Shown here in pieces: positions 1 through 64,000 of a stretch of DNA of 64,000 nt. Source of the stretch: Candidatus Poribacteria bacterium (lineage in GTDB: Bacteria > Poribacteria > WGA-4E > WGA-3G); assembly GCA_022827625.1 (NCBI GenBank), contig JAJEIE010000005.1:62001-126000 (forward strand), written 5' to 3'. The notes below the pieces were generated by a model. The model did no database searches. It saw only the letters and a list, made by a program, of their open reading frames with translations, and was not told the origin of the DNA. Each line of letters begins with the position of its first letter. Position 1 is the first letter of the stretch. The position numbers and the translations under genes were made by a program.

Positions 1-164
1 AACAGTCCGAGTGAAAAGAACTTTCCGACAACTGGCACAAATCTTCTGAAGTGTTGGTGTAAACCGAATGAAATGGATTTGCGTTTCTATAGCCAATTGC
101 GTTATCATATTAAGTGTCAAACGCATCAAATTAATGAAATTAGGTAAAGAGGAGCTACAATTCA
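1..164. other. Upstream region, no gene identified
   Basis: The 164 bases before the first gene hold no ORF I recognise. Frame 1 is open from base 1 to a TAA at 145-147 without a recognisable motif, so the tail of a gene that begins outside the window cannot be excluded. The only clear element is a GGAG at 151-154 that serves the following GTG start. Confidence 0.3.
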
Positions 165-1289
165 GTGGGCTGTTTTATACGCAAAATCTTCATACTACTT
201 TTGTCGACCGCCATTTTTCTGCCAGTCACCGCACTCGCTGGACCTGGACGGACGGGTGCGCAGATCTTGAACCTCGGCGGCGGGGCAAGGGCAAGGGCGC
301 TTGGAGATGCTTTTTCTGCGATGTCTGGTGATGTGACGACATCGCTCTGGAATCCGAGTGGGCTTGCCGATATGCCTGAGAGCAAACTCCGCTCCGGTAA
401 GGAAGCCGGGCAAGCATCTATGTTTTATACCGATTACAGCGCACCTTTCGGAGAGGCAGGCGAAGGACTATACTACACTTTCATCTCTGGTGCGATGCCC
501 CTCGGAGATATTGGAACTGTCGGTGCAACCCTTCAGATGCAAGGGCAAGGGACGATCGCGGTGACAACGGATTCCCCGGATGTGCTGCGTGAGGAGAGTC
601 TCGGTACGAACTTTGCTTTAACATTCTCTTATGCCGATCGGGTTACGGAATCCTTATCGGCAGGTATCAACGGCAAGATGATTCGGATGGTACTTGGCCG
701 CGAAAGCGGAACTTCTTATGCCGTTGATCTCGGTATGCAATACCTCCTTCCTTTCGATCTTATACCGACAACGATAGGGGCGGCAATCCAGAACGTCGGA
801 CCGGGTATCTCTTTTATTGACGAGAACCAAGCGGATCCATTACCTCGATTTTTACGGATCGGTACTGCGATGAGTCTCTACCAAGATAGGTATAATCATA
901 TTCGCCTTGTCAGTGGTATTACAGCATATATTGATAAGTTGACGGAAGATGAACATGAATTAGCTGTAGACTTGGACCGGCTTAACGCTGAAAGGGAGGA
1001 GAAACTCACGCAGGAGCAGTTGCTTTCCGATCGCGGCGTCGGTATCCGGGCATTTGAGTGGCGACATCTGCAAAAAAATCTCGGTCTGGAGTACTGGCTC
1101 GGTGGGATTCTCGCATTACGGATCGGTTACAAGTCTGAACCCGGTATTCACTTGCCTGAATGGACAGATTACATTACTGCCGGTATCGGTGCCCAGGTCT
1201 ATCTATTCAATATCGACTTTACAATCGGGCCGAGTTTTGGTCCAAGCCGGGCGCGACTCTATGAAACCACTGCGATGTTCATCTTTTAG
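165..1289 (+). CDS. PorV/PorQ-type (UPF0164-like) outer-membrane beta-barrel protein
   Basis: Predicted outer-membrane barrel of 374 residues. It opens with a signal peptide (hydrophobic stretch about residues 8-22, cleavage after 'TALA'), followed by 'GARARALGDAFSA' and 'WNPSGLA', a pair of motifs typical of the PorV/PorQ family. Alternating strands and a terminal aromatic residue ('MFIF') fit a barrel inserted by the BAM machinery. In Bacteroidetes such proteins help the type IX secretion system shuttle cargo; a role in protein export here is inference. The start is GTG at 165, with GGAG ten bases upstream. It is first in a close-packed run with the next three genes (gaps of 11-17 bases). 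The family is fairly sure, the substrate unknown. Confidence 0.75.
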   Translation: MGCFIRKIFILLLSTAIFLPVTALAGPGRTGAQILNLGGGARARALGDAFSAMSGDVTTSLWNPSGLADMPESKLRSGKEAGQASMFYTDYSAPFGEAGEGLYYTFISGAMPLGDIGTVGATLQMQGQGTIAVTTDSPDVLREESLGTNFALTFSYADRVTESLSAGINGKMIRMVLGRESGTSYAVDLGMQYLLPFDLIPTTIGAAIQNVGPGISFIDENQADPLPRFLRIGTAMSLYQDRYNHIRLVSGITAYIDKLTEDEHELAVDLDRLNAEREEKLTQEQLLSDRGVGIRAFEWRHLQKNLGLEYWLGGILALRIGYKSEPGIHLPEWTDYITAGIGAQVYLFNIDFTIGPSFGPSRARLYETTAMFIF

Positions 1290-1306
1290 AAGGAAAACAA
1301 GGAAAA

Positions 1307-2116
1307 GTGAAATTTAACACCTACATTTTAATACTCCTGCTGATATGCTGTTCAGGCTCTGGTGTCTGTTTAGCGTCCGAAACTCCGCACGCCCAGTTGT
1401 TCACGGCTTTCTATCTGGATTCCGCGCTCGGAACTCGCTCACTCGCCGACCAATCCACTGTTACAATGGAGGCGACACAAGGGCTACAACCGCGGAAGTC
1501 TCCGAGCGAAGCGTTCCTCTACTCACTCATCGTTCCCGGTATGGGGCAACTCTATACCGGTGCCAAACGTGGATACGTTTATATGGCTGCGGAGGTGGGA
1601 CTGCTTACAACCTATTTTGTGCTGCGAAACAGTGCCTCGAACACGCGCGAGGACTACCGCGATCTCGTTAGACAGCATGTAATCTTTGACGGTCCTGGCT
1701 CCTTTGAGGATTGGGACCCGATTGAAGATTTTGAGCACGCTACGCAATATGAGAATTGGAACCACGTTTACGATTCAGAGGCGACTCGGAAGCGCACTGG
1801 CAAATGGTACTGGGACGATGCGAGATCCTTTAAAGATGAAGTCGATGTAGACATCGAATTTGATTCACCACATCGCTTGGCGGCTTTCGACTTACGGCAG
1901 CAAGCGAACGATACCTTTCAACTCGCTCGGACGGTATTAGGCATGGCAATCTTGAACCATGTCGTCAGTGCTGTGGAGGCACGCATTACAACCAAACGTT
2001 TCAATACGCGCCTGCAAAACACGCCAATGCAAACAGGGGCGTTTGAAATAGATGTAAAGCCTGACGTGTCAACAGGTACACTTGCGGGGCTGCTGGTCCT
2101 GCGAAAAAGATTTTAG
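1307..2116 (+). CDS. DUF5683-like membrane protein
   Basis: Protein of 269 residues starting at GTG 1307. A signal peptide or first membrane segment covers about residues 4-22. The core around residues 65-105 reads 'SLIVPGMGQLYTGAKRGY' followed by a hydrophobic helix. This 'PGxGQxYxGxxxKG' pattern is seen in DUF5683/TM2-like small membrane domains, usually annotated as envelope proteins of unknown role. The middle (about residues 110-190) is rich in Asp, Glu, Trp and Tyr, and a second helix follows near residue 210. It sits 17 bases after the PorV/PorQ-like gene, so the two are probably co-expressed and act in the envelope together. No enzymatic motif is visible. Confidence 0.55.
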   Translation: MKFNTYILILLLICCSGSGVCLASETPHAQLFTAFYLDSALGTRSLADQSTVTMEATQGLQPRKSPSEAFLYSLIVPGMGQLYTGAKRGYVYMAAEVGLLTTYFVLRNSASNTREDYRDLVRQHVIFDGPGSFEDWDPIEDFEHATQYENWNHVYDSEATRKRTGKWYWDDARSFKDEVDVDIEFDSPHRLAAFDLRQQANDTFQLARTVLGMAILNHVVSAVEARITTKRFNTRLQNTPMQTGAFEIDVKPDVSTGTLAGLLVLRKRF

Positions 2117-2127
2117 AGGGAGCATCT

Positions 2128-3066
2128 ATGTCATTAGAGACACCACAACTTTTAGACGAACTCAATTCAGTTACTGCGATTCCTATTATCCCTTTCAAAG
2201 ACGACAAAATTGATTATATGGGGCATGCCAAAAATGTTGACTATTTGATGCGCAATAACTATCTCGACCAAGGACGAAAGCGCGTCATCGCTATTGCTGG
2301 AACAAGCCTCATCCATCACATTAGTGAAACCGAGCAGCTTCGATTGATCGACAAAACTGGACAGCAAATAGGGGACGACGGTATCCTCATGTCTGGCATT
2401 GTCCCAAACCCTATCCGCCAAGCCGGTCAACTCATTGAAGCGCAGAGCGAACTCCAAAGACCTCCGGATGTGTACTTACTCATGCCGCTAACGGGTGTCT
2501 CGAACCCAGAAGGGATTTACGAGGCGTACATGAAATTCGGTGAGACGTATGGCACTGCTTGTGGTGCGCGTTTCCTCTATTATTTTCGTCAGAAACGCGA
2601 TCTGTCCGCCGTTATCCGCCTACTCAACGATTCTCCACATTTCGTCGGGGTGAAGATTGGAACGGGTGAAGAAGATGTGGAACCCCTCGTGAAAGGTGTT
2701 GGCGATAGTGGGATTGTGATGTGGGGGATCGGAGACAGATGTACGCGTCCGGCACAGTTGGGAACGAAAGGACATACCTCTGGTATTGCGGTCGCTTTCG
2801 CCCGTGCCTCGGATGAGATTAATAATGCCCAACGGCGTGGGGATTATGAAACCTCGGCGGGCGTTGAAGCCGATATCGCACCGCTTGAAGAAATCCGTTT
2901 CATGAACGAACGCGTCTACAATTATTCCGCTGTCGTTGAAGCGATGCTCCTCAGCGGTTTTGACGATATTGAAGCGGGAGCCGGTGGTCCGTTTAATCCG
3001 CGCGTCCCATCGAAAATTCAGGAACAACTCCACAAAGTGATGCCCCAATTGAAGCCTTATCATTAG
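2128..3066 (+). CDS. Dihydrodipicolinate synthase/N-acetylneuraminate lyase family aldolase
   Basis: Class I aldolase of the DapA superfamily, 312 residues, close to the usual 290-310. The likely Schiff-base lysine is Lys176 in 'VGVKIGTGE', and Tyr151-Tyr152 in 'FLYYF' occupies the place of the family's catalytic tyrosine. In DapA the tyrosine is normally followed by Asn and Pro (YNxP); that signature is absent, and the N-terminal 'GTTGE' loop is replaced by 'AGTSLIHHIS'. The enzyme therefore probably acts on another 2-keto acid and should not be called DapA. It lies 11 bases after the DUF5683-like gene and 11 bases before the NFACT gene, so it is probably co-transcribed, though no metabolic link between them is evident. 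RBS 'GGGAG' precedes the ATG. Confidence 0.8.
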   Translation: MSLETPQLLDELNSVTAIPIIPFKDDKIDYMGHAKNVDYLMRNNYLDQGRKRVIAIAGTSLIHHISETEQLRLIDKTGQQIGDDGILMSGIVPNPIRQAGQLIEAQSELQRPPDVYLLMPLTGVSNPEGIYEAYMKFGETYGTACGARFLYYFRQKRDLSAVIRLLNDSPHFVGVKIGTGEEDVEPLVKGVGDSGIVMWGIGDRCTRPAQLGTKGHTSGIAVAFARASDEINNAQRRGDYETSAGVEADIAPLEEIRFMNERVYNYSAVVEAMLLSGFDDIEAGAGGPFNPRVPSKIQEQLHKVMPQLKPYH

Positions 3067-3077
3067 GATCGAGGAAC

Positions 3078-4787
3078 ATGTCTTTTGATAGTTTAGCCCT
3101 CCGACTGGTTGCGCATGAATTTCGCGATGCCCTTGTGGGCGCGACGATTCGCCATATTGAACAGGCGAATGCCGACACCTTTTCATTCAAGGTCGGTCGC
3201 GGTCCGCAAACACACTGGCTGACTTTATCAGCGCATTCACTACACGCCCGGGCACATCTCATTGAGAAGCCGCCACCGGGACAGAAACAGTCTTACCTCG
3301 CAGATTTCCTCACGACGCATCTCAGGCGCGGCACAATTACGGCGATCGAACAACTCGGTTGGGATCGGATACTTAAAATAACCGTCCAACCTGTCTCCGA
3401 CGACCCTATCCAACCCTCTCCAAAAGCCCTGATAGCCGAGTTCATGGGCAAATATAGCAACATTATCCTCATTGACACAGCGGATGATCGGATTTTGGAA
3501 AGTTTCAAGCGTATTGATGAGACAATGAGTCGGCATCGCGAGATTCTGCCGGGTGAGACTTACACCTTACCGCCGCAACAGGAGAAGGCAGATCCGCTAA
3601 CGTTAGACGAAACGGCGTTTATCGAACTTGTGGGTGGACGGGAACAGGTGAGTTGGCGGCAGCTTTTTAATAAGATTGACGGTTTCAGTCCAACGCTCGC
3701 AAAAGAGGTCGTCGCACGGGCAACAGAGGTGGGACTCTGGGCTGCCTATCAGCAGGTTGTTGCTTATTTCGATTCGGCGCGTGCCGCACCACAACTGTTT
3801 ATGGATAACGGTGATCCGGTTGCAGCAGCACCGCTGCCGTTGCGTCAATTCCCGCAAGCCGCTTGTGAACCCTTTGACACAATGAGCGAGGCACTCAGTG
3901 CTTACTACGGTGCAATTACGCTGAAGGCGCAGACGGATTCAGAACGGCGCGCCCTCACACAGGCGTTGAAGAGGCAAGGGAATCTACTCCAACGAAAGGC
4001 AGATGGGCTTTGCAACGACTTAGAACGTGCTGAACAGGCTGACGATTATCGCATTCAAGGTGAATTGCTTCTTGCCAATTTACATACCATCACTCGTGGG
4101 CAAGAACAGGTCGAATTGCAAAACTACTACAGTCCTGAACTGGAGATGCTATCAATCCCACTCAACCCCGAACAGACACCTTCCGACAATGCGCAAGCCT
4201 ATTTTAAGAAATACACGAAAGCGAAACGCGGACGCTCGCGTATCCTACAGTTGATTTCGGACCTGGAAGCGGAACAGGAGACGCTCCGGCTTTATGCTTC
4301 CAAATTAGAGACTGCTGACACGTTAGAGGCGTTGCAACGCCTCCGCGCCGAGTTTGTTAAAAACGGCTATATTAAGGCATCCCAGCACGGAAAACAGAAA
4401 CAGGATGTCGGTGAAGGTCCTTTCCGAAGATATACCTCTACGAATGGGTTTCAGATATACGTCGGTCGGAATAGCCTATCCAACGATCTGCTTTTGCGTC
4501 AGATTGCCAAACCGCGGGATATGTGGCTCCATGCCAAACAGATTCACGGGTCGCATGTTATTGTTCGTAACCCGGAGAACCGACAAGATATTCCGATGCC
4601 GACGTTATTACAAGCCGCCCAACTCGCCGCTTATTACAGCAAAGCACACCATGCGAGTCATGTCCCTGTTGACTATACGTGGGCGCGGTATGTCGTTAAG
4701 CGGAAGGGGAACGTTGCAGGGTATGTGCATTACACGCGTGAGAAGACGTTGTATGTGGAGCCTGCTGTGCCGAAATCGAAAGTGTAA
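3078..4787 (+). CDS. rqcH: NFACT family protein (RqcH / Rqc2 homologue)
   Basis: A 569-residue NFACT protein, the bacterial counterpart of Rqc2. In characterised bacteria RqcH binds 50S subunits carrying stalled peptidyl-tRNA and directs addition of C-terminal alanine tails that mark the chain for degradation. The NFACT-N domain covers about residues 1-250 (opening 'SFDSLALRLVAHEF', with 'FMGKYSNIILID' near residue 125). A long charged coiled coil spans about 290-440. The NFACT-R (DUF814) domain holds the hallmark 'DMWLHAKQIHGSHV' at residues 481-494. Length and domain order match RqcH/FbpA proteins. Older annotation calls these fibronectin-binding proteins, but no signal peptide is present. 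Family assignment is sure. Confidence 0.9.
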   Translation: MSFDSLALRLVAHEFRDALVGATIRHIEQANADTFSFKVGRGPQTHWLTLSAHSLHARAHLIEKPPPGQKQSYLADFLTTHLRRGTITAIEQLGWDRILKITVQPVSDDPIQPSPKALIAEFMGKYSNIILIDTADDRILESFKRIDETMSRHREILPGETYTLPPQQEKADPLTLDETAFIELVGGREQVSWRQLFNKIDGFSPTLAKEVVARATEVGLWAAYQQVVAYFDSARAAPQLFMDNGDPVAAAPLPLRQFPQAACEPFDTMSEALSAYYGAITLKAQTDSERRALTQALKRQGNLLQRKADGLCNDLERAEQADDYRIQGELLLANLHTITRGQEQVELQNYYSPELEMLSIPLNPEQTPSDNAQAYFKKYTKAKRGRSRILQLISDLEAEQETLRLYASKLETADTLEALQRLRAEFVKNGYIKASQHGKQKQDVGEGPFRRYTSTNGFQIYVGRNSLSNDLLLRQIAKPRDMWLHAKQIHGSHVIVRNPENRQDIPMPTLLQAAQLAAYYSKAHHASHVPVDYTWARYVVKRKGNVAGYVHYTREKTLYVEPAVPKSKV

Positions 4788-4828
4788 AAGTCTTGATTTA
4801 GAATCTACGTCGTCAAAAAGGAGTTAGC

Positions 4829-5161
4829 ATGCTGACTGAAATACAGACTGCTCAGGATATATGGCCGCAACTTGCACCTATTATATTCGTCCCGCGCACA
4901 GAAAGCGATTGTCAGCGGCTCTCTGATTTGCGAGACGATTTAATAAGTCTTATTGGTGAAAACGAGAATCATCCTTTGGTTTCATTAAGGGAGATCGTTG
5001 AGGCATTGATTGAAAAATATGAGTTAGAACAAGAATCGATGGAACGTGAAACTTGGTATGGTCTCTCTATGCAGACCCTTGCCCGCGCATACGAAGATGA
5101 CGAACCGGCGTACACAACAGATATGCTAAAATGGGTAAATCCGGATTATGAGGGAAAGTAA
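4829..5161 (+). CDS. Antitoxin-like protein of a degraded type II toxin-antitoxin pair
   Basis: Acidic protein of 110 residues with a good RBS (AAAAAGGAG, 7 bases from ATG). Residues 15-55 form a helical block, 'RTESDCQRLSDLRDDL', followed by 'EIVEALIEKYELE', similar to the N-terminal part of HigA-like antitoxins. The C-terminus 'ARAYEDDEPAYT...WVNPDYEGK' resembles antitoxin tails that end just before an overlapping MazF-type toxin start. Exactly that arrangement follows: an ATG inside its last codons opens a stub whose first residues look like a MazF/PemK N-terminus. No DNA-binding domain is recognisable. The antitoxin role is inference from tail and context. Confidence 0.45.
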   Translation: MLTEIQTAQDIWPQLAPIIFVPRTESDCQRLSDLRDDLISLIGENENHPLVSLREIVEALIEKYELEQESMERETWYGLSMQTLARAYEDDEPAYTTDMLKWVNPDYEGK

Positions 5162-5222
5162 TATCGTTCTTGTCCCACTGGATGCCTCTGCCCCATCAAA
5201 ATTTATAGACACCAATCTATAA
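5148..5222 (+). pseudogene. Truncated MazF/PemK-like toxin remnant
   Basis: A 24-codon ORF begins at ATG 5148, overlapping the last 14 bases of the antitoxin-like gene, and ends at TAA 5220-5222. Its first residues, 'MRESNIVLVPL', match the usual opening of MazF/PemK-type endoribonuclease toxins (a pattern such as M-x-x-G-D-I-V-L-V-P-L). The rest of the roughly 110-residue toxin, including its core barrel, is gone and is not visible in other frames before the next gene at 5268. The antitoxin-like gene remains open. The overlap and position are those of an intact toxin-antitoxin operon. Confidence 0.45.
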
Positions 5223-5235
5223 TCCCTGTTATACT
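5206..5235 (+). promoter_or_regulatory. Probable promoter for the secreted-protein gene at 5268
   Basis: TAGACA at 5206-5211 and TATACT at 5230-5235 lie 18 bases apart, 32 bases upstream of the next ATG. The -35 element falls inside the end of the toxin remnant. Confidence 0.45.
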
Positions 5236-5267
5236 ATCCCAACAGATTACCATAGGAGGCATCCTTT

Positions 5268-5996
5268 ATGAAGCTGGTTAAATTGTCAATACTGATTGCC
5301 CTATTTTGTGCGATTAGTCTTTTTTTCGTAGGAACCGCTGCAGCGTTAGATGAATTCGTGTTTGTTGACTTAGAAGAGAAGTCAAACACATTCCTTGTCG
5401 GGCACCAGTGGTGGACCAAGACCCCTGGGGACAGCACGCTCTCTCTGCTGCCTATTGATAAAGTGGGGACCTTTGAGGGACCCGATGGGAAAGTTAAATT
5501 CCAGATTATTGACGGGGCAATCGTCGTTTTCGGCACCAATGCAGTACAATGGCCCAAGGAGGTCGAAGGCATTGTTGTTGAAGGTAAAGCGAAATTCATC
5601 TACTTCCTTCACGCAACCGGATGGGAACAGAACGGTGTTCCAAGTTACGTATTCGTCATGAACTACCGAGACGGAAAGAAAGAGGAACTTGAGATGATTT
5701 CAGGTTTTAACTCCGATGATTGGTGCCACGACGATGCCGCACTTGAAGACAAGAACTCCGTCTGGGGATGGGTCAAGAAGGCAGGCGGTCCTTGTGGACA
5801 CGCAGGGTTGATTACTACAAAATGGGAGAACCCACGTCCGGATATCTGGATCGATACCATAGATGTCGTTTCTCTGGAATTGGGGTCGGTGCCTGTGATT
5901 CCAGCCATTACGTTAGGTGAGGCGACGCTTGACGTCGAACCTGCTGGGAAGTTGTCGATAACTTGGGGCAGTTTAAAAAATTCACGTGGATTTTAA
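5268..5996 (+). CDS. Secreted protein of unknown function with KLxxxWGxxK tail
   Basis: Protein of 242 residues, RBS ATAGGAGG. A signal peptide occupies residues 1-25 (cleavage after 'TAAA'). The mature part has alternating beta-strand patterns and Trp/Asp-rich loops ('QWWTKTPGD', 'TGWEQNGVPSYVFVMNYRDG', 'WENPRPDIWIDTIDVVSLE'), as in a jelly-roll or carbohydrate-binding-like sandwich, but I cannot assign a family. Three cysteines occur in the middle. The C-terminus reads 'VEPAGKLSITWGSLK' followed by five residues. The same pattern ends the two secreted proteins at 55.7-57.4 kb, which are otherwise unrelated. The gene has its own probable promoter and is followed by a strong terminator, so it is monocistronic. 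Confidence 0.6.
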   Translation: MKLVKLSILIALFCAISLFFVGTAAALDEFVFVDLEEKSNTFLVGHQWWTKTPGDSTLSLLPIDKVGTFEGPDGKVKFQIIDGAIVVFGTNAVQWPKEVEGIVVEGKAKFIYFLHATGWEQNGVPSYVFVMNYRDGKKEELEMISGFNSDDWCHDDAALEDKNSVWGWVKKAGGPCGHAGLITTKWENPRPDIWIDTIDVVSLELGSVPVIPAITLGEATLDVEPAGKLSITWGSLKNSRGF

Positions 5997-6066
5997 TAGG
6001 GGTTGGCTATTAGTTGTTAGTTGTTCGTTTATCGTCTGAATCAGGATAGACAACATTTGGGTAAAG

Positions 6067-6097
6067 TAGGCGAGGTTAGAAGCCTCGCCTATTTTTT
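6067..6097 (+). terminator. Rho-independent terminator after the secreted-protein gene
   Basis: Perfect 9-bp stem TAGGCGAGG (6067-6075) with CCTCGCCTA (6083-6091), a 7-base loop, and six T immediately after (6092-6097). The same GCGAGGTT/AACCTCGCC arms flank a repeat at 31253-31344. Confidence 0.85.
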
Positions 6098-6124
6098 CTG
6101 TTTTCGGGTAGTGTCCATAAAAAA

Positions 6125-6153
6125 TTGACTTTACACAGCGTGTATGCTATAAT
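6125..6153 (+). promoter_or_regulatory. Sigma70-type promoter of groL
   Basis: TTGACT (6125-6130), 17-base spacer, TATAAT (6148-6153). The 5' leader to the groL ATG is about 70 bases. I find no CIRCE inverted repeat (TTAGCACTC-N9-GAGTGCTAA) between promoter and start, so HrcA control is not indicated. Confidence 0.8.
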
Positions 6154-6206
6154 TATAGCAGCGATTTTTAAACGCAACACTTTTATATTTAACATTAGAA
6201 TACTAA

Positions 6207-7865
<1,659 letters not shown>

Positions 7866-7877
7866 GAGATTTATCGG

Positions 7878-7902
7878 TAGGTGTGCTGCCCCAGCGCACC
7901 TA
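7878..7902. terminator. Hairpin between convergent genes
   Basis: Arms TAGGTGTGCTG (7878-7888) and CAGCGCACCTA (7892-7902) pair over 11 positions with one wobble, loop CCC. It separates groL from the convergent zinc-ribbon gene, whose stop codon lies in the right arm. There is no clear T run, so termination is inferred from position. Confidence 0.45.
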
Positions 7903-8430
7903 TCCCCTTTGTATGTGATAGCGGGGTTCCATCCCGCTGTCCCAATCACAATCCAAGCAGAACATCACTTTGGGTCCCAGATACTGGATGTTCTCGTTCC
8001 CGCATTCTGGACACACCTTTATAGGCTTCTCGATTTCGATCCCCTCTCCTTGAAAGATACTCAGATAGTACACCTTCAATTCGCCGTGGTAACGGTGCCC
8101 CATAGGACAGCGTATCGAATGTGAGGCGTCATTTTCAAAGCGTTCAATTGTCTCTCGAAGGAACGTCAAACGATGGTGGCAAATTGGACACGGATTCGGG
8201 ATTAATTCCTTAAGGATAACCAAATCCGTATTGTTTTGTTCAATAGAGAGCGGCAAGGCGAAGTGATGTGCTACCTGCAAGTGAGATAGCCCCTGTGTGC
8301 CGAGTTTTTCCGAAAGTTCCGTGACAATTTGCGAATAACTTCCCGCACTCAGCACGATCTCTGTCGGGACCATTGTTCCACCCTTTAAGCTGGAAAGAAG
8401 CCGATAAATGCGTTCTAAAATGGGTGCCAT
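7900..8430 (-). CDS. Zinc-ribbon protein of unknown function
   Basis: Cytoplasmic protein of 176 residues, not recognised as a named family. Its N-terminal 70 residues are helical. Two metal-site groups follow: Cys81-x2-Cys84 with Cys108 and His112, then Cys140-x2-Cys143 with Cys158-x2-Cys161, the latter a classical zinc ribbon ('CPECGNENIQY...CLDCDWDSG'). A spacing like this is common in nucleic-acid-binding or protein-docking ribbons, but nothing shows a partner. It follows the 8457-8831 gene by 26 bases and is probably in the same transcript, driven by the strong promoter at 8871-8899. Confidence 0.6.
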   Translation of the reverse strand: MAPILERIYRLLSSLKGGTMVPTEIVLSAGSYSQIVTELSEKLGTQGLSHLQVAHHFALPLSIEQNNTDLVILKELIPNPCPICHHRLTFLRETIERFENDASHSIRCPMGHRYHGELKVYYLSIFQGEGIEIEKPIKVCPECGNENIQYLGPKVMFCLDCDWDSGMEPRYHIQRG

Positions 8431-8456
8431 CCGCTATACCTTTCTACGAAAAGGAA

Positions 8457-8831
8457 TTAGACTGTCTTACCTTCGGTTGATTCGGAAGCAAGCCCCTGGC
8501 TATTGCTGCGTGCAAGGGCTGATACACTCCGCTGCGAGCGGTAGGCATCTGACGGTTGATTGCGAAGCAGAATTAGGTCGTCTCCGTCTCGCTCAATCAC
8601 ATCGTTTGCCACCAGTGTTGTTTCAATTTTTCGCATACTTGTCATGAAACTGATAGTGACACGGGCTGTCGCTTCTAATTTGATTTGCCAACCCGTCGCT
8701 GTTTTCGTCCGCGTAAACCCTTCGTTAATATCAAGCGACTGCATCTGTGCGGCGTTGATGATAACACCACTTTTTGCTTGTATCGAGTCTTGGGTTTCAA
8801 CCGTGCTATCGTTATTATTTTCCGCTGCCAT
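8457..8831 (-). CDS. Small hypothetical protein, first gene of a two-gene operon
   Basis: Protein of 124 residues if started at the ATG ending at 8831, which has GGAG six bases upstream. A second in-frame ATG at 8843 has no such site. Residues 12-105 look like one alpha/beta domain ('SGVIINAAQMQSLDINEGF', 'WQIKLEATARVTISFM', 'IETTLVANDVIERDGDDLILLRN'), and both ends are polar and probably disordered. No signal peptide or known motif is seen. It is co-transcribed with the downstream zinc-ribbon gene; the pairing is the only clue to its role. Confidence 0.5.
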   Translation of the reverse strand: MAAENNNDSTVETQDSIQAKSGVIINAAQMQSLDINEGFTRTKTATGWQIKLEATARVTISFMTSMRKIETTLVANDVIERDGDDLILLRNQPSDAYRSQRSVSALARSNSQGLASESTEGKTV

Positions 8832-8870
8832 AGTGTGCTCCATGTCTACAAGGGAATTTGAGTTGAACGT

Positions 8871-8899
8871 ATTTTATCATGCATATTTCGGATTGTCAA
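8871..8899 (-). promoter_or_regulatory. Promoter of the small-protein/zinc-ribbon operon
   Basis: On the minus strand TTGACA (8899-8894), 17-base spacer, TAAAAT (8876-8871). It lies 40 bases upstream of the ATG at 8831. Confidence 0.75.
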
Positions 8900-8975
8900 C
8901 ATAGTTTTTGGTTGGCTTAGGACTATTCAGTTCCAGTCAGGGGTTTTCAAGTCGTTTGAAGTGGTACCAGAACCC

Positions 8976-9023
8976 TCTTATCTTAACTAATAACTAACAA
9001 CTAACAACTAATAACTAACAACC
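8976..9023. repeat. Short degenerate tandem repeat (TAACAAC/TAATAAC)
   Basis: Seven-base units of the form TAACAAC and TAATAAC are repeated about six times just upstream of the promoter at 9026. Related words occur in other gaps of the window (for example 6008-6030 and 46460-46500). Confidence 0.6.
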
Positions 9024-9025
9024 AC

Positions 9026-9055
9026 TTGACATCTGACTTCCAATTAGACTATAAT
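9026..9055 (+). promoter_or_regulatory. Promoter of the VWA/DUF4159/DUF4175 operon
   Basis: TTGACA (9026-9031), 18-base spacer, TATAAT (9050-9055). Transcription should begin near 9062. This rules out the GTG at 9058 as start of the next gene and favours ATG 9082. Confidence 0.8.
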
Positions 9056-9081
9056 ATGTGGAGAAAGGAATTAGAAGAGGT

Positions 9082-11469
9082 ATGCGATTCACCTATTTTT
9101 GGCCCGGGTGGGCAATTGCACTCGGCATTGGCATTGCCATCTGCATAACCGTGTTCGTCTACTTCCGGGTAGCACGTCCGATGCGTCCGAGATATAGGGT
9201 TTTGCTCGTTGCGCTGCGAATCTTTGCAGCATCAATCTTGCTTGCTTGTCTCTTAGCTCCGGTCGTTATTGAGAAAAAGGATATTACACCACCGACACAC
9301 CTCTCCATTCTGGTAGATACCTCGCGAAGTATGGAACTCGTGGATGAACCCACTGATGAAATACACGCGTCGAGACTGAGTCAGGTGAATCAACTCTTGT
9401 TTAATGTGCCGGGAGGTTTCCTTCAGGCGTTGCAGACTCGATTTGAGGTCCATCTCTACCCTTTCGACACCGGACTCCATCAAAGTGTGCCGCTTGCCCA
9501 AAGTCTTGATGCTGAAATGCCTCAGTTTGAACCTGAAGGGGCACTTACTGATATTAGTGGTGCGATACAAGCAGCAGCGGCGACATGGAAAGGGCAGCAG
9601 GCTGCGGGTATTGTGCTCATAACGGATGGTGGACACAATTCTGGGCAATTGCCTTTCGCAACTATTGCTGGATTAGAGATGCCAATCTATGCGGTAGGGG
9701 TCGGGGCAGTTGAACCCCCAAAGGACGTTCAGATTCAACACGTTGATTATGCACCGATTGCCTACACCGGTCATGAAAGCACTATCCGTGTGAATGTAAC
9801 GCAAGTCGGCTATACTGGTAAAACAACCCGACTAACGCTGCGTGAAACGAACGGAAATACCCTCGTAGATGCTGAGACGTTGACCTTTGGACCTGACTCG
9901 CAGATTTCGGCTAAACCCGTAGTGGAAGCCGTTCGAGCAAGTGCCGCTACACAACAGGTGGTTGAGCTGAAGTTGACACCACAGACCGAAGGCAACTTCC
10001 AGTATACCGTCACACTTCCGGCACTGGACGGTGAACTGACAGAGGCGAACAATCAAAAGACGTTTTCGGTGAAGGTGGTGAAGGCGAAACTCAACGTTTT
10101 CTATCTCGAAGGGAGACCCCGATGGGATTACACCTTCTTGAAACGGGCGTTGATGCGCGATCCAGATGTCGAAGCGACGTGTGCGATCTTGTCGCGTGGC
10201 AGGTCAAGGCGGGTGGCTACTGATGCAGCGATCGAACGTTTAGATGGCTATTATCCGCAATCTACACCGGCATCCGAAGCACCGAGATTTCCTGAGACCT
10301 CCGCAGCGCTCTCTAAATACGATGTGCTGATTTTAGGAGATTTAGAGGACGCACATCTTACTGAGGCGCAGCAACTCGCAATCGTTAATTTTGTTGAAGT
10401 CCAAGGCAAACCTATTATTTTTCTGCCATCTCGGAATATGCTCGGCGTGAACGGACTGAGAAACACGGCATTAGCGCACTTATTACCGATTGATATCCCG
10501 GCAAATGGGTGCCGTGTACACGACGCAGCGTTCACCGTGCAGCCGACGCAATCTGGGCTGTTTCATCCGATGCTCCAAATGGGGGACAGCGGAAACACAC
10601 TGGGAAATAACGCTACGCTATGGCGAAACGTTCCTGTTTCCTTATCGCGGTTTTTTACTGGATTTCAGCTCAGAGGCGGCGCGACTGTCCTTATGGAGAA
10701 CGGCGGCGGGACCCCCGTTTTGGTGCTTCAGAGAGCGGGGTTGGGCAAAAGTCTGCTGATCGCGGCGGAAGGACTCTGGAATTGGGATTTCGCTGTTAAG
10801 ACTTTTAAAGACAATCGCTATCGAACAATCTATCCGCGTTTCTGGGCACAGGTGATCCGATGGATGGCGACGAATACTGAGGACAAGAAACTCTATCTCA
10901 CTACGGATGCCACAACCTATACGATAGGGGATGTGGTTAAAGTTACGGCGTATCTGTATTCTGAGACCTATCAGCAACAAACAGACGCAACGGTTCAGAT
11001 TGAGGTGACGCCACCTGAAGGAACGCCGTTCCAACTCCGAATTCGCAGCGCGGCTGGGAACACGGACGGATCGGGATCGCAGCAACGCATAACGTCCGAC
11101 ATCGGGAACCTTTATACTGCCAAATTCGAGCTCCTACAGAAGGGAACTTACCGGATTCGAGCCGTCGGCAGCAGCCGGGACTTAACGCTCGGTGAAGATC
11201 AAATTGATATTTATGCCCATCCGCAGCTTGCGGAATTGGAAGCCCCTCAACTCAATGAGGTTTTGCTGAAAGAACTCGCTGAACAGACGGGTGGTGCTTA
11301 TTTCACAATAGCGGACGCGGCATCGCTTCCGGATAACATTCCGAATGTCCAAAATCCTGTGTTCGTTGATGCTGAACGTGAGCTCTGGGCACATCCGTTA
11401 ATTCTCCTCGCTGTGGTCGGGTTGTTAGGTGCTGAATGGTTCTTGCGTAAGCGGATTGGATTGGTTTGA
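9082..11469 (+). CDS. VWA-domain membrane protein with glutamine-amidotransferase-like region
   Basis: Protein of 795 residues from ATG 9082; an in-frame GTG at 9058 would lie upstream of the transcription start. Two N-terminal membrane helices (about residues 6-27 and 39-61) are followed by a von Willebrand A domain opening 'LSILVDTSRSM', which carries the DxSxS metal-site motif. Ig-like beta domains follow, then a Rossmann-type segment near residues 400-470 ('YDVLILGDLEDA', 'GKPIIFLPSRNM') resembling the GATase1-like domain found in such proteins, and a last membrane helix close to the C-terminus. Proteins of this form belong to MoxR-type envelope clusters. It leads a three-gene operon with DUF4159 and DUF4175 genes. 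The exact function of these clusters is unknown. Confidence 0.75.
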   Translation: MRFTYFWPGWAIALGIGIAICITVFVYFRVARPMRPRYRVLLVALRIFAASILLACLLAPVVIEKKDITPPTHLSILVDTSRSMELVDEPTDEIHASRLSQVNQLLFNVPGGFLQALQTRFEVHLYPFDTGLHQSVPLAQSLDAEMPQFEPEGALTDISGAIQAAAATWKGQQAAGIVLITDGGHNSGQLPFATIAGLEMPIYAVGVGAVEPPKDVQIQHVDYAPIAYTGHESTIRVNVTQVGYTGKTTRLTLRETNGNTLVDAETLTFGPDSQISAKPVVEAVRASAATQQVVELKLTPQTEGNFQYTVTLPALDGELTEANNQKTFSVKVVKAKLNVFYLEGRPRWDYTFLKRALMRDPDVEATCAILSRGRSRRVATDAAIERLDGYYPQSTPASEAPRFPETSAALSKYDVLILGDLEDAHLTEAQQLAIVNFVEVQGKPIIFLPSRNMLGVNGLRNTALAHLLPIDIPANGCRVHDAAFTVQPTQSGLFHPMLQMGDSGNTLGNNATLWRNVPVSLSRFFTGFQLRGGATVLMENGGGTPVLVLQRAGLGKSLLIAAEGLWNWDFAVKTFKDNRYRTIYPRFWAQVIRWMATNTEDKKLYLTTDATTYTIGDVVKVTAYLYSETYQQQTDATVQIEVTPPEGTPFQLRIRSAAGNTDGSGSQQRITSDIGNLYTAKFELLQKGTYRIRAVGSSRDLTLGEDQIDIYAHPQLAELEAPQLNEVLLKELAEQTGGAYFTIADAASLPDNIPNVQNPVFVDAERELWAHPLILLAVVGLLGAEWFLRKRIGLV

Positions 11470-11499
11470 GGTGTTCGGGGACGGAAAAGCGGACGTTTT

Positions 11500-12177
11500 A
11501 TGATACGATTGATGCACTGGCGACGCTCCTTTTTTGTGGGGTGTTTCCTATTTTACATAACAGTTGGCACGCCAGAAGCCGGTGAGAAGTTCACTATCGC
11601 CCAGGTCCACTATGGCGGTGGTGGCGATTGGTATGGAGACGCGACGACAATTAAGAATTGGCTCCATCTCCTTCGCACCCGAACGGATATTGAAACAGCC
11701 GAAGAGAGAGTCATTCTCAAGTTGACAGATCACATTCTTTACCAATATCCGATGCTCTACCTTGTAGGACACGGCAATATCCGGCTAACTGGAAGCGAAG
11801 TTGAGATTTTGAGGGACTATCTCATGAACGGTGGGTTTCTGTTTGCCAACGATGATTACGGGCTTGACGAAAGTTTCCGCCGTGAAATGCGTCGTGTGTT
11901 TCCCAATCAGGAATTACAGCCTATACCGAACACACATCTGATTTACCGATGCTTCTATGAACTGGAAGGATTGCCCAAGATTCATGAGCACGACGGCGAA
12001 CCCGCACAAGGATTTGGACTCTTTCACGATGGAAGAATGGTCGTTTACTACGTTTATAGTGCTGACATCGGTGATGGGCTTGAGGATGCCGATGTACATC
12101 CAGAGGATACACCGCAGGTTCGCGAACTCGCAGCGAAAATGGCGGTGAATATTGCTGTTTATGCCTTAACGCACTAA
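11500..12177 (+). CDS. DUF4159 domain protein
   Basis: Exported protein of 225 residues. The N-terminal hydrophobic segment (about residues 10-23, ending 'GTPEAGE') is a signal peptide. The rest is a single DUF4159 domain, a flavodoxin- or GATase-like fold, recognisable from 'IAQVHYGGGGDWYGDATTI' at the start, 'MLYLVGHGNIRLTGSEVEILRDYLMNGGFL' in the middle (quoted in part: 'YLVGHGNIRLT' and 'LRDYLMNGGFLFANDDYG'), and 'SADIGDGLED' near the end. Genes of this family almost always sit next to VWA and DUF4175 or DUF58/MoxR genes, as here. It is 30 bases after the VWA gene and 9 bases before the DUF4175 gene. Confidence 0.8.
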   Translation: MIRLMHWRRSFFVGCFLFYITVGTPEAGEKFTIAQVHYGGGGDWYGDATTIKNWLHLLRTRTDIETAEERVILKLTDHILYQYPMLYLVGHGNIRLTGSEVEILRDYLMNGGFLFANDDYGLDESFRREMRRVFPNQELQPIPNTHLIYRCFYELEGLPKIHEHDGEPAQGFGLFHDGRMVVYYVYSADIGDGLEDADVHPEDTPQVRELAAKMAVNIAVYALTH

Positions 12178-12186
12178 CTATATACT

Positions 12187-15100
12187 ATGAATACACAAAA
12201 TGTAAATCGGGCTTATGAAAACCTGATTATCCAGCTGCGTGCGATTCGGCGGCAGTGGCGATGGCTCATTTTCTCAGAAGGCTTGCTGAAGTGTATCGGC
12301 ATTCTGGCACTTGTCGGGACGGGTGTCCTCATCGTTTTTGCGTTGAGTTTACGAATGTGGCAACTCCCATTCTCGCACTGGATGCGTATGGGTCTGCTGT
12401 TACTGTCAATAGGCGTTGCTGTCTATGCGGTTGTCCGCGCACTTGTTCTGCCGCTCCGTCGGAGATTGACGGATGCAGCGGTCGCAGCGCGCCTTGAATC
12501 GACGCAAGCAGAAAGCGAGTTTGCATCCGAAAATCGGATTTTGAGTGCCGTCCAACTCTGGAGTGCGTTAGCAGATAACCGACTCGGATATGCCCCGGAA
12601 TTCATTGAGCACCTGATTCTTCAAACCAGCAGAGATATGGAACAAGTACAGTCCAAACAGGTGTTTCAGTCTGAGTTTCGGAAAATCAGGCGGAATGCGG
12701 GTGTCGCTGTTGGAGGTATAGGACTTCTTCTGATTACATCTTTTTTCTTGCCTACTGCTTTCGTGGACTTCGCACACTCGTTTCGAGCATTACCCACAAC
12801 ACTCCAGGCGGACACTGAAGGTCTAAAGAATCTCATTCAGATTACAGAAATTCAGCCGGGTAACGCACAAGTCGAACGAGGCAGCGACGTTCACATCACT
12901 GCCCAAGTAAACGGACACTTCGGGGCACCTGTTGAGCTCTATTACCGCGTCGGAGAAGCCGATGCAGCCGCGTCAACGACAAAATGGGAATCTGTGCTGA
13001 TGCAGAGAACCACCGACCCTATAGATCGTAACGAGCAGGTTTCTGCCCTTTCCTTGTCATACCGTGTGACGCTTGAGAAGGTGAGTCGTCCGCTCCAGTA
13101 CTACATTTCTGTCGAAGCGGCAGTGTCGGAGCAATATCAACTGACAATCAGCGATGAACCGGTTGTCACACAATTTCAGTATCGACTCAACTATCCACCT
13201 TATACGCAGCTCCAACCGCAGACGCTACCGACAAACACGGGTGATATTCAGGTGCTTTTCGGCACAGAGGTCGTCTTCACAGGGGAGAGCAACAAACCGC
13301 TTGAGAATGCGTCCCTTGTGTTTGAGGTATCTGACGATGCGCCGTTAGCGGTTAAAGCGGCAGCTACGGGTCAGTCCAGCGGGGAATCGGTGGAAGAAGA
13401 GCAGGTCCCAGAAACGACGCAAATGTCTCGTGGCATCCAAGGTGCTTTTATCGCGCAACAGAGCCAGAGATACCAGATCCGTATCACTGACGTTGAAGGT
13501 TTCATGAATCGGGACCCAATTAACTATACACTCACCGTTTTTGAAGATGCCGTCCCCGATGTCGCTATCGTCGCCCCGGCGCGGGATACTGTCTTAGATA
13601 ATAGCATGTTGGTGGAACTGAAAGTGGAAGCAACAGATGACTACGGGATACAGGAGCTCCAACTCGTCTATCGTGTTGAGGTTGAGGGTGCTGAAGCAGT
13701 GAATGTCCCATTAAAACGTTGGGGGGTTGAGGGGGCAGATGTCCGCAGAGCCGTCTTTCTGAGTTATACTTGGGATGTGGATCGGATTGGTATCTTTCCG
13801 GGTGAAGTGCTCGCCTATTACGTTCAAGCCTTGGACAACGATGCTGTCTCTGGACCCAATATTGGTAAGTCGCCTACCTACACGCTTCGTTTCCCATCGC
13901 TCTCAGAAATGTACGATTCGGTTGCTGCCGAACAGGAAGCCGAACAGCGTGGACTCGATGAACTCTTCGACGAACAGGCAGATGCTACAGGGTTGGTCGA
14001 TAGCCTCCTTGATACGATGAAACGGATGGGCAGGAGCAATCAAGAACTTACGCGCAACGATGAAAATCTCATGCAGCAGGTGCTTGAAAACCAGAAACAG
14101 ATTGAGGAGACAGCGCAGCAATTAATCGAAGATATGAAGCAGACGGCGGAGGAGATGGAGCAGAATCAACTCTTTGACACTGAGACGATCCAGAAATATC
14201 AGGAACTCCAAGACCTGATGGAGAAAGCCCTCTCTGAAGAGCATAAAGAGATTTTGCAGAAATTATCTGAGGCATTGGCAAACCCGCAGCTGACTGAACG
14301 ACAAGGGGCAATGCGGGAAGCGAATCTCAGTCAGGAACAGTTTTTACAGCAATTGGAACGCGCGAAATCGCTTTATGAACAGATCCTGCTTGAGCAGGAA
14401 TTAGAAGCCGCTGCGAAACAGGCAGCTGCACTCGCTGAACAACAGAAAGCATTGATGGATACACTGGCGGCGACGGCTGAATCCGCACCGTTGAATGATC
14501 TCGCGCAAAAAGAGGATCGCGTGGGTGAGGAGTTCGGACGGCTCAGTGAGAAATTAGAGAAACTCGGCACCGATATGAAGGCACTCGCGGAAGACAACGA
14601 AAACGCGCCTCCGCAGATAGAACGGCTCGGAGATGAAATCCTCCGTCTCAATCGGTTTGCGCATGAATATCAGCTCCCCGAAATGCTCGATGCTACCAGT
14701 GCCAACCTCCGCAGTGGACAGAACAGCGAGGCACTCGAATCGGGACGTGGCGCACAACAGACCTTGACGGAGCTCGCACAAGGCTTGGATAACGCTTTGG
14801 CGTTTATGGAAGGTGCGAACGCAAACGAGTCTCTAACTGTGATGCGTGAAGCCGTTGAAAGCGGGCTTCACCTCTCGCATCTCCATGAAAAGGTTATTAA
14901 CCAGACAAACGACATTCTCGTTGCTGCGCAATCAAATGCCTATATCCAAAGTGAAATCTTGAAATTGCAAGAACTCGCAGCGGATGAAATTACCACGGCG
15001 GAAGGGATTACACAACTTTCAAGTAAACTCTGGGAGTTAGGGGGACGACAGATACAGGTGCCGCCTGAAGTCGTCTTACATCTCAACGCTTCAAATGATG

Positions 15101-15804
15101 CGCTCTCTCGTGCTGCACGCGCTTTAGAGGATAGGCAACCGAGCCTCGCGCTCCCGATTCAGAAAGCCGCACTTGCCGATCTCAATCAAGCAATCTTTGA
15201 GCTCCTTGAGGCGATGGCACAGATGAACCAGCAGATGGGTGCTGGTGGATTTGAGGATATGATGCAGCAGCTCGAACAACTCGCCGAGGGGCAGGAGCAG
15301 TTAAACCAGATGGCTGAGCGTCTCAGTCAACAGATGCGTGAGCAGGGGCAAACCCCTGGGCTACAACAGATGATGCAACAACTCGCTGCCCAACAGCAGC
15401 TGATCCGAGAGGCAACACAACGTCTCGCCGAGCGTGCTGAACAAATGGCGCAAATGCTTGGCAGCCTTGAAGAGGTGGCTCAGGAGATGAATGCGGTTGA
15501 GAAATCGCTCCAGCAAGGGAGCCTTGATGATGAAGTGCTTGATAGACAAGCGCGGATTTTGACGCGGATGCTTGATAGTTTAAAATCGCTCCAGAAACGG
15601 GATGTCGGCAAGCAGCGGAAGGCGGAAGTCGCAAGAACTGCTGCTACCCCTGCACAGGAAGTTCCGCCTTTGCATCCCGAATTACTCGAAATCGTTCGGA
15701 AGTTAGAAGCTGTGCCGAATGCCAAGGAATTTGAGGATATTCCGTTTCAGTATCGTGAACAATTGAGACAATACTTTAAGGCACTCTCACAGAAAACGCA
15801 GTAA
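12187..15804 (+). CDS. DUF4175-like giant membrane protein with long coiled coil
   Basis: Protein of 1205 residues. Two membrane helices lie at about residues 28-50 and 63-86, a third at about 172-195, then beta-rich Ig-like segments to residue 590 (including 'VEATDDYGIQELQLVYRVEV', a DUF4175 landmark; quoted part 'ATDDYGIQELQLVYR'). The C-terminal half (about 590-1140) is Gln/Glu/Leu-rich coiled coil, with dense Met/Gln stretches such as 'MMQQLEQLAEGQEQL'. This order matches DUF4175 family proteins that accompany DUF4159 and VWA genes. It is probably anchored in the inner membrane with a periplasmic rod. The MoxR ATPase and DUF58 genes that normally belong to this cluster are absent upstream. 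Confidence 0.75.
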   Translation: MNTQNVNRAYENLIIQLRAIRRQWRWLIFSEGLLKCIGILALVGTGVLIVFALSLRMWQLPFSHWMRMGLLLLSIGVAVYAVVRALVLPLRRRLTDAAVAARLESTQAESEFASENRILSAVQLWSALADNRLGYAPEFIEHLILQTSRDMEQVQSKQVFQSEFRKIRRNAGVAVGGIGLLLITSFFLPTAFVDFAHSFRALPTTLQADTEGLKNLIQITEIQPGNAQVERGSDVHITAQVNGHFGAPVELYYRVGEADAAASTTKWESVLMQRTTDPIDRNEQVSALSLSYRVTLEKVSRPLQYYISVEAAVSEQYQLTISDEPVVTQFQYRLNYPPYTQLQPQTLPTNTGDIQVLFGTEVVFTGESNKPLENASLVFEVSDDAPLAVKAAATGQSSGESVEEEQVPETTQMSRGIQGAFIAQQSQRYQIRITDVEGFMNRDPINYTLTVFEDAVPDVAIVAPARDTVLDNSMLVELKVEATDDYGIQELQLVYRVEVEGAEAVNVPLKRWGVEGADVRRAVFLSYTWDVDRIGIFPGEVLAYYVQALDNDAVSGPNIGKSPTYTLRFPSLSEMYDSVAAEQEAEQRGLDELFDEQADATGLVDSLLDTMKRMGRSNQELTRNDENLMQQVLENQKQIEETAQQLIEDMKQTAEEMEQNQLFDTETIQKYQELQDLMEKALSEEHKEILQKLSEALANPQLTERQGAMREANLSQEQFLQQLERAKSLYEQILLEQELEAAAKQAAALAEQQKALMDTLAATAESAPLNDLAQKEDRVGEEFGRLSEKLEKLGTDMKALAEDNENAPPQIERLGDEILRLNRFAHEYQLPEMLDATSANLRSGQNSEALESGRGAQQTLTELAQGLDNALAFMEGANANESLTVMREAVESGLHLSHLHEKVINQTNDILVAAQSNAYIQSEILKLQELAADEITTAEGITQLSSKLWELGGRQIQVPPEVVLHLNASNDALSRAARALEDRQPSLALPIQKAALADLNQAIFELLEAMAQMNQQMGAGGFEDMMQQLEQLAEGQEQLNQMAERLSQQMREQGQTPGLQQMMQQLAAQQQLIREATQRLAERAEQMAQMLGSLEEVAQEMNAVEKSLQQGSLDDEVLDRQARILTRMLDSLKSLQKRDVGKQRKAEVARTAATPAQEVPPLHPELLEIVRKLEAVPNAKEFEDIPFQYREQLRQYFKALSQKTQ

Positions 15805-15837
15805 TTGCCTTTATCGAAAATAGGGCTTACGCACAGA

Positions 15838-15936
15838 GGCGATGAATCGCCGCACTACCAGCTACCTTATTTTGAAAAGCCGTTCTTCTGTTAGAAGAGG
15901 TATGGTTCGTAGTAGCGCAATTCATTGCGCGTTACG
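15838..15936. repeat. Two REP-like palindromes (family A)
   Basis: GGCGAT-GA-ATCGCC (15838-15851) followed by GCACTAC, and in inverted order GTAGTA-GCGCAAT-TC-ATTGCGC-GTTACG (15909-15936). The GTAGTAG edge plus a GC-rich palindrome recurs at 43892-43950, 44052-44073, and 63398-63488, always between genes. Confidence 0.7.
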
Positions 15937-15978
15937 TCCATTTCCTGCAAGATTAGGTTCTACTAAAAAGGGAAATTC

Positions 15979-17136
15979 ATGAACCGTAGAAATTTTTTAA
16001 TTAAAGGGAGTCGCGTATTGACAGGACTGTTTCTCGCTAACGAATCCGCGCGACTGAATGCGGACCACCATGAAACCCGTATGGACATTGAAAAAAAAGA
16101 AAGGAAAAGAGAAATGAAAACAGCTGTTAGCATCGTTGAAGATGCGTTCTACATTAATGGTGAAATTACCTATCCGGGACGTTTCTACCAAGATAATAAA
16201 ATCGAAGGATTGCTTATCAACACCCGCATGGTGCAAGGCATCTTTGATGATAGGAACCCGGAAACCGTTCATCTGTGGGAATATCCAGATACAGGCGAAT
16301 GGGACGCTGAGCGCAATACGCGCGAATTCTTAGCGGCGATGCCGAGATGGCGCGCTCACGGGGTACTGGCGTTCACTATCAATCTCCAAGGGGGGAGTCC
16401 TGAAGGTTATTCTAAAGCACAACCGTGGCACAACTCCGGCATAGAAGCCGATGGGAGTCTTAGGGATGATTATCTCTCGCGGCTTGAACGCATTATCGAC
16501 TTTGCTGATGACCTCGGTATGGTTGTCATTCTCGGTTATTTCTATTTTGGTCAGGACCACCGACTCACTGACGAAAACGCCGTCATACGGGCTGTAGATA
16601 ATGCAACGGGATGGCTCTTTGACAAGGGATATACCAATGTGATCATTGAGGTTAACAACGAATGTAACGTCAGATATTCACACGAAATTTTACAGCCGCA
16701 TCGTGTGCATGAATTGATTGAACGGGTGAAAGCAACGACACGCAATGGCAATAGATTCCTCACGGGGACGAGCTATGGCGGTGGTCGAGTGCCACTTGAG
16801 AATGTTGTCCGTTCTTCCGATTTCTTGCTTGTTCATGGGAACGGTGTGAAAGATCCAAACCGTATTATCTCTATGGTTCAGGAAACGCGCCAGGTGCCGG
16901 GTTACCGTCCAATGCCGATTTTGTTTAATGAAGACGACCATTTTGATTTCGATAAACCGCTGAATAATTTTGTCGCTGCTGTGAGTCAATACGCTTCATG
17001 GGGCTACTTCGATCCGGGTGAAAACAACTATCATGACGGTTACCAATCCGTGCCGGTGCAATGGCAGCTCAACACGCCGCGGAAACGTGCCTTTTTTCAG
17101 AAGGCTCGCGATATTACTGGCGGCTCTTCTGGATAA
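15979..17136 (+). CDS. Tat-exported GH5-like glycoside hydrolase (putative)
   Basis: Protein of 385 residues. It opens with a twin-arginine motif 'NRRNFLIKG' and a hydrophobic stretch to residue 20, so export by the Tat route in folded form is likely. The body is a TIM-barrel pattern: 'HGVLAFTINLQGGSPEGY' (about 127-145), 'LGMVVILGYFYFGQ' (179-192), 'NVIIEVNNECN' (220-230) and 'MPILFNEDD' (312-320). In GH5/clan-A enzymes the acid/base Glu follows Asn at the end of strand 4 and the nucleophile Glu ends strand 7; Glu228 and Glu318 fit those places. Substrate is not deducible. A second ATG at 16114 would remove the export signal. RBS AAAAAGGGA. Confidence 0.65.
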   Translation: MNRRNFLIKGSRVLTGLFLANESARLNADHHETRMDIEKKERKREMKTAVSIVEDAFYINGEITYPGRFYQDNKIEGLLINTRMVQGIFDDRNPETVHLWEYPDTGEWDAERNTREFLAAMPRWRAHGVLAFTINLQGGSPEGYSKAQPWHNSGIEADGSLRDDYLSRLERIIDFADDLGMVVILGYFYFGQDHRLTDENAVIRAVDNATGWLFDKGYTNVIIEVNNECNVRYSHEILQPHRVHELIERVKATTRNGNRFLTGTSYGGGRVPLENVVRSSDFLLVHGNGVKDPNRIISMVQETRQVPGYRPMPILFNEDDHFDFDKPLNNFVAAVSQYASWGYFDPGENNYHDGYQSVPVQWQLNTPRKRAFFQKARDITGGSSG

Positions 17137-17190
17137 CATCAGAAGCCGAATTTAAACCTACCTAAACGAACCGCAAGGAAAATTAAAAAT

Positions 17191-17961
17191 ATGCCACAAA
17201 TTGATCCAACCTATTTTGCTATTGTCGTTGCTGTCGTCATTATGCTTGGGACGAGCATCCGGATTCTCAAAGAATACGAACGCGCTGTCATCTTCCGCCT
17301 CGGACGCTTAACTGGGACCCGTGGTCCTGGACTCGTGCTTATGATACCGTTCTGGATTGAGCGGATGCAAAAGATTAGTCTGCGGGTTATCGTCAACGAT
17401 GTTACCCCACAAGATGTGATTACGAAAGATAACGTCTCTGTGAGTGTCAATGCCGTGCTGACTTTCAGGGTGACGGAACCCGATAGAGCGGTGATTGAAG
17501 TAGAAGATTTCGGTTTCGCCATCGGTCAAACGGCACAGACGACGCTGCGGAGCGTGCTTGGACGTGCGGAGCTCGATGATCTCCTCTCGGAACGTGAAAA
17601 GTTAAATCAGGATTTGGAGGATATTATCAAAAAGCATTGTGAACCGTGGGGCGTTGAGGTGCTGGCAATGGAAATCAAACACGTCGACCTCCCCGTTGAG
17701 ATGCAGCGTGCGATGGCGAAACAGGCGGAAGCCGAGCGGGAACGGCGTGCGAAAGTCACACACGCCACCGGTGAATTTGAGTCTGCAGAGGTCCTCACCA
17801 ACGCTGCAGAAATCCTCAGTAAGACCCCGACAGCCGTGCAACTCCGATTCCTTCAAGCGCTGGTAGAGGTCAGCGCGGAGAAGAATTCAACCGTTGTCTT
17901 CCCGATCCCGATAGACCTACTCAGTCCGTTTCTTGAGAAGCTGAAGCCGGAGGAGAAGTGA
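17191..17961 (+). CDS. Slipin / SPFH (band 7) membrane protein
   Basis: Protein of 256 residues with one N-terminal membrane helix (about 7-25) and a complete SPFH domain: '[19 protein letters not shown]' at about 29-47 (quoted in full length 19), '[20 protein letters not shown]' near 75-94 and '[17 protein letters not shown]' near 120. A helical '[16 protein letters not shown]' segment drives oligomerisation in this family, and the C-terminus ends '[12 protein letters not shown]', as in bacterial slipins related to stomatin and HflC. Slipins form membrane microdomain scaffolds, usually with an NfeD protease partner encoded next door; none is present here. Start ATG with AAGGAAA upstream. Confidence 0.9.
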
Positions 17962-18028
17962 GGGAGCGTCCTTGGGTTGTCTTAAAAGGAAACTCGCACG
18001 AGGCGTGACCTTACAGTGAATCTGTATT

Positions 18029-18592
18029 TCATTTTTTTTCTACGACTGCGTTAATTTGCGCTTCAATCTTTCGGGCAGCGTCTTGGGCGAACTGTAGTCG
18101 ATTTGAGGGGTGCCCGTTTGCCCTGACGCTGACAAGTAAGTTGTATTTCACGAACCAGATGTCAGTCGGACCTTTTTCCCATTTCTTTCGACTCGTGTGA
18201 ATACGGTGCCATGTCGCATCCCCAATGACATCTTCGGGATTGAGCTGAGGGTGAAAGTTCGCCGGGGCGGCAAAGAACCATATTGCCTGACCCCCCGCCG
18301 CTTTTTTTGCAGCGGACGAGGAGGTAAATAACCAATATTGAACAGTCAGTTGAATGCCACGCTGCTCGTAGGCACCGATAACATGTGATTCCTTTAAGTA
18401 CTCTATAGGTACACCGATGCGTTTATCCGTTTGTACTCCCATCGTGCGGAGATCATCCAGTGTGAGGAGAACGGGATCGATGTCAAGGGCGCGATTGATA
18501 ATATTACACCCAAGGAGAGTTGTCATCAGGAGCAGAAGAAGACCAATGACGCTTACCGGGACATGTTTTCTTGAAAGAATCTGTGTTTTCAT
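18029..18592 (-). CDS. Lipoprotein, member 1 of a locally duplicated family
   Basis: Protein of 187 residues with a lipoprotein signal: hydrophobic helix followed by a lipobox ending in Cys29 ('TTLLGC'). The mature part is a single small domain with the conserved stretches 'LTLDDLRTMG', 'AYEQRGIQLTVQYWLF', 'AIWFFAA', 'NPEDVIGDATWHRI', 'KGPTDIWFVKYNLLVSVRANG' (here shortened: 'DIWFVKYNLLVSVR') and a C-terminal helix 'AARKIEAQINAVVEKK'. A paralogue with the same landmarks is at 24065-24658, and 3' fragments of the family lie at 18589, 22127 and 27324. I do not recognise a named family. It is the last gene of the minus-strand array and overlaps the preceding fragment by ATGA. Confidence 0.6.
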   Translation of the reverse strand: MKTQILSRKHVPVSVIGLLLLLMTTLLGCNIINRALDIDPVLLTLDDLRTMGVQTDKRIGVPIEYLKESHVIGAYEQRGIQLTVQYWLFTSSSAAKKAAGGQAIWFFAAPANFHPQLNPEDVIGDATWHRIHTSRKKWEKGPTDIWFVKYNLLVSVRANGHPSNRLQFAQDAARKIEAQINAVVEKK

Positions 18593-18666
18593 TTTTTCTC
18601 CAATACTGCCTCAATTTTGGCTGCAATGTTGCAGGCGACGGTTCTTGTCAATGGCAGGTGATTGAC
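18589..18666 (-). pseudogene. Orphan 3' end of the lipoprotein family (fragment 1)
   Basis: Read on the minus strand this gives 'VNHLPLTRTVACNIAAKIEAVLEKK' in two pieces: 'VNHLPLTRTVACNI' and 'AAKIEAVLEKK', then TGA. The end matches the C-terminus of the 24065 lipoprotein, and 28 consecutive bases (from 18600) are identical to that gene's 3' end. No start or upstream domain precedes it; it sits directly downstream of the WD40 gene stop at 18689, and its TGA overlaps the next ATG. Confidence 0.65.
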
Positions 18667-18688
18667 CAAAAGTCGGTGTGAGGTGCTA

Positions 18689-20626
18689 TCATTTAAACGA
18701 GTCCGTGTTCCATAGGAGAATTGTTCCGTCCAGACCGCCACTGACCAGCACCTTGCCGTCAGGTGAGAAACTCACATACAGAACCTCCCCCGTATGCCCC
18801 GTGAGGGGTTTCAAGCGGTTGCTTGTCTCGGCATCCCATAATCGCATCAAACCGTCCGTCCCTCCGCTGGCGAGTATCTTGCCATCCGGCGAAAAACTGA
18901 CGCTCTTCACCTCACCCGTGTGCTCTATGATAGATTTCAGGAACTTGCCTGTCTCGGCATCCCATAACCGAACCGAGCCAGCCACACTGCCACTGGCGAT
19001 GGTCTTGCCATCCGGGGAAAGACTCACACTCTCAACAGTACTTATATGTCCTGTGAAGGATTTCAAGCGGTTGCCTGTTTCGGTATCCCATAGCCGAACC
19101 GAACCGTCATTACTCGCACTGGCGAGTATCTTGCTGTCAGCGGAGAGACTTACACTCGTAACGTCACCCGTATGTCCCTCGAAGATTTTTAGGTCCTTGC
19201 CTGTCTCGGTATCCCATAACCAAACCTCGTAGCCTCCACTACTGACAAGCGTCTTGCCATCGGTTAAAAAATTCAGATTCGTAATCCCGCTCCTATACTT
19301 CTTGAGGGTTCTCAGGCGGTTTCCTGTTTCGGTATCCCATAACCAAATCGAACCGTCATTACTCGCACTGACGAGCGTCTTGCCGTCAGAGGAGAAACTT
19401 ACATTTTCAACATTATCTTTATGCCCTTTGAGGGATTTCAAAAGGGTACCTGTCTCGGTATCCCATAACCGAACCGTAGGGTCATCGTTCGTACTGACAA
19501 GCGTTTTGTTATCGGGTGAAAAACTCGCCTGCAGAACCCGCCCTGTATGTCCTTTGAGGAATTTCAAGAGGGTGCCCGTCTCAGTCTCCCATAACCGAAC
19601 CGAACCGTCCATACTCCCACTGGCGAGTATCTTGCCATCAGGGGAGAAACTCGCACACAAAACCCATCTCGTATGTCCTTTGAAGGATTTCAAGCGGCTG
19701 CCTGTCTCAACATTCCAAAGTTGAACCCTATGGTCGGGACTCGCACTGACGAGGGTCTTGCCGTCAGGTGAAAAATCCGCAGCCGTCTTCATGAGTCGGT
19801 CGCCGTATCCAGGATGAAAATTGACACCCAAAATATCACGGCTCTTCACCGTAACGGACTTCAATAGGGTGCCAGTGCTGACATCCCAGTGCCGAATGGT
19901 ATTGTCCCTATCTACACTAATGAGCGTCTTGCCATCGGGTGAAAAACTTGCGCGCAAAACCCATCCCGTATGCCCTTTGAGGGATTTCAAGAGGGTGCCG
20001 GTGTTGATATCCCAGAGCCGAATCGTCTTATCCGAAGCCACACCGACGATCAGTTTGCCATCAGGAGAAAAGCGGGTATGCATAAGATCGTAAGGCCAAG
20101 CGCCCATATGATCATACCTATGCCCTTCGAGGGTTTTCAAGTGCCGTCCCGTCTCAACATCCCATAACCAAACCGAACCGCCCCAATTCGCACTGCCACT
20201 GACAAGCAGCTTGCCATCGGGTGAAAAACTCGCACTCAAAACCTCATCCGTATGCCCTTTGAGGGATTTCAAGAGGGTGCCCGTTTCAATATCCCATAAC
20301 CGAACCGTATGGTCATCACTCGTACTGACGAGCATCTTGCCGTCAGGTGAAAAACTGACATTTTCAATGCTACCTGTATGTGCTGCGAGGACAGCAATTT
20401 CTTTGCCTGTCTGGACATCATAGAGCCAAATGCCCATAGATGTTGTTACAGCAAGCCGATTGCCATCTGGTGAAAATTGGAGTTCCTTTATACTGCCCTT
20501 TCCGAGACGCATTATAGCACCTTCAGGTAACCCCCATTGGGTGTAGTTTTGAGCGAATGCACTTGGGATAGCGATTATTAAAACCAGAATCAGCGTCGAA
20601 AAAATCAGAAATCGTCTCATAGACAT
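18689..20626 (-). CDS. Secreted WD40-repeat protein 1 (14 repeats)
   Basis: Protein of 645 residues. Signal peptide at residues 1-25 (ending 'SAFA'). The mature chain is a continuous run of WD40 repeats of about 42 residues with the consensus 'GHTGEVxSVSFSPDGKxL' plus 'VRLWDTETG'. I count fourteen blade-ending motifs, from 'IWLYDVQTGK' to 'ILLWNTDS', enough for two seven-bladed propellers. The last repeat closes the protein with no extra domain. WD40 propellers are protein-binding platforms; no catalytic module is present. It follows the 478-residue secreted protein by 48 bases and is paralogous to the WD40 gene at 22201. RBS AAAAGGAG. Confidence 0.9.
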   Translation of the reverse strand: MSMRRFLIFSTLILVLIIAIPSAFAQNYTQWGLPEGAIMRLGKGSIKELQFSPDGNRLAVTTSMGIWLYDVQTGKEIAVLAAHTGSIENVSFSPDGKMLVSTSDDHTVRLWDIETGTLLKSLKGHTDEVLSASFSPDGKLLVSGSANWGGSVWLWDVETGRHLKTLEGHRYDHMGAWPYDLMHTRFSPDGKLIVGVASDKTIRLWDINTGTLLKSLKGHTGWVLRASFSPDGKTLISVDRDNTIRHWDVSTGTLLKSVTVKSRDILGVNFHPGYGDRLMKTAADFSPDGKTLVSASPDHRVQLWNVETGSRLKSFKGHTRWVLCASFSPDGKILASGSMDGSVRLWETETGTLLKFLKGHTGRVLQASFSPDNKTLVSTNDDPTVRLWDTETGTLLKSLKGHKDNVENVSFSSDGKTLVSASNDGSIWLWDTETGNRLRTLKKYRSGITNLNFLTDGKTLVSSGGYEVWLWDTETGKDLKIFEGHTGDVTSVSLSADSKILASASNDGSVRLWDTETGNRLKSFTGHISTVESVSLSPDGKTIASGSVAGSVRLWDAETGKFLKSIIEHTGEVKSVSFSPDGKILASGGTDGLMRLWDAETSNRLKPLTGHTGEVLYVSFSPDGKVLVSGGLDGTILLWNTDSFK

Positions 20627-20674
20627 CTGTAACTCCTTTTAACATGAGGGTTCAACTCGTTTGAAATAACGGTC

Positions 20675-22111
20675 TTATTTCACATCGTTATCCCAATCTA
20701 TAAGGTGGAAGGGAATGCCTTCTGCTTTCGCTTTTCGGACTTTTTCAAGTTCGCGGCGAACGGTTTCATTCGGCCAAAGATCATATTTTGCTTCATAAAA
20801 CCTGAGGAACCAATCTTCATCACCCGGAAATTTAAAACTACCGGACATCAATTGTTTCTTTCCGGCGATGAAGGTCCGAACTTCAGGAAAATCGCCGTAA
20901 TGTCTGATAAGGTGTCTTCTGTATGCCGTCTCAAAGGTTTCGCGGTCATCTGTCTTATTCCAGATTTCCGTCAATATAGCGTCTGCGTCTTTACGATAAT
21001 CTGGATTCTTGGCTTCTGTCGCGATATACTGTAGAGGCACTTGTGCCCGCAGCAACTCGCCGCGATGGTAGTGTTCTAACCCTAATTGCAACAAAATATC
21101 TTCAGCAGCTTGAATGTAATTTTCGTTCTCCGCGTATTTGATAATCCACTCTAAATCCGAGGCTGGCCTCGACCTACCGCGCCAATAGTGGGATACCAAC
21201 CCTAAGTAGAAACGGTATGTCTCACACTGCTGGATAACGCTCCCGTGTCGAAGCACCTGATAATTATATGCCCCCAATAACTGGATGAGGGGCTCGTTAT
21301 TCTTGGCATAGAACCTTTCGTTATTCAAGGTGTAAGCCTTTCCATCCCACTCGTAGAAACTCATCCATTCCAGATGTGGTGCGCCGGGGACCGCCTCGAT
21401 GTATATGCTGTAGGGGATCTTGATTTCATAGATGTCATCATTATCCAGGTCAACGTACGCCGCCTCGGACAGAAATCCGGGAACCGTGTAGCTGCTAAAG
21501 ATTTCCTTAAATTCACCGTTCTGAAAGGAGATGACAGCAACAGCATAACCAAATTCAACCCATAGGTCTAAAATACCGTCCCCGGTCAAATCAACGAGTG
21601 TAACGGAGGCATGGTGAGACTTAAGCGCATCTTTGGACGGTTCGGTGAAGACGTAAGGTGGGCTTTGAAGTTCAATGGCTGTCGCTGCTGGTACCTTCAA
21701 CGTATGCGTCCCCGTATCATACAGTTTGAAAATTTTCTTTTCTTGGAGTGCCCCTGACTGGGTATTCGCAATGAGAAGAAACGCTTGGACCCAGTTACCG
21801 GCGTATACGTGCTTTTCTATATTAACATCAACAAGGACTAAAGCAGCGGTCTCTTTTTCGGATGTGTCATCAATATTTGCGGTGGCTGACATCCGCGTAT
21901 AGTAATAGAGTTCCTTCGGAGGCGATGCCGGCAAAAAACGGTGATATATTCGTCCCTCACGGGCATAGTACCATCGTTTATATTTCACCTCAGGCGTGGT
22001 CGTTTTAGAGGTATCTGCATTCGCTGAAAAAGAAGTAAATATCAGTGAGATAGCAAGCCCAAGAAGGATGCTCTGGATGTGTTTTGCCACGATTTTTGTT
22101 TTTTTCGACAT
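20675..22111 (-). CDS. Secreted array-family protein (FG-GAP/VCBS-like motif and TPR-like tail)
   Basis: Protein of 478 residues with a signal peptide (residues 1-33, ending 'SANA'). The family landmarks are 'GRIYHRFLPASPPKELYY', 'ATANIDDTSEKETAALVLVDV', a calcium-type loop 'DLTGDGILDLWVEFG', 'AVISFQNGEFKEIF', a second loop 'VDLDNDDIYEIKIP', 'WMSFYEWDGKAYTLNNE', and a helical TPR-like tail ('FYLGLVSHYWRGRS'). The Asp-rich loops resemble FG-GAP/VCBS repeats that fold as propeller blades. Two paralogues sit at 24715 and 26232. This copy has an extra C-terminal extension of about 130 residues. Function unknown; the array context suggests an extracytoplasmic complex with WD40 and lipoprotein members. 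Confidence 0.6.
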   Translation of the reverse strand: MSKKTKIVAKHIQSILLGLAISLIFTSFSANADTSKTTTPEVKYKRWYYAREGRIYHRFLPASPPKELYYYTRMSATANIDDTSEKETAALVLVDVNIEKHVYAGNWVQAFLLIANTQSGALQEKKIFKLYDTGTHTLKVPAATAIELQSPPYVFTEPSKDALKSHHASVTLVDLTGDGILDLWVEFGYAVAVISFQNGEFKEIFSSYTVPGFLSEAAYVDLDNDDIYEIKIPYSIYIEAVPGAPHLEWMSFYEWDGKAYTLNNERFYAKNNEPLIQLLGAYNYQVLRHGSVIQQCETYRFYLGLVSHYWRGRSRPASDLEWIIKYAENENYIQAAEDILLQLGLEHYHRGELLRAQVPLQYIATEAKNPDYRKDADAILTEIWNKTDDRETFETAYRRHLIRHYGDFPEVRTFIAGKKQLMSGSFKFPGDEDWFLRFYEAKYDLWPNETVRRELEKVRKAKAEGIPFHLIDWDNDVK

Positions 22112-22126
22112 TGGTAACTCCTCTGT

Positions 22127-22212
22127 TTATTTTTTCCGTAAGACTGCTTCTATTTTAGTTTCAATCTTTCGGGCAACGGTACGCGTCAAGGGTAGTTGAT
22201 TCACCGAGCAAC
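22127..22212 (-). pseudogene. Orphan 3' end of the lipoprotein family (fragment 2)
   Basis: The minus strand reads 'CSVNQLPLTRTVARKI' then 'ETKIEAVLRKK' and TAA (22129-22127). This matches fragment 1 ('VNHLPLTRTV') and the C-termini of the intact lipoproteins ('ARKIxAKIEAVLEKK'). It overlaps the last 12 bases of the WD40 gene ending at 22201 in a different frame and lies just before the gene starting at 22111. There is no start codon with an RBS. Confidence 0.65.
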
Positions 22213-24039
22213 TTCCTTTCCCTTCTCTTCTTGAACCAAGGGTGTATGCCATACGAGAATTGTGCCGTCCAGACTGCCGCTAACGAGGGTCTTGCCGTCA
22301 GGTGAGAAACTCACACGCATAACCTCACCTGTATGCCCGATGAGGATTTTCAAGAGGCTGCCTGTCTCAACATCCCATAACCGAATCGAACCGATCACAC
22401 TGCCACTGGCAAGCACTTTGCCATCGGGTGAAAAACTCACACTCGCAACACTTCCTGTATGCCCGATGAGGGTTTTCAAGAGGCTGCCGGTATCGGGACC
22501 CCAGAGCCGAACCGTCGCGTCTGTCCCCCCACTGGCAAGCATCCTACCATCCGGAGAGAAACTGACGCTCATAACCCACCCTGTATGCCCCGTGAGGGTT
22601 CTCAACTGGTTGCTCTTAATGGCATCCCATAAGCGATGCCTTCCGGCAGTCGCATCCCATAATCGTATGGTGTTGTCCCAATCCCCACTACTGACGAGCG
22701 TCTCGCCATCCGGTGAAAGACTCAGACTATCCACCTGCACCTTATGTCCTGTGAGCGTTTTCAGGAGACTGCCCGTCTCGGCATCCCATAAGCGTATGGT
22801 CTTGTCCCAACTCCCGCTGACAAGCACCTTACCGTCGGGCGAAAAACTCACACGCACAATCCGATCCGTATGCCTTGTAAGGGTTTTCAAGAGACTGCCT
22901 GTCTCAACATCCCATAAGCGTATAGTCTTGTCCCAACTCCCACTGACAAGCACCTTACCGTCGGGCGAAAAACTCACACTCGCAACCCGATTCGTATGCC
23001 CTGTGAGGGTTTTCAAGAGACTGCCTGTCTCAACATCCCATAAACCAACCCTCTTGTAACCCCCACTGGCGAGCAGCTTGCCGTCAGGTGAAAAACTTAC
23101 ACTCATAACCTCACGCGTATGCCCTGTAAGGGTTTTCAAGAGGCTGTCCGTCTTAACATCCCGTAAACTGACTGTCGTGCCATCACTCCCACTGGCGAGC
23201 AGCTTGCCGTCGGGCGAAAAACCGACATGCCTAACTCCATCCGCAGTATTGAAGGTCTCTAAGCGGGTGCCCGTCTTGACATCCGGGAACAGAACTCTCT
23301 TGTCTACACTGTGACTGACGATCAGTTTGCCATCTGGACTGCCAATGACGATCGCTTTGCCATCCGGGGAAAAGCTCCCACTCTCAATACTACCGCTACG
23401 TCCTGTGGGGGTTTTCAAGAGGGTGCCCGTCTCGACATCCCATAACCACACCGAACTGCTCATACTCGCACGGCTTACAGTTTTACTGACGATCAGCTTA
23501 CCATCGGGTGAGAAACTCACACGCACAACCTCATTTGTATGTCCTTTGAGGGTTTTCAAGAGATTCCCCGTCTTAACATCCCATAGCCGAACCGAATCGT
23601 CCGTACCCCCGCTGACGATCAGTTTGCCATCGGGTGAGAAACTTACACTCGCAATACGACCCGTATGTCCTTTGAGGGTTTTCAAGCGGCTGCCCGTCTC
23701 AACATTCCATAAACCAATCGTTGCGTCATCACTCACACTCGCGAGCGTCTTGCCGTTGAGCGAAAAATTTACATTCGTAATATGACCTGTATGCCCCACA
23801 AATAAGTCAATTTCTTTGCCCGTCTGGGCATCATAGAACCAAATACCGATAGAAGTTATTACGAGAAGCCGGGTGCTATCTGGTGAAAACTGAAGTTTCT
23901 TTATAGCACCTTTTCCGAGACGCAGTTTCGCACCGGCGGGTAAACCCCATTTGGTGTAATCTCGTGTAGATGCGTTTGAGATAGCACACATTAGAACCAG
24001 AATTAACGTCAAAAATGTCGGAAAGCGTCTCACAGACAT
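22201..24039 (-). CDS. Secreted WD40-repeat protein 2
   Basis: Protein of 612 residues from the ATG ending at 24039, chosen because AAAAGGAG lies six bases upstream and because it aligns with 'MSMRRFLIFSTLILVLI' of the first WD40 protein; the frame is open for 38 more codons upstream but those would overlap the preceding gene. A signal peptide covers residues 1-22. About thirteen WD40 repeats follow ('GHTGxVxSVSFSPDGK', 'IRLWDVETGSLLKTL'), one blade being irregular ('VLFPDVKTG') and one extended ('LWDATAGRHRLWDAIKSN'). Two neighbouring blades are almost identical, also in DNA. It follows the lipoprotein gene by 25 bases. Confidence 0.88.
   Translation of the reverse strand: MSVRRFPTFLTLILVLMCAISNASTRDYTKWGLPAGAKLRLGKGAIKKLQFSPDSTRLLVITSIGIWFYDAQTGKEIDLFVGHTGHITNVNFSLNGKTLASVSDDATIGLWNVETGSRLKTLKGHTGRIASVSFSPDGKLIVSGGTDDSVRLWDVKTGNLLKTLKGHTNEVVRVSFSPDGKLIVSKTVSRASMSSSVWLWDVETGTLLKTPTGRSGSIESGSFSPDGKAIVIGSPDGKLIVSHSVDKRVLFPDVKTGTRLETFNTADGVRHVGFSPDGKLLASGSDGTTVSLRDVKTDSLLKTLTGHTREVMSVSFSPDGKLLASGGYKRVGLWDVETGSLLKTLTGHTNRVASVSFSPDGKVLVSGSWDKTIRLWDVETGSLLKTLTRHTDRIVRVSFSPDGKVLVSGSWDKTIRLWDAETGSLLKTLTGHKVQVDSLSLSPDGETLVSSGDWDNTIRLWDATAGRHRLWDAIKSNQLRTLTGHTGWVMSVSFSPDGRMLASGGTDATVRLWGPDTGSLLKTLIGHTGSVASVSFSPDGKVLASGSVIGSIRLWDVETGSLLKILIGHTGEVMRVSFSPDGKTLVSGSLDGTILVWHTPLVQEEKGKEVAR
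22801..23052. repeat. Recent tandem duplication of one WD40 blade, period 126 bp
   Basis: The DNA from 22801 and from 22927 is nearly identical for about 120 bases (same CTTGTCCCAACTCCC...CAAGCACCTTACCG words), 126 bases apart, which is exactly 42 codons. The neighbouring blades are much more diverged. Confidence 0.85.
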
Positions 24040-24064
24040 GTGCGGCTCCTTTTCACCTGTGCTT

Positions 24065-24658
24065 TCATTTCTTTTCCAATACTGCCTCAATTTTGGCTGC
24101 AATCTTTCGGGCAGCGTCCCGGGCGCGCTCCAGTCGCTCTGGCGGGTGCCCATTTGTCCTGACGCTGACGAGGAGATTGTTTTTCACAAAATAGATGTCA
24201 GTCGGACCCTTTTTCCAGTCCTTCCAACTCTTGGGGATGCGGCGCCATGTGGCATCCCCGATGACATCTTCGGGATTGAGCTCGGGGTGAAAGTTCGGCA
24301 CGGCGGCAAAGAACCATATCCACGCCCCTGCCGCCGCTTTTTTGGCAGTAGACGAGGAGTCAAATAACCAATATTGAACATCTCGTTGATAGCCACGCTG
24401 CTCGAATGCTACGATAAAGGATGATTCCTTTATGAGTCCATCGATGCTGGCCCCTTGTGTGAGTCCCATACCGATGCGGTCCCTCTCCATGAGTCCCATC
24501 CTGTGAAGATCATCCCGTGTGAGGTGGACGGGATCGGGTTCTATAACGCGATTGACATTAGAGAAAATCGCGCACCCGATTGATGTTGTTGTCGCGATCA
24601 GGAGAAGTCCGATGATGCTTATCGACGTATGGTGCCTTGCGAGAATCCGGGTTTTCAT
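24065..24658 (-). CDS. Lipoprotein, member 2 of a locally duplicated family
   Basis: Protein of 197 residues, paralogue of the 18029 gene. The lipobox ends at Cys29 ('TTSIGC'). Shared landmarks are 'LTRDDLHRMG', 'AFEQRGYQRDVQYWLF', 'WIWFFAAVPNFHP', 'NPEDVIGDATWRRI', 'KGPTDIYFVKNNLLVSVR' and the closing helix 'AARKIAAKIEAVLEKK'. It has an insertion of about ten residues after the first motif ('RDRIGMGLTQGASIDG'). The domain is unassigned. It lies between the 494-residue secreted protein (ATGA overlap with an in-frame extension) and WD40 protein 2, so it is probably translated in the same message. Confidence 0.6.
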   Translation of the reverse strand: MKTRILARHHTSISIIGLLLIATTTSIGCAIFSNVNRVIEPDPVHLTRDDLHRMGLMERDRIGMGLTQGASIDGLIKESSFIVAFEQRGYQRDVQYWLFDSSSTAKKAAAGAWIWFFAAVPNFHPELNPEDVIGDATWRRIPKSWKDWKKGPTDIYFVKNNLLVSVRTNGHPPERLERARDAARKIAAKIEAVLEKK

Positions 24659-24714
24659 TCCTGAGGTAATGCCTCCTTGATTTTGGATGCAACCTTATTG
24701 ATAACAGCATCTTT
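24655..24714 (-). pseudogene. Lipoprotein-tail-like extension after the 494-residue gene
   Basis: Beyond the TGA that ends the 24715 gene, the same frame continues as 'KDAVINKVASKIKEALPQE' to a second TGA that overlaps the lipoprotein ATG. The wording resembles the lipoprotein tail ('xKIxxKIEAVLxKK'). It is either a decayed tail fragment like those at 18589 and 22127 or a C-terminal extension lost by a stop mutation. Confidence 0.45.
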
Positions 24715-26199
24715 TCACTCGGATGGTAATTTTTTCAAAATAGATTCAGCGGCTTGCCTGTAATCTTGTTTTTTGGCATGTTTGACGACCCATTGTAGAT
24801 ACCCGCGCGCCATTACTGCGTTGCCCCGATAGTAGTATACCAACCCTGTGTAGAAATGGTATTCCTCGTTTCTGGTAAAACGCGGCCAAGAATTATACTG
24901 CTCCAATAAGTAAATGAGGAACTTATCGTTCTCGGCATAGAACGCTTCGTTATTCAGGACATAAGTGGTGCCATCCCACTTGTAGAGGCTCATCCATTCA
25001 GGACGTGCCGCTGTAGGGATACCGTCGATAGATATGAGATCGGGAATCTTTATTTCGTAGATGCCATCATTATCCAGGTCAACGTATTCCATCGGGTCCT
25101 CCCTTCTGATAGAAGAAAAGCAGCTGAGGACTTCCTTGAACTCTCCGTTCTGAAACGAAATCACAGCAGCACCGTGGTGAGATTCCATCCATACGTCTAA
25201 AATGCCGTCTCCTGTCAAATCTACGAGTTTAAAGGAGACAGTGCGAGTCCCCCAAGACGAATAACTGTTCCTTTCCCGAAAGACGAAGGGCGGGTTCTGA
25301 ACTTCAAGGTCAAATAAGTCTTTCTTCCTCGGAATCCCGTCTGCCCCGGTCGTCGTAATCAAGAGATGCGCTTGGGACCACTCTTCATACATGCCGATCC
25401 CCATTCTATAAGTCGCTATTAGAACAATCGTTTCTTTTTCGGGGGTATCATCAACATTTGCGATGGCTCGCCTTAGAGTCTCGTAACGATATCTTTTCGG
25501 TAGGGGGGACGGCAGAAACCGGTGATACATTCGTCCGTGAAACTCAAGCGAGAACTCAGACGAATGATACTCGACATCCGGCGTTTCTGCAAGTTTTTCT
25601 CTGGACACGGTGTAGCGGCTGTAAACTTCCTTGAATTCACCGTTCTGAAAAGAAATCAAGGCAACACCGTAGGTAGATTCCACCCACACATCTAAAATGC
25701 CATCGCCCGTCACATCGGCGAGTTTAAAAGCGACATCGGTCGGTTGGCGGAAGGCGAAAGGGGAGTTATGAAGTTCAATTGTTTTCGCTGCGGGGACATT
25801 CAACGGATGCACCCCCGTATCATAAAGTTTGAATAACTCTTTTTTCTTGGTGTGAGTAATGAGGAGAAACGCTTGGTGCCATTTGCCGAAGTTTACGCGA
25901 CTGCTGGTGAATGTAAGAGGTTTTGTATCCACAACGATTAGAACAACGTCCTCTTTTTCGGGTGTGTCATCAACATTTGCGTAGGCTGTCATCCATGTGT
26001 GGTAGTAGCGTTCTTCGGGAGCGGGGTCAGGCAAAAAACCTTGAAACTTTTTAAGGTAATCGGAACTATCTCGGTGATAGTAATAGCTATAGTGGGCCTT
26101 AGATGTGGTAGTTTTGGCGGTATCCGCATTCACTGCAAAAGCAGTGGGTATCAGCAAAATAGAAAGGCTCAAAAAGACGATCTGGGCGTGTTTTTTCAT
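24715..26199 (-). CDS. Secreted array-family protein with duplicated domain
   Basis: Protein of 494 residues, signal peptide ending 'AVNA' near residue 25. It holds two copies of the array domain. The first half has 'AYANVDDTPEKEDVVLIVVD', 'DVTGDGILDVWVESTYGVALISFQ' (quoted part 'TGDGILDVWVES') and 'FQNGEFKEVYSRYTV'. The second has 'GRMYHRFLPSPLPKRYRYE', 'AIANVDDTPEKETIVLI', 'DLTGDGILDVWMES' and 'FQNGEFKEVLSCF', then 'YVDLDNDGIYEIKIP' and a TPR-like C-terminus ending 'AAESILKKLPSE', which matches the end of the 26232 protein. The duplication explains its length against the 330-residue neighbour. Function unknown. RBS TAGGAG. Confidence 0.6.
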   Translation of the reverse strand: MKKHAQIVFLSLSILLIPTAFAVNADTAKTTTSKAHYSYYYHRDSSDYLKKFQGFLPDPAPEERYYHTWMTAYANVDDTPEKEDVVLIVVDTKPLTFTSSRVNFGKWHQAFLLITHTKKKELFKLYDTGVHPLNVPAAKTIELHNSPFAFRQPTDVAFKLADVTGDGILDVWVESTYGVALISFQNGEFKEVYSRYTVSREKLAETPDVEYHSSEFSLEFHGRMYHRFLPSPLPKRYRYETLRRAIANVDDTPEKETIVLIATYRMGIGMYEEWSQAHLLITTTGADGIPRKKDLFDLEVQNPPFVFRERNSYSSWGTRTVSFKLVDLTGDGILDVWMESHHGAAVISFQNGEFKEVLSCFSSIRREDPMEYVDLDNDGIYEIKIPDLISIDGIPTAARPEWMSLYKWDGTTYVLNNEAFYAENDKFLIYLLEQYNSWPRFTRNEEYHFYTGLVYYYRGNAVMARGYLQWVVKHAKKQDYRQAAESILKKLPSE

Positions 26200-26231
26200 G
26201 GCGGTTGTCTCCTATAATTCTCTTTTCATCT

Positions 26232-27224
26232 TCATTGGAGTGGCAACTTTTTCAAGAGGTCTTCCGCGGTTTGAATGTAATCTTTTGTTTCTCCTTCCGA
26301 AACAATCGACTGTAGGTGCTTTCGCGCCAGCGGGACGTTGTCCCGGTAATAGTATATCAACCCTATATAGAAACTGCTCGGCTCGACAGCGTCTCCGAAT
26401 CTGTTGGTTCGCAGCCACTCACGGAGAAGGTTGTCATTCTCAGCATAAAATTTTCGGTTATTTAAGACGTAGGTGTTTCCGTTCCACTCATAGAGGCTCA
26501 TCCAGCCCAGCGCCCTGGCAGCAATTCTGCTGGGAATTTTGAGTTCGTAGCTGCCATCGTTATCCATGTCAACATACTCGGGTTTCATAAATGTCTCAAC
26601 CATTGTACTGCTGCGCGCTTCATGCGTGTAGCGGCTGAAGATGTCCTTGAACTCACCGTTCTGAAACGAAATCACAGCAACAGCGTGGCTCAGTTCCACC
26701 CAGATATCTAAAGTGCCATCCCCTGTCAAATCCACGAGTCTAAAGGAGAGGTGGTGAAACTGATAACCTTTCGGCTGTTCAGTGAAGACAAATGGAGCGT
26801 TATGAAATTCAATGGATTTCGATGGGACCTCCAACGGATGTGTTCCTGTATCATAGAGTTTGAATAAGTCTTTTTTCTCTGGCTTCCCTGTCTTGGTGTT
26901 AGCAATAAGGAGATACGCTTGGACCCAGTTACCGGTGAAAATGTGCTTTCTTGTATCCACCACCATTAGCACAACCGTCTCTTTTTCAGGGGTATCATCA
27001 ATATTTGCAGTGGCTTTCATTCGGGTATCGTAGAAGAGTTCTTCGGGTTCGGGGACAGGTAGAAACCGGTGATATATTTGACCGTCGGGATCATGTGGAT
27101 CGGCGTAATAATGATGTTTAACATCAGAGACTTCGGGGGTTAGCGGGGCAGCGTTCACCGCCGGACCACTCAGTATAAGCCAGATGGAAAGGCTCAAAAG
27201 AGTCAGCTGGGTACATTTTTCCAT
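26232..27224 (-). CDS. Secreted array-family protein, single-domain form
   Basis: Protein of 330 residues with a signal peptide (residues 1-25, ending 'AVNA'). It has one copy of the array domain: 'GQIYHRFLPVPEPEELFY', 'ATANIDDTPEKETVVLMVVD', 'DLTGDGTLDIWVELSHAVAV', 'FQNGEFKDIFSRYT', 'YVDMDNDGSYELKIP', 'WMSLYEWNGNTYVLNN', and a C-terminal helical hairpin 'FYIGLIYYYRDNVPLARKHL' typical of a TPR unit. It is the simplest of the three paralogues and probably closest to the ancestral form. The Asp-rich loops could bind calcium. RBS AGGAG, 8 bases before the ATG. Confidence 0.6.
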   Translation of the reverse strand: MEKCTQLTLLSLSIWLILSGPAVNAAPLTPEVSDVKHHYYADPHDPDGQIYHRFLPVPEPEELFYDTRMKATANIDDTPEKETVVLMVVDTRKHIFTGNWVQAYLLIANTKTGKPEKKDLFKLYDTGTHPLEVPSKSIEFHNAPFVFTEQPKGYQFHHLSFRLVDLTGDGTLDIWVELSHAVAVISFQNGEFKDIFSRYTHEARSSTMVETFMKPEYVDMDNDGSYELKIPSRIAARALGWMSLYEWNGNTYVLNNRKFYAENDNLLREWLRTNRFGDAVEPSSFYIGLIYYYRDNVPLARKHLQSIVSEGETKDYIQTAEDLLKKLPLQ

Positions 27225-27250
27225 GAGAGTCGTCTCCTATTTTTTTATTG

Positions 27251-27400
27251 TCAAGTATACCAGACTAAGGGTGTCGGCGTATCCTGCGTCACGGTGGCAA
27301 ACCCAATAAGGGTTGCTGGAGAATCATTCCTTGAGAGGATCCACGTTTTTATTTTTCTCCAAGACTGCATCAATTTTGGCTTCAATCTTCCGGAGAGTGA
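27251..27400 (-). pseudogene. Dead third lipoprotein copy: tail fragment plus broken 5' end
   Basis: On the minus strand a tail fragment 'RKIEAKIDAVLEK' (about 27400-27355) runs straight into 'KTWILSRNDSPATLIG', which matches the first residues of the intact lipoprotein ('MKTQILSRKHVPVSVIG'). The same junction in the live copy at 18592 reads GAGAAAAAATGAAAAC; here it reads GAGAAAAATAAAAAC, so the start ATG has become ATA (with one A lost). After about 20 codons the similarity ends. The fragment overlaps the 3' end of the 27382 gene. Confidence 0.65.
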
Positions 27401-28092
27401 ACAAAGTGCTTGTAATACAGCCACTGATTTCCATCTGTCCATTTGACCCAAAAGCTCGTCCCGCCAAACCTTCTGTACTTGCTGACAGTTTTAGGAGTCT
27501 GGAAGATTTCAACAGTATTGTCTTTAAGGATAGCCTTGCTTATATAGTAGGGAGCATTCACGACTTTAAAATGCTTGGGTCGGTTATCAAAATAAAGCGT
27601 GATGGTGTCAGTATCCGTAATCAGGCTATCCCGTGGTGGATCTACCCGAATTAACTTCGCTGGCATATTTTTTTTGGGCGCAACCGCGTCAGTTTCGATC
27701 GCATCCAGCCACAGTGTACTCTTTGAGGGTAGCCGTTTTGAAGTCCACGTCAGGGTCTGCAGATCGTCTTCAAGTGCGAGGCGATGCCAACGTAGCGGCA
27801 GCCCTTTCACTTTCCATCCGACTCTCAGGACAGGCTTCCCGCCGATGAAATCTCCTTTTCTGACGGTAAACGCAACGCTGTTGCCTTTAACAATTGCATC
27901 GCCTGTACTGGATTTAAAATCAATTGGCACACCCTGAAAATAGAGCGTGATGGTAGTATCTGGCTTAATTTGCGAAAGACGTTCTGGCTCTGTCCGTAGC
28001 AGTTTTACGGGTATATCCGCGTTAGCTGAATTAGCATTCGCAATGCCGATGCAACTAAAGAACACTATGGTCAGAGAAACTAACATTTTCAT
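27382..28092 (-). CDS. Secreted protein with two Ig-like (Big_5-type) repeats
   Basis: Protein of 236 residues with a signal peptide (cleavage near residue 21-26, 'ANANSANA'). The mature part contains two related repeats: residues 28-80 ('PVKLLRTEPERLSQIKPDTT', 'ITLYFQGVPIDF') and residues about 140-195 ('PAKLIRVDPPRDSLITDTDT', 'ITLYFDNRPKHF'). The pattern 'P-x(4)-l-x(5)-ItLyFd' is that of bacterial SbsA/Big_5 Ig-like domains, which are adhesive or spacer domains of surface proteins. It is the first gene of the minus-strand array; the tail of the lipoprotein family overlaps its 3' end. Confidence 0.55.
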   Translation of the reverse strand: MKMLVSLTIVFFSCIGIANANSANADIPVKLLRTEPERLSQIKPDTTITLYFQGVPIDFKSSTGDAIVKGNSVAFTVRKGDFIGGKPVLRVGWKVKGLPLRWHRLALEDDLQTLTWTSKRLPSKSTLWLDAIETDAVAPKKNMPAKLIRVDPPRDSLITDTDTITLYFDNRPKHFKVVNAPYYISKAILKDNTVEIFQTPKTVSKYRRFGGTSFWVKWTDGNQWLYYKHFVHSPED

Positions 28093-28496
28093 CTGAAAAT
28101 CCTCTATTTTGTTTAAATTAAGACCTTATGGTTCATGCCTTTTATTATTAAAGACGAAATTTTAGAATAGAAAACCTGCATCATTTGAAAGAAATGAAAA
28201 GTCTTCGGATTTTTGAAACTGTTCAGCAGGTAACGTTACCGGAAACCGCGAAGAAACACCTCAGCAAAAATCCTACCTGGGGGTGTCCACATATTTTTAG
28301 ATTCTACTATATGGTAAACCAGATAAATAAACAGACATTTCACCCCAACCTGGTAGGTGCGGTTTCTAACCGCACCGGTGCTGAATGTCCAATTAATTCT
28401 AAGGTTTACCATAAATGACCCGTAGTGCTGGTGCGGTTTCCCAACCGCACAAACTAACTGGTCAGATGTGGATTATAATGTAGCGCAGCCTATCAC
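28093..28496. repeat. Intergenic region with a MITE-like inverted repeat and GC hairpins
   Basis: No gene is convincing here. TATGGTAAACC (28310-28320) and GGTTTACCATA (28403-28413) form perfect 11-bp outer arms of a 104-bp element whose centre holds the hairpin GGTGCGGTT-TCT-AACCGCACC (28356-28376). A second hairpin, GGTGCGGTT-TCCC-AACCGCAC, follows at 28430-28450. ACCATAAAT-type words also occur at 63582, so the element may be dispersed in the genome. Confidence 0.6.
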
Positions 28497-30980
28497 CTAC
28501 TTCAAAATAAGCATCTTCCTTAGGAGTGAAGCGTTGTCTGTCTTGAGTTGATAAAAATAGATACCGCTTGCGACGCGTTCACCGACCTCATTTCTGCCGT
28601 CCCAATAAGCAGCGCGACTCCTACTGGTATAGTAACCTTCTCGCTGATGTCCGAGATTAAGTTGGCGGACGATGCTGCCGCGTGTGTCATAGATGATAAT
28701 CTGCACATTACTCGGATTCGCTAAATGATACGGTATCCATGTCTCCGGGTTGAAGGGATTGGGATAGTTCGGCAGCAGTGTTGTTTTCTCTGGTATGAGT
28801 GATTTCAGAAGTTCTTGTAATTTCGCGATGGCGTATTGGAAGGCGATAGAGCCGTCGTTTTCGAGCTGTACCTGTTCTATCCACGCTTGTATCATTGCAG
28901 CATCGGGTGTCTCTGAAATCGTAGCGGGTGCGGCAGCCGTTCCACCGCCTAAGTGTTGTGCGACGAAGGTGAGATCAAGGATGTTAACAACCCCGTCGCC
29001 GTTAACATCGACTTCTGAGTTGGATGGCACGTTTTCACCTAAGTGTTGAGCGATAAGCACCAAGTCGAGAATATTGACGACCCTATCCTTGTTAACATCG
29101 GCGGGGCTGGTCATCTCGGTGTTAGCCTTGAGATAGATTTCGCCATCTAAGTCGGGAACGGTGTGTTCAGTGCTGGTGACACCACTTTCAACGCCTGACA
29201 CCTCTTCCGAGAACTCGATTTGTTGTTCGGTACCACTGCGGTTATACACCGCCCATCCGTTGGTATATTCACGGATGTAGAGACCGTCGCGATTGCGATA
29301 GAGAACTCCTTTTTCACCGATAGGTTTGCCGAGGTCCGCATCCCAGAAGTCGTACCAATAATGGTCGTGGTCGTGGACATGAGGGTGTGTATCATGGGAC
29401 TCTGGTAGAAATGAATTGTACCAAAAATGTTCATGAAAGAAACTGGCACTGCCGATAACATATAACACGTAGCCATCTGAGAGCGTTAAACTCATTGTTG
29501 TGAATAAACGCATCCATTGTCTGTTTTGTAGGGAATCCGGAGGTTCTTTGAATAGCCCCCATCCTTCCAATCCATTTATGCGGGGTTCGCGAAAGTTCTT
29601 TTCTGACCACACCAGCGTTTCTTCAATTTCAAGAATATCCACACGGGTGTACCCTGCACCTTGGAGGAAGCCAAAGGTTATGCCAGGGAGTGTCTCCATG
29701 AAAGTGCCGTTGACATACTCCGCCCATCTCGGGATCTTATCACGATTGGTGTTCACCATTATCAAAAAATCCTCGCCTACAGCATCACGAATACCTTGCA
29801 AAATTTTATCGCGTGCGACATGTTCTTCCTCTGATGTCCGATACCCGCGAAGTCTTCGCCCTTCACTCCAATGATCAAGGAAGATCCCGTCAAATAACCC
29901 ACATCTGGCAACAGCTTGAACATGTTCAAGTGTCCACTTTTGGGTTTCGGGTAGGGTGAAATCTAAGAGATATCCCCACCACCCTTCGTCCTGAATCCGA
30001 TTGCCTTCTGCATCTCGGAGCCAAGATACCCAATCTTCTGGATAATCCTCTCCTGCTCCATAATATGGGATTTGGACCAGTAGTATCATATTCGGATTAC
30101 TGGAAAGAAGTGCATCCCGCCGTCTTTTGGCTTCTTGGAGATTACCAACCAAATGGATACCATTATCAGTTACGACAAAATTGAGCCCAAGTTCGTTGCT
30201 ACCAAACCACAGATCATGCCGCGCATATCGTTGAGATTCAGATAAAGTTGGGAGATTAATGATATTTGCCCACGCTGCGAAAGCCGATGGATAGTCACGA
30301 TCTTCAATACGGTCTTTCACAGGAAGCCTTGGCACGTCACAAACCCGGATATTCGGCAGGTCTAACTGCAATAACTGTGATGCATTGATAACATTAGCAT
30401 TAATGTTCAAAAATTCTAAGGATACCAAGTCCTTAAGAGGTGTAATATCTGTGATCAGATTACCTTCAAGGTCCAATATTTGTAGGTTGATAAGCTTCGA
30501 AAGCGAAGTAACATCCTCAATCTGGTTAGTTGATAAATACAACTTTCGCAAATTAACAAGTTCAGCGAGAGGAGAGATGTCCGTAATCTCGTTACCAGAT
30601 AAATGCAACTCTTCTAAATTCGCCAAATTTGCTAAAGGTTTAATATCTGAAATCTCATTATCCCAGAGTTTTAACACCTCTAGCGATACTAAATTCTTAA
30701 TCGGTGTGAGATCAGAAAACAGGCTATGCGTTATATGCAAAAACCGAAGGTTTACAGCGTGTTCCAAGCCCTGAAGGCTTGAGATACCAGAACTCAGAAC
30801 AATGAGATCTGTAAGTTCTTGTAAGTGAAAGATAGTTAGGTGTGCTTCTTGTGATAACTCAAGATGTTCACGAACAGCCTGTCTTAATTCTGGATCCGGC
30901 ATCCAGTTTGCCTCTTGGGCATAAACAGCGTTGATACCTACAAACAGGGCAATAATTAGCGAAAAAAGTCTTTTATACAT
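28497..30980 (-). CDS. Secreted LRR / TIM-barrel / dockerin protein with T9SS-type C-terminal domain
   Basis: Modular protein of 827 residues. Signal peptide 1-21. Seven 22-residue leucine-rich repeats of the internalin type follow (about 50-205, e.g. 'LEELHLSGNEITDISPLAEL'). A barrel-like region spans about 215-560 with 'GLFDGIFLDHWSEG' and 'WWGYLLDFTLPETQKW', reminiscent of putative glycoside hydrolases with a catalytic Asp, family not assigned. A His-rich loop 'HDTHPHVHDHDHYW' lies near 530. A type I dockerin pair ('DVNKDRVVNILDLVLIAQHL' and 'DVNGDGVVNILDLTFVAQHL') is at about 645-700. The end, 'PNYPNPFNPETWIPYHL' through 'YQLKTDNASLLRKMLIL', is a FlgD/type IX sorting-like domain. It is probably displayed on the cell surface and monocistronic. 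Confidence 0.8.
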   Translation of the reverse strand: MYKRLFSLIIALFVGINAVYAQEANWMPDPELRQAVREHLELSQEAHLTIFHLQELTDLIVLSSGISSLQGLEHAVNLRFLHITHSLFSDLTPIKNLVSLEVLKLWDNEISDIKPLANLANLEELHLSGNEITDISPLAELVNLRKLYLSTNQIEDVTSLSKLINLQILDLEGNLITDITPLKDLVSLEFLNINANVINASQLLQLDLPNIRVCDVPRLPVKDRIEDRDYPSAFAAWANIINLPTLSESQRYARHDLWFGSNELGLNFVVTDNGIHLVGNLQEAKRRRDALLSSNPNMILLVQIPYYGAGEDYPEDWVSWLRDAEGNRIQDEGWWGYLLDFTLPETQKWTLEHVQAVARCGLFDGIFLDHWSEGRRLRGYRTSEEEHVARDKILQGIRDAVGEDFLIMVNTNRDKIPRWAEYVNGTFMETLPGITFGFLQGAGYTRVDILEIEETLVWSEKNFREPRINGLEGWGLFKEPPDSLQNRQWMRLFTTMSLTLSDGYVLYVIGSASFFHEHFWYNSFLPESHDTHPHVHDHDHYWYDFWDADLGKPIGEKGVLYRNRDGLYIREYTNGWAVYNRSGTEQQIEFSEEVSGVESGVTSTEHTVPDLDGEIYLKANTEMTSPADVNKDRVVNILDLVLIAQHLGENVPSNSEVDVNGDGVVNILDLTFVAQHLGGGTAAAPATISETPDAAMIQAWIEQVQLENDGSIAFQYAIAKLQELLKSLIPEKTTLLPNYPNPFNPETWIPYHLANPSNVQIIIYDTRGSIVRQLNLGHQREGYYTSRSRAAYWDGRNEVGERVASGIYFYQLKTDNASLLRKMLILK

Positions 30981-31252
30981 AGTATCCTCTTTTGAGCAAC
31001 TTGCTTATGTTGATATAAGACAGATTTGCGAGTTGTGGATGATGTTTCTTTAAAGACACATTTTAACGCAAAAAACGTGCATAAAATGAAAAAAAATGGA
31101 TTTTTTCAAAATATTCGGTGGTGAACATGTTTTGGAGGGCATCCGCGATGCGTGCGTTTCTGAATGATATGGCAGGGGTATCGCACCTGTTAAATGGTCA
31201 GGGAGACTACTGATACAGTGTGGATTGGGGATCAACTGGATTGTTAGGAAGT

Positions 31253-31344
31253 GGCGAGGTTAGAATGCACATCGCATAAATCAGAATCAACGGTATGAAG
31301 TGCTTATGGGCATTCCCCGGAGCGTGTACGCTGCAAACCTCGCC
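31253..31344 (-). repeat. Family B intergenic repeat, copy 2, bounded by GCGAGGTT arms
   Basis: The reverse complement of 31263-31320 matches the repeats at 43957-44028 and 54973-55043 (words AATGCAC-TCGCAT, AATCAGAATCAACGGTATGAAG). It is bounded by GGCGAGGTT (31253-31261) and AACCTCGCC (31336-31344), the same arms as the terminator at 6067. The rest of the 30981-31394 gap shows no gene. Confidence 0.7.
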
Positions 31345-31394
31345 TACTACACGGATGTGTCTATTGTAAGTTTTACCGATTTGTTGATGTATGT

Positions 31395-31487
31395 CTAATC
31401 TTTATTGACGTGATGTATGGCTTGCCCTGCAACTACACAAAGTCCACCGATAACCACTACAAGCGTAAAAAAAGCGACCCATTCCAT
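31395..31487 (-). CDS. Small membrane protein (30 residues) overlapping the kamA stop
   Basis: The stop codon of the KamA gene and the start of this ORF overlap as TAATG, the arrangement of translational reinitiation. The product begins 'MEWVAFFTLVVVIGGL', continues 'CVVAGQAIHHVNKD' and stops at TAG (31397-31395). One hydrophobic helix of about 19 residues is flanked by an acidic N-terminus and a polar His/Lys C-terminus, as in real small membrane proteins. It might be an auxiliary of KamA or of a transporter, but there is no direct evidence of function or expression. Confidence 0.45.
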   Translation of the reverse strand: MEWVAFFTLVVVIGGLCVVAGQAIHHVNKD

Positions 31488-32542
31488 TACCAGTCCTCAT
31501 CGAAGAACGGCGTACTCGGATAACTATAGACGTTCCCTTCGTAATTTTGGAGTTGGATCTCGTCATCATCGAAAGTGACAACCGGATCGGGCATCAGCGC
31601 GATTTTTCCGCCGCCACCCGGAGCATCAATGACATAGTGTGGCACGCCGAGTCCTGAAATATGTCCACGCAACGCCGAAACAATGTCTAAACCGGTTTGG
31701 ACCGCCGTCCGGAAATGGTCGGTTCCGACGACAAGATCGGCTTGATAGATATAATAGGGCTTAACTCGGATACGCAACAAACCTTTCATGAGTTCCACCA
31801 TCACAGCAGGGTCGTCGTTCACGCCCTTGAGAAGGACTGCCTGATTACCGAGCGGTATCCCAGCGTCTGCTAACAGACCACACGCCTTTTCCGTCTCAGG
31901 TGTAATCTCGCGCGGATGATTGAAGTGCGTGTTAATGTAAAAAGGGTGATACTGCTTCAAAATGGCACACAATTCCGGTGTAATCCGCTGAGGTAAGGTC
32001 ACCGGGACGCGTGAACCGATCCGAATGATTTCCAAGTGTTCAATTGCCCGCAATCCACCGACAATATAATCAATTTTCTTATCCGTCAACATGAGCGGAT
32101 CGCCCCCGGAGATGATGACATCCCGAATTTCGGGGTGTGCCTGAATATAAGCCAGTCCTCTTTCAACGTTATCTTCAGAGATTGAGTACGGGTCGCCGAC
32201 TTTCCGTTTACGGGTACAGAAGCGGCAGTAAATCGGACACATGTAGTTCACATAAAAAAGTGCCCGGTCAGGGTAGCGATGTGTGACGTTCGGAACTTCG
32301 CTGTCGTCTTCTTCGTGGAGTGGGTCCTCTACGCCTGTGCTAATCAGTTCCTTTGGGTCAGGGACAACCTGTTTCCAGATAGGGTCGCCCGGTTCTTCTA
32401 TGAGACTGAGATAATACGGGTTAATGCGGATCGGGAATTCTTTGTGAATGCGCCGCATCTCTTCTACATCAACATCGAATACGGCGGCGAGTTTTTCCGG
32501 AGTGTTAACTGTATCTCTAACGAGACGTTTCCATTCTTCCAT
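31487..32542 (-). CDS. kamA: KamA family radical SAM protein (lysine 2,3-aminomutase type)
   Basis: Protein of 351 residues. The radical-SAM cluster motif is Cys102-x3-Cys106-x2-Cys109 ('CPIYCRFCTRKRKVG'). 'VIISGGDPLML' and 'GSRVPVTLPQRI' are family landmarks, and the PLP lysine is Lys313 in 'DAPGGGGKIALMPD'. Lysine 2,3-aminomutases convert L-lysine to beta-lysine, either for lysine fermentation or, with the acetyltransferase AblB, to make the osmolyte N-acetyl-beta-lysine. No ablB or fermentation gene is adjacent. The chain is shorter than AblA (about 416) and near the length of EF-P-modifying EpmB, but the intact Gly-rich PLP loop is shared by both, so the substrate form (free lysine or other) is unsettled. 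Confidence 0.85.
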   Translation of the reverse strand: MEEWKRLVRDTVNTPEKLAAVFDVDVEEMRRIHKEFPIRINPYYLSLIEEPGDPIWKQVVPDPKELISTGVEDPLHEEDDSEVPNVTHRYPDRALFYVNYMCPIYCRFCTRKRKVGDPYSISEDNVERGLAYIQAHPEIRDVIISGGDPLMLTDKKIDYIVGGLRAIEHLEIIRIGSRVPVTLPQRITPELCAILKQYHPFYINTHFNHPREITPETEKACGLLADAGIPLGNQAVLLKGVNDDPAVMVELMKGLLRIRVKPYYIYQADLVVGTDHFRTAVQTGLDIVSALRGHISGLGVPHYVIDAPGGGGKIALMPDPVVTFDDDEIQLQNYEGNVYSYPSTPFFDEDW

Positions 32543-32607
32543 TTTTATGTCTGTCCGTCCTTTCTAAATTTGCGTTAACCGATTGCTGGTTCGCCAACCA
32601 CCAACTG

Positions 32608-33138
32608 CTATTCTTCTTGATAGTTCTCAATTGCCACACGCTCCATAACATCCCCTTCGCGGAGTGCGTCTACGACATCCATGCCTTCAATAACCTTCCC
32701 AAATGTCGTGTAGCTGCCGTTGAGGTGCGCGTAGGGAGTTGGGTCCGAGCTAACACAGATATAGAACTGACTTCCGGCGGAGTCGGGGTTCTGCGTCCGT
32801 GCCATCGCGACGACCCCTTTTTCATGGATCGGCATCTTCTCGCGAAGGTCTGGGTTTTGGAATTCCCCTGGGATTGTCCAACCGGGACCGCCTCTACCTG
32901 TGCCTTGCGGATCGCCGCCCTGTATGACAAAACCTGGGACGAACCGGTGAAAGACTACACCGTCATAGAAATCGGATTCGATGAGTTTCGCAAAATTTGC
33001 TACGGTGGCAGGCGCAGCTTCTGGGTAAAGTTCAATAATAATGTTGCCTTTTTCGGTTTCAATCGTTACATAGGGTAATTGTTCGCCGTTACAGGAGATA
33101 ACTGTTGCTAAAAACGCACTGAATAAGCTAAATCGCAT
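32608..33138 (-). CDS. Peptidyl-prolyl cis-trans isomerase, cyclophilin type, lipoprotein
   Basis: Protein of 176 residues from ATG 33138. The N-terminus 'MRFSLFSAFLATVISC' is a lipoprotein signal with a lipobox Cys at residue 16. The cyclophilin domain is complete: 'TEKGNIIIELYPEAAPATV', 'FYDGVVFHRFVPGFVIQGGD' (the arginine in 'FHR' is the catalytic Arg), 'GVVAMARTQNPDSAGSQFYI', and 'YTTFGKVIEGMDVVDAL'. It accelerates proline isomerisation in envelope protein folding. The frame is open for 71 more codons upstream, but those are not hydrophobic. The best Shine-Dalgarno (AAGGAG) precedes an ATG at 33200 in another frame, so the translation start is less certain than the domain. Confidence 0.88.
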   Translation of the reverse strand: MRFSLFSAFLATVISCNGEQLPYVTIETEKGNIIIELYPEAAPATVANFAKLIESDFYDGVVFHRFVPGFVIQGGDPQGTGRGGPGWTIPGEFQNPDLREKMPIHEKGVVAMARTQNPDSAGSQFYICVSSDPTPYAHLNGSYTTFGKVIEGMDVVDALREGDVMERVAIENYQEE

Positions 33139-33496
33139 AATCTGAGTGTGAAAATTTGGAGATTTCCACAAAATCCTTTTCTCTTTTTTACTACGCTCAT
33201 TGACACTCCTTAGGAGGTCGTCAGCGTAAATCTTATTTGGGTTTATAAAAAATCTCCAACAGTTTCCACAGCTTAGAACATCAGTTCTGCTTTCAGGGAA
33301 AATAAGAGATTCGTATACATTATATCTCCATTTGCACGCTGTGTCAAACAAAATTTTGAAACGCTATTGTTTAATGATAAAAAGATCGACTTGCCCCTTG
33401 TGAGTTGGACATGGTATTCTATTATACAAGGATGCTATGTGGACAAAAACTAACAATTAAACGCATTGAACAAAAACATTGAAAAGGAGTCCCAAA

Positions 33497-34825
33497 ATGA
33501 AACAATTCATCGCTTTATCGCGGAGGCGCAACTCGGTATTGCGCAGAAATTTGCTCATCGGCTTGCTCCTCGTTTCGTTCGGTTTAGTAGGATGTGGTGG
33601 AAAACTTGGAAAAATTGAACCCGCAGCAGTCGATACAGCAATAGCGGACGCAGCGGCAGCCATTGCTGCAGCACGAGAGGTGGACGCGTCATCGCTTGCC
33701 GCCGATGCCTTTGCAGCCGCTGAGTCTAATCTTGAAGCCGCGAAAACAGCACTCGCCGAGAAAAAGGGCGACGCAGCACTCCGCCTCGCGTACCAAGCCA
33801 TTAGTGATGCGAGAATCGCGCAGAGAGATGCGCTTAACGTTGCCAAAAATGCTGAACTCAATGCAGCTTTACTTCAAAAAACGGCAGGCACAGACGAACT
33901 CCGACAGACACTCAGTGCCAAAGAACAAAAGCTCGACGAACTCCGAACAGAGATTCAGAAGCTGCAGCGCGAGGAAGATAAGCGGGAACAGACCCTGAGC
34001 GAACTTCAGGAAAAGAATCGTGAATTAAGGGATAAGCGGGCGACCTATAGCGCACAAGTCGCTAAGCTCTCTAAAACGTTAGATGATATTCAGAAACGCG
34101 CCAATCGGGCAGAAACTGAACTCCGTAACTACGGTAGAGATGTCGCGGATCTTCGTGGGAAACTCGAAGTCGCTGAAAGAATGGCGAAAGAGGAGGGACA
34201 TCAAAAGCGGGCGGTTGTCGCTGAGATAAATTCGCTGAGAAGGCAACTCCGCGAGCAGGCTGCGATCTATACAGAGAAACTCGCAGCGGCAAGCCAGTTG
34301 AAAACTGACAAACAGCACGAAGACTATCTAAAACAGAAAGCACAAGAAGCGCACGCCTATGTTGATAGCCAACCTGCCCTGCATCCGCCCAAAACAGGAC
34401 GCACTTCCCTCTCCACAGCACAGATTGCCGCCGGGAAGGCAGCACTCGGTAATTGGGAGAATACCTGGTATAGTAAAAACCTGAATGCGCATCTATCATA
34501 CTATACACCCGGTATTGTCGCCGACAAAGTGGTGATTCATGAGAGCAAAGAACATCGAAACAAAATCGATTTGCAGCAACTCCAATCCGACCTTCGCGAG
34601 ATGAACACCTATGCTTGGAGCAAAGTCAAAATAGACACCCAGGTTGAAGGCGAAAGCGTTATCGGCATAAATCGATTGACCCGATTGGTTACGCCCGCAG
34701 CAGATGAGAACGCCACCGCACTCTACAATATCTGGATCCGCGAAGTCTGGATGCATGAGGTTGGGAACGCTTGGAAAATCCATCATGAAATCTGGCAAAT
34801 CTACGAGAACGTGCCAAACTTCTAA
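33497..34825 (+). CDS. Coiled-coil lipoprotein with C-terminal NTF2-like domain
   Basis: Protein of 442 residues from ATG 33497, preceded by AAAAGGAG. Signal with lipobox at about Cys33 ('SFGLVGCGGK'). Residues 40-115 are an Ala-rich DUF4398-like helical hairpin ('AAREVDASSLAADAFAAAES'), then a long coiled coil to about residue 290. The C-terminal 120 residues form an NTF2/SnoaL-like domain: 'WENTWYSKNLNAHLSYYTP', 'RLTRLVTPAADENATALYN', ending 'WKIHHEIWQIYENVPNF'. DUF4398 lipoproteins resemble Lpp-like or OmpA-associated envelope organisers. The next gene, 33 bases on, ends in the same kind of domain, so the two probably form a functional pair in the envelope. Confidence 0.65.
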   Translation: MKQFIALSRRRNSVLRRNLLIGLLLVSFGLVGCGGKLGKIEPAAVDTAIADAAAAIAAAREVDASSLAADAFAAAESNLEAAKTALAEKKGDAALRLAYQAISDARIAQRDALNVAKNAELNAALLQKTAGTDELRQTLSAKEQKLDELRTEIQKLQREEDKREQTLSELQEKNRELRDKRATYSAQVAKLSKTLDDIQKRANRAETELRNYGRDVADLRGKLEVAERMAKEEGHQKRAVVAEINSLRRQLREQAAIYTEKLAAASQLKTDKQHEDYLKQKAQEAHAYVDSQPALHPPKTGRTSLSTAQIAAGKAALGNWENTWYSKNLNAHLSYYTPGIVADKVVIHESKEHRNKIDLQQLQSDLREMNTYAWSKVKIDTQVEGESVIGINRLTRLVTPAADENATALYNIWIREVWMHEVGNAWKIHHEIWQIYENVPNF

Positions 34826-34858
34826 GCACGTCTCCCAATTAAACACGGAGGGTAAATT

Positions 34859-36265
34859 GTGAACGACGCACAGAAGCAGCAAGGCCAATCGAAGGAATCT
34901 AAGATACCGCGGAGCCTAATATGGGGTGGGAGTATTGTTGCCATTGTTATCGCTTTCGTTGTACTCTTAGTGCTATTGATGAGTTCGAGTGAAACCCCGA
35001 CCGCCTTTTTGGCTAAATGGAAGAACGCACTGGAATCCGGCAGTGTTAAAAAGTATGATGCGCTCTGGATAAAGAGCGCACGTCAACGTTCCGATACAGG
35101 TTATCAGGAGACAGTTGCCCTTCTCAGAGGCGGCGCGCGGCTGGAGGTTAACCTTGGCGGTGCCACACAAACGTTCCGAGTGCCTCGATATCCCAACCGC
35201 TACCGAATTGAAGGGGTTCCAGTCACTGCGCATCTTTCGGGAGAATCCCAGCAGCAGTTGCGAAATCTTGTTATCGAAAAACAGGGGCTTGTTCAACGGC
35301 GGTGGAAAATTATTCAAGACGAGATCGTTGGAAGTGACTTTGTTGCGACGCTGCCAGACGCTCATCCCGCTCAGCCGGAGGTAGCGCAGCCTAACAGTCC
35401 CGTCTTACCGGTGGTCCTGAGTTGGAAAAGCGCTTTGGAATCCCAAGATGTGAAGATGTATACCGATCTCTGGGACAAGTCCGCCCGGAAAAGCAGGGCA
35501 TCGAGTTTCCGGCGTGCCACGGAACTGATGTCACAGACCCATGTTGTTAATCTCGCAGAAGCGACCTATACGCCTGTCCCGCGTCAGAAGAACCGTCATG
35601 TCGTTGATAACATTAGCGTAACTTTACAGAGCGGTGATAGTATCATTGAGACGCAGGTCCGCACACTGACTATTCAGAAAAAAGGATTTTTCAGACGCAA
35701 ATGGAAAATCATTAACGATCAGATCGGTCAGATGTCTGACGCTATCGCGCTCGCGCCAAACGCGCCGGCGTCCGGTGCGGATACCGTTTCTGGTGAAGCG
35801 TCTGGGAACACCTTTGATGGGAACGCACCGATTGACACGCAGCTAAAGGTGCGGCAGGTTTTGGGGAAGTGGCAGAAGGCTTGGGAAGAGAAAGACCTCA
35901 GGACCTATATGTCCATCTATTCAGAGAAGTCCCGTATTACGCGTGTCACTGTACGCGGTGGAAAAGAGAGTTCCGTCCACCTCTCAAAGGGGCAGCTCCG
36001 AGAGAAGATGGAGCGGCTGAACAGCATATATGCTGAAATTCAGGTCTCTATCTCTAACTTACAAGTTAACGGAGACCGGGCGGTAGCGGATGTCCAGTTC
36101 TTGCAAAAGTTTACCGGCACCCGCGCAAGTGGCAGTCGACCGGCTTACTCCGATTACGGCACTAAAAAACTGAACCTCATGGTAGATCCAACCGATGGAC
36201 ACTGGCGAATCTACTCGGAGACATGGAGCCGGTACGAGGATGTCCCGGATTTTCCGAAAATGTAA
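34859..36265 (+). CDS. Membrane-anchored protein with three NTF2-like domains
   Basis: Protein of 468 residues starting at GTG 34859, with GGAGGG six bases upstream. One membrane helix (about residues 20-42) follows a polar N-terminus, so the rest is likely periplasmic. Three similar domains follow: residues about 48-160 ('FLAKWKNALESGSVKKYDAL' to 'RRWKIIQDEIVG'), 180-290 ('VLSWKSALESQDVKMYTDLW' to 'RKWKIINDQIGQ') and 325-465 ('VLGKWQKAWEEKDLRTYMSI' to 'HWRIYSETWSRYEDVPDFP'). The pattern W-K-x-A-(l/w)-E-x-x-D at the start and W-K-I-I at the end is that of NTF2-like folds. The last domain ends almost like the preceding lipoprotein ('YENVPNF'). No catalytic residues are evident. Confidence 0.6.
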   Translation: MNDAQKQQGQSKESKIPRSLIWGGSIVAIVIAFVVLLVLLMSSSETPTAFLAKWKNALESGSVKKYDALWIKSARQRSDTGYQETVALLRGGARLEVNLGGATQTFRVPRYPNRYRIEGVPVTAHLSGESQQQLRNLVIEKQGLVQRRWKIIQDEIVGSDFVATLPDAHPAQPEVAQPNSPVLPVVLSWKSALESQDVKMYTDLWDKSARKSRASSFRRATELMSQTHVVNLAEATYTPVPRQKNRHVVDNISVTLQSGDSIIETQVRTLTIQKKGFFRRKWKIINDQIGQMSDAIALAPNAPASGADTVSGEASGNTFDGNAPIDTQLKVRQVLGKWQKAWEEKDLRTYMSIYSEKSRITRVTVRGGKESSVHLSKGQLREKMERLNSIYAEIQVSISNLQVNGDRAVADVQFLQKFTGTRASGSRPAYSDYGTKKLNLMVDPTDGHWRIYSETWSRYEDVPDFPKM

Positions 36266-36480
36266 TTGGCTGTCAGCGGTCAGGTCGGCACTGCGTGCCT
36301 TTCAGCGGTCAGTGGTTAAGTCGCTGTGCTTTCAGAACTGTAAGTTAAGGGTTATTGGCGATAAATTGTAAATTAAGGGGAAGATTGTTACAAATCAACT
36401 CTCAAGAACCAAAAACCTCTTAACTGATGGCTGAGAGGTTTACGAAGTAAACCGCCCCGACAACTGACAACTCTAAAAAA

Positions 36481-36894
36481 ATGCCCACTGAGTACCGAAC
36501 CAAACGAAAAATTGAGTTCGCTGACACCGATATGGCGGGGATCGTCCATTTTACACGATTTTTCGTCTTCATGGAATCCGCTGAGCACGAGTTCCTACGC
36601 ACTTTAGGGACGAGTGTCGCAACTGAATGGAATGGAGACAAAATCGGATGGCCCCGACTTGCGGCTGCCTGCGAGTATCTCAGTCCACTCCGGTTTGAAG
36701 ATGAGGTCGATATCCGCCTCTGGATCTCCAAAAAGGGGACGAAATCGCTCACCTATCAATTTCACTTTACACATCAAGGAAAAGACATCGCACGTGGGGA
36801 GGTTACGACTGTCTGTTGTGTAACAAATCCGGGTGAGAAACTACGGGCGATCCCGATCCCCGATTTCATTGCCAATCAGATTTCCGGTCCATGA
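36481..36894 (+). CDS. Acyl-CoA thioesterase, 4-hydroxybenzoyl-CoA thioesterase (YbgC-like) family
   Basis: Hotdog-fold protein of 137 residues, normal for the family. The catalytic-site motif 'FADTDMAGIVHFTRFFVFME' near residues 13-32 carries the conserved Asp (in 'TDMAGIVHF') that activates water in 4HBT-type enzymes. 'RFEDEVDIRLWISKKGTKSL' is the following strand region. These enzymes hydrolyse acyl- or aryl-CoA thioesters, and YbgC members often sit beside Tol-Pal genes, which are not here. The ABC ATPase starts 13 bases downstream, so the gene probably heads the transporter operon. The 215 bases upstream hold only degenerate CAGCGGTCAG-type words. Confidence 0.8.
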   Translation: MPTEYRTKRKIEFADTDMAGIVHFTRFFVFMESAEHEFLRTLGTSVATEWNGDKIGWPRLAAACEYLSPLRFEDEVDIRLWISKKGTKSLTYQFHFTHQGKDIARGEVTTVCCVTNPGEKLRAIPIPDFIANQISGP

Positions 36895-36907
36895 AAAAAG
36901 AAAAAAT

Positions 36908-37603
36908 ATGGAACAATCGCGCCCTACCACTTCGTTGCTTAAAGTTTCCAATCTCTCCAAAGACTTCGGACTCGTTCAAGTCTTGCGAAATATTTCATTT
37001 ACGCTCACTGACGGTACTTCGGTTGCGATTACCGGTCCATCCGGTTCTGGCAAAAGCACACTTCTACACATTGTCGGGACGTTAGAGGCACCCAGTAGTG
37101 GACGGGTTGAGATTAACAATACGAATCCATTTCAACTCTCTGAACCCGAACTTGCCCGCTATCGGAACGCTGTCATCGGATTTGTATTTCAGGATCACCA
37201 TCTGCTCCCACAGTATTCCGTGCTTGAGAACGTGCTTATTCCGACACTCGCCTTCAAGCAGCAGTCCGATGCTACACAACGCGCCCATGACCTCCTCAAA
37301 CGGGTAGGGCTTACGCAGCGCCTGTCGCATCGACCGCCAGAACTTTCCGGGGGTGAGCGGCAACGCGTCGCGATCGCACGCGCCCTCATTAATCGACCCA
37401 GTATCCTCCTTTGCGATGAACCGACGGGAAATTTGGATACAGCGACTTCTGAGACCATCGCCGATTTGCTTTTTGAACTGCACGGTCTGGAGCAGAATAT
37501 ATTGATTGTTGTCACCCACAACCTTGGACTCGCCTCGCGTTTTCAGCAACGCCTGCAACTTGTGGACGGCTCCTGCAGCCTTGAAGGGGACACCGAATCA
37601 TAG
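36908..37603 (+). CDS. ABC transporter ATP-binding protein, LolD/MacB type
   Basis: ATPase of 231 residues from ATG 36908. Walker A 'GPSGSGKST' near residue 43, Q-loop 'FVFQDHHLLPQYSVLENV', signature 'LSGGERQRVAIARAL' near 145, Walker B 'ILLCDEPTGNLD' near 167 and H-loop 'VTHNLGL'. The 'HHLLPxxxxLENV' sequence and the adjacent FtsX-type permease place it in the MacB/LolD subfamily, which drives mechanotransmission (lipoprotein release or substrate ejection) instead of classical import. It is followed 27 bases later by the permease. The in-frame region before ATG 36908 overlaps the thioesterase gene and is not part of the protein. Confidence 0.92.
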   Translation: MEQSRPTTSLLKVSNLSKDFGLVQVLRNISFTLTDGTSVAITGPSGSGKSTLLHIVGTLEAPSSGRVEINNTNPFQLSEPELARYRNAVIGFVFQDHHLLPQYSVLENVLIPTLAFKQQSDATQRAHDLLKRVGLTQRLSHRPPELSGGERQRVAIARALINRPSILLCDEPTGNLDTATSETIADLLFELHGLEQNILIVVTHNLGLASRFQQRLQLVDGSCSLEGDTES

Positions 37604-37630
37604 CTCGAGTAGTGCTTGTGGTGTTTGCTT

Positions 37631-40600
37631 ATGTTTTTCCGTTCTACAGATCGCTCTTATCCAACAACCAACAGCCGAGGACTGATAGCCAGTTTCAAGT
37701 ATTTTTGGCAGATACATCTCACCGTCGCCCTCTGCACAGCCGTAGCGACAGGGGTCCTCGCCGGTGCCTTGATTGTCGGGGACTCTGTGCGTGGCAGTCT
37801 CCGCAGCCTCACGACAGAACGGCTCGGAACAATTCAACATGCGCTCCTTGCCGATCACTTTTTCCAACCAAGTATCTTAGATCGGCAAAACACTGTACCC
37901 ACAATTTTATTGAATGGAACGGTTGTCGCGCCACAGGCGCAGACCCGTGCATCAAAGGTTAACGTCATCGGTGTAAGAGAAGACTTTTTCACCTTTTGGG
38001 CAGGCGATCCGGTGCCGAACCTGAACAAACCCGCTAATCGGTCCTTCAACGCAATTGTCATCAATGAGGCACTCCAAAGTGAGTTGAGTGTCCAAATCGG
38101 CGATACGCTTTTGGTAAATGTCGCGCAAGTTGCCGATATCCACCCCGAATTCTTGCTCGGTGACCGCGATGCTGCGTCGGCGATCCAGAGTCTCCGGTTA
38201 ATCGTAAGCGATGTTATTCCGACAAAGAACGCCGGTAGGTTCAATCTACACCCACATCAAAACCTCCCTTTCAACGCTTTCATCGCGCTGCCGGTTTTAC
38301 AAAAAGCACTCGGACAGGATGAGAAAGTAAATGTCCTACTTACAGCAGAGACAGCCCCTATTTCATCTGACCAGCTGACGCTAACGCTTGATGGGCTTGA
38401 CTTGAAGGTTCAGGTTCATGACGATCATTTTGATCTCCAGAGTCGGCAGTATCTTCTGAAACCTGTGTTATCGGAGAATGCCTTGACGGTTGCAACCGAA
38501 AACGGTATCCCGACGCTTCCAACCCTTACCTATCTCGCAAACACAATAGCTGCCAACGACAGGACGGTTCCATATTCCACGATGGTCGCACTCCCGACCA
38601 ACGGACGCGAGTTTTCTGTTCCACTGGCGGAAAATGAGATTGTTCTGAATACATGGGCAGCGGATGATCTCGGCGTGAAAGTCGGCGACGAAATCACGGT
38701 TACATATTACAGTGTCAAGTCAGGAGATCATAGTGTCAAGGGAAAAGAAACCTACATTACGGAAACTGCCTCTTTCCTTCTGAAAGGAATCCTGCCAATT
38801 GCGGGAATTGCCGCCGACAGAGGTATCATTCCTGAGTTCCCGGGTATCCACGACACCGCCGATATGTCCGAATGGGAGTCCCCTTTTCCGATTGACTACA
38901 CCCTCATCCGTAGCCAAGATGAAGCCTATTGGGATGAATACGGACCGACCCCGAAAGCGTTTATCTCGCTGGAGACAGGCAAGCGGCTCTGGAAAAATCG
39001 GTTTGGCGACCTTACTACGATTCGGATGAGTGCTTCACAAGGTTCAGAGGTTCAGGCGACTCGCACGCTTTTTGAAACCGAGTTCCTCAAGAAGATTCAA
39101 CCCGAACAGATCGGATTCCAATTCTTGGCACTCCAAGCAGAAGGGCTACAAGCCGCCACGGGCGCCACCGACTTCGGGATGCTGTTTGGTAGTCTCAGCG
39201 GCTTCATCATTATCGCCGTTGCGCTCTTGGTCGGGATGCTCTTTCGGATTGGTGTAGAGCAACGCTCGCGCGAGATCGGAATCCTACAGGCTGTCGGTTA
39301 CCCGCTCGTCAAGATCCGCCGCCGTTTCCTTTTTGAGGGAGGGACTGTCGCCGGTATCGGCAGCCTTTTGGGGTGCTTGCTCGCTGTTGGCTATGCACAA
39401 CTGATGATATTCGGGTTAAAGACGTGGTGGCTGCCTGCTATTGGCACCCCGTTTATGGAACTTCATCTCAATCTGTGGAGTTTGCTGAGCGGTGTGCTCA
39501 TCGCGCTCGCTATTGTGATGATCTCTATCCGCCTGACAGTCCAACGCTTAGGACACGCCGCTACCACTGCACTCCTGGCGGGTGAAACCGATTTCACTGA
39601 AACAACGCACAAACCAAAAGCCGGGAAGGAGAAAACCTCTTCTGGATTGACAATAGCGAAGAGTCTTGGGATTGTGCTTGTGGCTGTCATTGTCGTCTTT
39701 TTTCTTTTCTTTGACAAATGGTTTTCTGATACCTTTGGTATCTGGATTGAAGACCCTATCATCGATTTTTTGGTGCTAACTTCGAGTATTGTTGGTGTGG
39801 GGTGGACTGTCTTCGATAGATGGTTAAAGACACAGAAGGTCGCGAAACGGCTGAATAGGGTCCGTTTTGCCATCAAAAATGCTGCGCGTCAACCGGGACG
39901 CAGCACAACTTGCATTCAAACCATTAGCTTGGCGTGCTGTATTATCGTTGCAGTCGGTGCGAATCGGCACGACGCACCCCCGGAGACAGAATACGCCTTT
40001 GTGGCTGAGTCATCACTCCCTTTACACCATAGCCTGAATACACCCGATGGTCGGTTTGAACTCGGTTTCTCTGAGAGGGATTCTGAACTTCTCAGCGCGT
40101 CGGACGTCATTCCGTTTCGCGTGCTTCCGGGTGAAGACGTGAGTTGTCTGAATCTCTACCAACCCCAGAAACCCCAAATTTTAGGTATCTCGGACAGGGC
40201 CCTAAACGAGGTTCCATGGACAACCTTACAACCGAACAGCTCCCATACTTATATGATTATTGGTATTGCTGATGAAAATTCGCTCCGTTGGATTTTACAC
40301 CATAATCCTGACGAGGAATTTCTTGTTCAAGATGAATTCGGAAACCCACTGAGCCTTCACCTCCACACACTTGAAAACAGTCTCTTCCAGAGCCAATTGA
40401 TTATCTCAGAATCGAATTTCACAAAGTACTTCCCAAGCCAAAGCGGTTATCAATTTTTCCTTATCAAAACGCCGCCTGAATTGCGAGAAGAGACAGCACA
40501 GGTCTTAGAGAAAGGGCTCGGCGACTACGGATTTGATCTGACATCCGCATCGGCACGATTGGCGAGTTATCGGGCGGTTGAGAATACCTATATCTCCACT

Positions 40601-40963
40601 TTCCAGAGCCTCGGTGGTTTGGGGGTGTTACTCGGCACTTTCGGGCTGGCACTGGTGTTGTTTAGAAATATTATTGAACGTCGGGGTGAACTCGCAACCC
40701 TCCGCGCGTTCGGGTTCAGCCGACGACTCCTCTCACGGATGTTATTCCTCGAAAGCTGCTTCCTACTCGCTGTCGGTATGCTTATCGGGATTGTCGCAGG
40801 ACTTGTGGCGATCCTTGCCACGCACGGTCACTTTCCCGCTTTTCCGTGGGTGTCCCTCACAATTACCTTGCTTTTTATCTTCGGTTTTGGTATAATTGCA
40901 AATGCCGTTGCAGTTGCCGTAGCACTCCGAAGTCCACTCTTGGCTACCCTTAAATCTGAATAA
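37631..40963 (+). CDS. Giant FtsX-domain ABC permease
   Basis: Protein of 1110 residues if started at ATG 37631. About ten membrane helices: one near residue 35, a block of three from about 520 to 635 ('GSLSGFIIIAVALLVGMLF' first), two near 680-730, one near 765, and a closing block of three (about 995-1105). The two three-helix blocks each carry FtsX-domain wording such as 'RSREIGILQAVGYPL' and 'RRGELATLRAFGFSRRLLSR'. Large extracytoplasmic domains lie between helices. This corresponds to a fused pair of MacB/LolCE-type permease halves, as in the DUF214-like family. Substrate is unknown; a lipoprotein gene follows 15 bases downstream. Confidence 0.8.
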   Translation: MFFRSTDRSYPTTNSRGLIASFKYFWQIHLTVALCTAVATGVLAGALIVGDSVRGSLRSLTTERLGTIQHALLADHFFQPSILDRQNTVPTILLNGTVVAPQAQTRASKVNVIGVREDFFTFWAGDPVPNLNKPANRSFNAIVINEALQSELSVQIGDTLLVNVAQVADIHPEFLLGDRDAASAIQSLRLIVSDVIPTKNAGRFNLHPHQNLPFNAFIALPVLQKALGQDEKVNVLLTAETAPISSDQLTLTLDGLDLKVQVHDDHFDLQSRQYLLKPVLSENALTVATENGIPTLPTLTYLANTIAANDRTVPYSTMVALPTNGREFSVPLAENEIVLNTWAADDLGVKVGDEITVTYYSVKSGDHSVKGKETYITETASFLLKGILPIAGIAADRGIIPEFPGIHDTADMSEWESPFPIDYTLIRSQDEAYWDEYGPTPKAFISLETGKRLWKNRFGDLTTIRMSASQGSEVQATRTLFETEFLKKIQPEQIGFQFLALQAEGLQAATGATDFGMLFGSLSGFIIIAVALLVGMLFRIGVEQRSREIGILQAVGYPLVKIRRRFLFEGGTVAGIGSLLGCLLAVGYAQLMIFGLKTWWLPAIGTPFMELHLNLWSLLSGVLIALAIVMISIRLTVQRLGHAATTALLAGETDFTETTHKPKAGKEKTSSGLTIAKSLGIVLVAVIVVFFLFFDKWFSDTFGIWIEDPIIDFLVLTSSIVGVGWTVFDRWLKTQKVAKRLNRVRFAIKNAARQPGRSTTCIQTISLACCIIVAVGANRHDAPPETEYAFVAESSLPLHHSLNTPDGRFELGFSERDSELLSASDVIPFRVLPGEDVSCLNLYQPQKPQILGISDRALNEVPWTTLQPNSSHTYMIIGIADENSLRWILHHNPDEEFLVQDEFGNPLSLHLHTLENSLFQSQLIISESNFTKYFPSQSGYQFFLIKTPPELREETAQVLEKGLGDYGFDLTSASARLASYRAVENTYISTFQSLGGLGVLLGTFGLALVLFRNIIERRGELATLRAFGFSRRLLSRMLFLESCFLLAVGMLIGIVAGLVAILATHGHFPAFPWVSLTITLLFIFGFGIIANAVAVAVALRSPLLATLKSE

Positions 40964-40978
40964 TTACGAAAACACAGT

Positions 40979-41575
40979 ATGTTTGCCTTGAAAACGACAC
41001 TTAATGTAGGATATGTGGTGCTGATTGCCTGTTCCCTCCTGATGCAAAGCGGGTGCTCCAGCGATTCCGAGACAGATACACCGAGTGCGGTCAATTACAC
41101 GGAATTGGGGTGGCGTTCTTATGCATCGGGTGAATATGCACAGGCACTCCTCAGTTTTGAGCGCGCCCTGAGTTTCGATGAGACGCTTGCGGATGCCCAC
41201 AACGGTATCGGGTGGAGTCATCTCAGCCTATCACTAAATCCGACGCTTGCACAACAGGCGTTCCAAAATGCTGTCCAACTGGATGCTTCAAATGCTGATG
41301 CTTGGGTTGGACTCGCGAACGTGCTCTATCTGCGGAATAAAGATGCCTCTGATTTCAGGGCTGCTGTCCGTGCGACGGATAACGCACTGCAAGGCAATGC
41401 CGAATACCTCTTTCGGCACGACTACCGTTCTAAAGCCGATCTTTATGCGCTGCGGGCATCGTGTTATTACTACCTCGACGAGATTCAATCTGCAAAGCAG
41501 GAAGTCGGCAAAGTACTCCAAATTGATGCGGCACATAGGACCGCTATTGTTCTACAAAATTTACTCAAAGAATAG
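40979..41575 (+). CDS. TPR lipoprotein
   Basis: Protein of 198 residues. Hydrophobic signal then a lipobox Cys ('LMQSGCSSDS') near residue 26. The mature part holds tandem TPR units: 'YTELGWRSYASGEYAQALLS' followed by 'FERALSFDETLADAHNGIG', 'AFQNAVQLDASNADAWVGLA', and a last 'YALRASCYYYLDEIQSAKQE'. TPR lipoproteins act as scaffolds in the periplasm. It ends the thioesterase/ABC operon and may be an accessory subunit of the permease; that is inference from position. Only 15 bases separate it from the permease. Confidence 0.75.
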   Translation: MFALKTTLNVGYVVLIACSLLMQSGCSSDSETDTPSAVNYTELGWRSYASGEYAQALLSFERALSFDETLADAHNGIGWSHLSLSLNPTLAQQAFQNAVQLDASNADAWVGLANVLYLRNKDASDFRAAVRATDNALQGNAEYLFRHDYRSKADLYALRASCYYYLDEIQSAKQEVGKVLQIDAAHRTAIVLQNLLKE

Positions 41576-41616
41576 CAGTTCGCGATTAGCAGATAGCGAA
41601 CCGCGAATCGCAAGAC

Positions 41617-41677
41617 ACAAACTAACAGTTTGTGGTACGAAAGACGCGAATAGCGAATAGCGAATAGCGATAAGCAT
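41617..41677. repeat. Family C palindrome and short tandem repeat before purC
   Basis: ACAAACTAACAGTTTGTGGTAC (21 of these at 41617-41637) is built on the palindrome CACAAACT-AAC-AGTTTGTG. It recurs at 42618-42640 and 42650-42669 (inverted) and at 63521-63545. A run of GCGAATA units (three copies) follows at 41646-41668. Confidence 0.7.
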
Positions 41678-41701
41678 GATTGCTTCCGAAGGAGAAAAAA
41701 T

Positions 41702-42595
41702 ATGTCGCAAGACGTTATAACCTCTACACAGTTAACCAACTTATCACCGACCCATAGTGGCAAGGTCCGAGACCTCTACGATCTCGGAGATGAACTCCTG
41801 ATTGTATCCACTGATCGGATCTCGGCGTTCGATGTCGTTTTACCCAACGGAATTCCTGACAAAGGGAAAGTCTTGACCGGTTTATCCACATTCTGGTTCA
41901 ACTACACCCAGTCTGTCGCCGACAATCATCTCATTACAACAGCAGTCGAAGATTATCCCGATGTCTTACAGCCGGACGCAGACCTTTTAAGAGGACGCTC
42001 CATGCTCGTCCGCAAAGCAGAACGTGTCGATGTCGAATGCGTTGTGCGCGGTTATCTCGCAGGGTCTGGCTGGTCGTCGTATCAGAAAACCAGCGAAATC
42101 TGTGGACAGAAACTGCCCCCTGGATTACAAGAGTCAGACCGACTTCCAGAACTCCTCTTCACACCGACAACCAAAGCCGAACAGGGAGAACACGACGAAC
42201 CGATCACCATTGAAGAGATGCGAGATCAGGTCGGCAGTGAACTCACGGATCGGTTAATCGATGCGAGTTTTGAGCTCTTCAGAGCTGCCAGTCAACACGC
42301 CGAAAGTGCGGGAATTATCCTCTGTGATACCAAGTTTGAGTTCGGGCAGCGCGACGGTAAACTGATTGTGATTGATGAAATCTTCACACCCGACTCCTCC
42401 CGTTTCTGGCCCGCCGACCTCTACGAACCCGGTAAACCACAGCAGAGTTTCGATAAGCAGTTCGTTAGGGATTATCTCTCGGAAATCGGTTGGAACAAAG
42501 AGCCGCCTGCGCCGGAGTTACCGGAGACGGTTATCTCTAAGACAAGTGAGAAATACCGCGAAGCGTATCGGCTCATTGTCGGCGAAGAATTGTAG
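41702..42595 (+). CDS. purC: Phosphoribosylaminoimidazole-succinocarboxamide synthase (SAICAR synthetase)
   Basis: Enzyme of 297 residues that ligates aspartate to CAIR with ATP, the seventh step of IMP synthesis. Landmarks: 'HSGKVRDLYDLGDELLIVST' near the N-terminus (ATP-binding), 'RAERVDVECVVRGYLAGSGW'-type signature region near residue 108 (seen as 'VECVVRGYLAGSGW'), 'DTKFEFG' at 209-215, and 'DEIFTPDSSRFW' at about 225-236. The length is that of the longer, yeast-like form of PurC. RBS GAAGGAG. No other purine gene is adjacent. Assignment is sure. Confidence 0.96.
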   Translation: MSQDVITSTQLTNLSPTHSGKVRDLYDLGDELLIVSTDRISAFDVVLPNGIPDKGKVLTGLSTFWFNYTQSVADNHLITTAVEDYPDVLQPDADLLRGRSMLVRKAERVDVECVVRGYLAGSGWSSYQKTSEICGQKLPPGLQESDRLPELLFTPTTKAEQGEHDEPITIEEMRDQVGSELTDRLIDASFELFRAASQHAESAGIILCDTKFEFGQRDGKLIVIDEIFTPDSSRFWPADLYEPGKPQQSFDKQFVRDYLSEIGWNKEPPAPELPETVISKTSEKYREAYRLIVGEEL

Positions 42596-42617
42596 GACTT
42601 ACGCGCGTAACTTTTTT

Positions 42618-42669
42618 GTACCACAAACTGTTAGTTTGTGTATTCTGTAGCATAAACTGTTAGTTTGTG
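42618..42669. repeat. Family C palindromes, two inverted copies upstream of the CoA-transferase
   Basis: GTACCACAAACTGTTAGTTTGTG (22618-type unit, here 42618-42640) and a second ACTGTTAGTTTGTG at 42656-42669 follow each other in direct order. The second copy ends 17 bases before the ATG, so it overlaps the RBS region. Confidence 0.65.
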
Positions 42670-42686
42670 TCCTGGAGTAATCCGAA

Positions 42687-43874
42687 ATGGCAAGTCCCCT
42701 GAACGGTATAAAAGTCTTGGACCTGACACGAGTTCTCGCCGGTCCTTATGCGACTATGCTTCTCGGCGATCTCGGTGCAGAGGTTATCAAGATTGAGCAA
42801 CCCGGCACAGGGGACGAGTCTCGCAATTTCGGCCCCTTCAAAAATGGGTTTAGTCTCTACTTCATGAGCGTCAATCGTGGGAAACGGAGCGTGACGCTCA
42901 ACCTCAAGACCGAACGCGGACGCGCAATATTCAAGCGGCTGCTGGACCAGACCGATATTCTGGTGGAGAATTTCCGACCGGGAACGATGGAAAAATTGGG
43001 GCTGGATTATAGCACGCTCAAATCTGAGTATCCCTCGCTGATTTATGCGGCGTGTTCGGGTTTTGGACAGACGGGTCCCTACGCGCAACAGGGGGCGTAT
43101 GATATGATTATCCAAGGGATGGGCGGGATTATCAGTATCACGGGTGAACCCGACGGACCGCCTGTGCGTGTCGGCACCTCTATCAGCGACATTACCGCTG
43201 CGCTCTTCACGACAATCGGCATCCTTTCTGCACTACATCATCGCAACCAAACCGGCAACGGACAATTTGTTGATGTAGCAATGTTAGATAGTCTTGTCGC
43301 TGTTTTGGAAAATGCGGTTGTCCGCTATTTCGCGACGGGTGAGGCACCGAAACCGCTCGGTGCCAGACATCCGGCGATCACACCCTTTGAGGCGTTCGCA
43401 TCTGCTGACGGACACGTTATTATTGCCCTCGGAAACGATACCCTCTGGGCAAAGTTCTGTGAACATGTCGGCAGGCAAGAACTTATCTCGGATAAACGGT
43501 TCCGAACAAATGCAGACCGGACGGAAAACCACGATCAACTGTTTCCTATCCTTTCGGAGATTATGTCGCAGCGCACAACGGACGATTGGATTGACGCGCT
43601 CGGTAACATTGGGGTCCCGTGCGGTCCCATCAATGCGATGGACAAAGTCGTCACCCATCCACAGGTCGAAGCGCGGGAGATGATTACACGCGTCGCACAT
43701 CAAATTACGGGTGAGGTTGAAGTGCCGGGTGTACCCATCAAACTATCGGAAACCCCCGGCAGCGTAAACGCACCCGCACCCAGTCTCGGTGAACACACAA
43801 TTGAGGTCTTGACGGGTCTGTTAGGGATACCTCCAAATGAGGTCGAAAAGTTAAGACAAGATGGGATCATTTGA
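42687..43874 (+). CDS. CaiB/BaiF family (class III) CoA-transferase
   Basis: Protein of 395 residues. The N-terminus 'VLDLTRVLAGPYATMLLGDL' and 'GAEVIKIEQPGTGD' form the Rossmann entry of family III CoA-transferases; 'SVNRGKRSVTLNLKTERG' follows. Asp168 in 'RVGTSISDITAAL' is at the place of the catalytic Asp169 of formyl-CoA transferase, which forms an acyl-aspartyl anhydride. Related enzymes transfer CoA between formate/oxalate, carnitine, benzylsuccinate or bile-acid substrates; no neighbouring gene points to one. Length is standard. Assignment to family is sure. Confidence 0.9.
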   Translation: MASPLNGIKVLDLTRVLAGPYATMLLGDLGAEVIKIEQPGTGDESRNFGPFKNGFSLYFMSVNRGKRSVTLNLKTERGRAIFKRLLDQTDILVENFRPGTMEKLGLDYSTLKSEYPSLIYAACSGFGQTGPYAQQGAYDMIIQGMGGIISITGEPDGPPVRVGTSISDITAALFTTIGILSALHHRNQTGNGQFVDVAMLDSLVAVLENAVVRYFATGEAPKPLGARHPAITPFEAFASADGHVIIALGNDTLWAKFCEHVGRQELISDKRFRTNADRTENHDQLFPILSEIMSQRTTDDWIDALGNIGVPCGPINAMDKVVTHPQVEAREMITRVAHQITGEVEVPGVPIKLSETPGSVNAPAPSLGEHTIEVLTGLLGIPPNEVEKLRQDGII

Positions 43875-43891
43875 CCGTGGTGCATAATTTT

Positions 43892-43950
43892 GTTTGTAGT
43901 AGGGAAACCATTCATTGCCCGTCTATTACCGAATTATTTTCTGAAATTTC
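43892..43950. repeat. Family A long copy, inverted relative to 63398-63453
   Basis: From TTTGTAGTAGGG through CTATTACCGAATTATTTTCTG to AAATTTC this segment is the reverse complement of 63398-63453 with few differences. It includes the GGGCAAT/ATTGCCC palindrome in degraded form. A compact family A copy, GGGCGAT-GA-ATCGCCC-TACTACGAAC, follows at 44052-44076. Confidence 0.7.
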
Positions 43951-43956
43951 ATTAAG

Positions 43957-44028
43957 GCATGAATACCCGGTGAAGCCCACACGGGCTTCATACCGTTGAT
44001 TCTGATTCTGATTCATGCGACATGCATT
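43957..44028 (+). repeat. Family B intergenic repeat, copy 1
   Basis: The core GTGAAGCCC-ACAC-GGGCTTCATACC is a hairpin followed by GTTGATTCTGATTCATGCGACATGCATT. Copies are at 54973-55043 (same strand) and 31263-31320 (opposite strand). All are intergenic, about 60-70 bases long, and carry no ORF. Confidence 0.75.
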
Positions 44029-44144
44029 ATTGCGCGTTCGTGCTTCGCAACGGGCGATGAATCGCCCTACTACGAACTTAAACGCTTATCTGAAATGTCC
44101 TGAACTGATTGCTGACCGCTGATTGCAAAATAAAAGGAGTCCAC

Positions 44145-46412
44145 ATGGCAAGCGAAACAGCACGCGTTTTACACGGAACGGCACCTCTGACGGTGGAGGG
44201 AGATCTTGCCGCACAGATGGTCGAGGCGCTTGACGGGTACGTTACCGACGCAGTCGCGCGTTCTCCTGAAAAACGCGAGATTTTGTGGAGCAGAGATTAC
44301 AGTTCTCACGAGGCGTATGCAAAATCCGTCGCATCGAATCGGCAACGGTTTAGAAAACAGATTGGCTGCCTCGATGAACGCTTACCAATTGAGGAGCTCA
44401 GCTATGTAGCCACCACTCGCACCCCCGCGCAAATCGTGGAATGGGATGATTACACCGTATCTCGCGTCCAGTGGCAGGTTTTTGATGGGGTTGATGGAGA
44501 GGGGTTGTTATTGGAACCGACGCACAATGTTCCGATTACTGGACAGGTCATCGCCCTACCGGATGCGGACTGGACACCTGAGATGATCGCTGGAGTGACA
44601 GCGGATTTACCACCGAGCGCACAATTCGCACGGCGTTTGGCACAAGCGGGCTGTCGCGTTGTTGTCCCGCTCCTTATCAATCGCGACGATACCTATTCCG
44701 GTAACCCAACCCTCTGTGCAATGACGAATCAACCGCACCGCGAATTCATCTATCGAATGGCGTATCAACTCGGTCGGCATATCATCGGGTGTGAGGTACA
44801 GAAGGTGTTGTCGTTAGTGGATTGGATGTCGCACGCCGATGTGCCGATTGGTGTTATCGGTTACGGTGAGGGTGGACTGATTGCGCTCTATAGTGCCGCT
44901 GCGGATACACGGATTCAAGCGACGGCTGTCAGCGGCTATTTTCAATCGCGGCAGGAGGTCTGGCGAGAACCGATCTATCGAAACGTTTGGGGGCTGCTAC
45001 ACGAGTTTGGGGACGCTGAAATCGCGAGTCTCATTGCGCCGCGTCCGTTAATCATTGAAGCGAGTCGGGGTCCCGAAGTCGCGGGTCCACCACCGCTTTG
45101 TTCTGGACGTGGGGGCGCAGCACCTGGACAGTTGGTATCACCGCCACTCGATGCTGTAAAGACAGAATTTGACCGCGCACGCGACTTTTATCAGCAGCTC
45201 GATTCTGAAAATGCCCTCCATTTTGTCGATCCTGAAGATGGGTTGCCTGGGGCGGAGGAAACCGTGCGGACGCTGCTTAACGAACTCGGTGCTGAAGACC
45301 CGTTTATTGATAGCACCCTCCTTCACGCCCTACCGCCAAGGGACTACCATTTCGATGACGAAGCCCGACAAAAACGACAGTTTATGCAATTGGTAGACCT
45401 GTCGCAACGCTTTCTCCGAGAAGCCGCATCGCGACGGCAACAGTTCTTCTGGGAAAAGACTGATACCACTTCACTGGAAAGTTGGAAAGCGACCTGCGGG
45501 GAGCCGAAAGCCTATTTCTGGGACGAAGTTATCGGTAGATGCCCGGCTCCCGACGTGCCTGCTAATCCGAGGACACGACTCATCTACGATGAACCGAACT
45601 GGAAAGGCTATGAAGTCGTCCTTGATGTCTGGAAGGACGTTTTTGCCTACGGTATCTTGCTGCTCCCGAACGACCTGCAACCTGGGGAACAGCGTCCTGT
45701 CGTTGTCTGTCAACACGGCTTAGAGGGAAGACCGCAGGATACTGCCGATCCAAGAATAGAGTCTGTTTATTATTCTTACGCCGCAAGTTTGGCGGACAGA
45801 GGATTTATCACTTATGCCCCACAGAACCCATATATCGGTCAGGATGCCTTCCGGGTCCTCCAACGCAAGGGGAACCCGATAAAGTGGTCGCTCTTTTCGC
45901 TAATCATTCGCCAGCATGAGCGGACGCTTGACTGGCTCGCGGAACAGCCCTTTGTTGATGCCGATCGGATCGGGTTTTACGGGTTGTCCTACGGCGGAAA
46001 AACAGCGATGCGAGTGCCAGCAGTCCTTGACCGTTATGCCTGTTCCATCTGTTCTGCTGATTTCAACGAGTGGATCGTCAAAAACGCCACTTTTGATTCG
46101 CGTTATAGTTATATGTTCACGGGTGAATACGAGATGCCGGAGTTCGATCTCGGAAATACGTTCAACTACGGCGAGATGGCGGGATTGATTGCGCCGCGTC
46201 CGTTCATGGTGGAACGCGGACACGAAGACGGGGTCGCCCCTGATGAATGGGTCGCCCATGAGTTCGCCGTTGTTCGACGGCTGTATGTCCAACTCGGTAT
46301 CGCCGATAGAACGGAAATTGAGTTCTTTGACGGTGGACATCAGATTAACGCCGAAGCCACGTTTCGTTTTCTCCATCGCCACCTGAATTGGCCCGAACCA
46401 ACTGTAGCATAG
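44145..46412 (+). CDS. Double alpha/beta-hydrolase, acetylxylan-esterase/dienelactone-hydrolase-like
   Basis: Protein of 755 residues from ATG 44145 (AAAAGGAG seven bases upstream; the frame is open 12 codons further without an RBS). It contains two hydrolase-fold modules. The first carries 'IGYGEGGLIAL', where the nucleophile place holds Glu242, so it is probably inactive. The second is complete: nucleophile Ser615 in 'GLSYGGKTAM', an acid region 'ERGHEDGVAPDEW' and His732 in 'DGGHQINAEA'. 'APRP' turns occur in both. The family acts on acetyl or other esters of polysaccharides and small molecules. No signal peptide, so it is cytoplasmic. It appears to be a fused dimer with one catalytic half. 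Confidence 0.75.
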   Translation: MASETARVLHGTAPLTVEGDLAAQMVEALDGYVTDAVARSPEKREILWSRDYSSHEAYAKSVASNRQRFRKQIGCLDERLPIEELSYVATTRTPAQIVEWDDYTVSRVQWQVFDGVDGEGLLLEPTHNVPITGQVIALPDADWTPEMIAGVTADLPPSAQFARRLAQAGCRVVVPLLINRDDTYSGNPTLCAMTNQPHREFIYRMAYQLGRHIIGCEVQKVLSLVDWMSHADVPIGVIGYGEGGLIALYSAAADTRIQATAVSGYFQSRQEVWREPIYRNVWGLLHEFGDAEIASLIAPRPLIIEASRGPEVAGPPPLCSGRGGAAPGQLVSPPLDAVKTEFDRARDFYQQLDSENALHFVDPEDGLPGAEETVRTLLNELGAEDPFIDSTLLHALPPRDYHFDDEARQKRQFMQLVDLSQRFLREAASRRQQFFWEKTDTTSLESWKATCGEPKAYFWDEVIGRCPAPDVPANPRTRLIYDEPNWKGYEVVLDVWKDVFAYGILLLPNDLQPGEQRPVVVCQHGLEGRPQDTADPRIESVYYSYAASLADRGFITYAPQNPYIGQDAFRVLQRKGNPIKWSLFSLIIRQHERTLDWLAEQPFVDADRIGFYGLSYGGKTAMRVPAVLDRYACSICSADFNEWIVKNATFDSRYSYMFTGEYEMPEFDLGNTFNYGEMAGLIAPRPFMVERGHEDGVAPDEWVAHEFAVVRRLYVQLGIADRTEIEFFDGGHQINAEATFRFLHRHLNWPEPTVA

Positions 46413-46504
46413 GAGACCGTTGGTTTCCTGTGTCAGTGAAACCCAATGCCAAATCAACCTCTTAACCAACAGCCGATAACTGACAACCGACAACTATTAA
46501 AATC

Positions 46505-47557
46505 ATGCTTTATTCTATCATTGTAAGCGCGGGACTCGAAACCATCGCACGCGAGGAGTTAACCGAACGCTTTGGCGACACGGGACACCTAAAAATCCTT
46601 GAACGCAGACCCCAACGACTCCTTTTTCACTATAAAGGCAACCCGCGCGATCTGTTATCACTCCGGACAGCCGAGCATCTTTTTCTCGTCCTGAAGCGGG
46701 CACCGAAAATGACACGCTCACGGAGTTCTCTCGCAGCGTTGAGCGGTCCGCTCACACGCTTCAATTTCAAAGAGACGTTCGAGTGTTGTCGGCAAGTCGG
46801 TATCAATGTCCGCAAACGCACCCCGTTCCGGGTAACAAGTCGATTGTCTGGAAAGCGAAACTTTCGGAGGCTTGATCTCCAACGCGTCGTGGAGCGTGCC
46901 TTATTGGATCGCGGCTGGTATCTTGCGAAGAGTGGCGCGTCGCTGGATATATGGGCGGAGATACATGGAGACGATGGCTATATTAGCGTCAAACTTTCCT
47001 CGAACGATATGGCGCAACGCTCCTATAAACAAGCGCATATCCCGGCATCGCTCAAACCGACGGTCGCTTATGGCATGGTGAAGCTCTCACGACCGCATCC
47101 AGAGGATGTCTTCTTAGATCCGATGTGTGGTGCAGGGACTATTCTGTTGGAGCGTGCGTTCGTTGGTCGCTACCGCTACCTCATCGGCGGCGATACTTCT
47201 ACAGAGGCGTTAGACGCGACTATAGCAAATTTCGGTAGACAACATCAACCGCGCCAATTCTTCCACTGGGATGCGCGCACCTTGCCCCTACAGCCGAACA
47301 CAGTTGATAAGATTGTCTGTAACCTTCCATTCGGTGAAACAATCGGGAATGTCTCGCAACTCACAAATCTCTATCGCCAGTGTCTCGGAGAGTATGCGCG
47401 TGTCCTAAAGCCGAGAGGCAGGATGGTGCTACTCACCTCGCAACGCAAGTTCTTGGATGCTGGGTTGAAACAACGCCGATCTCTCAAGGTTTCACAGCGC
47501 CTGACCGTCGATGTACGTGGCATGCGCGCGTGGATATACGTTATCCGTCCCCGATAA
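46505..47557 (+). CDS. THUMP-domain RNA methyltransferase (TrmN/Trm14-like or RlmL-N-like)
   Basis: Protein of 350 residues. A THUMP-type RNA-binding N-terminus (about 1-160) is followed by an SAM-dependent Rossmann domain with motif I 'DPMCGAGTILLERA' (about 205-218) and motif IV 'CNLPFGE' near 280, the N-L-P-F variant of the N-P-P-[FYW] motif used to methylate exocyclic amines. Proteins of this length methylate the N2 of guanosine in tRNA (archaeal Trm14, bacterial TrmN, position 6), whereas the 23S enzyme RlmL is about twice as long. I therefore favour a tRNA guanine-N2 methyltransferase. It stands alone, convergent with the Gfo/Idh gene three bases away. Confidence 0.8.
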   Translation: MLYSIIVSAGLETIAREELTERFGDTGHLKILERRPQRLLFHYKGNPRDLLSLRTAEHLFLVLKRAPKMTRSRSSLAALSGPLTRFNFKETFECCRQVGINVRKRTPFRVTSRLSGKRNFRRLDLQRVVERALLDRGWYLAKSGASLDIWAEIHGDDGYISVKLSSNDMAQRSYKQAHIPASLKPTVAYGMVKLSRPHPEDVFLDPMCGAGTILLERAFVGRYRYLIGGDTSTEALDATIANFGRQHQPRQFFHWDARTLPLQPNTVDKIVCNLPFGETIGNVSQLTNLYRQCLGEYARVLKPRGRMVLLTSQRKFLDAGLKQRRSLKVSQRLTVDVRGMRAWIYVIRPR

Positions 47558-47560
47558 TAT

Positions 47561-48646
47561 CTAAATCTCAGGTACGCGGACCGCCACCTCTTTTCCTGCT
47601 GCATGTGAGCGGAAAATACCGTCCATAATCACATTCGTGAGCAGGACCCCTTCTGGCGGTATCGGCGACGGTGCGTCTGCTTTGACGGCTTCACGGAACG
47701 CTGTCATCTGTGCCTCCCAGACATCAACCTCTGGGAACCCTGAGAGTTGGATCGTCGTCATTCCCTCCGGTGGGTTCGGTGCTGCAGTCAGACCTTCCGA
47801 TTCAACCAATTTCTTAAGGTCACCGCTATATGCATCGGCATAGATAGTCGGTCCATTCAAAGAGATGCCCATTTCTTTACCGAGACAGAAACTCGGACCG
47901 AGTGAGTCCTGATGGATTGCCCACGAAATTTTAAACACCATTACACTACCATCGTCAAACCGCACCCACGCCACGCCGAACTCTTCGACATCCATAATAC
48001 CACGGAATCTCGGATCTTGCTGAGAGATATAGTCCTCGGTGATAGCGGAGACGCGCACAGGTTTCGGATACCCCATCGCATACAGTGAGTTGTGCATGTT
48101 ATAGACCCCGATGTCAACGATTGCACCCGCACCTGCTGTCTTTTTGTAAATGAACGTACGTCCTGGATTCCCGCGGCGTCTGCCGCCTGAAGACTCAGAG
48201 TAGTAGATGTCGCCGAGAAAGCCTTCGTCGATGACCTTCTTTGCGAATTGGAGTCTCGGATTGAACGTGCTGTGGAGACCGATTTGCAAGATTTTGCCGG
48301 ACGCTTTTGCTGCGCGTGCCATCGCCGTAGCATCTGGGAGCGTCGCTGCCATCGGTTTTTCACAGAAGACGTGTTTACCGGCGTTCAGTGCCGCAACGGT
48401 CGGTCGCCGATGTCCTTGATTATACGTGCAAACGCTGACTGTATCAATCTCGTCCATCTCCAGCATTTTGTTGTAGCTGGTGAAGACGTGTTTCTTTGGG
48501 ACACCCCACTGTTCAGCGGCTTCGTTTGCCTTACTTTTGATGATGTCGCAGACGGCGACGATCTCGAAACCACCGACTTTCATATAGGTTCTCTGGTGTG
48601 CGCGTGAGATGCCACCTGTACCCACAATACCGACTCGAATCGTCAT
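47561..48646 (-). CDS. Gfo/Idh/MocA family oxidoreductase, copy 1
   Basis: NAD(P)-dependent oxidoreductase of 361 residues. The Rossmann start is 'VGIVGTGGISRAHQ'; the catalytic-domain landmark 'FCEKPMAATLPDA' (about 95-107) contains the conserved E-K-P, with the Lys taken to act in catalysis. C-terminal 'GGRRRGNPG' and 'MHNSLYAMGYPKPVRVSAIT' match other members acting on sugars or inositols. The gene is a near-duplicate of the one upstream (48667-49752), with identical length and only 20 bases between. RBS GGAGAG on the minus strand. Substrate unknown. Confidence 0.9.
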   Translation of the reverse strand: MTIRVGIVGTGGISRAHQRTYMKVGGFEIVAVCDIIKSKANEAAEQWGVPKKHVFTSYNKMLEMDEIDTVSVCTYNQGHRRPTVAALNAGKHVFCEKPMAATLPDATAMARAAKASGKILQIGLHSTFNPRLQFAKKVIDEGFLGDIYYSESSGGRRRGNPGRTFIYKKTAGAGAIVDIGVYNMHNSLYAMGYPKPVRVSAITEDYISQQDPRFRGIMDVEEFGVAWVRFDDGSVMVFKISWAIHQDSLGPSFCLGKEMGISLNGPTIYADAYSGDLKKLVESEGLTAAPNPPEGMTTIQLSGFPEVDVWEAQMTAFREAVKADAPSPIPPEGVLLTNVIMDGIFRSHAAGKEVAVRVPEI

Positions 48647-48666
48647 GTTATTCTCTCCTTGTTATC

Positions 48667-49752
48667 CTAAATCGCAGGTACTCGGACCGCAACCTCTTTC
48701 TGTGCTTTATGCGATCGGAAGATACCATCCATAATTACATTTGTGAGCAGGACACCCTCCGGTGGTATCGGCGACGGTGCGTCTGCTTTGACGGCTTCAC
48801 GGAACGCGATCATCTGTGCCGACCAGTTATCTTCCGCTGGGAATCCAGAGAACTGGATCGTCGTCATACCTTCCGGCGGGTTCGGTTCCGCTGTTAACCC
48901 TTCCGATTCAACAAACTTCTTGAGATCCCCGCTATATGCATCGGCGTAGACAACCGGTCCATCCAACGAGATCCCCGCTTTTTGACCCAGATGGAAGTTG
49001 CCACCGAGTGAATCCTGATGCACTGCCCAAGAGATTTTGAACACCAACACGCCACCATTTTCAAACCGCACCCATGCCACGCCAAACTCTTCGACATCCA
49101 TGATGCCGCGGAATCTCGGATCTTGTTGTGAGATGTAATCCTCGGTGATAGCAGAGACACGCACGGGTTTCGGATACCCCATCGCATACAACGATCTGTG
49201 CATATTGTAGACCCCAATATCGACGGTTGCCCCTGCCCCGGCGGTCTTTTTATAGATGAACGTATGTCCGGGATTCCCGCGGCGTCTGCACCCGGCGGAT
49301 TCGGAGTAGTAGATGTCACCCAGTAATCCTTCTTCGATCATCTTTCTGGCGAACTGGAGTCTCGGACTAAACGTCGGATTGAGACCGATTTGCAGGATTT
49401 TGCCGGATGCCTTTGCGGCTCGGACCATGGCAGTCGCATCTGGGAGCGTCGCTGCCATCGGTTTTTCACAGAGGACGTGTTTACCGGCGTTCAGTGCCGC
49501 AACGGTGGGTCGGCGGTGTCCTTGATTATACGTGCAGACACTCACTGCATCGAGCCCCTCCATTTCGAGCATTTTATTGTAGCTTGAGAAGGCGTGCTTT
49601 CTTGGAACACCCCACTCGTCAGCGGCTTGGTTCGCCTTACTTTTGATGATGTCGCAGACAGCAACAATCTCGAAACCGCCGACTTTCGCGTAATACTGTT
49701 GGTGTGCGCGTGAGATGCCACCCGTACCAATGATACCGACTCGGACTGTCAT
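48667..49752 (-). CDS. Gfo/Idh/MocA family oxidoreductase, copy 2
   Basis: Protein of 361 residues from the ATG ending at 49752; the longer frame upstream has no RBS and runs into the divergent promoter. Rossmann motif 'VGIIGTGGISRAHQ' and catalytic 'LCEKPMAATLPDA' are present. It differs from copy 1 mainly in loops ('GGVLVFKISWAVHQ' against 'GSVMVFKISWAIHQ', 'VYADAYSGDLKK' shared), so the two are recent tandem paralogues, probably acting on related substrates or as a heteromer. Both would be read from the promoter at 49792-49820. Confidence 0.9.
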   Translation of the reverse strand: MTVRVGIIGTGGISRAHQQYYAKVGGFEIVAVCDIIKSKANQAADEWGVPRKHAFSSYNKMLEMEGLDAVSVCTYNQGHRRPTVAALNAGKHVLCEKPMAATLPDATAMVRAAKASGKILQIGLNPTFSPRLQFARKMIEEGLLGDIYYSESAGCRRRGNPGHTFIYKKTAGAGATVDIGVYNMHRSLYAMGYPKPVRVSAITEDYISQQDPRFRGIMDVEEFGVAWVRFENGGVLVFKISWAVHQDSLGGNFHLGQKAGISLDGPVVYADAYSGDLKKFVESEGLTAEPNPPEGMTTIQFSGFPAEDNWSAQMIAFREAVKADAPSPIPPEGVLLTNVIMDGIFRSHKAQKEVAVRVPAI

Positions 49753-49791
49753 GTTATCCTCTCCTTGTGAACAGGATTGCGTTGACATAAG

Positions 49792-49820
49792 AGTGTAGAC
49801 GAAACGGGTTTGTAATGCAA
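49792..49820 (-). promoter_or_regulatory. Promoter of the tandem Gfo/Idh genes
   Basis: Minus strand TTGCAT (49820-49815), 17-base spacer, TACACT (49797-49792). It lies about 45 bases from the ATG at 49752 and overlaps the divergent promoter. Confidence 0.55.
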
Positions 49821-49838
49821 GGGAAAATGTGATATACT
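49810..49838 (+). promoter_or_regulatory. Promoter of the PIN-toxin operon
   Basis: TTGTAA (49810-49815), 17-base spacer, TATACT (49833-49838). The next gene has AAAGGAG and starts at 49883. The two divergent promoters share the -35 region, so a repressor bound here could control both sides. Confidence 0.55.
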
Positions 49839-49882
49839 GCAACGTAAACATGCTATGCAGTGATAGAAAGGAGAATGGCACT

Positions 49883-50524
49883 ATGGATATCAAAAAACGG
49901 TATCACGATTTGCAAAAAGCGAGTCAGACGCACCTCGGTTGGCACTGGTTATTGCCGTTGTGTCCTGCTGACGCGTATCACTTACAAGCGTTGAATATTT
50001 CTGCACCCAATGAACGATGCGATTTTGATAGTTTGGTGTTGGGTCTTGCTAAGATACTCATCGATTCCTTAAATGAAGAATCGCTCAAAAAACTGATTCC
50101 TTATGAAAAGCAGGAGTCATTTAAAGATAAAAATGGCATTGCCCTCCTTGAAGCTGCCTTGCATTTGAACAACCTCGACGGTGTGGATGTTCACATTGAA
50201 TTTCTATGGAAACTGGAGAGCCTTCGCTCAGGTAGGCGTGCGGATCAGAAAAGGAAAAACTATTCAAAGATAGCCAAACATTTTGACGTTGAAAATCAAA
50301 GTCTACAGTATGTTTTTGCCAACATCCTGAATAGTGCCTCAGATATGCTTGATTACTTTATTGCTCTGGTGAGTAGTGGGCAAATCCATGAAACCATCAA
50401 GCAAAATCACAGATTAGCAGCAGATGCTATTTTTAAGGAGATGATTGGAATGGCAGAATCCGAGCGGACCGATGCTTCGGTCAATCATGATGATGTCATC
50501 TATGAATTGGAAACGAAGTTATGA
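49883..50524 (+). CDS. Large partner of a PIN toxin (antitoxin-like, HEPN-like helical region)
   Basis: Protein of 213 residues starting at ATG 49883 (AAAGGAG upstream); its stop overlaps the PIN gene start as ATGA, the coupling used by toxin-antitoxin operons. It is two to three times longer than VapB-type antitoxins. The N-terminal 160 residues are helical: 'FDSLVLGLAKILIDSLNEES', 'LLEAALHLNNLDG', then 'LESLRSGRRADQKRKNYSKI', which resembles the R-S-x-G-x-A-H region of HEPN-like proteins but lacks its His. The last 30 residues, 'MIGMAESERTDASVNHDDVI', are polar like an antitoxin tail that wraps its toxin. I recognise no ribbon-helix-helix or AbrB fold. Antitoxin function is inferred from coupling. 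Confidence 0.5.
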   Translation: MDIKKRYHDLQKASQTHLGWHWLLPLCPADAYHLQALNISAPNERCDFDSLVLGLAKILIDSLNEESLKKLIPYEKQESFKDKNGIALLEAALHLNNLDGVDVHIEFLWKLESLRSGRRADQKRKNYSKIAKHFDVENQSLQYVFANILNSASDMLDYFIALVSSGQIHETIKQNHRLAADAIFKEMIGMAESERTDASVNHDDVIYELETKL

Positions 50525-50931
50525 TTTTTGTTGATACTGGTGCCTGGATTGCTATCTTTAACCCGAGGGATCAACACCATCATGAAGCTGTAGCGATTTA
50601 CAACGATCTGAGACGCCGAGAAATTAAACTTTTAACCACTGACTACGTGATTGATGAAACCGTAACTCGCCTCAGATATGACGAAAATCACCGTATGGCA
50701 GTTCTGTTCTTAGGATATATTGAACACTTGGAAAGCGCGACTGATGTTGTTCTTGTAGCGATTGATAACGATCTGTTTTTGAAGGCAAAGGCACTTTTTC
50801 GTCAATATGACTCAGCACGGTTATCCTTTACCGATTGCACGAGCTTTGTGGTGTGTAGAGAAAATAACATTGCTGAAGCCTTTGCTTTCGACCAGCATTT
50901 TGCGATGATGGGGATTGGTTTGCGGCGGTAA
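50521..50931 (+). CDS. vapC: PIN-domain ribonuclease toxin (VapC-like)
   Basis: Protein of 136 residues, normal for VapC. The four acidic residues expected to bind magnesium are in place: Asp5 in 'FVDTGAWIA', Glu46 in 'VIDETVTRLR', Asp105 in 'SFTDCTSFV' and Asp124 in 'AFDQHFAMMG'. PIN toxins cut tRNA or rRNA and are held inactive by the partner encoded just upstream, here with a 4-base overlap. The gene abuts a convergent nuclease cluster. Stand-alone PIN genes of this subfamily (the 'xTxxxxDExxT' type) are common in mobile and defence-rich regions. Confidence 0.85.
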   Translation: MIFVDTGAWIAIFNPRDQHHHEAVAIYNDLRRREIKLLTTDYVIDETVTRLRYDENHRMAVLFLGYIEHLESATDVVLVAIDNDLFLKAKALFRQYDSARLSFTDCTSFVVCRENNIAEAFAFDQHFAMMGIGLRR

Positions 50932-51049
50932 GTTGTTTCACCTCTACTGTCGTTACATAGGTTGTTGTATTTTTCTTTTAGTTAAACGACTGTGTTTTTC
51001 GTAAGTGTTCTTTCATTTTTTACGCTTTATATTTGGATGCTACGTTAAG

Positions 51050-52000
51050 TTATTCTCTAAATACTTTCTCACGGTGCCATGCCAATGCGTCTTGTGCAGG
51101 ATAGAGTATTTCGTTTTGTGGTAGACAGATAAGATTGTTATGCAAATTACTGAACCTCCACTCCGCCGGTCCCTCCTCGGAAATAAGTCTTGATACTTTC
51201 ACTTCATAGTTTTCGTTCAAAGAGATTAATCCTTGGTCAAAAGCCCAATGGTGTAATTTGCAAAGCGATATGCCGTTCCGAATATCGTCGTTGTACGAAA
51301 TGTGAAACGGGATAATATGTGCAGCGTCAGTTATACTTTTCCCCTCCTCCGTGACAACTCGTAACTGGCAAACGGCACAAGTGTAGTTATACCAATGCAT
51401 TATTTCTCGACGGAAGGCTGTCCTACGGACTGGGTTTTCTGCCTCAACCGGTTCTGACCTTACCTGATATGAGAATGGGTATTCAGTGACTTCTTGAATC
51501 AGTAATTGTCTGTGTTCTCCAATTTGCTGTTCTTCTCTAATAACATTTTCAATTGCTTGCCTACGATCTGGGAAGTACTTTTCAATAATAGCTTGGCGGA
51601 TGATTTCTCGTTCATGAGATTGTGTAAGAAGATTAAAAAACGGTTCATCCAAATACGCGTAAGCAATAAGTTCCCGCAGTCGACGAATAGATGAAGGGAT
51701 TCTGCGACCAAGACTATTTAACTGCGTTTCTCGATTAACGTTAGGGTAGAGATACCAAAACCCATCGTTTTTTAAATAGTAAAACGGGTTATAAATTTTA
51801 CCTTTCCAGTCTGGGAATTTTGCAGTATATTTCGTAAAGGCATCAATCAAGTTGGGAGAAAGTTGAATTTTATTCTCGTGAATATCACCGTGTTCAATGA
51901 GTTGAATAACTGCCAATAGGAGACAAGGCTTGTAGGGTGCAGATTGTCGGAACCTGCCTAGATTTTCTATCTGTTGCACATAGTCTCGTAACGTACTCAT
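51050..52000 (-). CDS. HNH endonuclease with ScoMcrA-type sulfur-binding-like domain, copy A
   Basis: Protein of 316 residues from the ATG ending at 52000, chosen because its start ('MSTLRDYVQQ') lines up with that of copy B; the frame is open for 23 more codons. N-terminal domain, about residues 1-160: 'APYKPCLLLAVIQLIEHG', 'NKIQLSPNLIDAFTKY', 'NPFYYLKNDGFWYLYPN'. This pattern is that of the DNA-phosphorothioate-binding domain of ScoMcrA-like restriction enzymes. The HNH module has Cys208-x2-Cys211, catalytic-type His228 in 'DAAHIIPF', Asn242, Cys247, and His250/His251 in 'CKLHHWAFDQGLI'. It probably cuts DNA carrying a modification bound by the first domain. Domain identity by memory; not searched. 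Confidence 0.75.
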   Translation of the reverse strand: MSTLRDYVQQIENLGRFRQSAPYKPCLLLAVIQLIEHGDIHENKIQLSPNLIDAFTKYTAKFPDWKGKIYNPFYYLKNDGFWYLYPNVNRETQLNSLGRRIPSSIRRLRELIAYAYLDEPFFNLLTQSHEREIIRQAIIEKYFPDRRQAIENVIREEQQIGEHRQLLIQEVTEYPFSYQVRSEPVEAENPVRRTAFRREIMHWYNYTCAVCQLRVVTEEGKSITDAAHIIPFHISYNDDIRNGISLCKLHHWAFDQGLISLNENYEVKVSRLISEEGPAEWRFSNLHNNLICLPQNEILYPAQDALAWHREKVFRE

Positions 52001-52122
52001 CGGTTTTTTCTGTATTCCTTTAATTGATGCTAACGGCAGGGATATGTTGTAACTGTAGAAAACCCACATGCCGTTCGATGTGTTCCAGTCGGTGTTATGG
52101 GACTAACGAGTTAACTCACAAG

Positions 52123-53079
52123 TTATTGTCTCAATACATTCTCACGATGCCACGCTAAAGCATCTTGAGCTGGATAGTGCTTATCCTGTTCTGGCAAAAG
52201 TATAGATTTATTACTCAGCGCGCTTAGCAGCCACTCCGTTGGACCCCGTTCAGACATAAGTTCTGAAACAATCACCTTATAGGTATTAGAAAAAGAAATT
52301 AGTCCTCTATCAAAAGCCCAATGATGCAATTGACAAAGCGAAATTCCGTTCCGTACGTCATCATTCCCTGAAATACTAAACGGAATGATGTGAGCGGCTT
52401 CGGTCACGCTTTCTCCATCCATCGTTAGGATATACAATTGGCAAACTGCACAAGTGTAGTTGTAGATCCCCATGATTGCCTGCCGAAAACCAGCCGTCCG
52501 AATTGGTTCTTTTGTTTGAACGAATTCTAAGGAATTTTGCGTTGAAAAGGTGTGTTCGACGCGTTGAAGCAGGTCCGCCCGATACGCGCCAATCTGCTCT
52601 GTTTCTGCAAGGAGTTCTTCAATTATCTGCTTGAAATCTGGAAGATAGGTGCGGATAAGCGTTTGACGGAGTACCTCACGATCGTGCGGGACAGTAAGCA
52701 AAGTAAAGAGATCGTCATCCAAACTTGCATAGGCAACAACTTCTCGAAGGCGGGAAGTTGATCGAATTCGGCTTGCAACGTCCAAGACTTTTTCATACCC
52801 AGCGTTTGGATGAAGGTGCCAGAATCCACGGCTTTTTAGATGGAAAAATGGCAAAGCGATATCAGGTTTCCGATTTATTACTACTTTTGTCCAATACTTC
52901 AGAAAAGTCTCTGCCAAATCTGGCGAAAGAGGAATTTTATTTTCCTGAACCTGCCCGTGCTCAATCAGTTCAATAACTGCTAACAGGAGAAGGGGCTGGT
53001 GCGGTGCCATACCGTGTGCCCGATCTACCCTCAACTTTTTCATTTTTTGCTGGTATTTTTGTAGAATACTCGTGGACAT
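52123..53079 (-). CDS. HNH endonuclease with ScoMcrA-type sulfur-binding-like domain, copy B
   Basis: Protein of 318 residues, paralogue of copy A. N-terminal domain: 'GMAPHQPLLLLAVIELIEHG' (23-42), 'NKIPLSPDLAETFLKYW' and 'LPFFHLKSRGFWHLHPN' (76-92); this copy matches the sulfur-binding-domain pattern more closely than copy A. The HNH domain has Cys210-x2-Cys213, His230 in 'EAAHIIPF', Asn244, Cys249, His252/His253 in 'CQLHHWAFDRGLI'. The most different part between the two copies is the linker (about 160-195) and loops of the first domain, while HNH residues are conserved in both. Gap of 122 bases to copy A, 16 bases from the DGQHR gene. Confidence 0.8.
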   Translation of the reverse strand: MSTSILQKYQQKMKKLRVDRAHGMAPHQPLLLLAVIELIEHGQVQENKIPLSPDLAETFLKYWTKVVINRKPDIALPFFHLKSRGFWHLHPNAGYEKVLDVASRIRSTSRLREVVAYASLDDDLFTLLTVPHDREVLRQTLIRTYLPDFKQIIEELLAETEQIGAYRADLLQRVEHTFSTQNSLEFVQTKEPIRTAGFRQAIMGIYNYTCAVCQLYILTMDGESVTEAAHIIPFSISGNDDVRNGISLCQLHHWAFDRGLISFSNTYKVIVSELMSERGPTEWLLSALSNKSILLPEQDKHYPAQDALAWHRENVLRQ

Positions 53080-53095
53080 TTTTTAGAAATATAGG

Positions 53096-54355
53096 CTACA
53101 ATACTTTTTTGGGCAATTCAACTGCTTTCATTTCGTCTCCTAATGCCTTAGCATAACCTTCGCGCAATTTATTTACATCTCCCGGAAATTGATTTAGCAT
53201 ATAGAATAACAAATTTTTAACAAGCACTTTACCTTTTATTATCATCCTTTTTTGTGTGGGGTGCCAAATGACTCCCCTATAAGGCGTTTGAGTCAAGTCT
53301 GTAGGTAATTTTGAAATCATCTTGAAACACTTTGGGAGGGGGTATCTCTCCGCCAGTATCGCGATGATTTCTGTTAGAATTTTCAGCCCTATAGGACGAA
53401 AAAGGACGCTACCTCCATTCGGGTGTCTGTACTTTTTGACAACTATCGAACTATCGGATGCATCAGCAAATTCCTTCAGCTGCGAAAAGCTATCTGTAAG
53501 TCCTTTAAAATAATCGCAAGCATGTTGATAATGTTTATCAAGCATGTGATCCGGTTGACGCACTTTTGTGAGTTCATTTTTTTTCTCTATAAGTCTCTTT
53601 TTATTCGAGATGATGTATATTTTCGTAAATAATATTTCCAATAGATCATAAAGATTTCCAATCGTAGTGAGACAAGTCTGGTTGCTTTTCGGGACATTAT
53701 CAGTTGAACTGTTTAAGATTCGATCATCCATAAACATTTGATTTTTCATAACCAAATGCCGGGCAGTAATGGCCATTGTATCATCTTCGTCAAGAGCGAT
53801 AATTTCTCCTTTTGAAACCCGAACAACATTTTTGTTCAATGTTGTGAAAAGTCTTCGGGTTCTTTCCATTCCATCCAGATCTGTCCTATGAGCAATGAAG
53901 ATTGTTGACAATTTATCTTCACCCAATTGCGGGTTTTCTGCTACAGCTTCTCTAATTCCTATAAGTCGGTGTTGCCCATCAAGTGTGAACAATTCTTCTT
54001 CACCGTTCAAACTGAGAATTCCAATCCCAGCAACCACATCTTCCGGGAAATCTTCACTATTCAATTGGTTATTACTCTCTATGTGAGTAATCTCGTGCCA
54101 GTTGGGATCTCCCTCATAGATTGCTACAATCAGCGAATTAAAAAAACGTTGTTCCTGTTTAAGAAGGTAATCTTTTATTTCCTTACCACGTTTTCTTTTT
54201 ATTTCCTGCTGTACCATTTCGCTCAAGGTTTTGCTTTGGTAAATTTCTTCAGCGATCCTGACCCTTTCAGCGATGTCTTTGAGTTTCATAAGTGTAGGAT
54301 AATACACCCAATCACCCATTATGCCTCTTAGCGAGGAAAGATACAATTTTTTCAT
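53096..54355 (-). CDS. DGQHR-domain protein, DndB/DpdB-like
   Basis: Protein of 419 residues. The DGQHR motif is at residues 126-130 in 'FTLDGQHRLIGIREAV', followed by 'FIAHRTDLDGMERTRRLFTT' and 'LNKNVVRVSKGEIIALDEDD', which is the typical continuation ('R..F..lN...'). DGQHR proteins include DndB, the regulator of the Dnd phosphorothioation operon, and DpdB of the 7-deazaguanine DNA-modification system, where it acts with the base-exchange enzyme. Neither dndACDE nor dpdA is in the window, so this is an orphan relative. Its operon partners are a GIY-YIG nuclease 15 bases upstream and two SBD-like HNH nucleases downstream. A DNA-processing or regulatory role in that set is inferred. Confidence 0.75.
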   Translation of the reverse strand: MKKLYLSSLRGIMGDWVYYPTLMKLKDIAERVRIAEEIYQSKTLSEMVQQEIKRKRGKEIKDYLLKQEQRFFNSLIVAIYEGDPNWHEITHIESNNQLNSEDFPEDVVAGIGILSLNGEEELFTLDGQHRLIGIREAVAENPQLGEDKLSTIFIAHRTDLDGMERTRRLFTTLNKNVVRVSKGEIIALDEDDTMAITARHLVMKNQMFMDDRILNSSTDNVPKSNQTCLTTIGNLYDLLEILFTKIYIISNKKRLIEKKNELTKVRQPDHMLDKHYQHACDYFKGLTDSFSQLKEFADASDSSIVVKKYRHPNGGSVLFRPIGLKILTEIIAILAERYPLPKCFKMISKLPTDLTQTPYRGVIWHPTQKRMIIKGKVLVKNLLFYMLNQFPGDVNKLREGYAKALGDEMKAVELPKKVL

Positions 54356-54370
54356 ATTTTTTTATCCTCT

Positions 54371-54850
54371 TTACAATTTGGCTGTGGGGCCTATTTCTGC
54401 TGAATATCCTGCTTGGGAAAAGGGAGGTATAAAAGTGTCTAACAACTTCTGCTCCAGTTCTTTTATATTCAATTCAGACGGATCGACTTCAACATAATAA
54501 AAATATAGATAGTTTTCCCACGTAGTCAACATGAAATGGATTAAAGGTCTTTCAGGTCTTCTTTTTTCAGAAAGGTAATCTCTAAATCTCTTTCGTAAAT
54601 TACGCTCGCTGTTATGTCCGGTTTGTCCAATATACATTAAGTAGCCGTGTGATGGAAATCCAGCAATTCTTGGTTCAACGAAAAAGGCGTAAACGCCTTT
54701 CTTAGTGGGGATCTGATTTGCATTATTTTGTTCAAATTTGACGCATTTCCAATTCAGCGGAATCGGTGGATCCGTGTAAGAATCCCATTGTGGTGTCAAA
54801 AGCAGAAAGTCTTGCTTGTAGATTCTTGCACTGCTGATCACATCGTACAT
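54371..54850 (-). CDS. GIY-YIG nuclease domain protein
   Basis: Protein of 159 residues, first gene of the defence-type operon. The GIY motif is 'GVYAFF' at residues 52-57 and the YIG motif 'MYIGQTG' at 72-78; the catalytic Arg is within 'NLRKRFRDYL' (84-93), and a Glu-containing helix 'IKELEQKLLDTFIPPF' (129-144) supplies the metal-binding Glu. A cap of about 50 residues precedes the domain. Members cut DNA as homing endonucleases, repair nucleases or restriction enzymes. The minus-strand promoter at 54886-54914 and a weak GGAG 13 bases from the ATG precede it. The next gene begins 15 bases downstream. Confidence 0.8.
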   Translation of the reverse strand: MYDVISSARIYKQDFLLLTPQWDSYTDPPIPLNWKCVKFEQNNANQIPTKKGVYAFFVEPRIAGFPSHGYLMYIGQTGHNSERNLRKRFRDYLSEKRRPERPLIHFMLTTWENYLYFYYVEVDPSELNIKELEQKLLDTFIPPFSQAGYSAEIGPTAKL

Positions 54851-54885
54851 GTACCCTAATATCTCCTAATGGTAAATAAAAAGCA

Positions 54886-54914
54886 ATTCTAACATACTTC
54901 GTGAAAAAATTCAA
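54886..54914 (-). promoter_or_regulatory. Promoter of the GIY-YIG/DGQHR/HNH operon
   Basis: Minus strand TTGAAT (54914-54909), 17-base spacer, TAGAAT (54891-54886), 36 bases from the ATG at 54850. It is AT-rich around the start site. The two downstream HNH genes have no clear promoter of their own, except possibly in the 122-base gap between them. Confidence 0.5.
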
Positions 54915-54972
54915 AATTTTCCTGACACCCGCAAAAATCCGTGTAATCCACGATTTGCGGCGTACTCACCTC

Positions 54973-55043
54973 GGTTCATGCCCCGGTGAAGCCCATACGG
55001 GCTTCATACCGTTGATTTGATTCTGATTCATGCGACGTGCATT
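54973..55043 (+). repeat. Family B intergenic repeat, copy 3
   Basis: GGTGAAGCCCATACGGGCTT begins the hairpin, followed by CATACCGTTGATTTGATTC and ATGCGACGTGCATT. Closely related to copy 1 at 43957-44028. It marks the left border of the 894-base non-coding stretch 54851-55744. Confidence 0.75.
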
Positions 55044-55081
55044 CAGACAATCAACGACCAATATCGACAACACATTTTAAC

Positions 55082-55110
55082 TTGACATCAGTTAGCAAAA
55101 AGAGTATAAT
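55082..55110 (+). promoter_or_regulatory. Consensus sigma70 promoter without an assigned gene
   Basis: TTGACA (55082-55087), exactly 17 bases, TATAAT (55105-55110): a perfect match to consensus. Transcription would start near 55117 and run rightward into AT-rich non-coding DNA with a 29-codon ORF (55165-55254) that I do not trust. It may drive a small RNA or a very long leader for the 55745 gene. Confidence 0.6.
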
Positions 55111-55271
55111 ATATCATAAGACTTTTTGCTGACCCTGACCGCCGACAGCCAACACCGATAAAAGATGCTAAACTTTCCACAAAATTATTTTTTTTCAAAA
55201 CAGGCAATCAAAAATAAAACGTCAACAAACCCTTACAGGGACTGGGTTCTCTAACGTTCCACGCTATACAC

Positions 55272-55297
55272 AAAATGTTACACCGGTGTAACATTTT
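55272..55297. repeat. Perfect 26-bp palindrome, possible operator
   Basis: AAAATGTTACACC (55272-55284) is followed directly by its exact reverse complement (55285-55297), with no spacer. There is no T run, and it is not next to an ORF end, so an operator or a recombination/replication site fits better than a terminator. It lies about 155 bases downstream of the consensus promoter at 55082. Confidence 0.6.
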
Positions 55298-55355
55298 AAG
55301 GGTAAATCGCTGAAAAATATAACTTTAAGTTAAAAACATATTCGCAGAAGCAAAA

Positions 55356-55467
55356 TTTCACAGTAACCTTCATAGTAACGCCTTCCCAAAACGCATCGAA
55401 ACCCAGTCCCGATCTATGTTTATACCCGATTTCACAATTTCATGATTTACTGTGAAAACTGTGAAAT
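55356..55467. repeat. Paired TTTCACAGTAA inverted repeats
   Basis: TTTCACAGTAA (55356-55366) and its exact inverse TTACTGTGAAA (55447-55457), plus ATTTCACA (55429-55436) and TGTGAAAT (55460-55467). The two pairs interleave, which suggests several binding sites for one factor or alternative hairpins in the transcript. Confidence 0.5.
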
Positions 55468-55576
55468 TCTACATATCTTCTGCCCTTCCAACCTTCCAAT
55501 CTTCCAACACAAGCGACGGATGTTAGTTAGAAATTCCAACCGAAACCTATATCATTAAAAAAAATCAACTTTTCAT

Positions 55577-55605
55577 TTGACAAATTTCTGGTAAAAAAGT
55601 AAAAT
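55577..55605 (+). promoter_or_regulatory. Promoter of the paired secreted-protein operon
   Basis: TTGACA (55577-55582), 17-base spacer, TAAAAT (55600-55605), about 140 bases before the ATG at 55745. Confidence 0.6.
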
Positions 55606-55642
55606 ATATGAAAATATAGCGTTAATGCTACCATAAGAAAGC

Positions 55643-55658
55643 GTTGCAACTTTGCAAC
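55643..55658 (+). promoter_or_regulatory. Hairpin in the 5' leader of the secreted-protein operon
   Basis: GTTGCAA-CT-TTGCAAC is a perfect 7-bp inverted repeat in the leader transcribed from the 55577 promoter. It may be an operator or a leader stem; its role is not known. Confidence 0.4.
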
Positions 55659-55744
55659 AAAAGCGTGTTAACATCGTTTTGCATAACAGATGATCGCATA
55701 TCGCGATGCAGATTGTTTACATCAATCAATAGGAGATTACTCAA

Positions 55745-56575
55745 ATGAGACTATTTATGACTGTTGCTGGCGTCCTCTGCGCCGCAATGCTTATGCTTCC
55801 GGCACTTACAGCCGATGCTGCGAATAAAGTAGATGTTTTCATCTATACCGACACCGTACAGTGGATCGGTCAAGCCGCAGCCGTGGAAGAAGCTGAAATA
55901 CTGGCGGACCTACTTGACGGACAAGACGGAATCGGTGAACTCATCCTCCACGGACCAGCAAAAGATGTTGAAGCTTGGACGAAAGACCATACCGTGGACA
56001 ATGGACATCATCTCATTGTTATGTTCGGTGATGTGCCAGTCGAAATTTACGATGTCGGGAAAGACGCAAAGAAAGAAACCGTCGCGGAGGAGTTCCTTGA
56101 TGCAGGGAATACCTTCTCAAACAGTGCCGACTACTTCTTCTGGGGACAAGGCGGTAGAAATGAAGAAGCCGGTATCAAGAATATGATGGATATCCCCAAT
56201 ATGGTGCAGTGGGATGATAATACGGCTATGGAGGTCACCAAAGAAGGGAAGGAACTGACACCGTCACTTGACGACTACGCGACAGACCGTCCGTTCCACG
56301 TTGATCTGCTTGATGGCGATTGGGTACTGGAAATCGCATTCGCTTCAGATACCGGAGATCAAAAGGGTGACCGCTGTGACCCGTGTATTGTCCACAATAC
56401 GAAGACGAATGGACGACTCATTCAGGTCTACCAGACCGCTAACCAAGATGACCCGAAAGGCGAGGTTATCGCCGAAATTATTCTCAACTACTACCTTGAG
56501 ACTGTCGGCGCACTTGACGTTGATCCTCAAGATAAACTTCCCGCTTTGTGGGGAGATATGAAAAGAAGGAGATAA
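55745..56575 (+). CDS. Secreted protein, paralogue 1, with KLxxxWGxxK tail
   Basis: Protein of 276 residues, RBS ATAGGAG. Signal peptide 1-25 (ending 'TADA'). The mature domain shows Rossmann-like alternation ('KVDVFIYTDTVQWIGQAAAV', 'HHLIVMFGDVPVEIYDVG', 'SADYFFWGQGGRNEEAGI', 'RLIQVYQTANQDDPKGEVIA'), which recalls ThuA/GATase1-like folds; this is a weak impression and not a family call. Two cysteines sit in 'RCDPCIVH'. The C-terminus reads 'VDPQDKLPALWGDMK' plus three basic residues, the tail shared with the proteins at 56582 and 5268. It overlaps no gene; the paralogue follows after 6 bases, so they are co-expressed. Confidence 0.6.
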   Translation: MRLFMTVAGVLCAAMLMLPALTADAANKVDVFIYTDTVQWIGQAAAVEEAEILADLLDGQDGIGELILHGPAKDVEAWTKDHTVDNGHHLIVMFGDVPVEIYDVGKDAKKETVAEEFLDAGNTFSNSADYFFWGQGGRNEEAGIKNMMDIPNMVQWDDNTAMEVTKEGKELTPSLDDYATDRPFHVDLLDGDWVLEIAFASDTGDQKGDRCDPCIVHNTKTNGRLIQVYQTANQDDPKGEVIAEIILNYYLETVGALDVDPQDKLPALWGDMKRRR

Positions 56576-56581
56576 CATTTA

Positions 56582-57385
56582 ATGCGAAATATTTTTCTCT
56601 CACTCACGCTTATTGCGTTAATGGCGCTGCCGCTAACACCCGTCCTTGCTGCCGGTGAAGTCGCTATCTACACCGGAACCACGCAATGGATCGGGAAAGC
56701 ACCCGCCGATGAGCAGGCACAAATCTGTGTTGATATGCTCAACGATGCCGGTATCTCTAATACGTGGTTCGACAGCGATGGCGATATGGATGCTTTGGCG
56801 GATTGGATGGAGAGTGTCACCGGTGATGATGGACTCGATGTCTGTGTCCTCTACGGTGATTTGCCACCGACCCTGTATCCAGATGGCAACGCACAACCCG
56901 ATGGCACGATCGGTGAAACCTTCATCGAAACCACTGATGGCGATACCTTCATCAACCACGCTGACTATATGTTCTGGGGTTTGGCTGGTAGAAACGAAGA
57001 AGGCGGACTGAAAAACATGATGGATATCGACGGGATTACCATGTGGGACGATAACACCGACATGGTTGTCACCTCCGAAGGCGCGGCGATCTCTCCCACG
57101 CTCACCGATTTCCAATCTGACCGCCCCTTCCACGTCGATGAATTAGAGGGCAATTGGGAAGTCGAAGTCTCTCTTGCACAGAACGATGATGGCACTCGTG
57201 CCGATCCGATTATTGTTCGCGATGGAAACCTCGGTCGACTGATTCCAGTCATACAGACAGCGAACGGCGATGAACCGAAAGGCGCAGTTGCTGCTGAAAT
57301 TATTATCTGGCTCATGTCAACGACACCTGTTGAACCTGCCGATAAACTCTCCACAACGTGGGGTGCTTTGAAAGCCGTCCAGTAG
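56582..57385 (+). CDS. Secreted protein, paralogue 2, with KLxxxWGxxK tail
   Basis: Protein of 267 residues. Signal peptide 1-23 (ending 'VLAA'). It shares with its neighbour 'ADYMFWGLAGRNEEGGLKNM', 'MWDDNTDMVVTSEG', 'DRPFHVDELEGNWEVE' and 'GRLIPVIQTANGDEPKGAV', so the two are tandem duplicates of moderate divergence. The Asp-rich loops could bind calcium. The tail is 'VEPADKLSTTWGALK' plus three residues. Its ThuA/GATase-like fold is a guess. A hairpin follows at 57418. Confidence 0.6.
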   Translation: MRNIFLSLTLIALMALPLTPVLAAGEVAIYTGTTQWIGKAPADEQAQICVDMLNDAGISNTWFDSDGDMDALADWMESVTGDDGLDVCVLYGDLPPTLYPDGNAQPDGTIGETFIETTDGDTFINHADYMFWGLAGRNEEGGLKNMMDIDGITMWDDNTDMVVTSEGAAISPTLTDFQSDRPFHVDELEGNWEVEVSLAQNDDGTRADPIIVRDGNLGRLIPVIQTANGDEPKGAVAAEIIIWLMSTTPVEPADKLSTTWGALKAVQ

Positions 57386-57417
57386 GCGCGAGATTTTCGG
57401 TCTCAATATTTTCTGTG

Positions 57418-57442
57418 TAGGCGCGCTTTATAAGCGCGCCTA
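57418..57442 (+). terminator. GC-rich hairpin after the secreted-protein pair
   Basis: TAGGCGCGC (57418-57426) pairs perfectly with GCGCGCCTA (57434-57442), loop TTTATAA. The T run is poor (TACTTTG), so termination is plausible but not certain. Confidence 0.6.
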
Positions 57443-57490
57443 TACTTTGAGATTTCAGTCATATAGAAATATGTATCTGTAGAATTAGTG

Positions 57491-58363
57491 ATGAAATTTA
57501 ACAAACCCAGTGTTCTGATTACATTTTCGATCCTTGCCTTGTTTGTATCTGCCTGTCACGATCCAATAGAGTCCCCGCTCGTTGGCACCCTCCCCATTGA
57601 AACCATCACGACACCGAAAGATAATGCCGTCATGGTGTATGTCCCTGCTGGTGAGTTTCTCATGGGGACCAGTGACGCAGAAATTGAACACTACAAGGAA
57701 ATCTTTCCGCTCCGTGATATTGCTCGATATGACAATGAACGTCCACAGCGTACCGTCTATCTTGATGCTTTCTATATCGACAAGTTTGAGGTGACGAACC
57801 GACAGTACAAACAATTCCTCAGCGAGACAGGGTATGAACCGCAGCACTATTTGGATCGTTTGCCGTATAACGCGCCCGATCTGCCTGCGGTTGTCTTGGA
57901 CTGGGAAGATGCCGTCGCGTATGCTGTATGGGCAGGCAAGCGGTTGCCTACCGAGGCAGAATGGGAGAAAGCCGCACGTGGCACGGATGGACGTCTCTGG
58001 CCCTGGGGAAACGTATTTGACGATACGAAACTCAGTGGTAACGACGGCAGAGGCCACAGAGATGGCTATAAAGAGACCGCACCTGTCGGGCAGTTCCCGC
58101 AAGGTGCAAGTCCCTACGGCGCACACGATATGGCAGGCAATCTCTGGGAATGGGTGTCGGATTGGTACGATCCAAACTATTATCGGACTTCGCCGCCGAA
58201 TGTCAATCCGCAAGGACCCGAAACCGGCGATGGTCATGTGCTGAAAGGGGGCGGTTGGGCGGAAAATTTAGACTTTACCCGGTGTGCCAGTCGACTCGGT
58301 GGAGAACCCGGATCCCTCCTACGTGGATTTAGATGCGCGATGGACGCACCCTCTGGAAAGTAG
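57491..58363 (+). CDS. SUMF1/FGE-sulfatase-modifying-fold lipoprotein
   Basis: Protein of 290 residues from ATG 57491. Lipobox Cys near residue 20 ('LFVSACHD'). The SUMF1 (C-type-lectin-like) fold is complete: 'VYVPAGEFLMGTSDAE', 'FYIDKFEVTNRQYKQFL', 'VVLDWEDAVAYAVWAGKRLP', 'TEAEWEKAARGTDGRLWPWG', 'GAHDMAGNLWEWVSDWYD', and 'LLRGFRCA' at the end. True formylglycine-generating enzymes have two active-site cysteines in a 'CYRYRC'-like segment; here that segment is 'LDFTRCASRLG', so both catalytic cysteines are not in place. It is therefore likely a binding or regulatory member and not a sulfatase maturase. No sulfatase gene is nearby. Confidence 0.85.
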   Translation: MKFNKPSVLITFSILALFVSACHDPIESPLVGTLPIETITTPKDNAVMVYVPAGEFLMGTSDAEIEHYKEIFPLRDIARYDNERPQRTVYLDAFYIDKFEVTNRQYKQFLSETGYEPQHYLDRLPYNAPDLPAVVLDWEDAVAYAVWAGKRLPTEAEWEKAARGTDGRLWPWGNVFDDTKLSGNDGRGHRDGYKETAPVGQFPQGASPYGAHDMAGNLWEWVSDWYDPNYYRTSPPNVNPQGPETGDGHVLKGGGWAENLDFTRCASRLGGEPGSLLRGFRCAMDAPSGK

Positions 58364-58470
58364 CACGCCTCAATTACAAGCCAAATCAGGTCCAACCCGC
58401 TACGCTCCCGTGCTATTTTCCACTTTTCAACCAACCCCAATTGCCAAAAACGAATAACCCGATAACTTCC

Positions 58471-58499
58471 TTGACAATCCTCTCGTGAATTTGTATAAT
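58471..58499 (+). promoter_or_regulatory. Consensus promoter of the DHH-like gene
   Basis: TTGACA (58471-58476), 17 bases, TATAAT (58494-58499), a perfect consensus. The RBS GGGAGG at 58510-58515 and TTG start at 58524 leave a very short leader. Confidence 0.85.
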
Positions 58500-58523
58500 A
58501 AATAAGCGTGGGAGGGTTGTCTA

Positions 58524-58997
58524 TTGAAACAGATTGTCACACACGCAGACCCAGACCTTGACGCTATCGTGAGTGCTTGGATTGCCCAAGATTTTCTCTT
58601 CCAGGCACACGCGTCAGAAGTCTTGTTTGTGAGCCGAAAAGTGCCAGAAAAATTCATGCAGTCTGCCGATTGCTTGGTAGATGTTGGGAACAGGTATGAA
58701 CCTGAAAACTATCGGTTTGATCACAAACCCCCTGCGTTTGAGAACAGAAATAGCACGTGTGCGACGCGGCTCATCTGGGAGTATCTGTTAGATATCGGTG
58801 TCGCTGTCAGACACCTTGAGGGTTTGGTAGAGATAACCTATCAAGGCGATACACACCGGAATTCAGAGGCACTCAAACAGAGTCGTATTGACGGACCTCA
58901 CGCTAAATTAAAGCAGCTAAAAGCAGAATACAAGGACCCAACAGAGATTTATCAACAGATGGCATTCTGGCTCAGGAGTTATACAAAAAACTTATGA
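58524..58997 (+). CDS. DHH/MYG1-like phosphoesterase-type protein
   Basis: Protein of 157 residues with a TTG start at 58524, fixed by GGGAGG eight bases upstream. The N-terminus 'VTHADPDLDAIVSAWI' has the D-x-D-A metal-binding wording of the DHH superfamily, and 'LVDVGNRYEPENYRFDHKPP' resembles the MYG1/UPF0160 signature 'VDVGxxYxPxxxRFDHH'. MYG1 proteins are 3'-5' exoribonucleases of about 300 residues; this one is half as long and lacks the second half. The stop overlaps the next ATG (ATGA), so translation is coupled to the PQQ-like propeller gene. Catalytic activity is unproven. Confidence 0.6.
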   Translation: MKQIVTHADPDLDAIVSAWIAQDFLFQAHASEVLFVSRKVPEKFMQSADCLVDVGNRYEPENYRFDHKPPAFENRNSTCATRLIWEYLLDIGVAVRHLEGLVEITYQGDTHRNSEALKQSRIDGPHAKLKQLKAEYKDPTEIYQQMAFWLRSYTKNL

Positions 58998-60301
58998 AGC
59001 AATTTACATGTTTACTTATTGTTCTATTTGTCGTAGCAGGATTCGCCGGGGCAGATGAATGGTCCCAATGGCGTGGCGAAAATCGCGAAGGCGTTTGGAA
59101 GGAAACCGGAATTATTGAAGCGTTTGAAAGTTCAGAGATTCCAATCCGGTGGCGTGTCCCTATCGGCAGCGGTTATAGCGGACCGACTGTCGCTGACGGA
59201 CGTGTCTATGTGATGGATCGGGTTACCAAACCGAAACAGGTCGAGCGCGTTCACTGTTTTGATTGGGAGACGGGCGAATCTATCTGGTCCTACACTTATG
59301 ACAGCATCTATAAGATTGATTACGGCGCAGGACCCCGCGCGACTGTGACTGTGGAGGATGGACTTGCCTACGCCTTGGGGGCAATGGGGCATCTCCACTG
59401 TTTTGACGCTACCACAGGTGAAGTCGCTTGGAAAAAGGATCTCAATACTGAATATAATATTGAGATGCCTATCTGGGGGATCGCGAGTGCCCCGATTGTT
59501 GAGGCGGGCAACCTAATCGTTCAAATTGGCGGGCAACCCAATGCGTGTATTGTTGCCTTTGACCCGAAAACCGGCGCAGAGAAATGGAAAGCCGTGGATG
59601 ATACTGCCTCTTACTCCGCACCGATTGTCATTACACACGCCGGTCAACGGGTTTTAATCTGTTGGACAGGGAATAATATCGCTGCACTGGATCCAGAAAC
59701 CGGGGCGGTACACTGGCTTTATCCATTTCCTTCTACACGTTGGGAGATTGGCATCGCCACCCCGATTTTCTACGAGCAGGAGCTGTTTTTCACAAACTTC
59801 TATGAAGGTTCGCTCCTTCTGAAACTCGCACCAGAGCGTTTGGATGTAGAACTCGGATGGCACCGAACGGGCAAGGATGAGCGCAATACAGAGGCTATTC
59901 AGACCACGATGTCAACCCCGATTCGGGTTGGCGATTATATTTACGGGGTCGATAGTTACGGGGAACTGCGTTGTATTGATGCCCGAAACGGCGATCGGAT
60001 TTGGGAAGACCTCTCCGCCGTGCCGACAGCACGCTGGAGCACCATCCACATGGTCAAATACCCTGTATCATCAGAAAACAGAATTTGGATGTTCAATGAA
60101 CGCGGCGAACTTCTCATCACAGACCTCACGCCTGAAGGACTGAATATCATCAGTCGTGCGAAACTGATTGAACCGACGCGGGATCAACTGAACCGCAGAG
60201 GCGGCGTTACATGGGCACACCCAGCATTTGCCTATAAACACGTCTTTGCCCGGAACGACGAAGAACTGGTTTGTGCCGACTTAGCAAAAACGAAAAAATA
60301 A
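58994..60301 (+). CDS. Secreted PQQ-like beta-propeller protein
   Basis: Protein of 435 residues, signal peptide 1-20 ('GFAGA'). It opens 'WSQWRGENREGVW', a common start of PQQ-like (quinoprotein-dehydrogenase-like) propellers, then blade motifs such as 'VYVMDRVTKPKQVERVHCFD', 'LHCFDATTGEVAWKKDL', 'FDPKTGAEKWKAV' and 'LDPETGAVHWLYPF', about seven in all. There is no PQQ-binding catalytic set that I can identify, so it is probably structural or binding, as with most of these proteins in planctomycete-like and poribacterial genomes. It starts inside the stop of the DHH-like gene. A paralogue begins at 63609. Confidence 0.8.
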   Translation: MKQFTCLLIVLFVVAGFAGADEWSQWRGENREGVWKETGIIEAFESSEIPIRWRVPIGSGYSGPTVADGRVYVMDRVTKPKQVERVHCFDWETGESIWSYTYDSIYKIDYGAGPRATVTVEDGLAYALGAMGHLHCFDATTGEVAWKKDLNTEYNIEMPIWGIASAPIVEAGNLIVQIGGQPNACIVAFDPKTGAEKWKAVDDTASYSAPIVITHAGQRVLICWTGNNIAALDPETGAVHWLYPFPSTRWEIGIATPIFYEQELFFTNFYEGSLLLKLAPERLDVELGWHRTGKDERNTEAIQTTMSTPIRVGDYIYGVDSYGELRCIDARNGDRIWEDLSAVPTARWSTIHMVKYPVSSENRIWMFNERGELLITDLTPEGLNIISRAKLIEPTRDQLNRRGGVTWAHPAFAYKHVFARNDEELVCADLAKTKK

Positions 60302-60324
60302 TATAAAACCACGGAGGCAAAATA

Positions 60325-63318
60325 TTGGAAATGAATCGGGTGCCGGACGTCAAATTACAACCCGGCGAACAACTGCATGGCTTTGAGGTCAAAGCCGTCA
60401 AGCCAATTGATGAATTACGGGCAGTGAAGATTGAATTGGCGCATCAACATAGCGGCGCACGTTTGCTACATCTCTATACAAACGATACTGAGAATCTCTT
60501 CTCCATTAATTTCCCAACCCCGCCGTCAGACGATACAGGGGTTCCGCATATCCTTGAGCACGCCGTCTTGGCAGGATCACACAAATTTCCGGTGAAAGAG
60601 CCTTTCTTTGAGATGATTAAAATGAGCATGGCGACCTTCATCAATGCCATGACGAGTTCCGATTTCACCTGCTATCCAGTATCGAGCAACGTCAAAAAAG
60701 ACCTCTTCAACTTGGCGGAGGTCTACTTTGACGCTGTCTTTCATCCATTGCTGACTGAAAACACCTTCAAGCGCGAAGGGCATCACCTCGCGCCTGTCGA
60801 TCCTGATAACCCGACAGGCGATTTAAAGATAACAGGTATCGTCTATAACGAGATGAAGGGTGCCTTCTCGGACCCAGAGGCGTGTTTATACCGTTCCGTG
60901 ATGAGACGACTCCTCCCAGATACACTTTACGCCAATGAATCCGGCGGGGATCCAGATGCCATTCCCGATTTGACCTACGCCGCGCTGAAGGGATTTCACG
61001 AAACCTATTATCACCCCAGCAACGGCTATTTCGTTCTCTACGGTGATATTCCAACCAGCGACTATCTCGCGTTCCTTGCCGATAAGTTAGATAGAATCCC
61101 GAAAAATGCAGCGAATACAGTGCTGCGGCCACTACGTCCAGAGGTCACACACCAACCGAAATGGGATGCCCCGCGAACGGCAACGGATACCTATCCTGTC
61201 GGTGCCGATGAACCGCTTGCGGAAAAAACGTATCTAATGCTCAGCTGGCTCATCGGAGACGCGACCGATCCAGAAGAGGTGGTTCTGGGTCGTATTATGA
61301 GCCTTATTTTGCTGGGTAACGAAGCCGCGCCGCTCCGTAAGGCGATTATTGATGCCAAACTCGGTGCTGATATTGTTTTCTCCGGTGCCAGTTCTATTGG
61401 ACCAGAAGCCACTTTTTACATCGCACTCAAAGGAAGCGAAGCCGATCGCGTCGACGCCTTTAGTGGATTGGTCATTGATACCCTCACACAGATTGTGGAT
61501 TCAGAGATTGATAGCGACAAGGTTGAAGCGGCGTTCCAACAAGCGACTTACCACTACCAAGAAGTCGCGTCAATGTTCCCGCTCCGCATGCTCTACCGGG
61601 TCATTGAGGGTTGGATATATGAGAAGGATTCGGACACGTTCCTAAAGATGGGGCAAACGTTGAATGCGGTTCGCCAGCAGTGGCAGGAAAATCCATCAAT
61701 TTTCAACGAACTCATCCGAGAGAAACTCATTGAAAACCCGCATCGCCTCACCAGTGTGCTATCCCCAGATCGGGATATGCAGGGCAAAGTTGATGCTGAA
61801 CTTGCGGAACGGATGAAGGGCATACGCGCCGAACTGACAGATGAACAGGTCGAGCAAATCGCTGCGGATGCTGCGGAGCTGGAGCGTCTCAATGGTATTC
61901 CCAATTCACCGGAGGCACTGGCGGGATTGCCGCAGCTACAGGTCAGTGATCTGCCTAAAAAACCGAGACATATTCCGACAACGGTGGAGCAGGTCGGCGG
62001 ACAGGCACTCCTGCGGAACGATGTCTTTGCCAACGGTATTAACTACCTCATATTGAACTTCGACTTGCAGGGGTTGCCGCAGCACCTTTGGACGTATCTC
62101 CCCCGATACGCCGATGCTATTGGCAAACTCGGTGCTGCCGATATGAATTACGAAGCGATGGCGCAGCGGACATCAGCCGTCACTGGCGGGATTGGATGCT
62201 CATCGTGGTTTTCTACACACGCCCGGGAGGCGGATCGGGCTTTGCAAGGTCTCTCTTTTCACCTCAAAGCACTTGATGGCAAGATAGATGCTGCCTTAGA
62301 TGTGCTGCATGACCTACTTTTCGCTGTGAACCCCCGCGATACCGAACGCCTTCGGGATGTGCTGCTTCAGGCGGTTGCGGAATATCGCACGGAGATGATT
62401 CACGACGGTTCAAGTACGGCGATTCATCACGCCTCACGGGGGCTTTCGTCGAATGCGCATCTTGCTGAGTTAATCTACGGATTGCCGCAACTCCGCAACA
62501 GCGAAACGTTCTTGAACGGGTTTGACGAACTTAATGCCGACCTAATAGGTCATATAGAGGGGATACGCGATTTCTTGCTGACACGTGGACGGGTGACCGC
62601 CAGTTTCACGGGTTCGGATACCGCTTTTGAAACCACGCGGACGAAACTCGGGGTGTGGCTTGACGCCATGCGGGATGAACCGGTGACTTCGGGAACGATT
62701 GCGTTTCAGCAGTTTGAGACACCACCAAGAGAGGGGTTGGCGGGTCCTATTCAGATTGCGCACTGCGCCCACGTGATGCCGGCGCCGCACTATTCGCATC
62801 CGGATTCAACGCTGTTGACTATCGGAGCGCATCTCATTCGACTCGATTACATACTCAGTGAAATCCGTTTTAAAGGCAATGCTTACGGCGCAAGGTTCAC
62901 TTATAGTCCGTATGATGCCGTGCTCTGCCAGTCCTCGTTCCGGGATCCGCATGTTGCACGCACGATCAACGTCTTTGAACAGACTGTTGACTACGTTAAA
63001 CAGGTGGAATGGACACAGACAGATATAGACCGGGCAATCATCGCCACGGCGAAGGATGGTGAGAAACCGATTCGTCCGAGTCAAGCCGCAAGCAGCGCGT
63101 TGAGCCAACACCTCGTTGGGCAGACGCGAGAGATGCGAGAGGCACGCTACGCACAACTCCGCCGTGCGACGCCGACTGAGGTCAAACGTGCGCTGCTGCA
63201 ACTCTTAGAGGGAAATCGAGATAAAGCAGCGGTGTGTGCCGTTTCCAGTCGTGAGAAACTGGAAGCCGCAAACGCTGAATTGGCACAACCGCTTGTTATT
63301 GAAGACATTTTAACCTAA
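60325..63318 (+). CDS. M16C family metalloprotease (presequence-protease-like)
   Basis: Large insulinase-family peptidase of 997 residues. The inverted zinc motif H-x-x-E-H is His75-Ile-Leu-Glu78-His79 in 'GVPHILEHAVLAGS'; the distal zinc Glu is in 'YNEMKGAFSDPE', near residue 176. The protein has the four-domain length of PreP/M16C enzymes, which degrade unstructured peptides in a closed chamber. No signal peptide, so it acts in the cytoplasm. TTG at 60325 is preferred as start because GGAGG lies seven bases upstream, whereas the in-frame ATG at 60331 is 13 bases away. It stands 23 bases behind the propeller gene. Confidence 0.92.
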   Translation: MEMNRVPDVKLQPGEQLHGFEVKAVKPIDELRAVKIELAHQHSGARLLHLYTNDTENLFSINFPTPPSDDTGVPHILEHAVLAGSHKFPVKEPFFEMIKMSMATFINAMTSSDFTCYPVSSNVKKDLFNLAEVYFDAVFHPLLTENTFKREGHHLAPVDPDNPTGDLKITGIVYNEMKGAFSDPEACLYRSVMRRLLPDTLYANESGGDPDAIPDLTYAALKGFHETYYHPSNGYFVLYGDIPTSDYLAFLADKLDRIPKNAANTVLRPLRPEVTHQPKWDAPRTATDTYPVGADEPLAEKTYLMLSWLIGDATDPEEVVLGRIMSLILLGNEAAPLRKAIIDAKLGADIVFSGASSIGPEATFYIALKGSEADRVDAFSGLVIDTLTQIVDSEIDSDKVEAAFQQATYHYQEVASMFPLRMLYRVIEGWIYEKDSDTFLKMGQTLNAVRQQWQENPSIFNELIREKLIENPHRLTSVLSPDRDMQGKVDAELAERMKGIRAELTDEQVEQIAADAAELERLNGIPNSPEALAGLPQLQVSDLPKKPRHIPTTVEQVGGQALLRNDVFANGINYLILNFDLQGLPQHLWTYLPRYADAIGKLGAADMNYEAMAQRTSAVTGGIGCSSWFSTHAREADRALQGLSFHLKALDGKIDAALDVLHDLLFAVNPRDTERLRDVLLQAVAEYRTEMIHDGSSTAIHHASRGLSSNAHLAELIYGLPQLRNSETFLNGFDELNADLIGHIEGIRDFLLTRGRVTASFTGSDTAFETTRTKLGVWLDAMRDEPVTSGTIAFQQFETPPREGLAGPIQIAHCAHVMPAPHYSHPDSTLLTIGAHLIRLDYILSEIRFKGNAYGARFTYSPYDAVLCQSSFRDPHVARTINVFEQTVDYVKQVEWTQTDIDRAIIATAKDGEKPIRPSQAASSALSQHLVGQTREMREARYAQLRRATPTEVKRALLQLLEGNRDKAAVCAVSSREKLEAANAELAQPLVIEDILT

Positions 63319-63397
63319 ATCAAATGGCAGTCGGCAGACCGATAACTATGGTAAAACCAGAAAATATTGGACACTTCTATTGTAGCGCAAACTGTAT

Positions 63398-63488
63398 GAA
63401 GTTTCAGAAAATAATTCGGTAATAGACGGGCAATGAATTGCCCTACTACAAACGGGTTAGTTCGTAGTAGTGCGATTTATCGCACGTT
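63398..63488. repeat. Family A repeats, two copies, in the gap before the last gene
   Basis: 63398-63453 is the inverse of 43892-43950 and includes GGGCAAT-GA-ATTGCCC-TACTAC. A second copy, GTAGTA-GTGCGAT-TT-ATCGCAC-GTT, follows at 63464-63488. The 290-base gap 63319-63608 contains only these and the family C palindrome; no gene is seen. Confidence 0.7.
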
Positions 63489-63520
63489 CAGAAATTTTAG
63501 TTTGCGGGTTCTCTGACCTG

Positions 63521-63545
63521 ACCACAAACTAACAGTTTATGGTAC
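63521..63545. repeat. Family C palindrome
   Basis: ACCACAAACTAACAGTTT followed by ATGGTAC, matching the copies at 41617 and 42618. It lies about 40 bases upstream of a TATAAT box at 63565-63570. Confidence 0.65.
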
Positions 63546-63608
63546 ATAAGTTCACATATTTTCGTATAATTCCAAGATCTACCATAAATAAGGAGAATGA
63601 GAATTAAA

Positions 63609-64000
63609 ATGGTAAAAAAAATCGCACTCTTGACAATCTGTGTTGTTGCTTTCGCGGCGGTTGCAGCGATAGCATCGCAGCCTGTCGGTTTTGAGAAAAA
63701 CTGGCATCACTGGCGTGGTCCGTATGCGACAGGGGTCGCAGTTGATGCGAATCCCCCAATCACGTGGAGTGAGACTGAAAATGTACGCTGGAAAATCGCT
63801 ATTCCGGGCGTAGGACATGCCACACCCATCATCTGGGGAGACAAAATCTTCGTCCAGACGGCTGTTGAAGGTACAAAAGCGGCGTCTGGGGATGAGGACG
63901 GTGATAATCCATTCGGCGGTTTCTTCGGCGGGGAAAATGCCGGACCGGTGTATAAATTTGATCTGCTTGCTATCAGTCGGAGTGATGGAAGTGTGCTTTG
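63609..64000 (+). CDS. Secreted PQQ-like beta-propeller protein (5' part, runs off the window)
   Basis: An open frame from ATG 63609 to the window end, 130 codons so far. Signal peptide: 'MVKKIALLTICVVAFAAVAA', cleaved near 'AIAS'. The mature start 'NWHHWRGPYATGVAVDANPP' and 'WSETENVRWKIAIPGVGHATPI' (quoted part 'ENVRWKIAIPG') is the N-terminal pattern of PQQ-like propellers and relates it to the 58994 protein. An acidic, Gly-rich insert ('DEDGDNPFGGFFGGE') follows before the first blade resumes ('YKFDLLAISRSDGS'). Another in-frame ATG at 63597 is only one base from GGAG, so 63609 is preferred. Confidence 0.75.
   Translation, partial: MVKKIALLTICVVAFAAVAAIASQPVGFEKNWHHWRGPYATGVAVDANPPITWSETENVRWKIAIPGVGHATPIIWGDKIFVQTAVEGTKAASGDEDGDNPFGGFFGGENAGPVYKFDLLAISRSDGSVL

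Follow-up and report, generated by a model that had tools for sequence, protein, structure and literature searches.

The window, a stretch of 64,000 nucleotides from the genome of a sponge-symbiont Candidatus Poribacteria bacterium (5.0 Mb in 41 contigs), lies on contig 8 of that genome and carries four minus-strand genes in a row. The open reading frames are found where the sequence-only reading of this DNA had placed them, and they encode a GIY-YIG protein, a DGQHR protein and two paralogous proteins, here called HNH1 and HNH2:

54886..54914, minus strand: weak promoter-like site upstream of the GIY-YIG gene, with 9 of 12 consensus matches and TG before the second hexamer
54371..54850, minus strand: GIY-YIG (URI) nuclease-family protein, 159 aa (PF01541)
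53096..54355, minus strand: DGQHR/DndB-like protein of the ParB superfamily, 419 aa (PF14072, TIGR03187)
52123..53079, minus strand: HNH1, an N-terminal sulfur-binding domain (SBD) with a C-terminal HNH nuclease domain, 318 aa (8h0l, PF13391)
51050..52000, minus strand: HNH2, the second SBD-HNH paralogue, 316 aa counted from the family start codon (8h0l, PF13391)

The gaps of 15, 16 and 122 bases between these genes had been read correctly, given an HNH2 start at 52000, which the family alignment backs; the HNH2 frame itself stays open to 52069, where the first in-frame ATG lies. A promoter leading the operon had also been proposed. The site does exist at 54914-54886, but it does not stand clearly above chance for a region rich in such matches (19 observed against 11.2 +/- 2.9 expected), and we therefore consider the promoter weak.

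The GIY-YIG protein scores just above the PF01541 cut-off (23.4 against 22.6 bits), and all of its G-V-Y, Y-I-G, R and E motifs were found on alignment with the GIY partners of Phaeovulum, Roseobacter and Rhizobium. The DGQHR protein matches PF14072 (DndB) with an E-value of 4e-29 and TIGR03187 with 117 bits against a cut-off of 59, and it does contain the exact motif that had been claimed for it, as TLDGQHRL. A weak similarity to DpdB was detected in PADLOC (E 0.007). By sequence, no solved relative of the DGQHR protein was found; the N-terminal half of its predicted structure has a pLDDT below 50, and no fold match was obtained.

HNH1 and HNH2 are 54% identical to each other. Their N-terminal domains had been taken for SBDs, and the assignment is borne out by sequence for both proteins and by fold for the HNH1 model. 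The best solved chain for a profile of 39 relatives was 8h0l, the SBD of Hga bound to phosphorothioate (PT) DNA (E 3.5e-27), with ScoMcrA next, and single-protein searches reached the same chain with E-values of 3.4e-19 (HNH1) and 1.8e-15 (HNH2). The HNH1 domain predicted by AlphaFold (mean pLDDT 70 for the protein, mostly above 80 in the N-terminal domain) superposed on 8h0l with a TM-score of 0.87, followed by the SBDs of SprMcrA and ScoMcrA. At the sulfur-binding pocket, HNH1 carries H27, Q28, L76, P77 and H80 and HNH2 carries Y, K, N, P and Y, to be compared with H-R-Y-P-A in ScoMcrA (PMC6224610). HNH1 therefore has Q in place of ScoMcrA R117, and in HNH2 H116 is replaced by Y and Y164 by N; ScoMcrA itself binds more weakly with the R117Q change, and its homologues do not conserve Y164 (PMC6224610). 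The pocket proline is invariant in the family and the other pocket residues vary, the K/R position being K in 26 of 38 members and Q in the other 12. Because of this variation, the sequences make sulfur binding likely though uncertain, and least likely for HNH2. In the C-terminal domain (PF13391, E 1e-13 for HNH1 and 1e-11 for HNH2), the catalytic residues H230, N244, H252 and H253 are invariant across the family alignment, and the motif is intact in every checked copy adjoining dnd genes. Both proteins align over their full length with the PT-DNA restriction model NF045808, at 142 and 129 bits, below its cut-off of 180. HNH1 and HNH2 are predicted to bind and cleave PT DNA, with a putative sequence specificity.

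The operon occupies a conserved chromosomal hotspot, in which relatives carry differing cargo between common flanks. The surrounding features are:

46505..49893, no strand assigned: left flank of the hotspot, a THUMP-type methyltransferase and two Gfo/Idh-type oxidoreductases (names read from sequence; synteny in relatives)
49829..50524, plus strand: 231-aa protein paired with the PIN gene, a probable antitoxin, overlapping the PIN start (neighbour)
50521..50931, plus strand: PIN-domain protein (PF01850, E 5e-12), a neighbour outside the operon at the convergent end of the hotspot
55745..58363, plus strand: right flank of the hotspot, two related secreted proteins and a SUMF1-like protein (name read from sequence; synteny in relatives)

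The PIN gene stands at the matching place in relatives, and the pair that it forms with its 231-aa partner recurs in many hotspot loci. The remaining cargo in relatives consists of an HKD-helicase/CxC/small-protein set, an SNF2-ParB-ParB-MBL set, GIY-DGQHR pairs, HNH genes of the window type and, often, the PT-modification genes dndCDE. The recurrence of the GIY-DGQHR pair and HNH genes in many Poribacteria is far beyond chance. The order GIY-DGQHR-HNH-HNH recurs in G055 and G063, and GIY-DGQHR-HNH in G048, G057, G079 and G082; the loci of G059 and G074 run into contig ends, and the HNH part is broken in G053. The idea of a self-contained four-gene system is not supported by this comparison, since the pair and the HNH genes each also occur in the hotspot without the other. 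For example, G084 and G071 carry GIY-DGQHR together with dndCDE and have no HNH gene.

The GIY-DGQHR pair is also found in other genomic settings. It follows sspD in Phaeovulum, Albidovulum, a Rhodothermales MAG, a proteobacterial MAG and Roseobacter (loci L009-L012 have this arrangement), and it adjoins dndBCDE on a Rhizobium NXC14 plasmid. In a tree of the pairs, the window clade is nested among the ssp-linked ones, a placement that carries a long-branch warning. At window-type loci the DGQHR gene is paired with a GIY-YIG gene throughout, except at L048, where the latter is missing. In the plasmid records examined, the GIY gene is annotated merely as hypothetical. No paper linking GIY-YIG and DGQHR to phosphorothioate turned up in a literature search. 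The pair is a PT-associated accessory module, whose action is inferred from SspE and DndB, and its recurrence behind sspD or beside dnd genes makes it a candidate PT effector. A bolder version, which we think rather unlikely, would see in it a two-protein SspE, in which a DGQHR sensor of PT marks or nucleotides licenses a separate GIY-YIG nuclease; such a roaming effector would have left its modification partner and joined the tandem SBD-HNH genes as a four-protein defence system working without host marks.

A genome-wide search of the window genome found no dndC, dndD or dndE, and no modification gene adjoins the operon; the earlier description of it as lacking a modification module is thus accurate, and as to Dnd it is an orphan. 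In relatives where dnd genes are present, their state varies with the neighbouring HNH gene. We collected 28 dndC loci and scored 26, leaving out one cut by a contig end and one of a divergent type. None of the 11 with an adjoining window-type SBD-HNH gene has an intact dndE, whereas dndE is intact in all 15 without one (Fisher p = 1.3e-7). Five of the 11 broken loci retain dndE 5' remnants of about 11, 15, 19, 21 and 73 codons (counted by eye at the junctions), dndE is cleanly missing from three, and in three dndD is reduced to a stub of about 20-31 codons. The differing lengths of these remnants and stubs indicate that the broken loci do not descend from one inherited event. Overall, we count about ten distinct deletion junctions in Poribacteria at which dndE, at times with dndD, was lost beside an SBD-HNH gene. 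On the dndC tree the label needs about nine changes, five of them forced by well-supported branches, and every independent contrast runs in the same direction, although the five supported contrasts alone give p 0.06.

The exclusion extends to whole genomes. A genome-wide search for dndE returned the same 15 intact genomes plus a truncated copy in G080, so the gene has not been relocated. The order is represented by 73 genomes. Full-length window-type SBD-HNH genes occur in 40 of them, and no intact dndE is present in these 40; the other 33 include the 15 that do (p = 7e-7, a statistic that ignores phylogeny). In those 15 the HNH family is absent or broken, by a stop in G031 and as fragments in G054 and G072. 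When the HNH family was compared with dndC as such, co-occurrence was not significant (p 0.35), and a signal emerges only once dndE is scored for integrity. MAG incompleteness may hide genes in single genomes. Outside the phylum, a Ca. Chlorohelix plasmid carries a 36%-identical SBD-HNH gene directly beside an apparently intact dndBCDE (dndE annotated), and thus the exclusion is no rule for the wider family.

Our preferred reading, to which we give a probability of roughly 0.6, sees in the operon a type IV-like restriction module, PT-dependent but without marks of its own, that is directed against Dnd-marked DNA and incompatible with Dnd modification of the host, with GIY-DGQHR as an accessory. 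HNH1 and HNH2 would bind Dnd-type PT DNA through the N-terminal SBD and cut nearby through the HNH domain. They would restrict DNA from Dnd-positive relatives, phages and mobile elements, and they would kill a cell acquiring a working dndCDE. If they cut Dnd-marked DNA in this way, SBD-HNH genes would be able to last only where a genome lacks DndCDE or has a broken one; we infer this direction of cause. The DGQHR protein, which belongs with DndB and the SspE DGQQR domain to the ParB superfamily, would most likely be an NTP-binding sensor or regulator with the GIY-YIG protein as its separate nuclease, the two forming a module borrowed from PT systems. There is a precedent for the conflict: when ScoMcrA was put into S. 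lividans, all ten survivors examined had lost the dnd island (PMC3009677). The pattern in Poribacteria matches the outcome expected if nature had repeated that experiment many times. Lutz et al. likewise predicted that SBD-HNH genes avoid dnd clusters, with <3.6% found nearby (PMC7461809). In searches of viral contigs and phage records, all HNH matches were distant, so phage carriage of the operon was not seen.

The sequence-only reading had allowed that the marks might come from elsewhere in the genome, and a source is indeed present, since sspB, sspC and sspD lie on contig 25. The operon could then provide the restriction arm for the Ssp system of the same cell, with HNH1/HNH2 or GIY-DGQHR reading Ssp marks (CpsCA) as SspE does. 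The same contig encodes an SspE-like protein of DUF262-HNH type and a canonical SBD-HNH protein that passes the NF045808 cut-off (338 bits), along with a second GIY-DGQHR pair, which is divergent, and sspD is present in 38 of the 47 genomes with HNH-family hits. We nevertheless regard this alternative as quite improbable, because the Ssp cluster already owns effectors and none of the 61 window-type HNH hits is near sspD. Moreover, GIY-DGQHR and HNH genes are present in G048, G053, G059 and G079, although none of these four genomes has an intact sspD and searches found no sspC, dndC or dndD in them (G079 has sspD fragments, and the HNH of G053 is the broken one noted above); in G055, one contig has sspC. 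The association of the HNH family with sspD has p 0.008 within the order; it may reflect shared ancestry and is given no weight here. The canonical SBD-HNH subfamily behaves in the opposite way to the window type, with 23 of 33 hits within 12 kb of sspD and coexistence with intact dndE in several genomes, and the two subfamilies therefore probably read different marks. Because the window-type family coexists with Ssp and excludes complete dndCDE, the likely target is foreign Dnd-marked DNA and not the Ssp marks of the cell. Self-restriction by those marks was considered and thought unlikely.

The exclusion could also be positional: cassettes would be exchanged in the hotspot, the SBD-HNH cassette would happen to overwrite that end of the operon where dndE lies, and the HNH target would be any modification or none. 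HNH genes and dndCDE do share one hotspot in many genomes, so cassette replacement may explain part of the exclusion, and in several loci the HNH stop codon stands right at the deletion junction. As a full account we think it unlikely. Where this end is taken up by another cassette (HKD-helicase/CxC/small protein, SNF2-ParB-MBL, GIY-DGQHR), dndE is intact in 15 of 15 loci; in L049, L051, L060, L061, L066 and L081 the HNH gene is separated from the deletion by other genes, and no HNH-linked junction spares dndE. Furthermore, both the HNH family and dndCDE have loci elsewhere than in the hotspot, and exclusion by genome still holds. Alternatively, the SBD-HNH protein might have taken over the DNA-targeting job of DndE, making DndC-DndD-HNH a working PT system of which the window operon would be a further reduction. 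In the E-minus loci, dndC and dndD are indeed open and under purifying selection (median dN/dS 0.054 and 0.116); the relaxed selection expected under decay was not seen in these values, and dndC remains open even where dndD is a stub. Thus, the two genes may still do something without dndE. However, the E. coli/Salmonella system loses PT modification altogether when dndE is deleted (PMC4182426), unrelated genes often separate dndD from HNH, three loci have lost dndD as well, and most genomes with the HNH family have no dndCD at all; we regard this alternative as very improbable.

The exclusion also bears on a wider question. SBD-HNH enzymes and Dnd modification are predicted not to be compatible, yet some genomes carry SBD-HNH genes next to dnd genes, where the two might be partners or in conflict. 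The repeated loss of dndE beside the window-type genes points to conflict, and the question can now be tested directly. Consequently, where an SBD-HNH gene stands beside dndCD, dndE should be checked before the gene is called the restriction half of a working system.

Among known systems, HNH1 and HNH2 most resemble ScoMcrA, SprMcrA and EcoWI (NF045808), with which they share the N-terminal SBD fold, the invariant pocket proline, a GFW motif and the C-terminal HNH domain; the conflict with Dnd modification seen for ScoMcrA would be expected for them too. In contrast to those enzymes, the window has two tandem paralogues behind a GIY-YIG/DGQHR pair, and its pockets read H-Q-L-P-H and Y-K-N-P-Y where PT-dependent type IV enzymes have H-K/R-Y-P. 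The Hga SBD (8h0l) is about 33% identical and has the L-P-x-x-H pocket segment in common, but it carries K where HNH1 has Q, and its solved part is the SBD alone. The DGQHR protein shares its DGQHR domain and PF14072 with DndB (TIGR03233), and DGQHR proteins stand beside PT genes, yet it falls far below the TIGR03233 equivalog cut-off (64 against 328 bits). As for SspABCD-SspE, GIY-DGQHR pairs take the place of sspE behind sspD in other phyla, and SspE combines a DGQQR NTPase-type domain with a nuclease; in the window these are two separate proteins with GIY-YIG instead of HNH, and the locus has no modification genes. A Dnd restriction-modification system differs in having the dndC, dndD and dndE that the window genome lacks. 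Finally, Rakesh et al. (2024) described HNH proteins with the SBD (their wHTH) and URI/GIY-YIG nucleases beside Dnd modification genes (PMC10853773). Their work treats the HNH protein as a partner of the modification module, whereas the HNH type studied here goes with the loss of dndE.

Of 33 canonical-type SBD-HNH genes across the phylum, a subfamily distinct from the window type, 23 have sspD no more than 12 kb away. This closeness runs counter to what one would expect of enzymes that cut phosphorothioate (PT) DNA. The window genome carries such an arrangement on contig 25 (locus L044), and the features considered here are as follows.

L044:9677-19839, sspBCD cluster, including an SspE-like protein and a second GIY-DGQHR pair, with a canonical SBD-HNH gene upstream
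L044:14580-14690 (in sspC) and window 28310-28413, dispersed element of ~108 bp
Window 49829-50931, PIN protein and 231-aa partner
L120:13998-20000, Ca. Chlorohelix plasmid NZ_CP128401.1, dndBCDE directly adjoined by an SBD-HNH gene, with an additional DndB

In the sspBCD cluster of the window genome, sspC carries an in-frame insertion of 37 codons, composed of the dispersed element, which has inverted ends and about 41 matches across the genome. Comparison of SspC proteins revealed that exactly these residues are absent from those of relatives.

The PIN gene and its partner occupy the same position in many relatives, at the chromosomal hotspot that also houses the operon, and probably constitute a toxin-antitoxin pair.

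In two loci with dnd remnants (L048 and L053), dndC remains open with a conserved frame, despite a dndD stub of about 30 codons and the loss of dndE. Elsewhere (L061:8876-10571 and L066:7010-8486), a gene resembling a CBASS-like nucleotidyltransferase and a putative SLATT-type effector gene, as judged from sequence, lie between dndD and the SBD-HNH gene.

On Roseobacter and Rhizobium plasmids (L123:9704-10234 and L125:7412-8002), the partners of DGQHR proteins are GIY-YIG proteins annotated merely as hypothetical. Two cyanobacterial plasmids (L121:12602-13186 and L122:11802-13528) encode 40% identical SBD-HNH proteins near GIY-YIG and ParB or DUF262 genes; the regions viewed contain no annotated dnd or ssp genes. 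Finally, the Ca. Chlorohelix plasmid, which joins SBD-HNH to dndBCDE, is a counterexample to the mutual exclusion of window-type SBD-HNH genes and intact dndE seen in Poribacteria.
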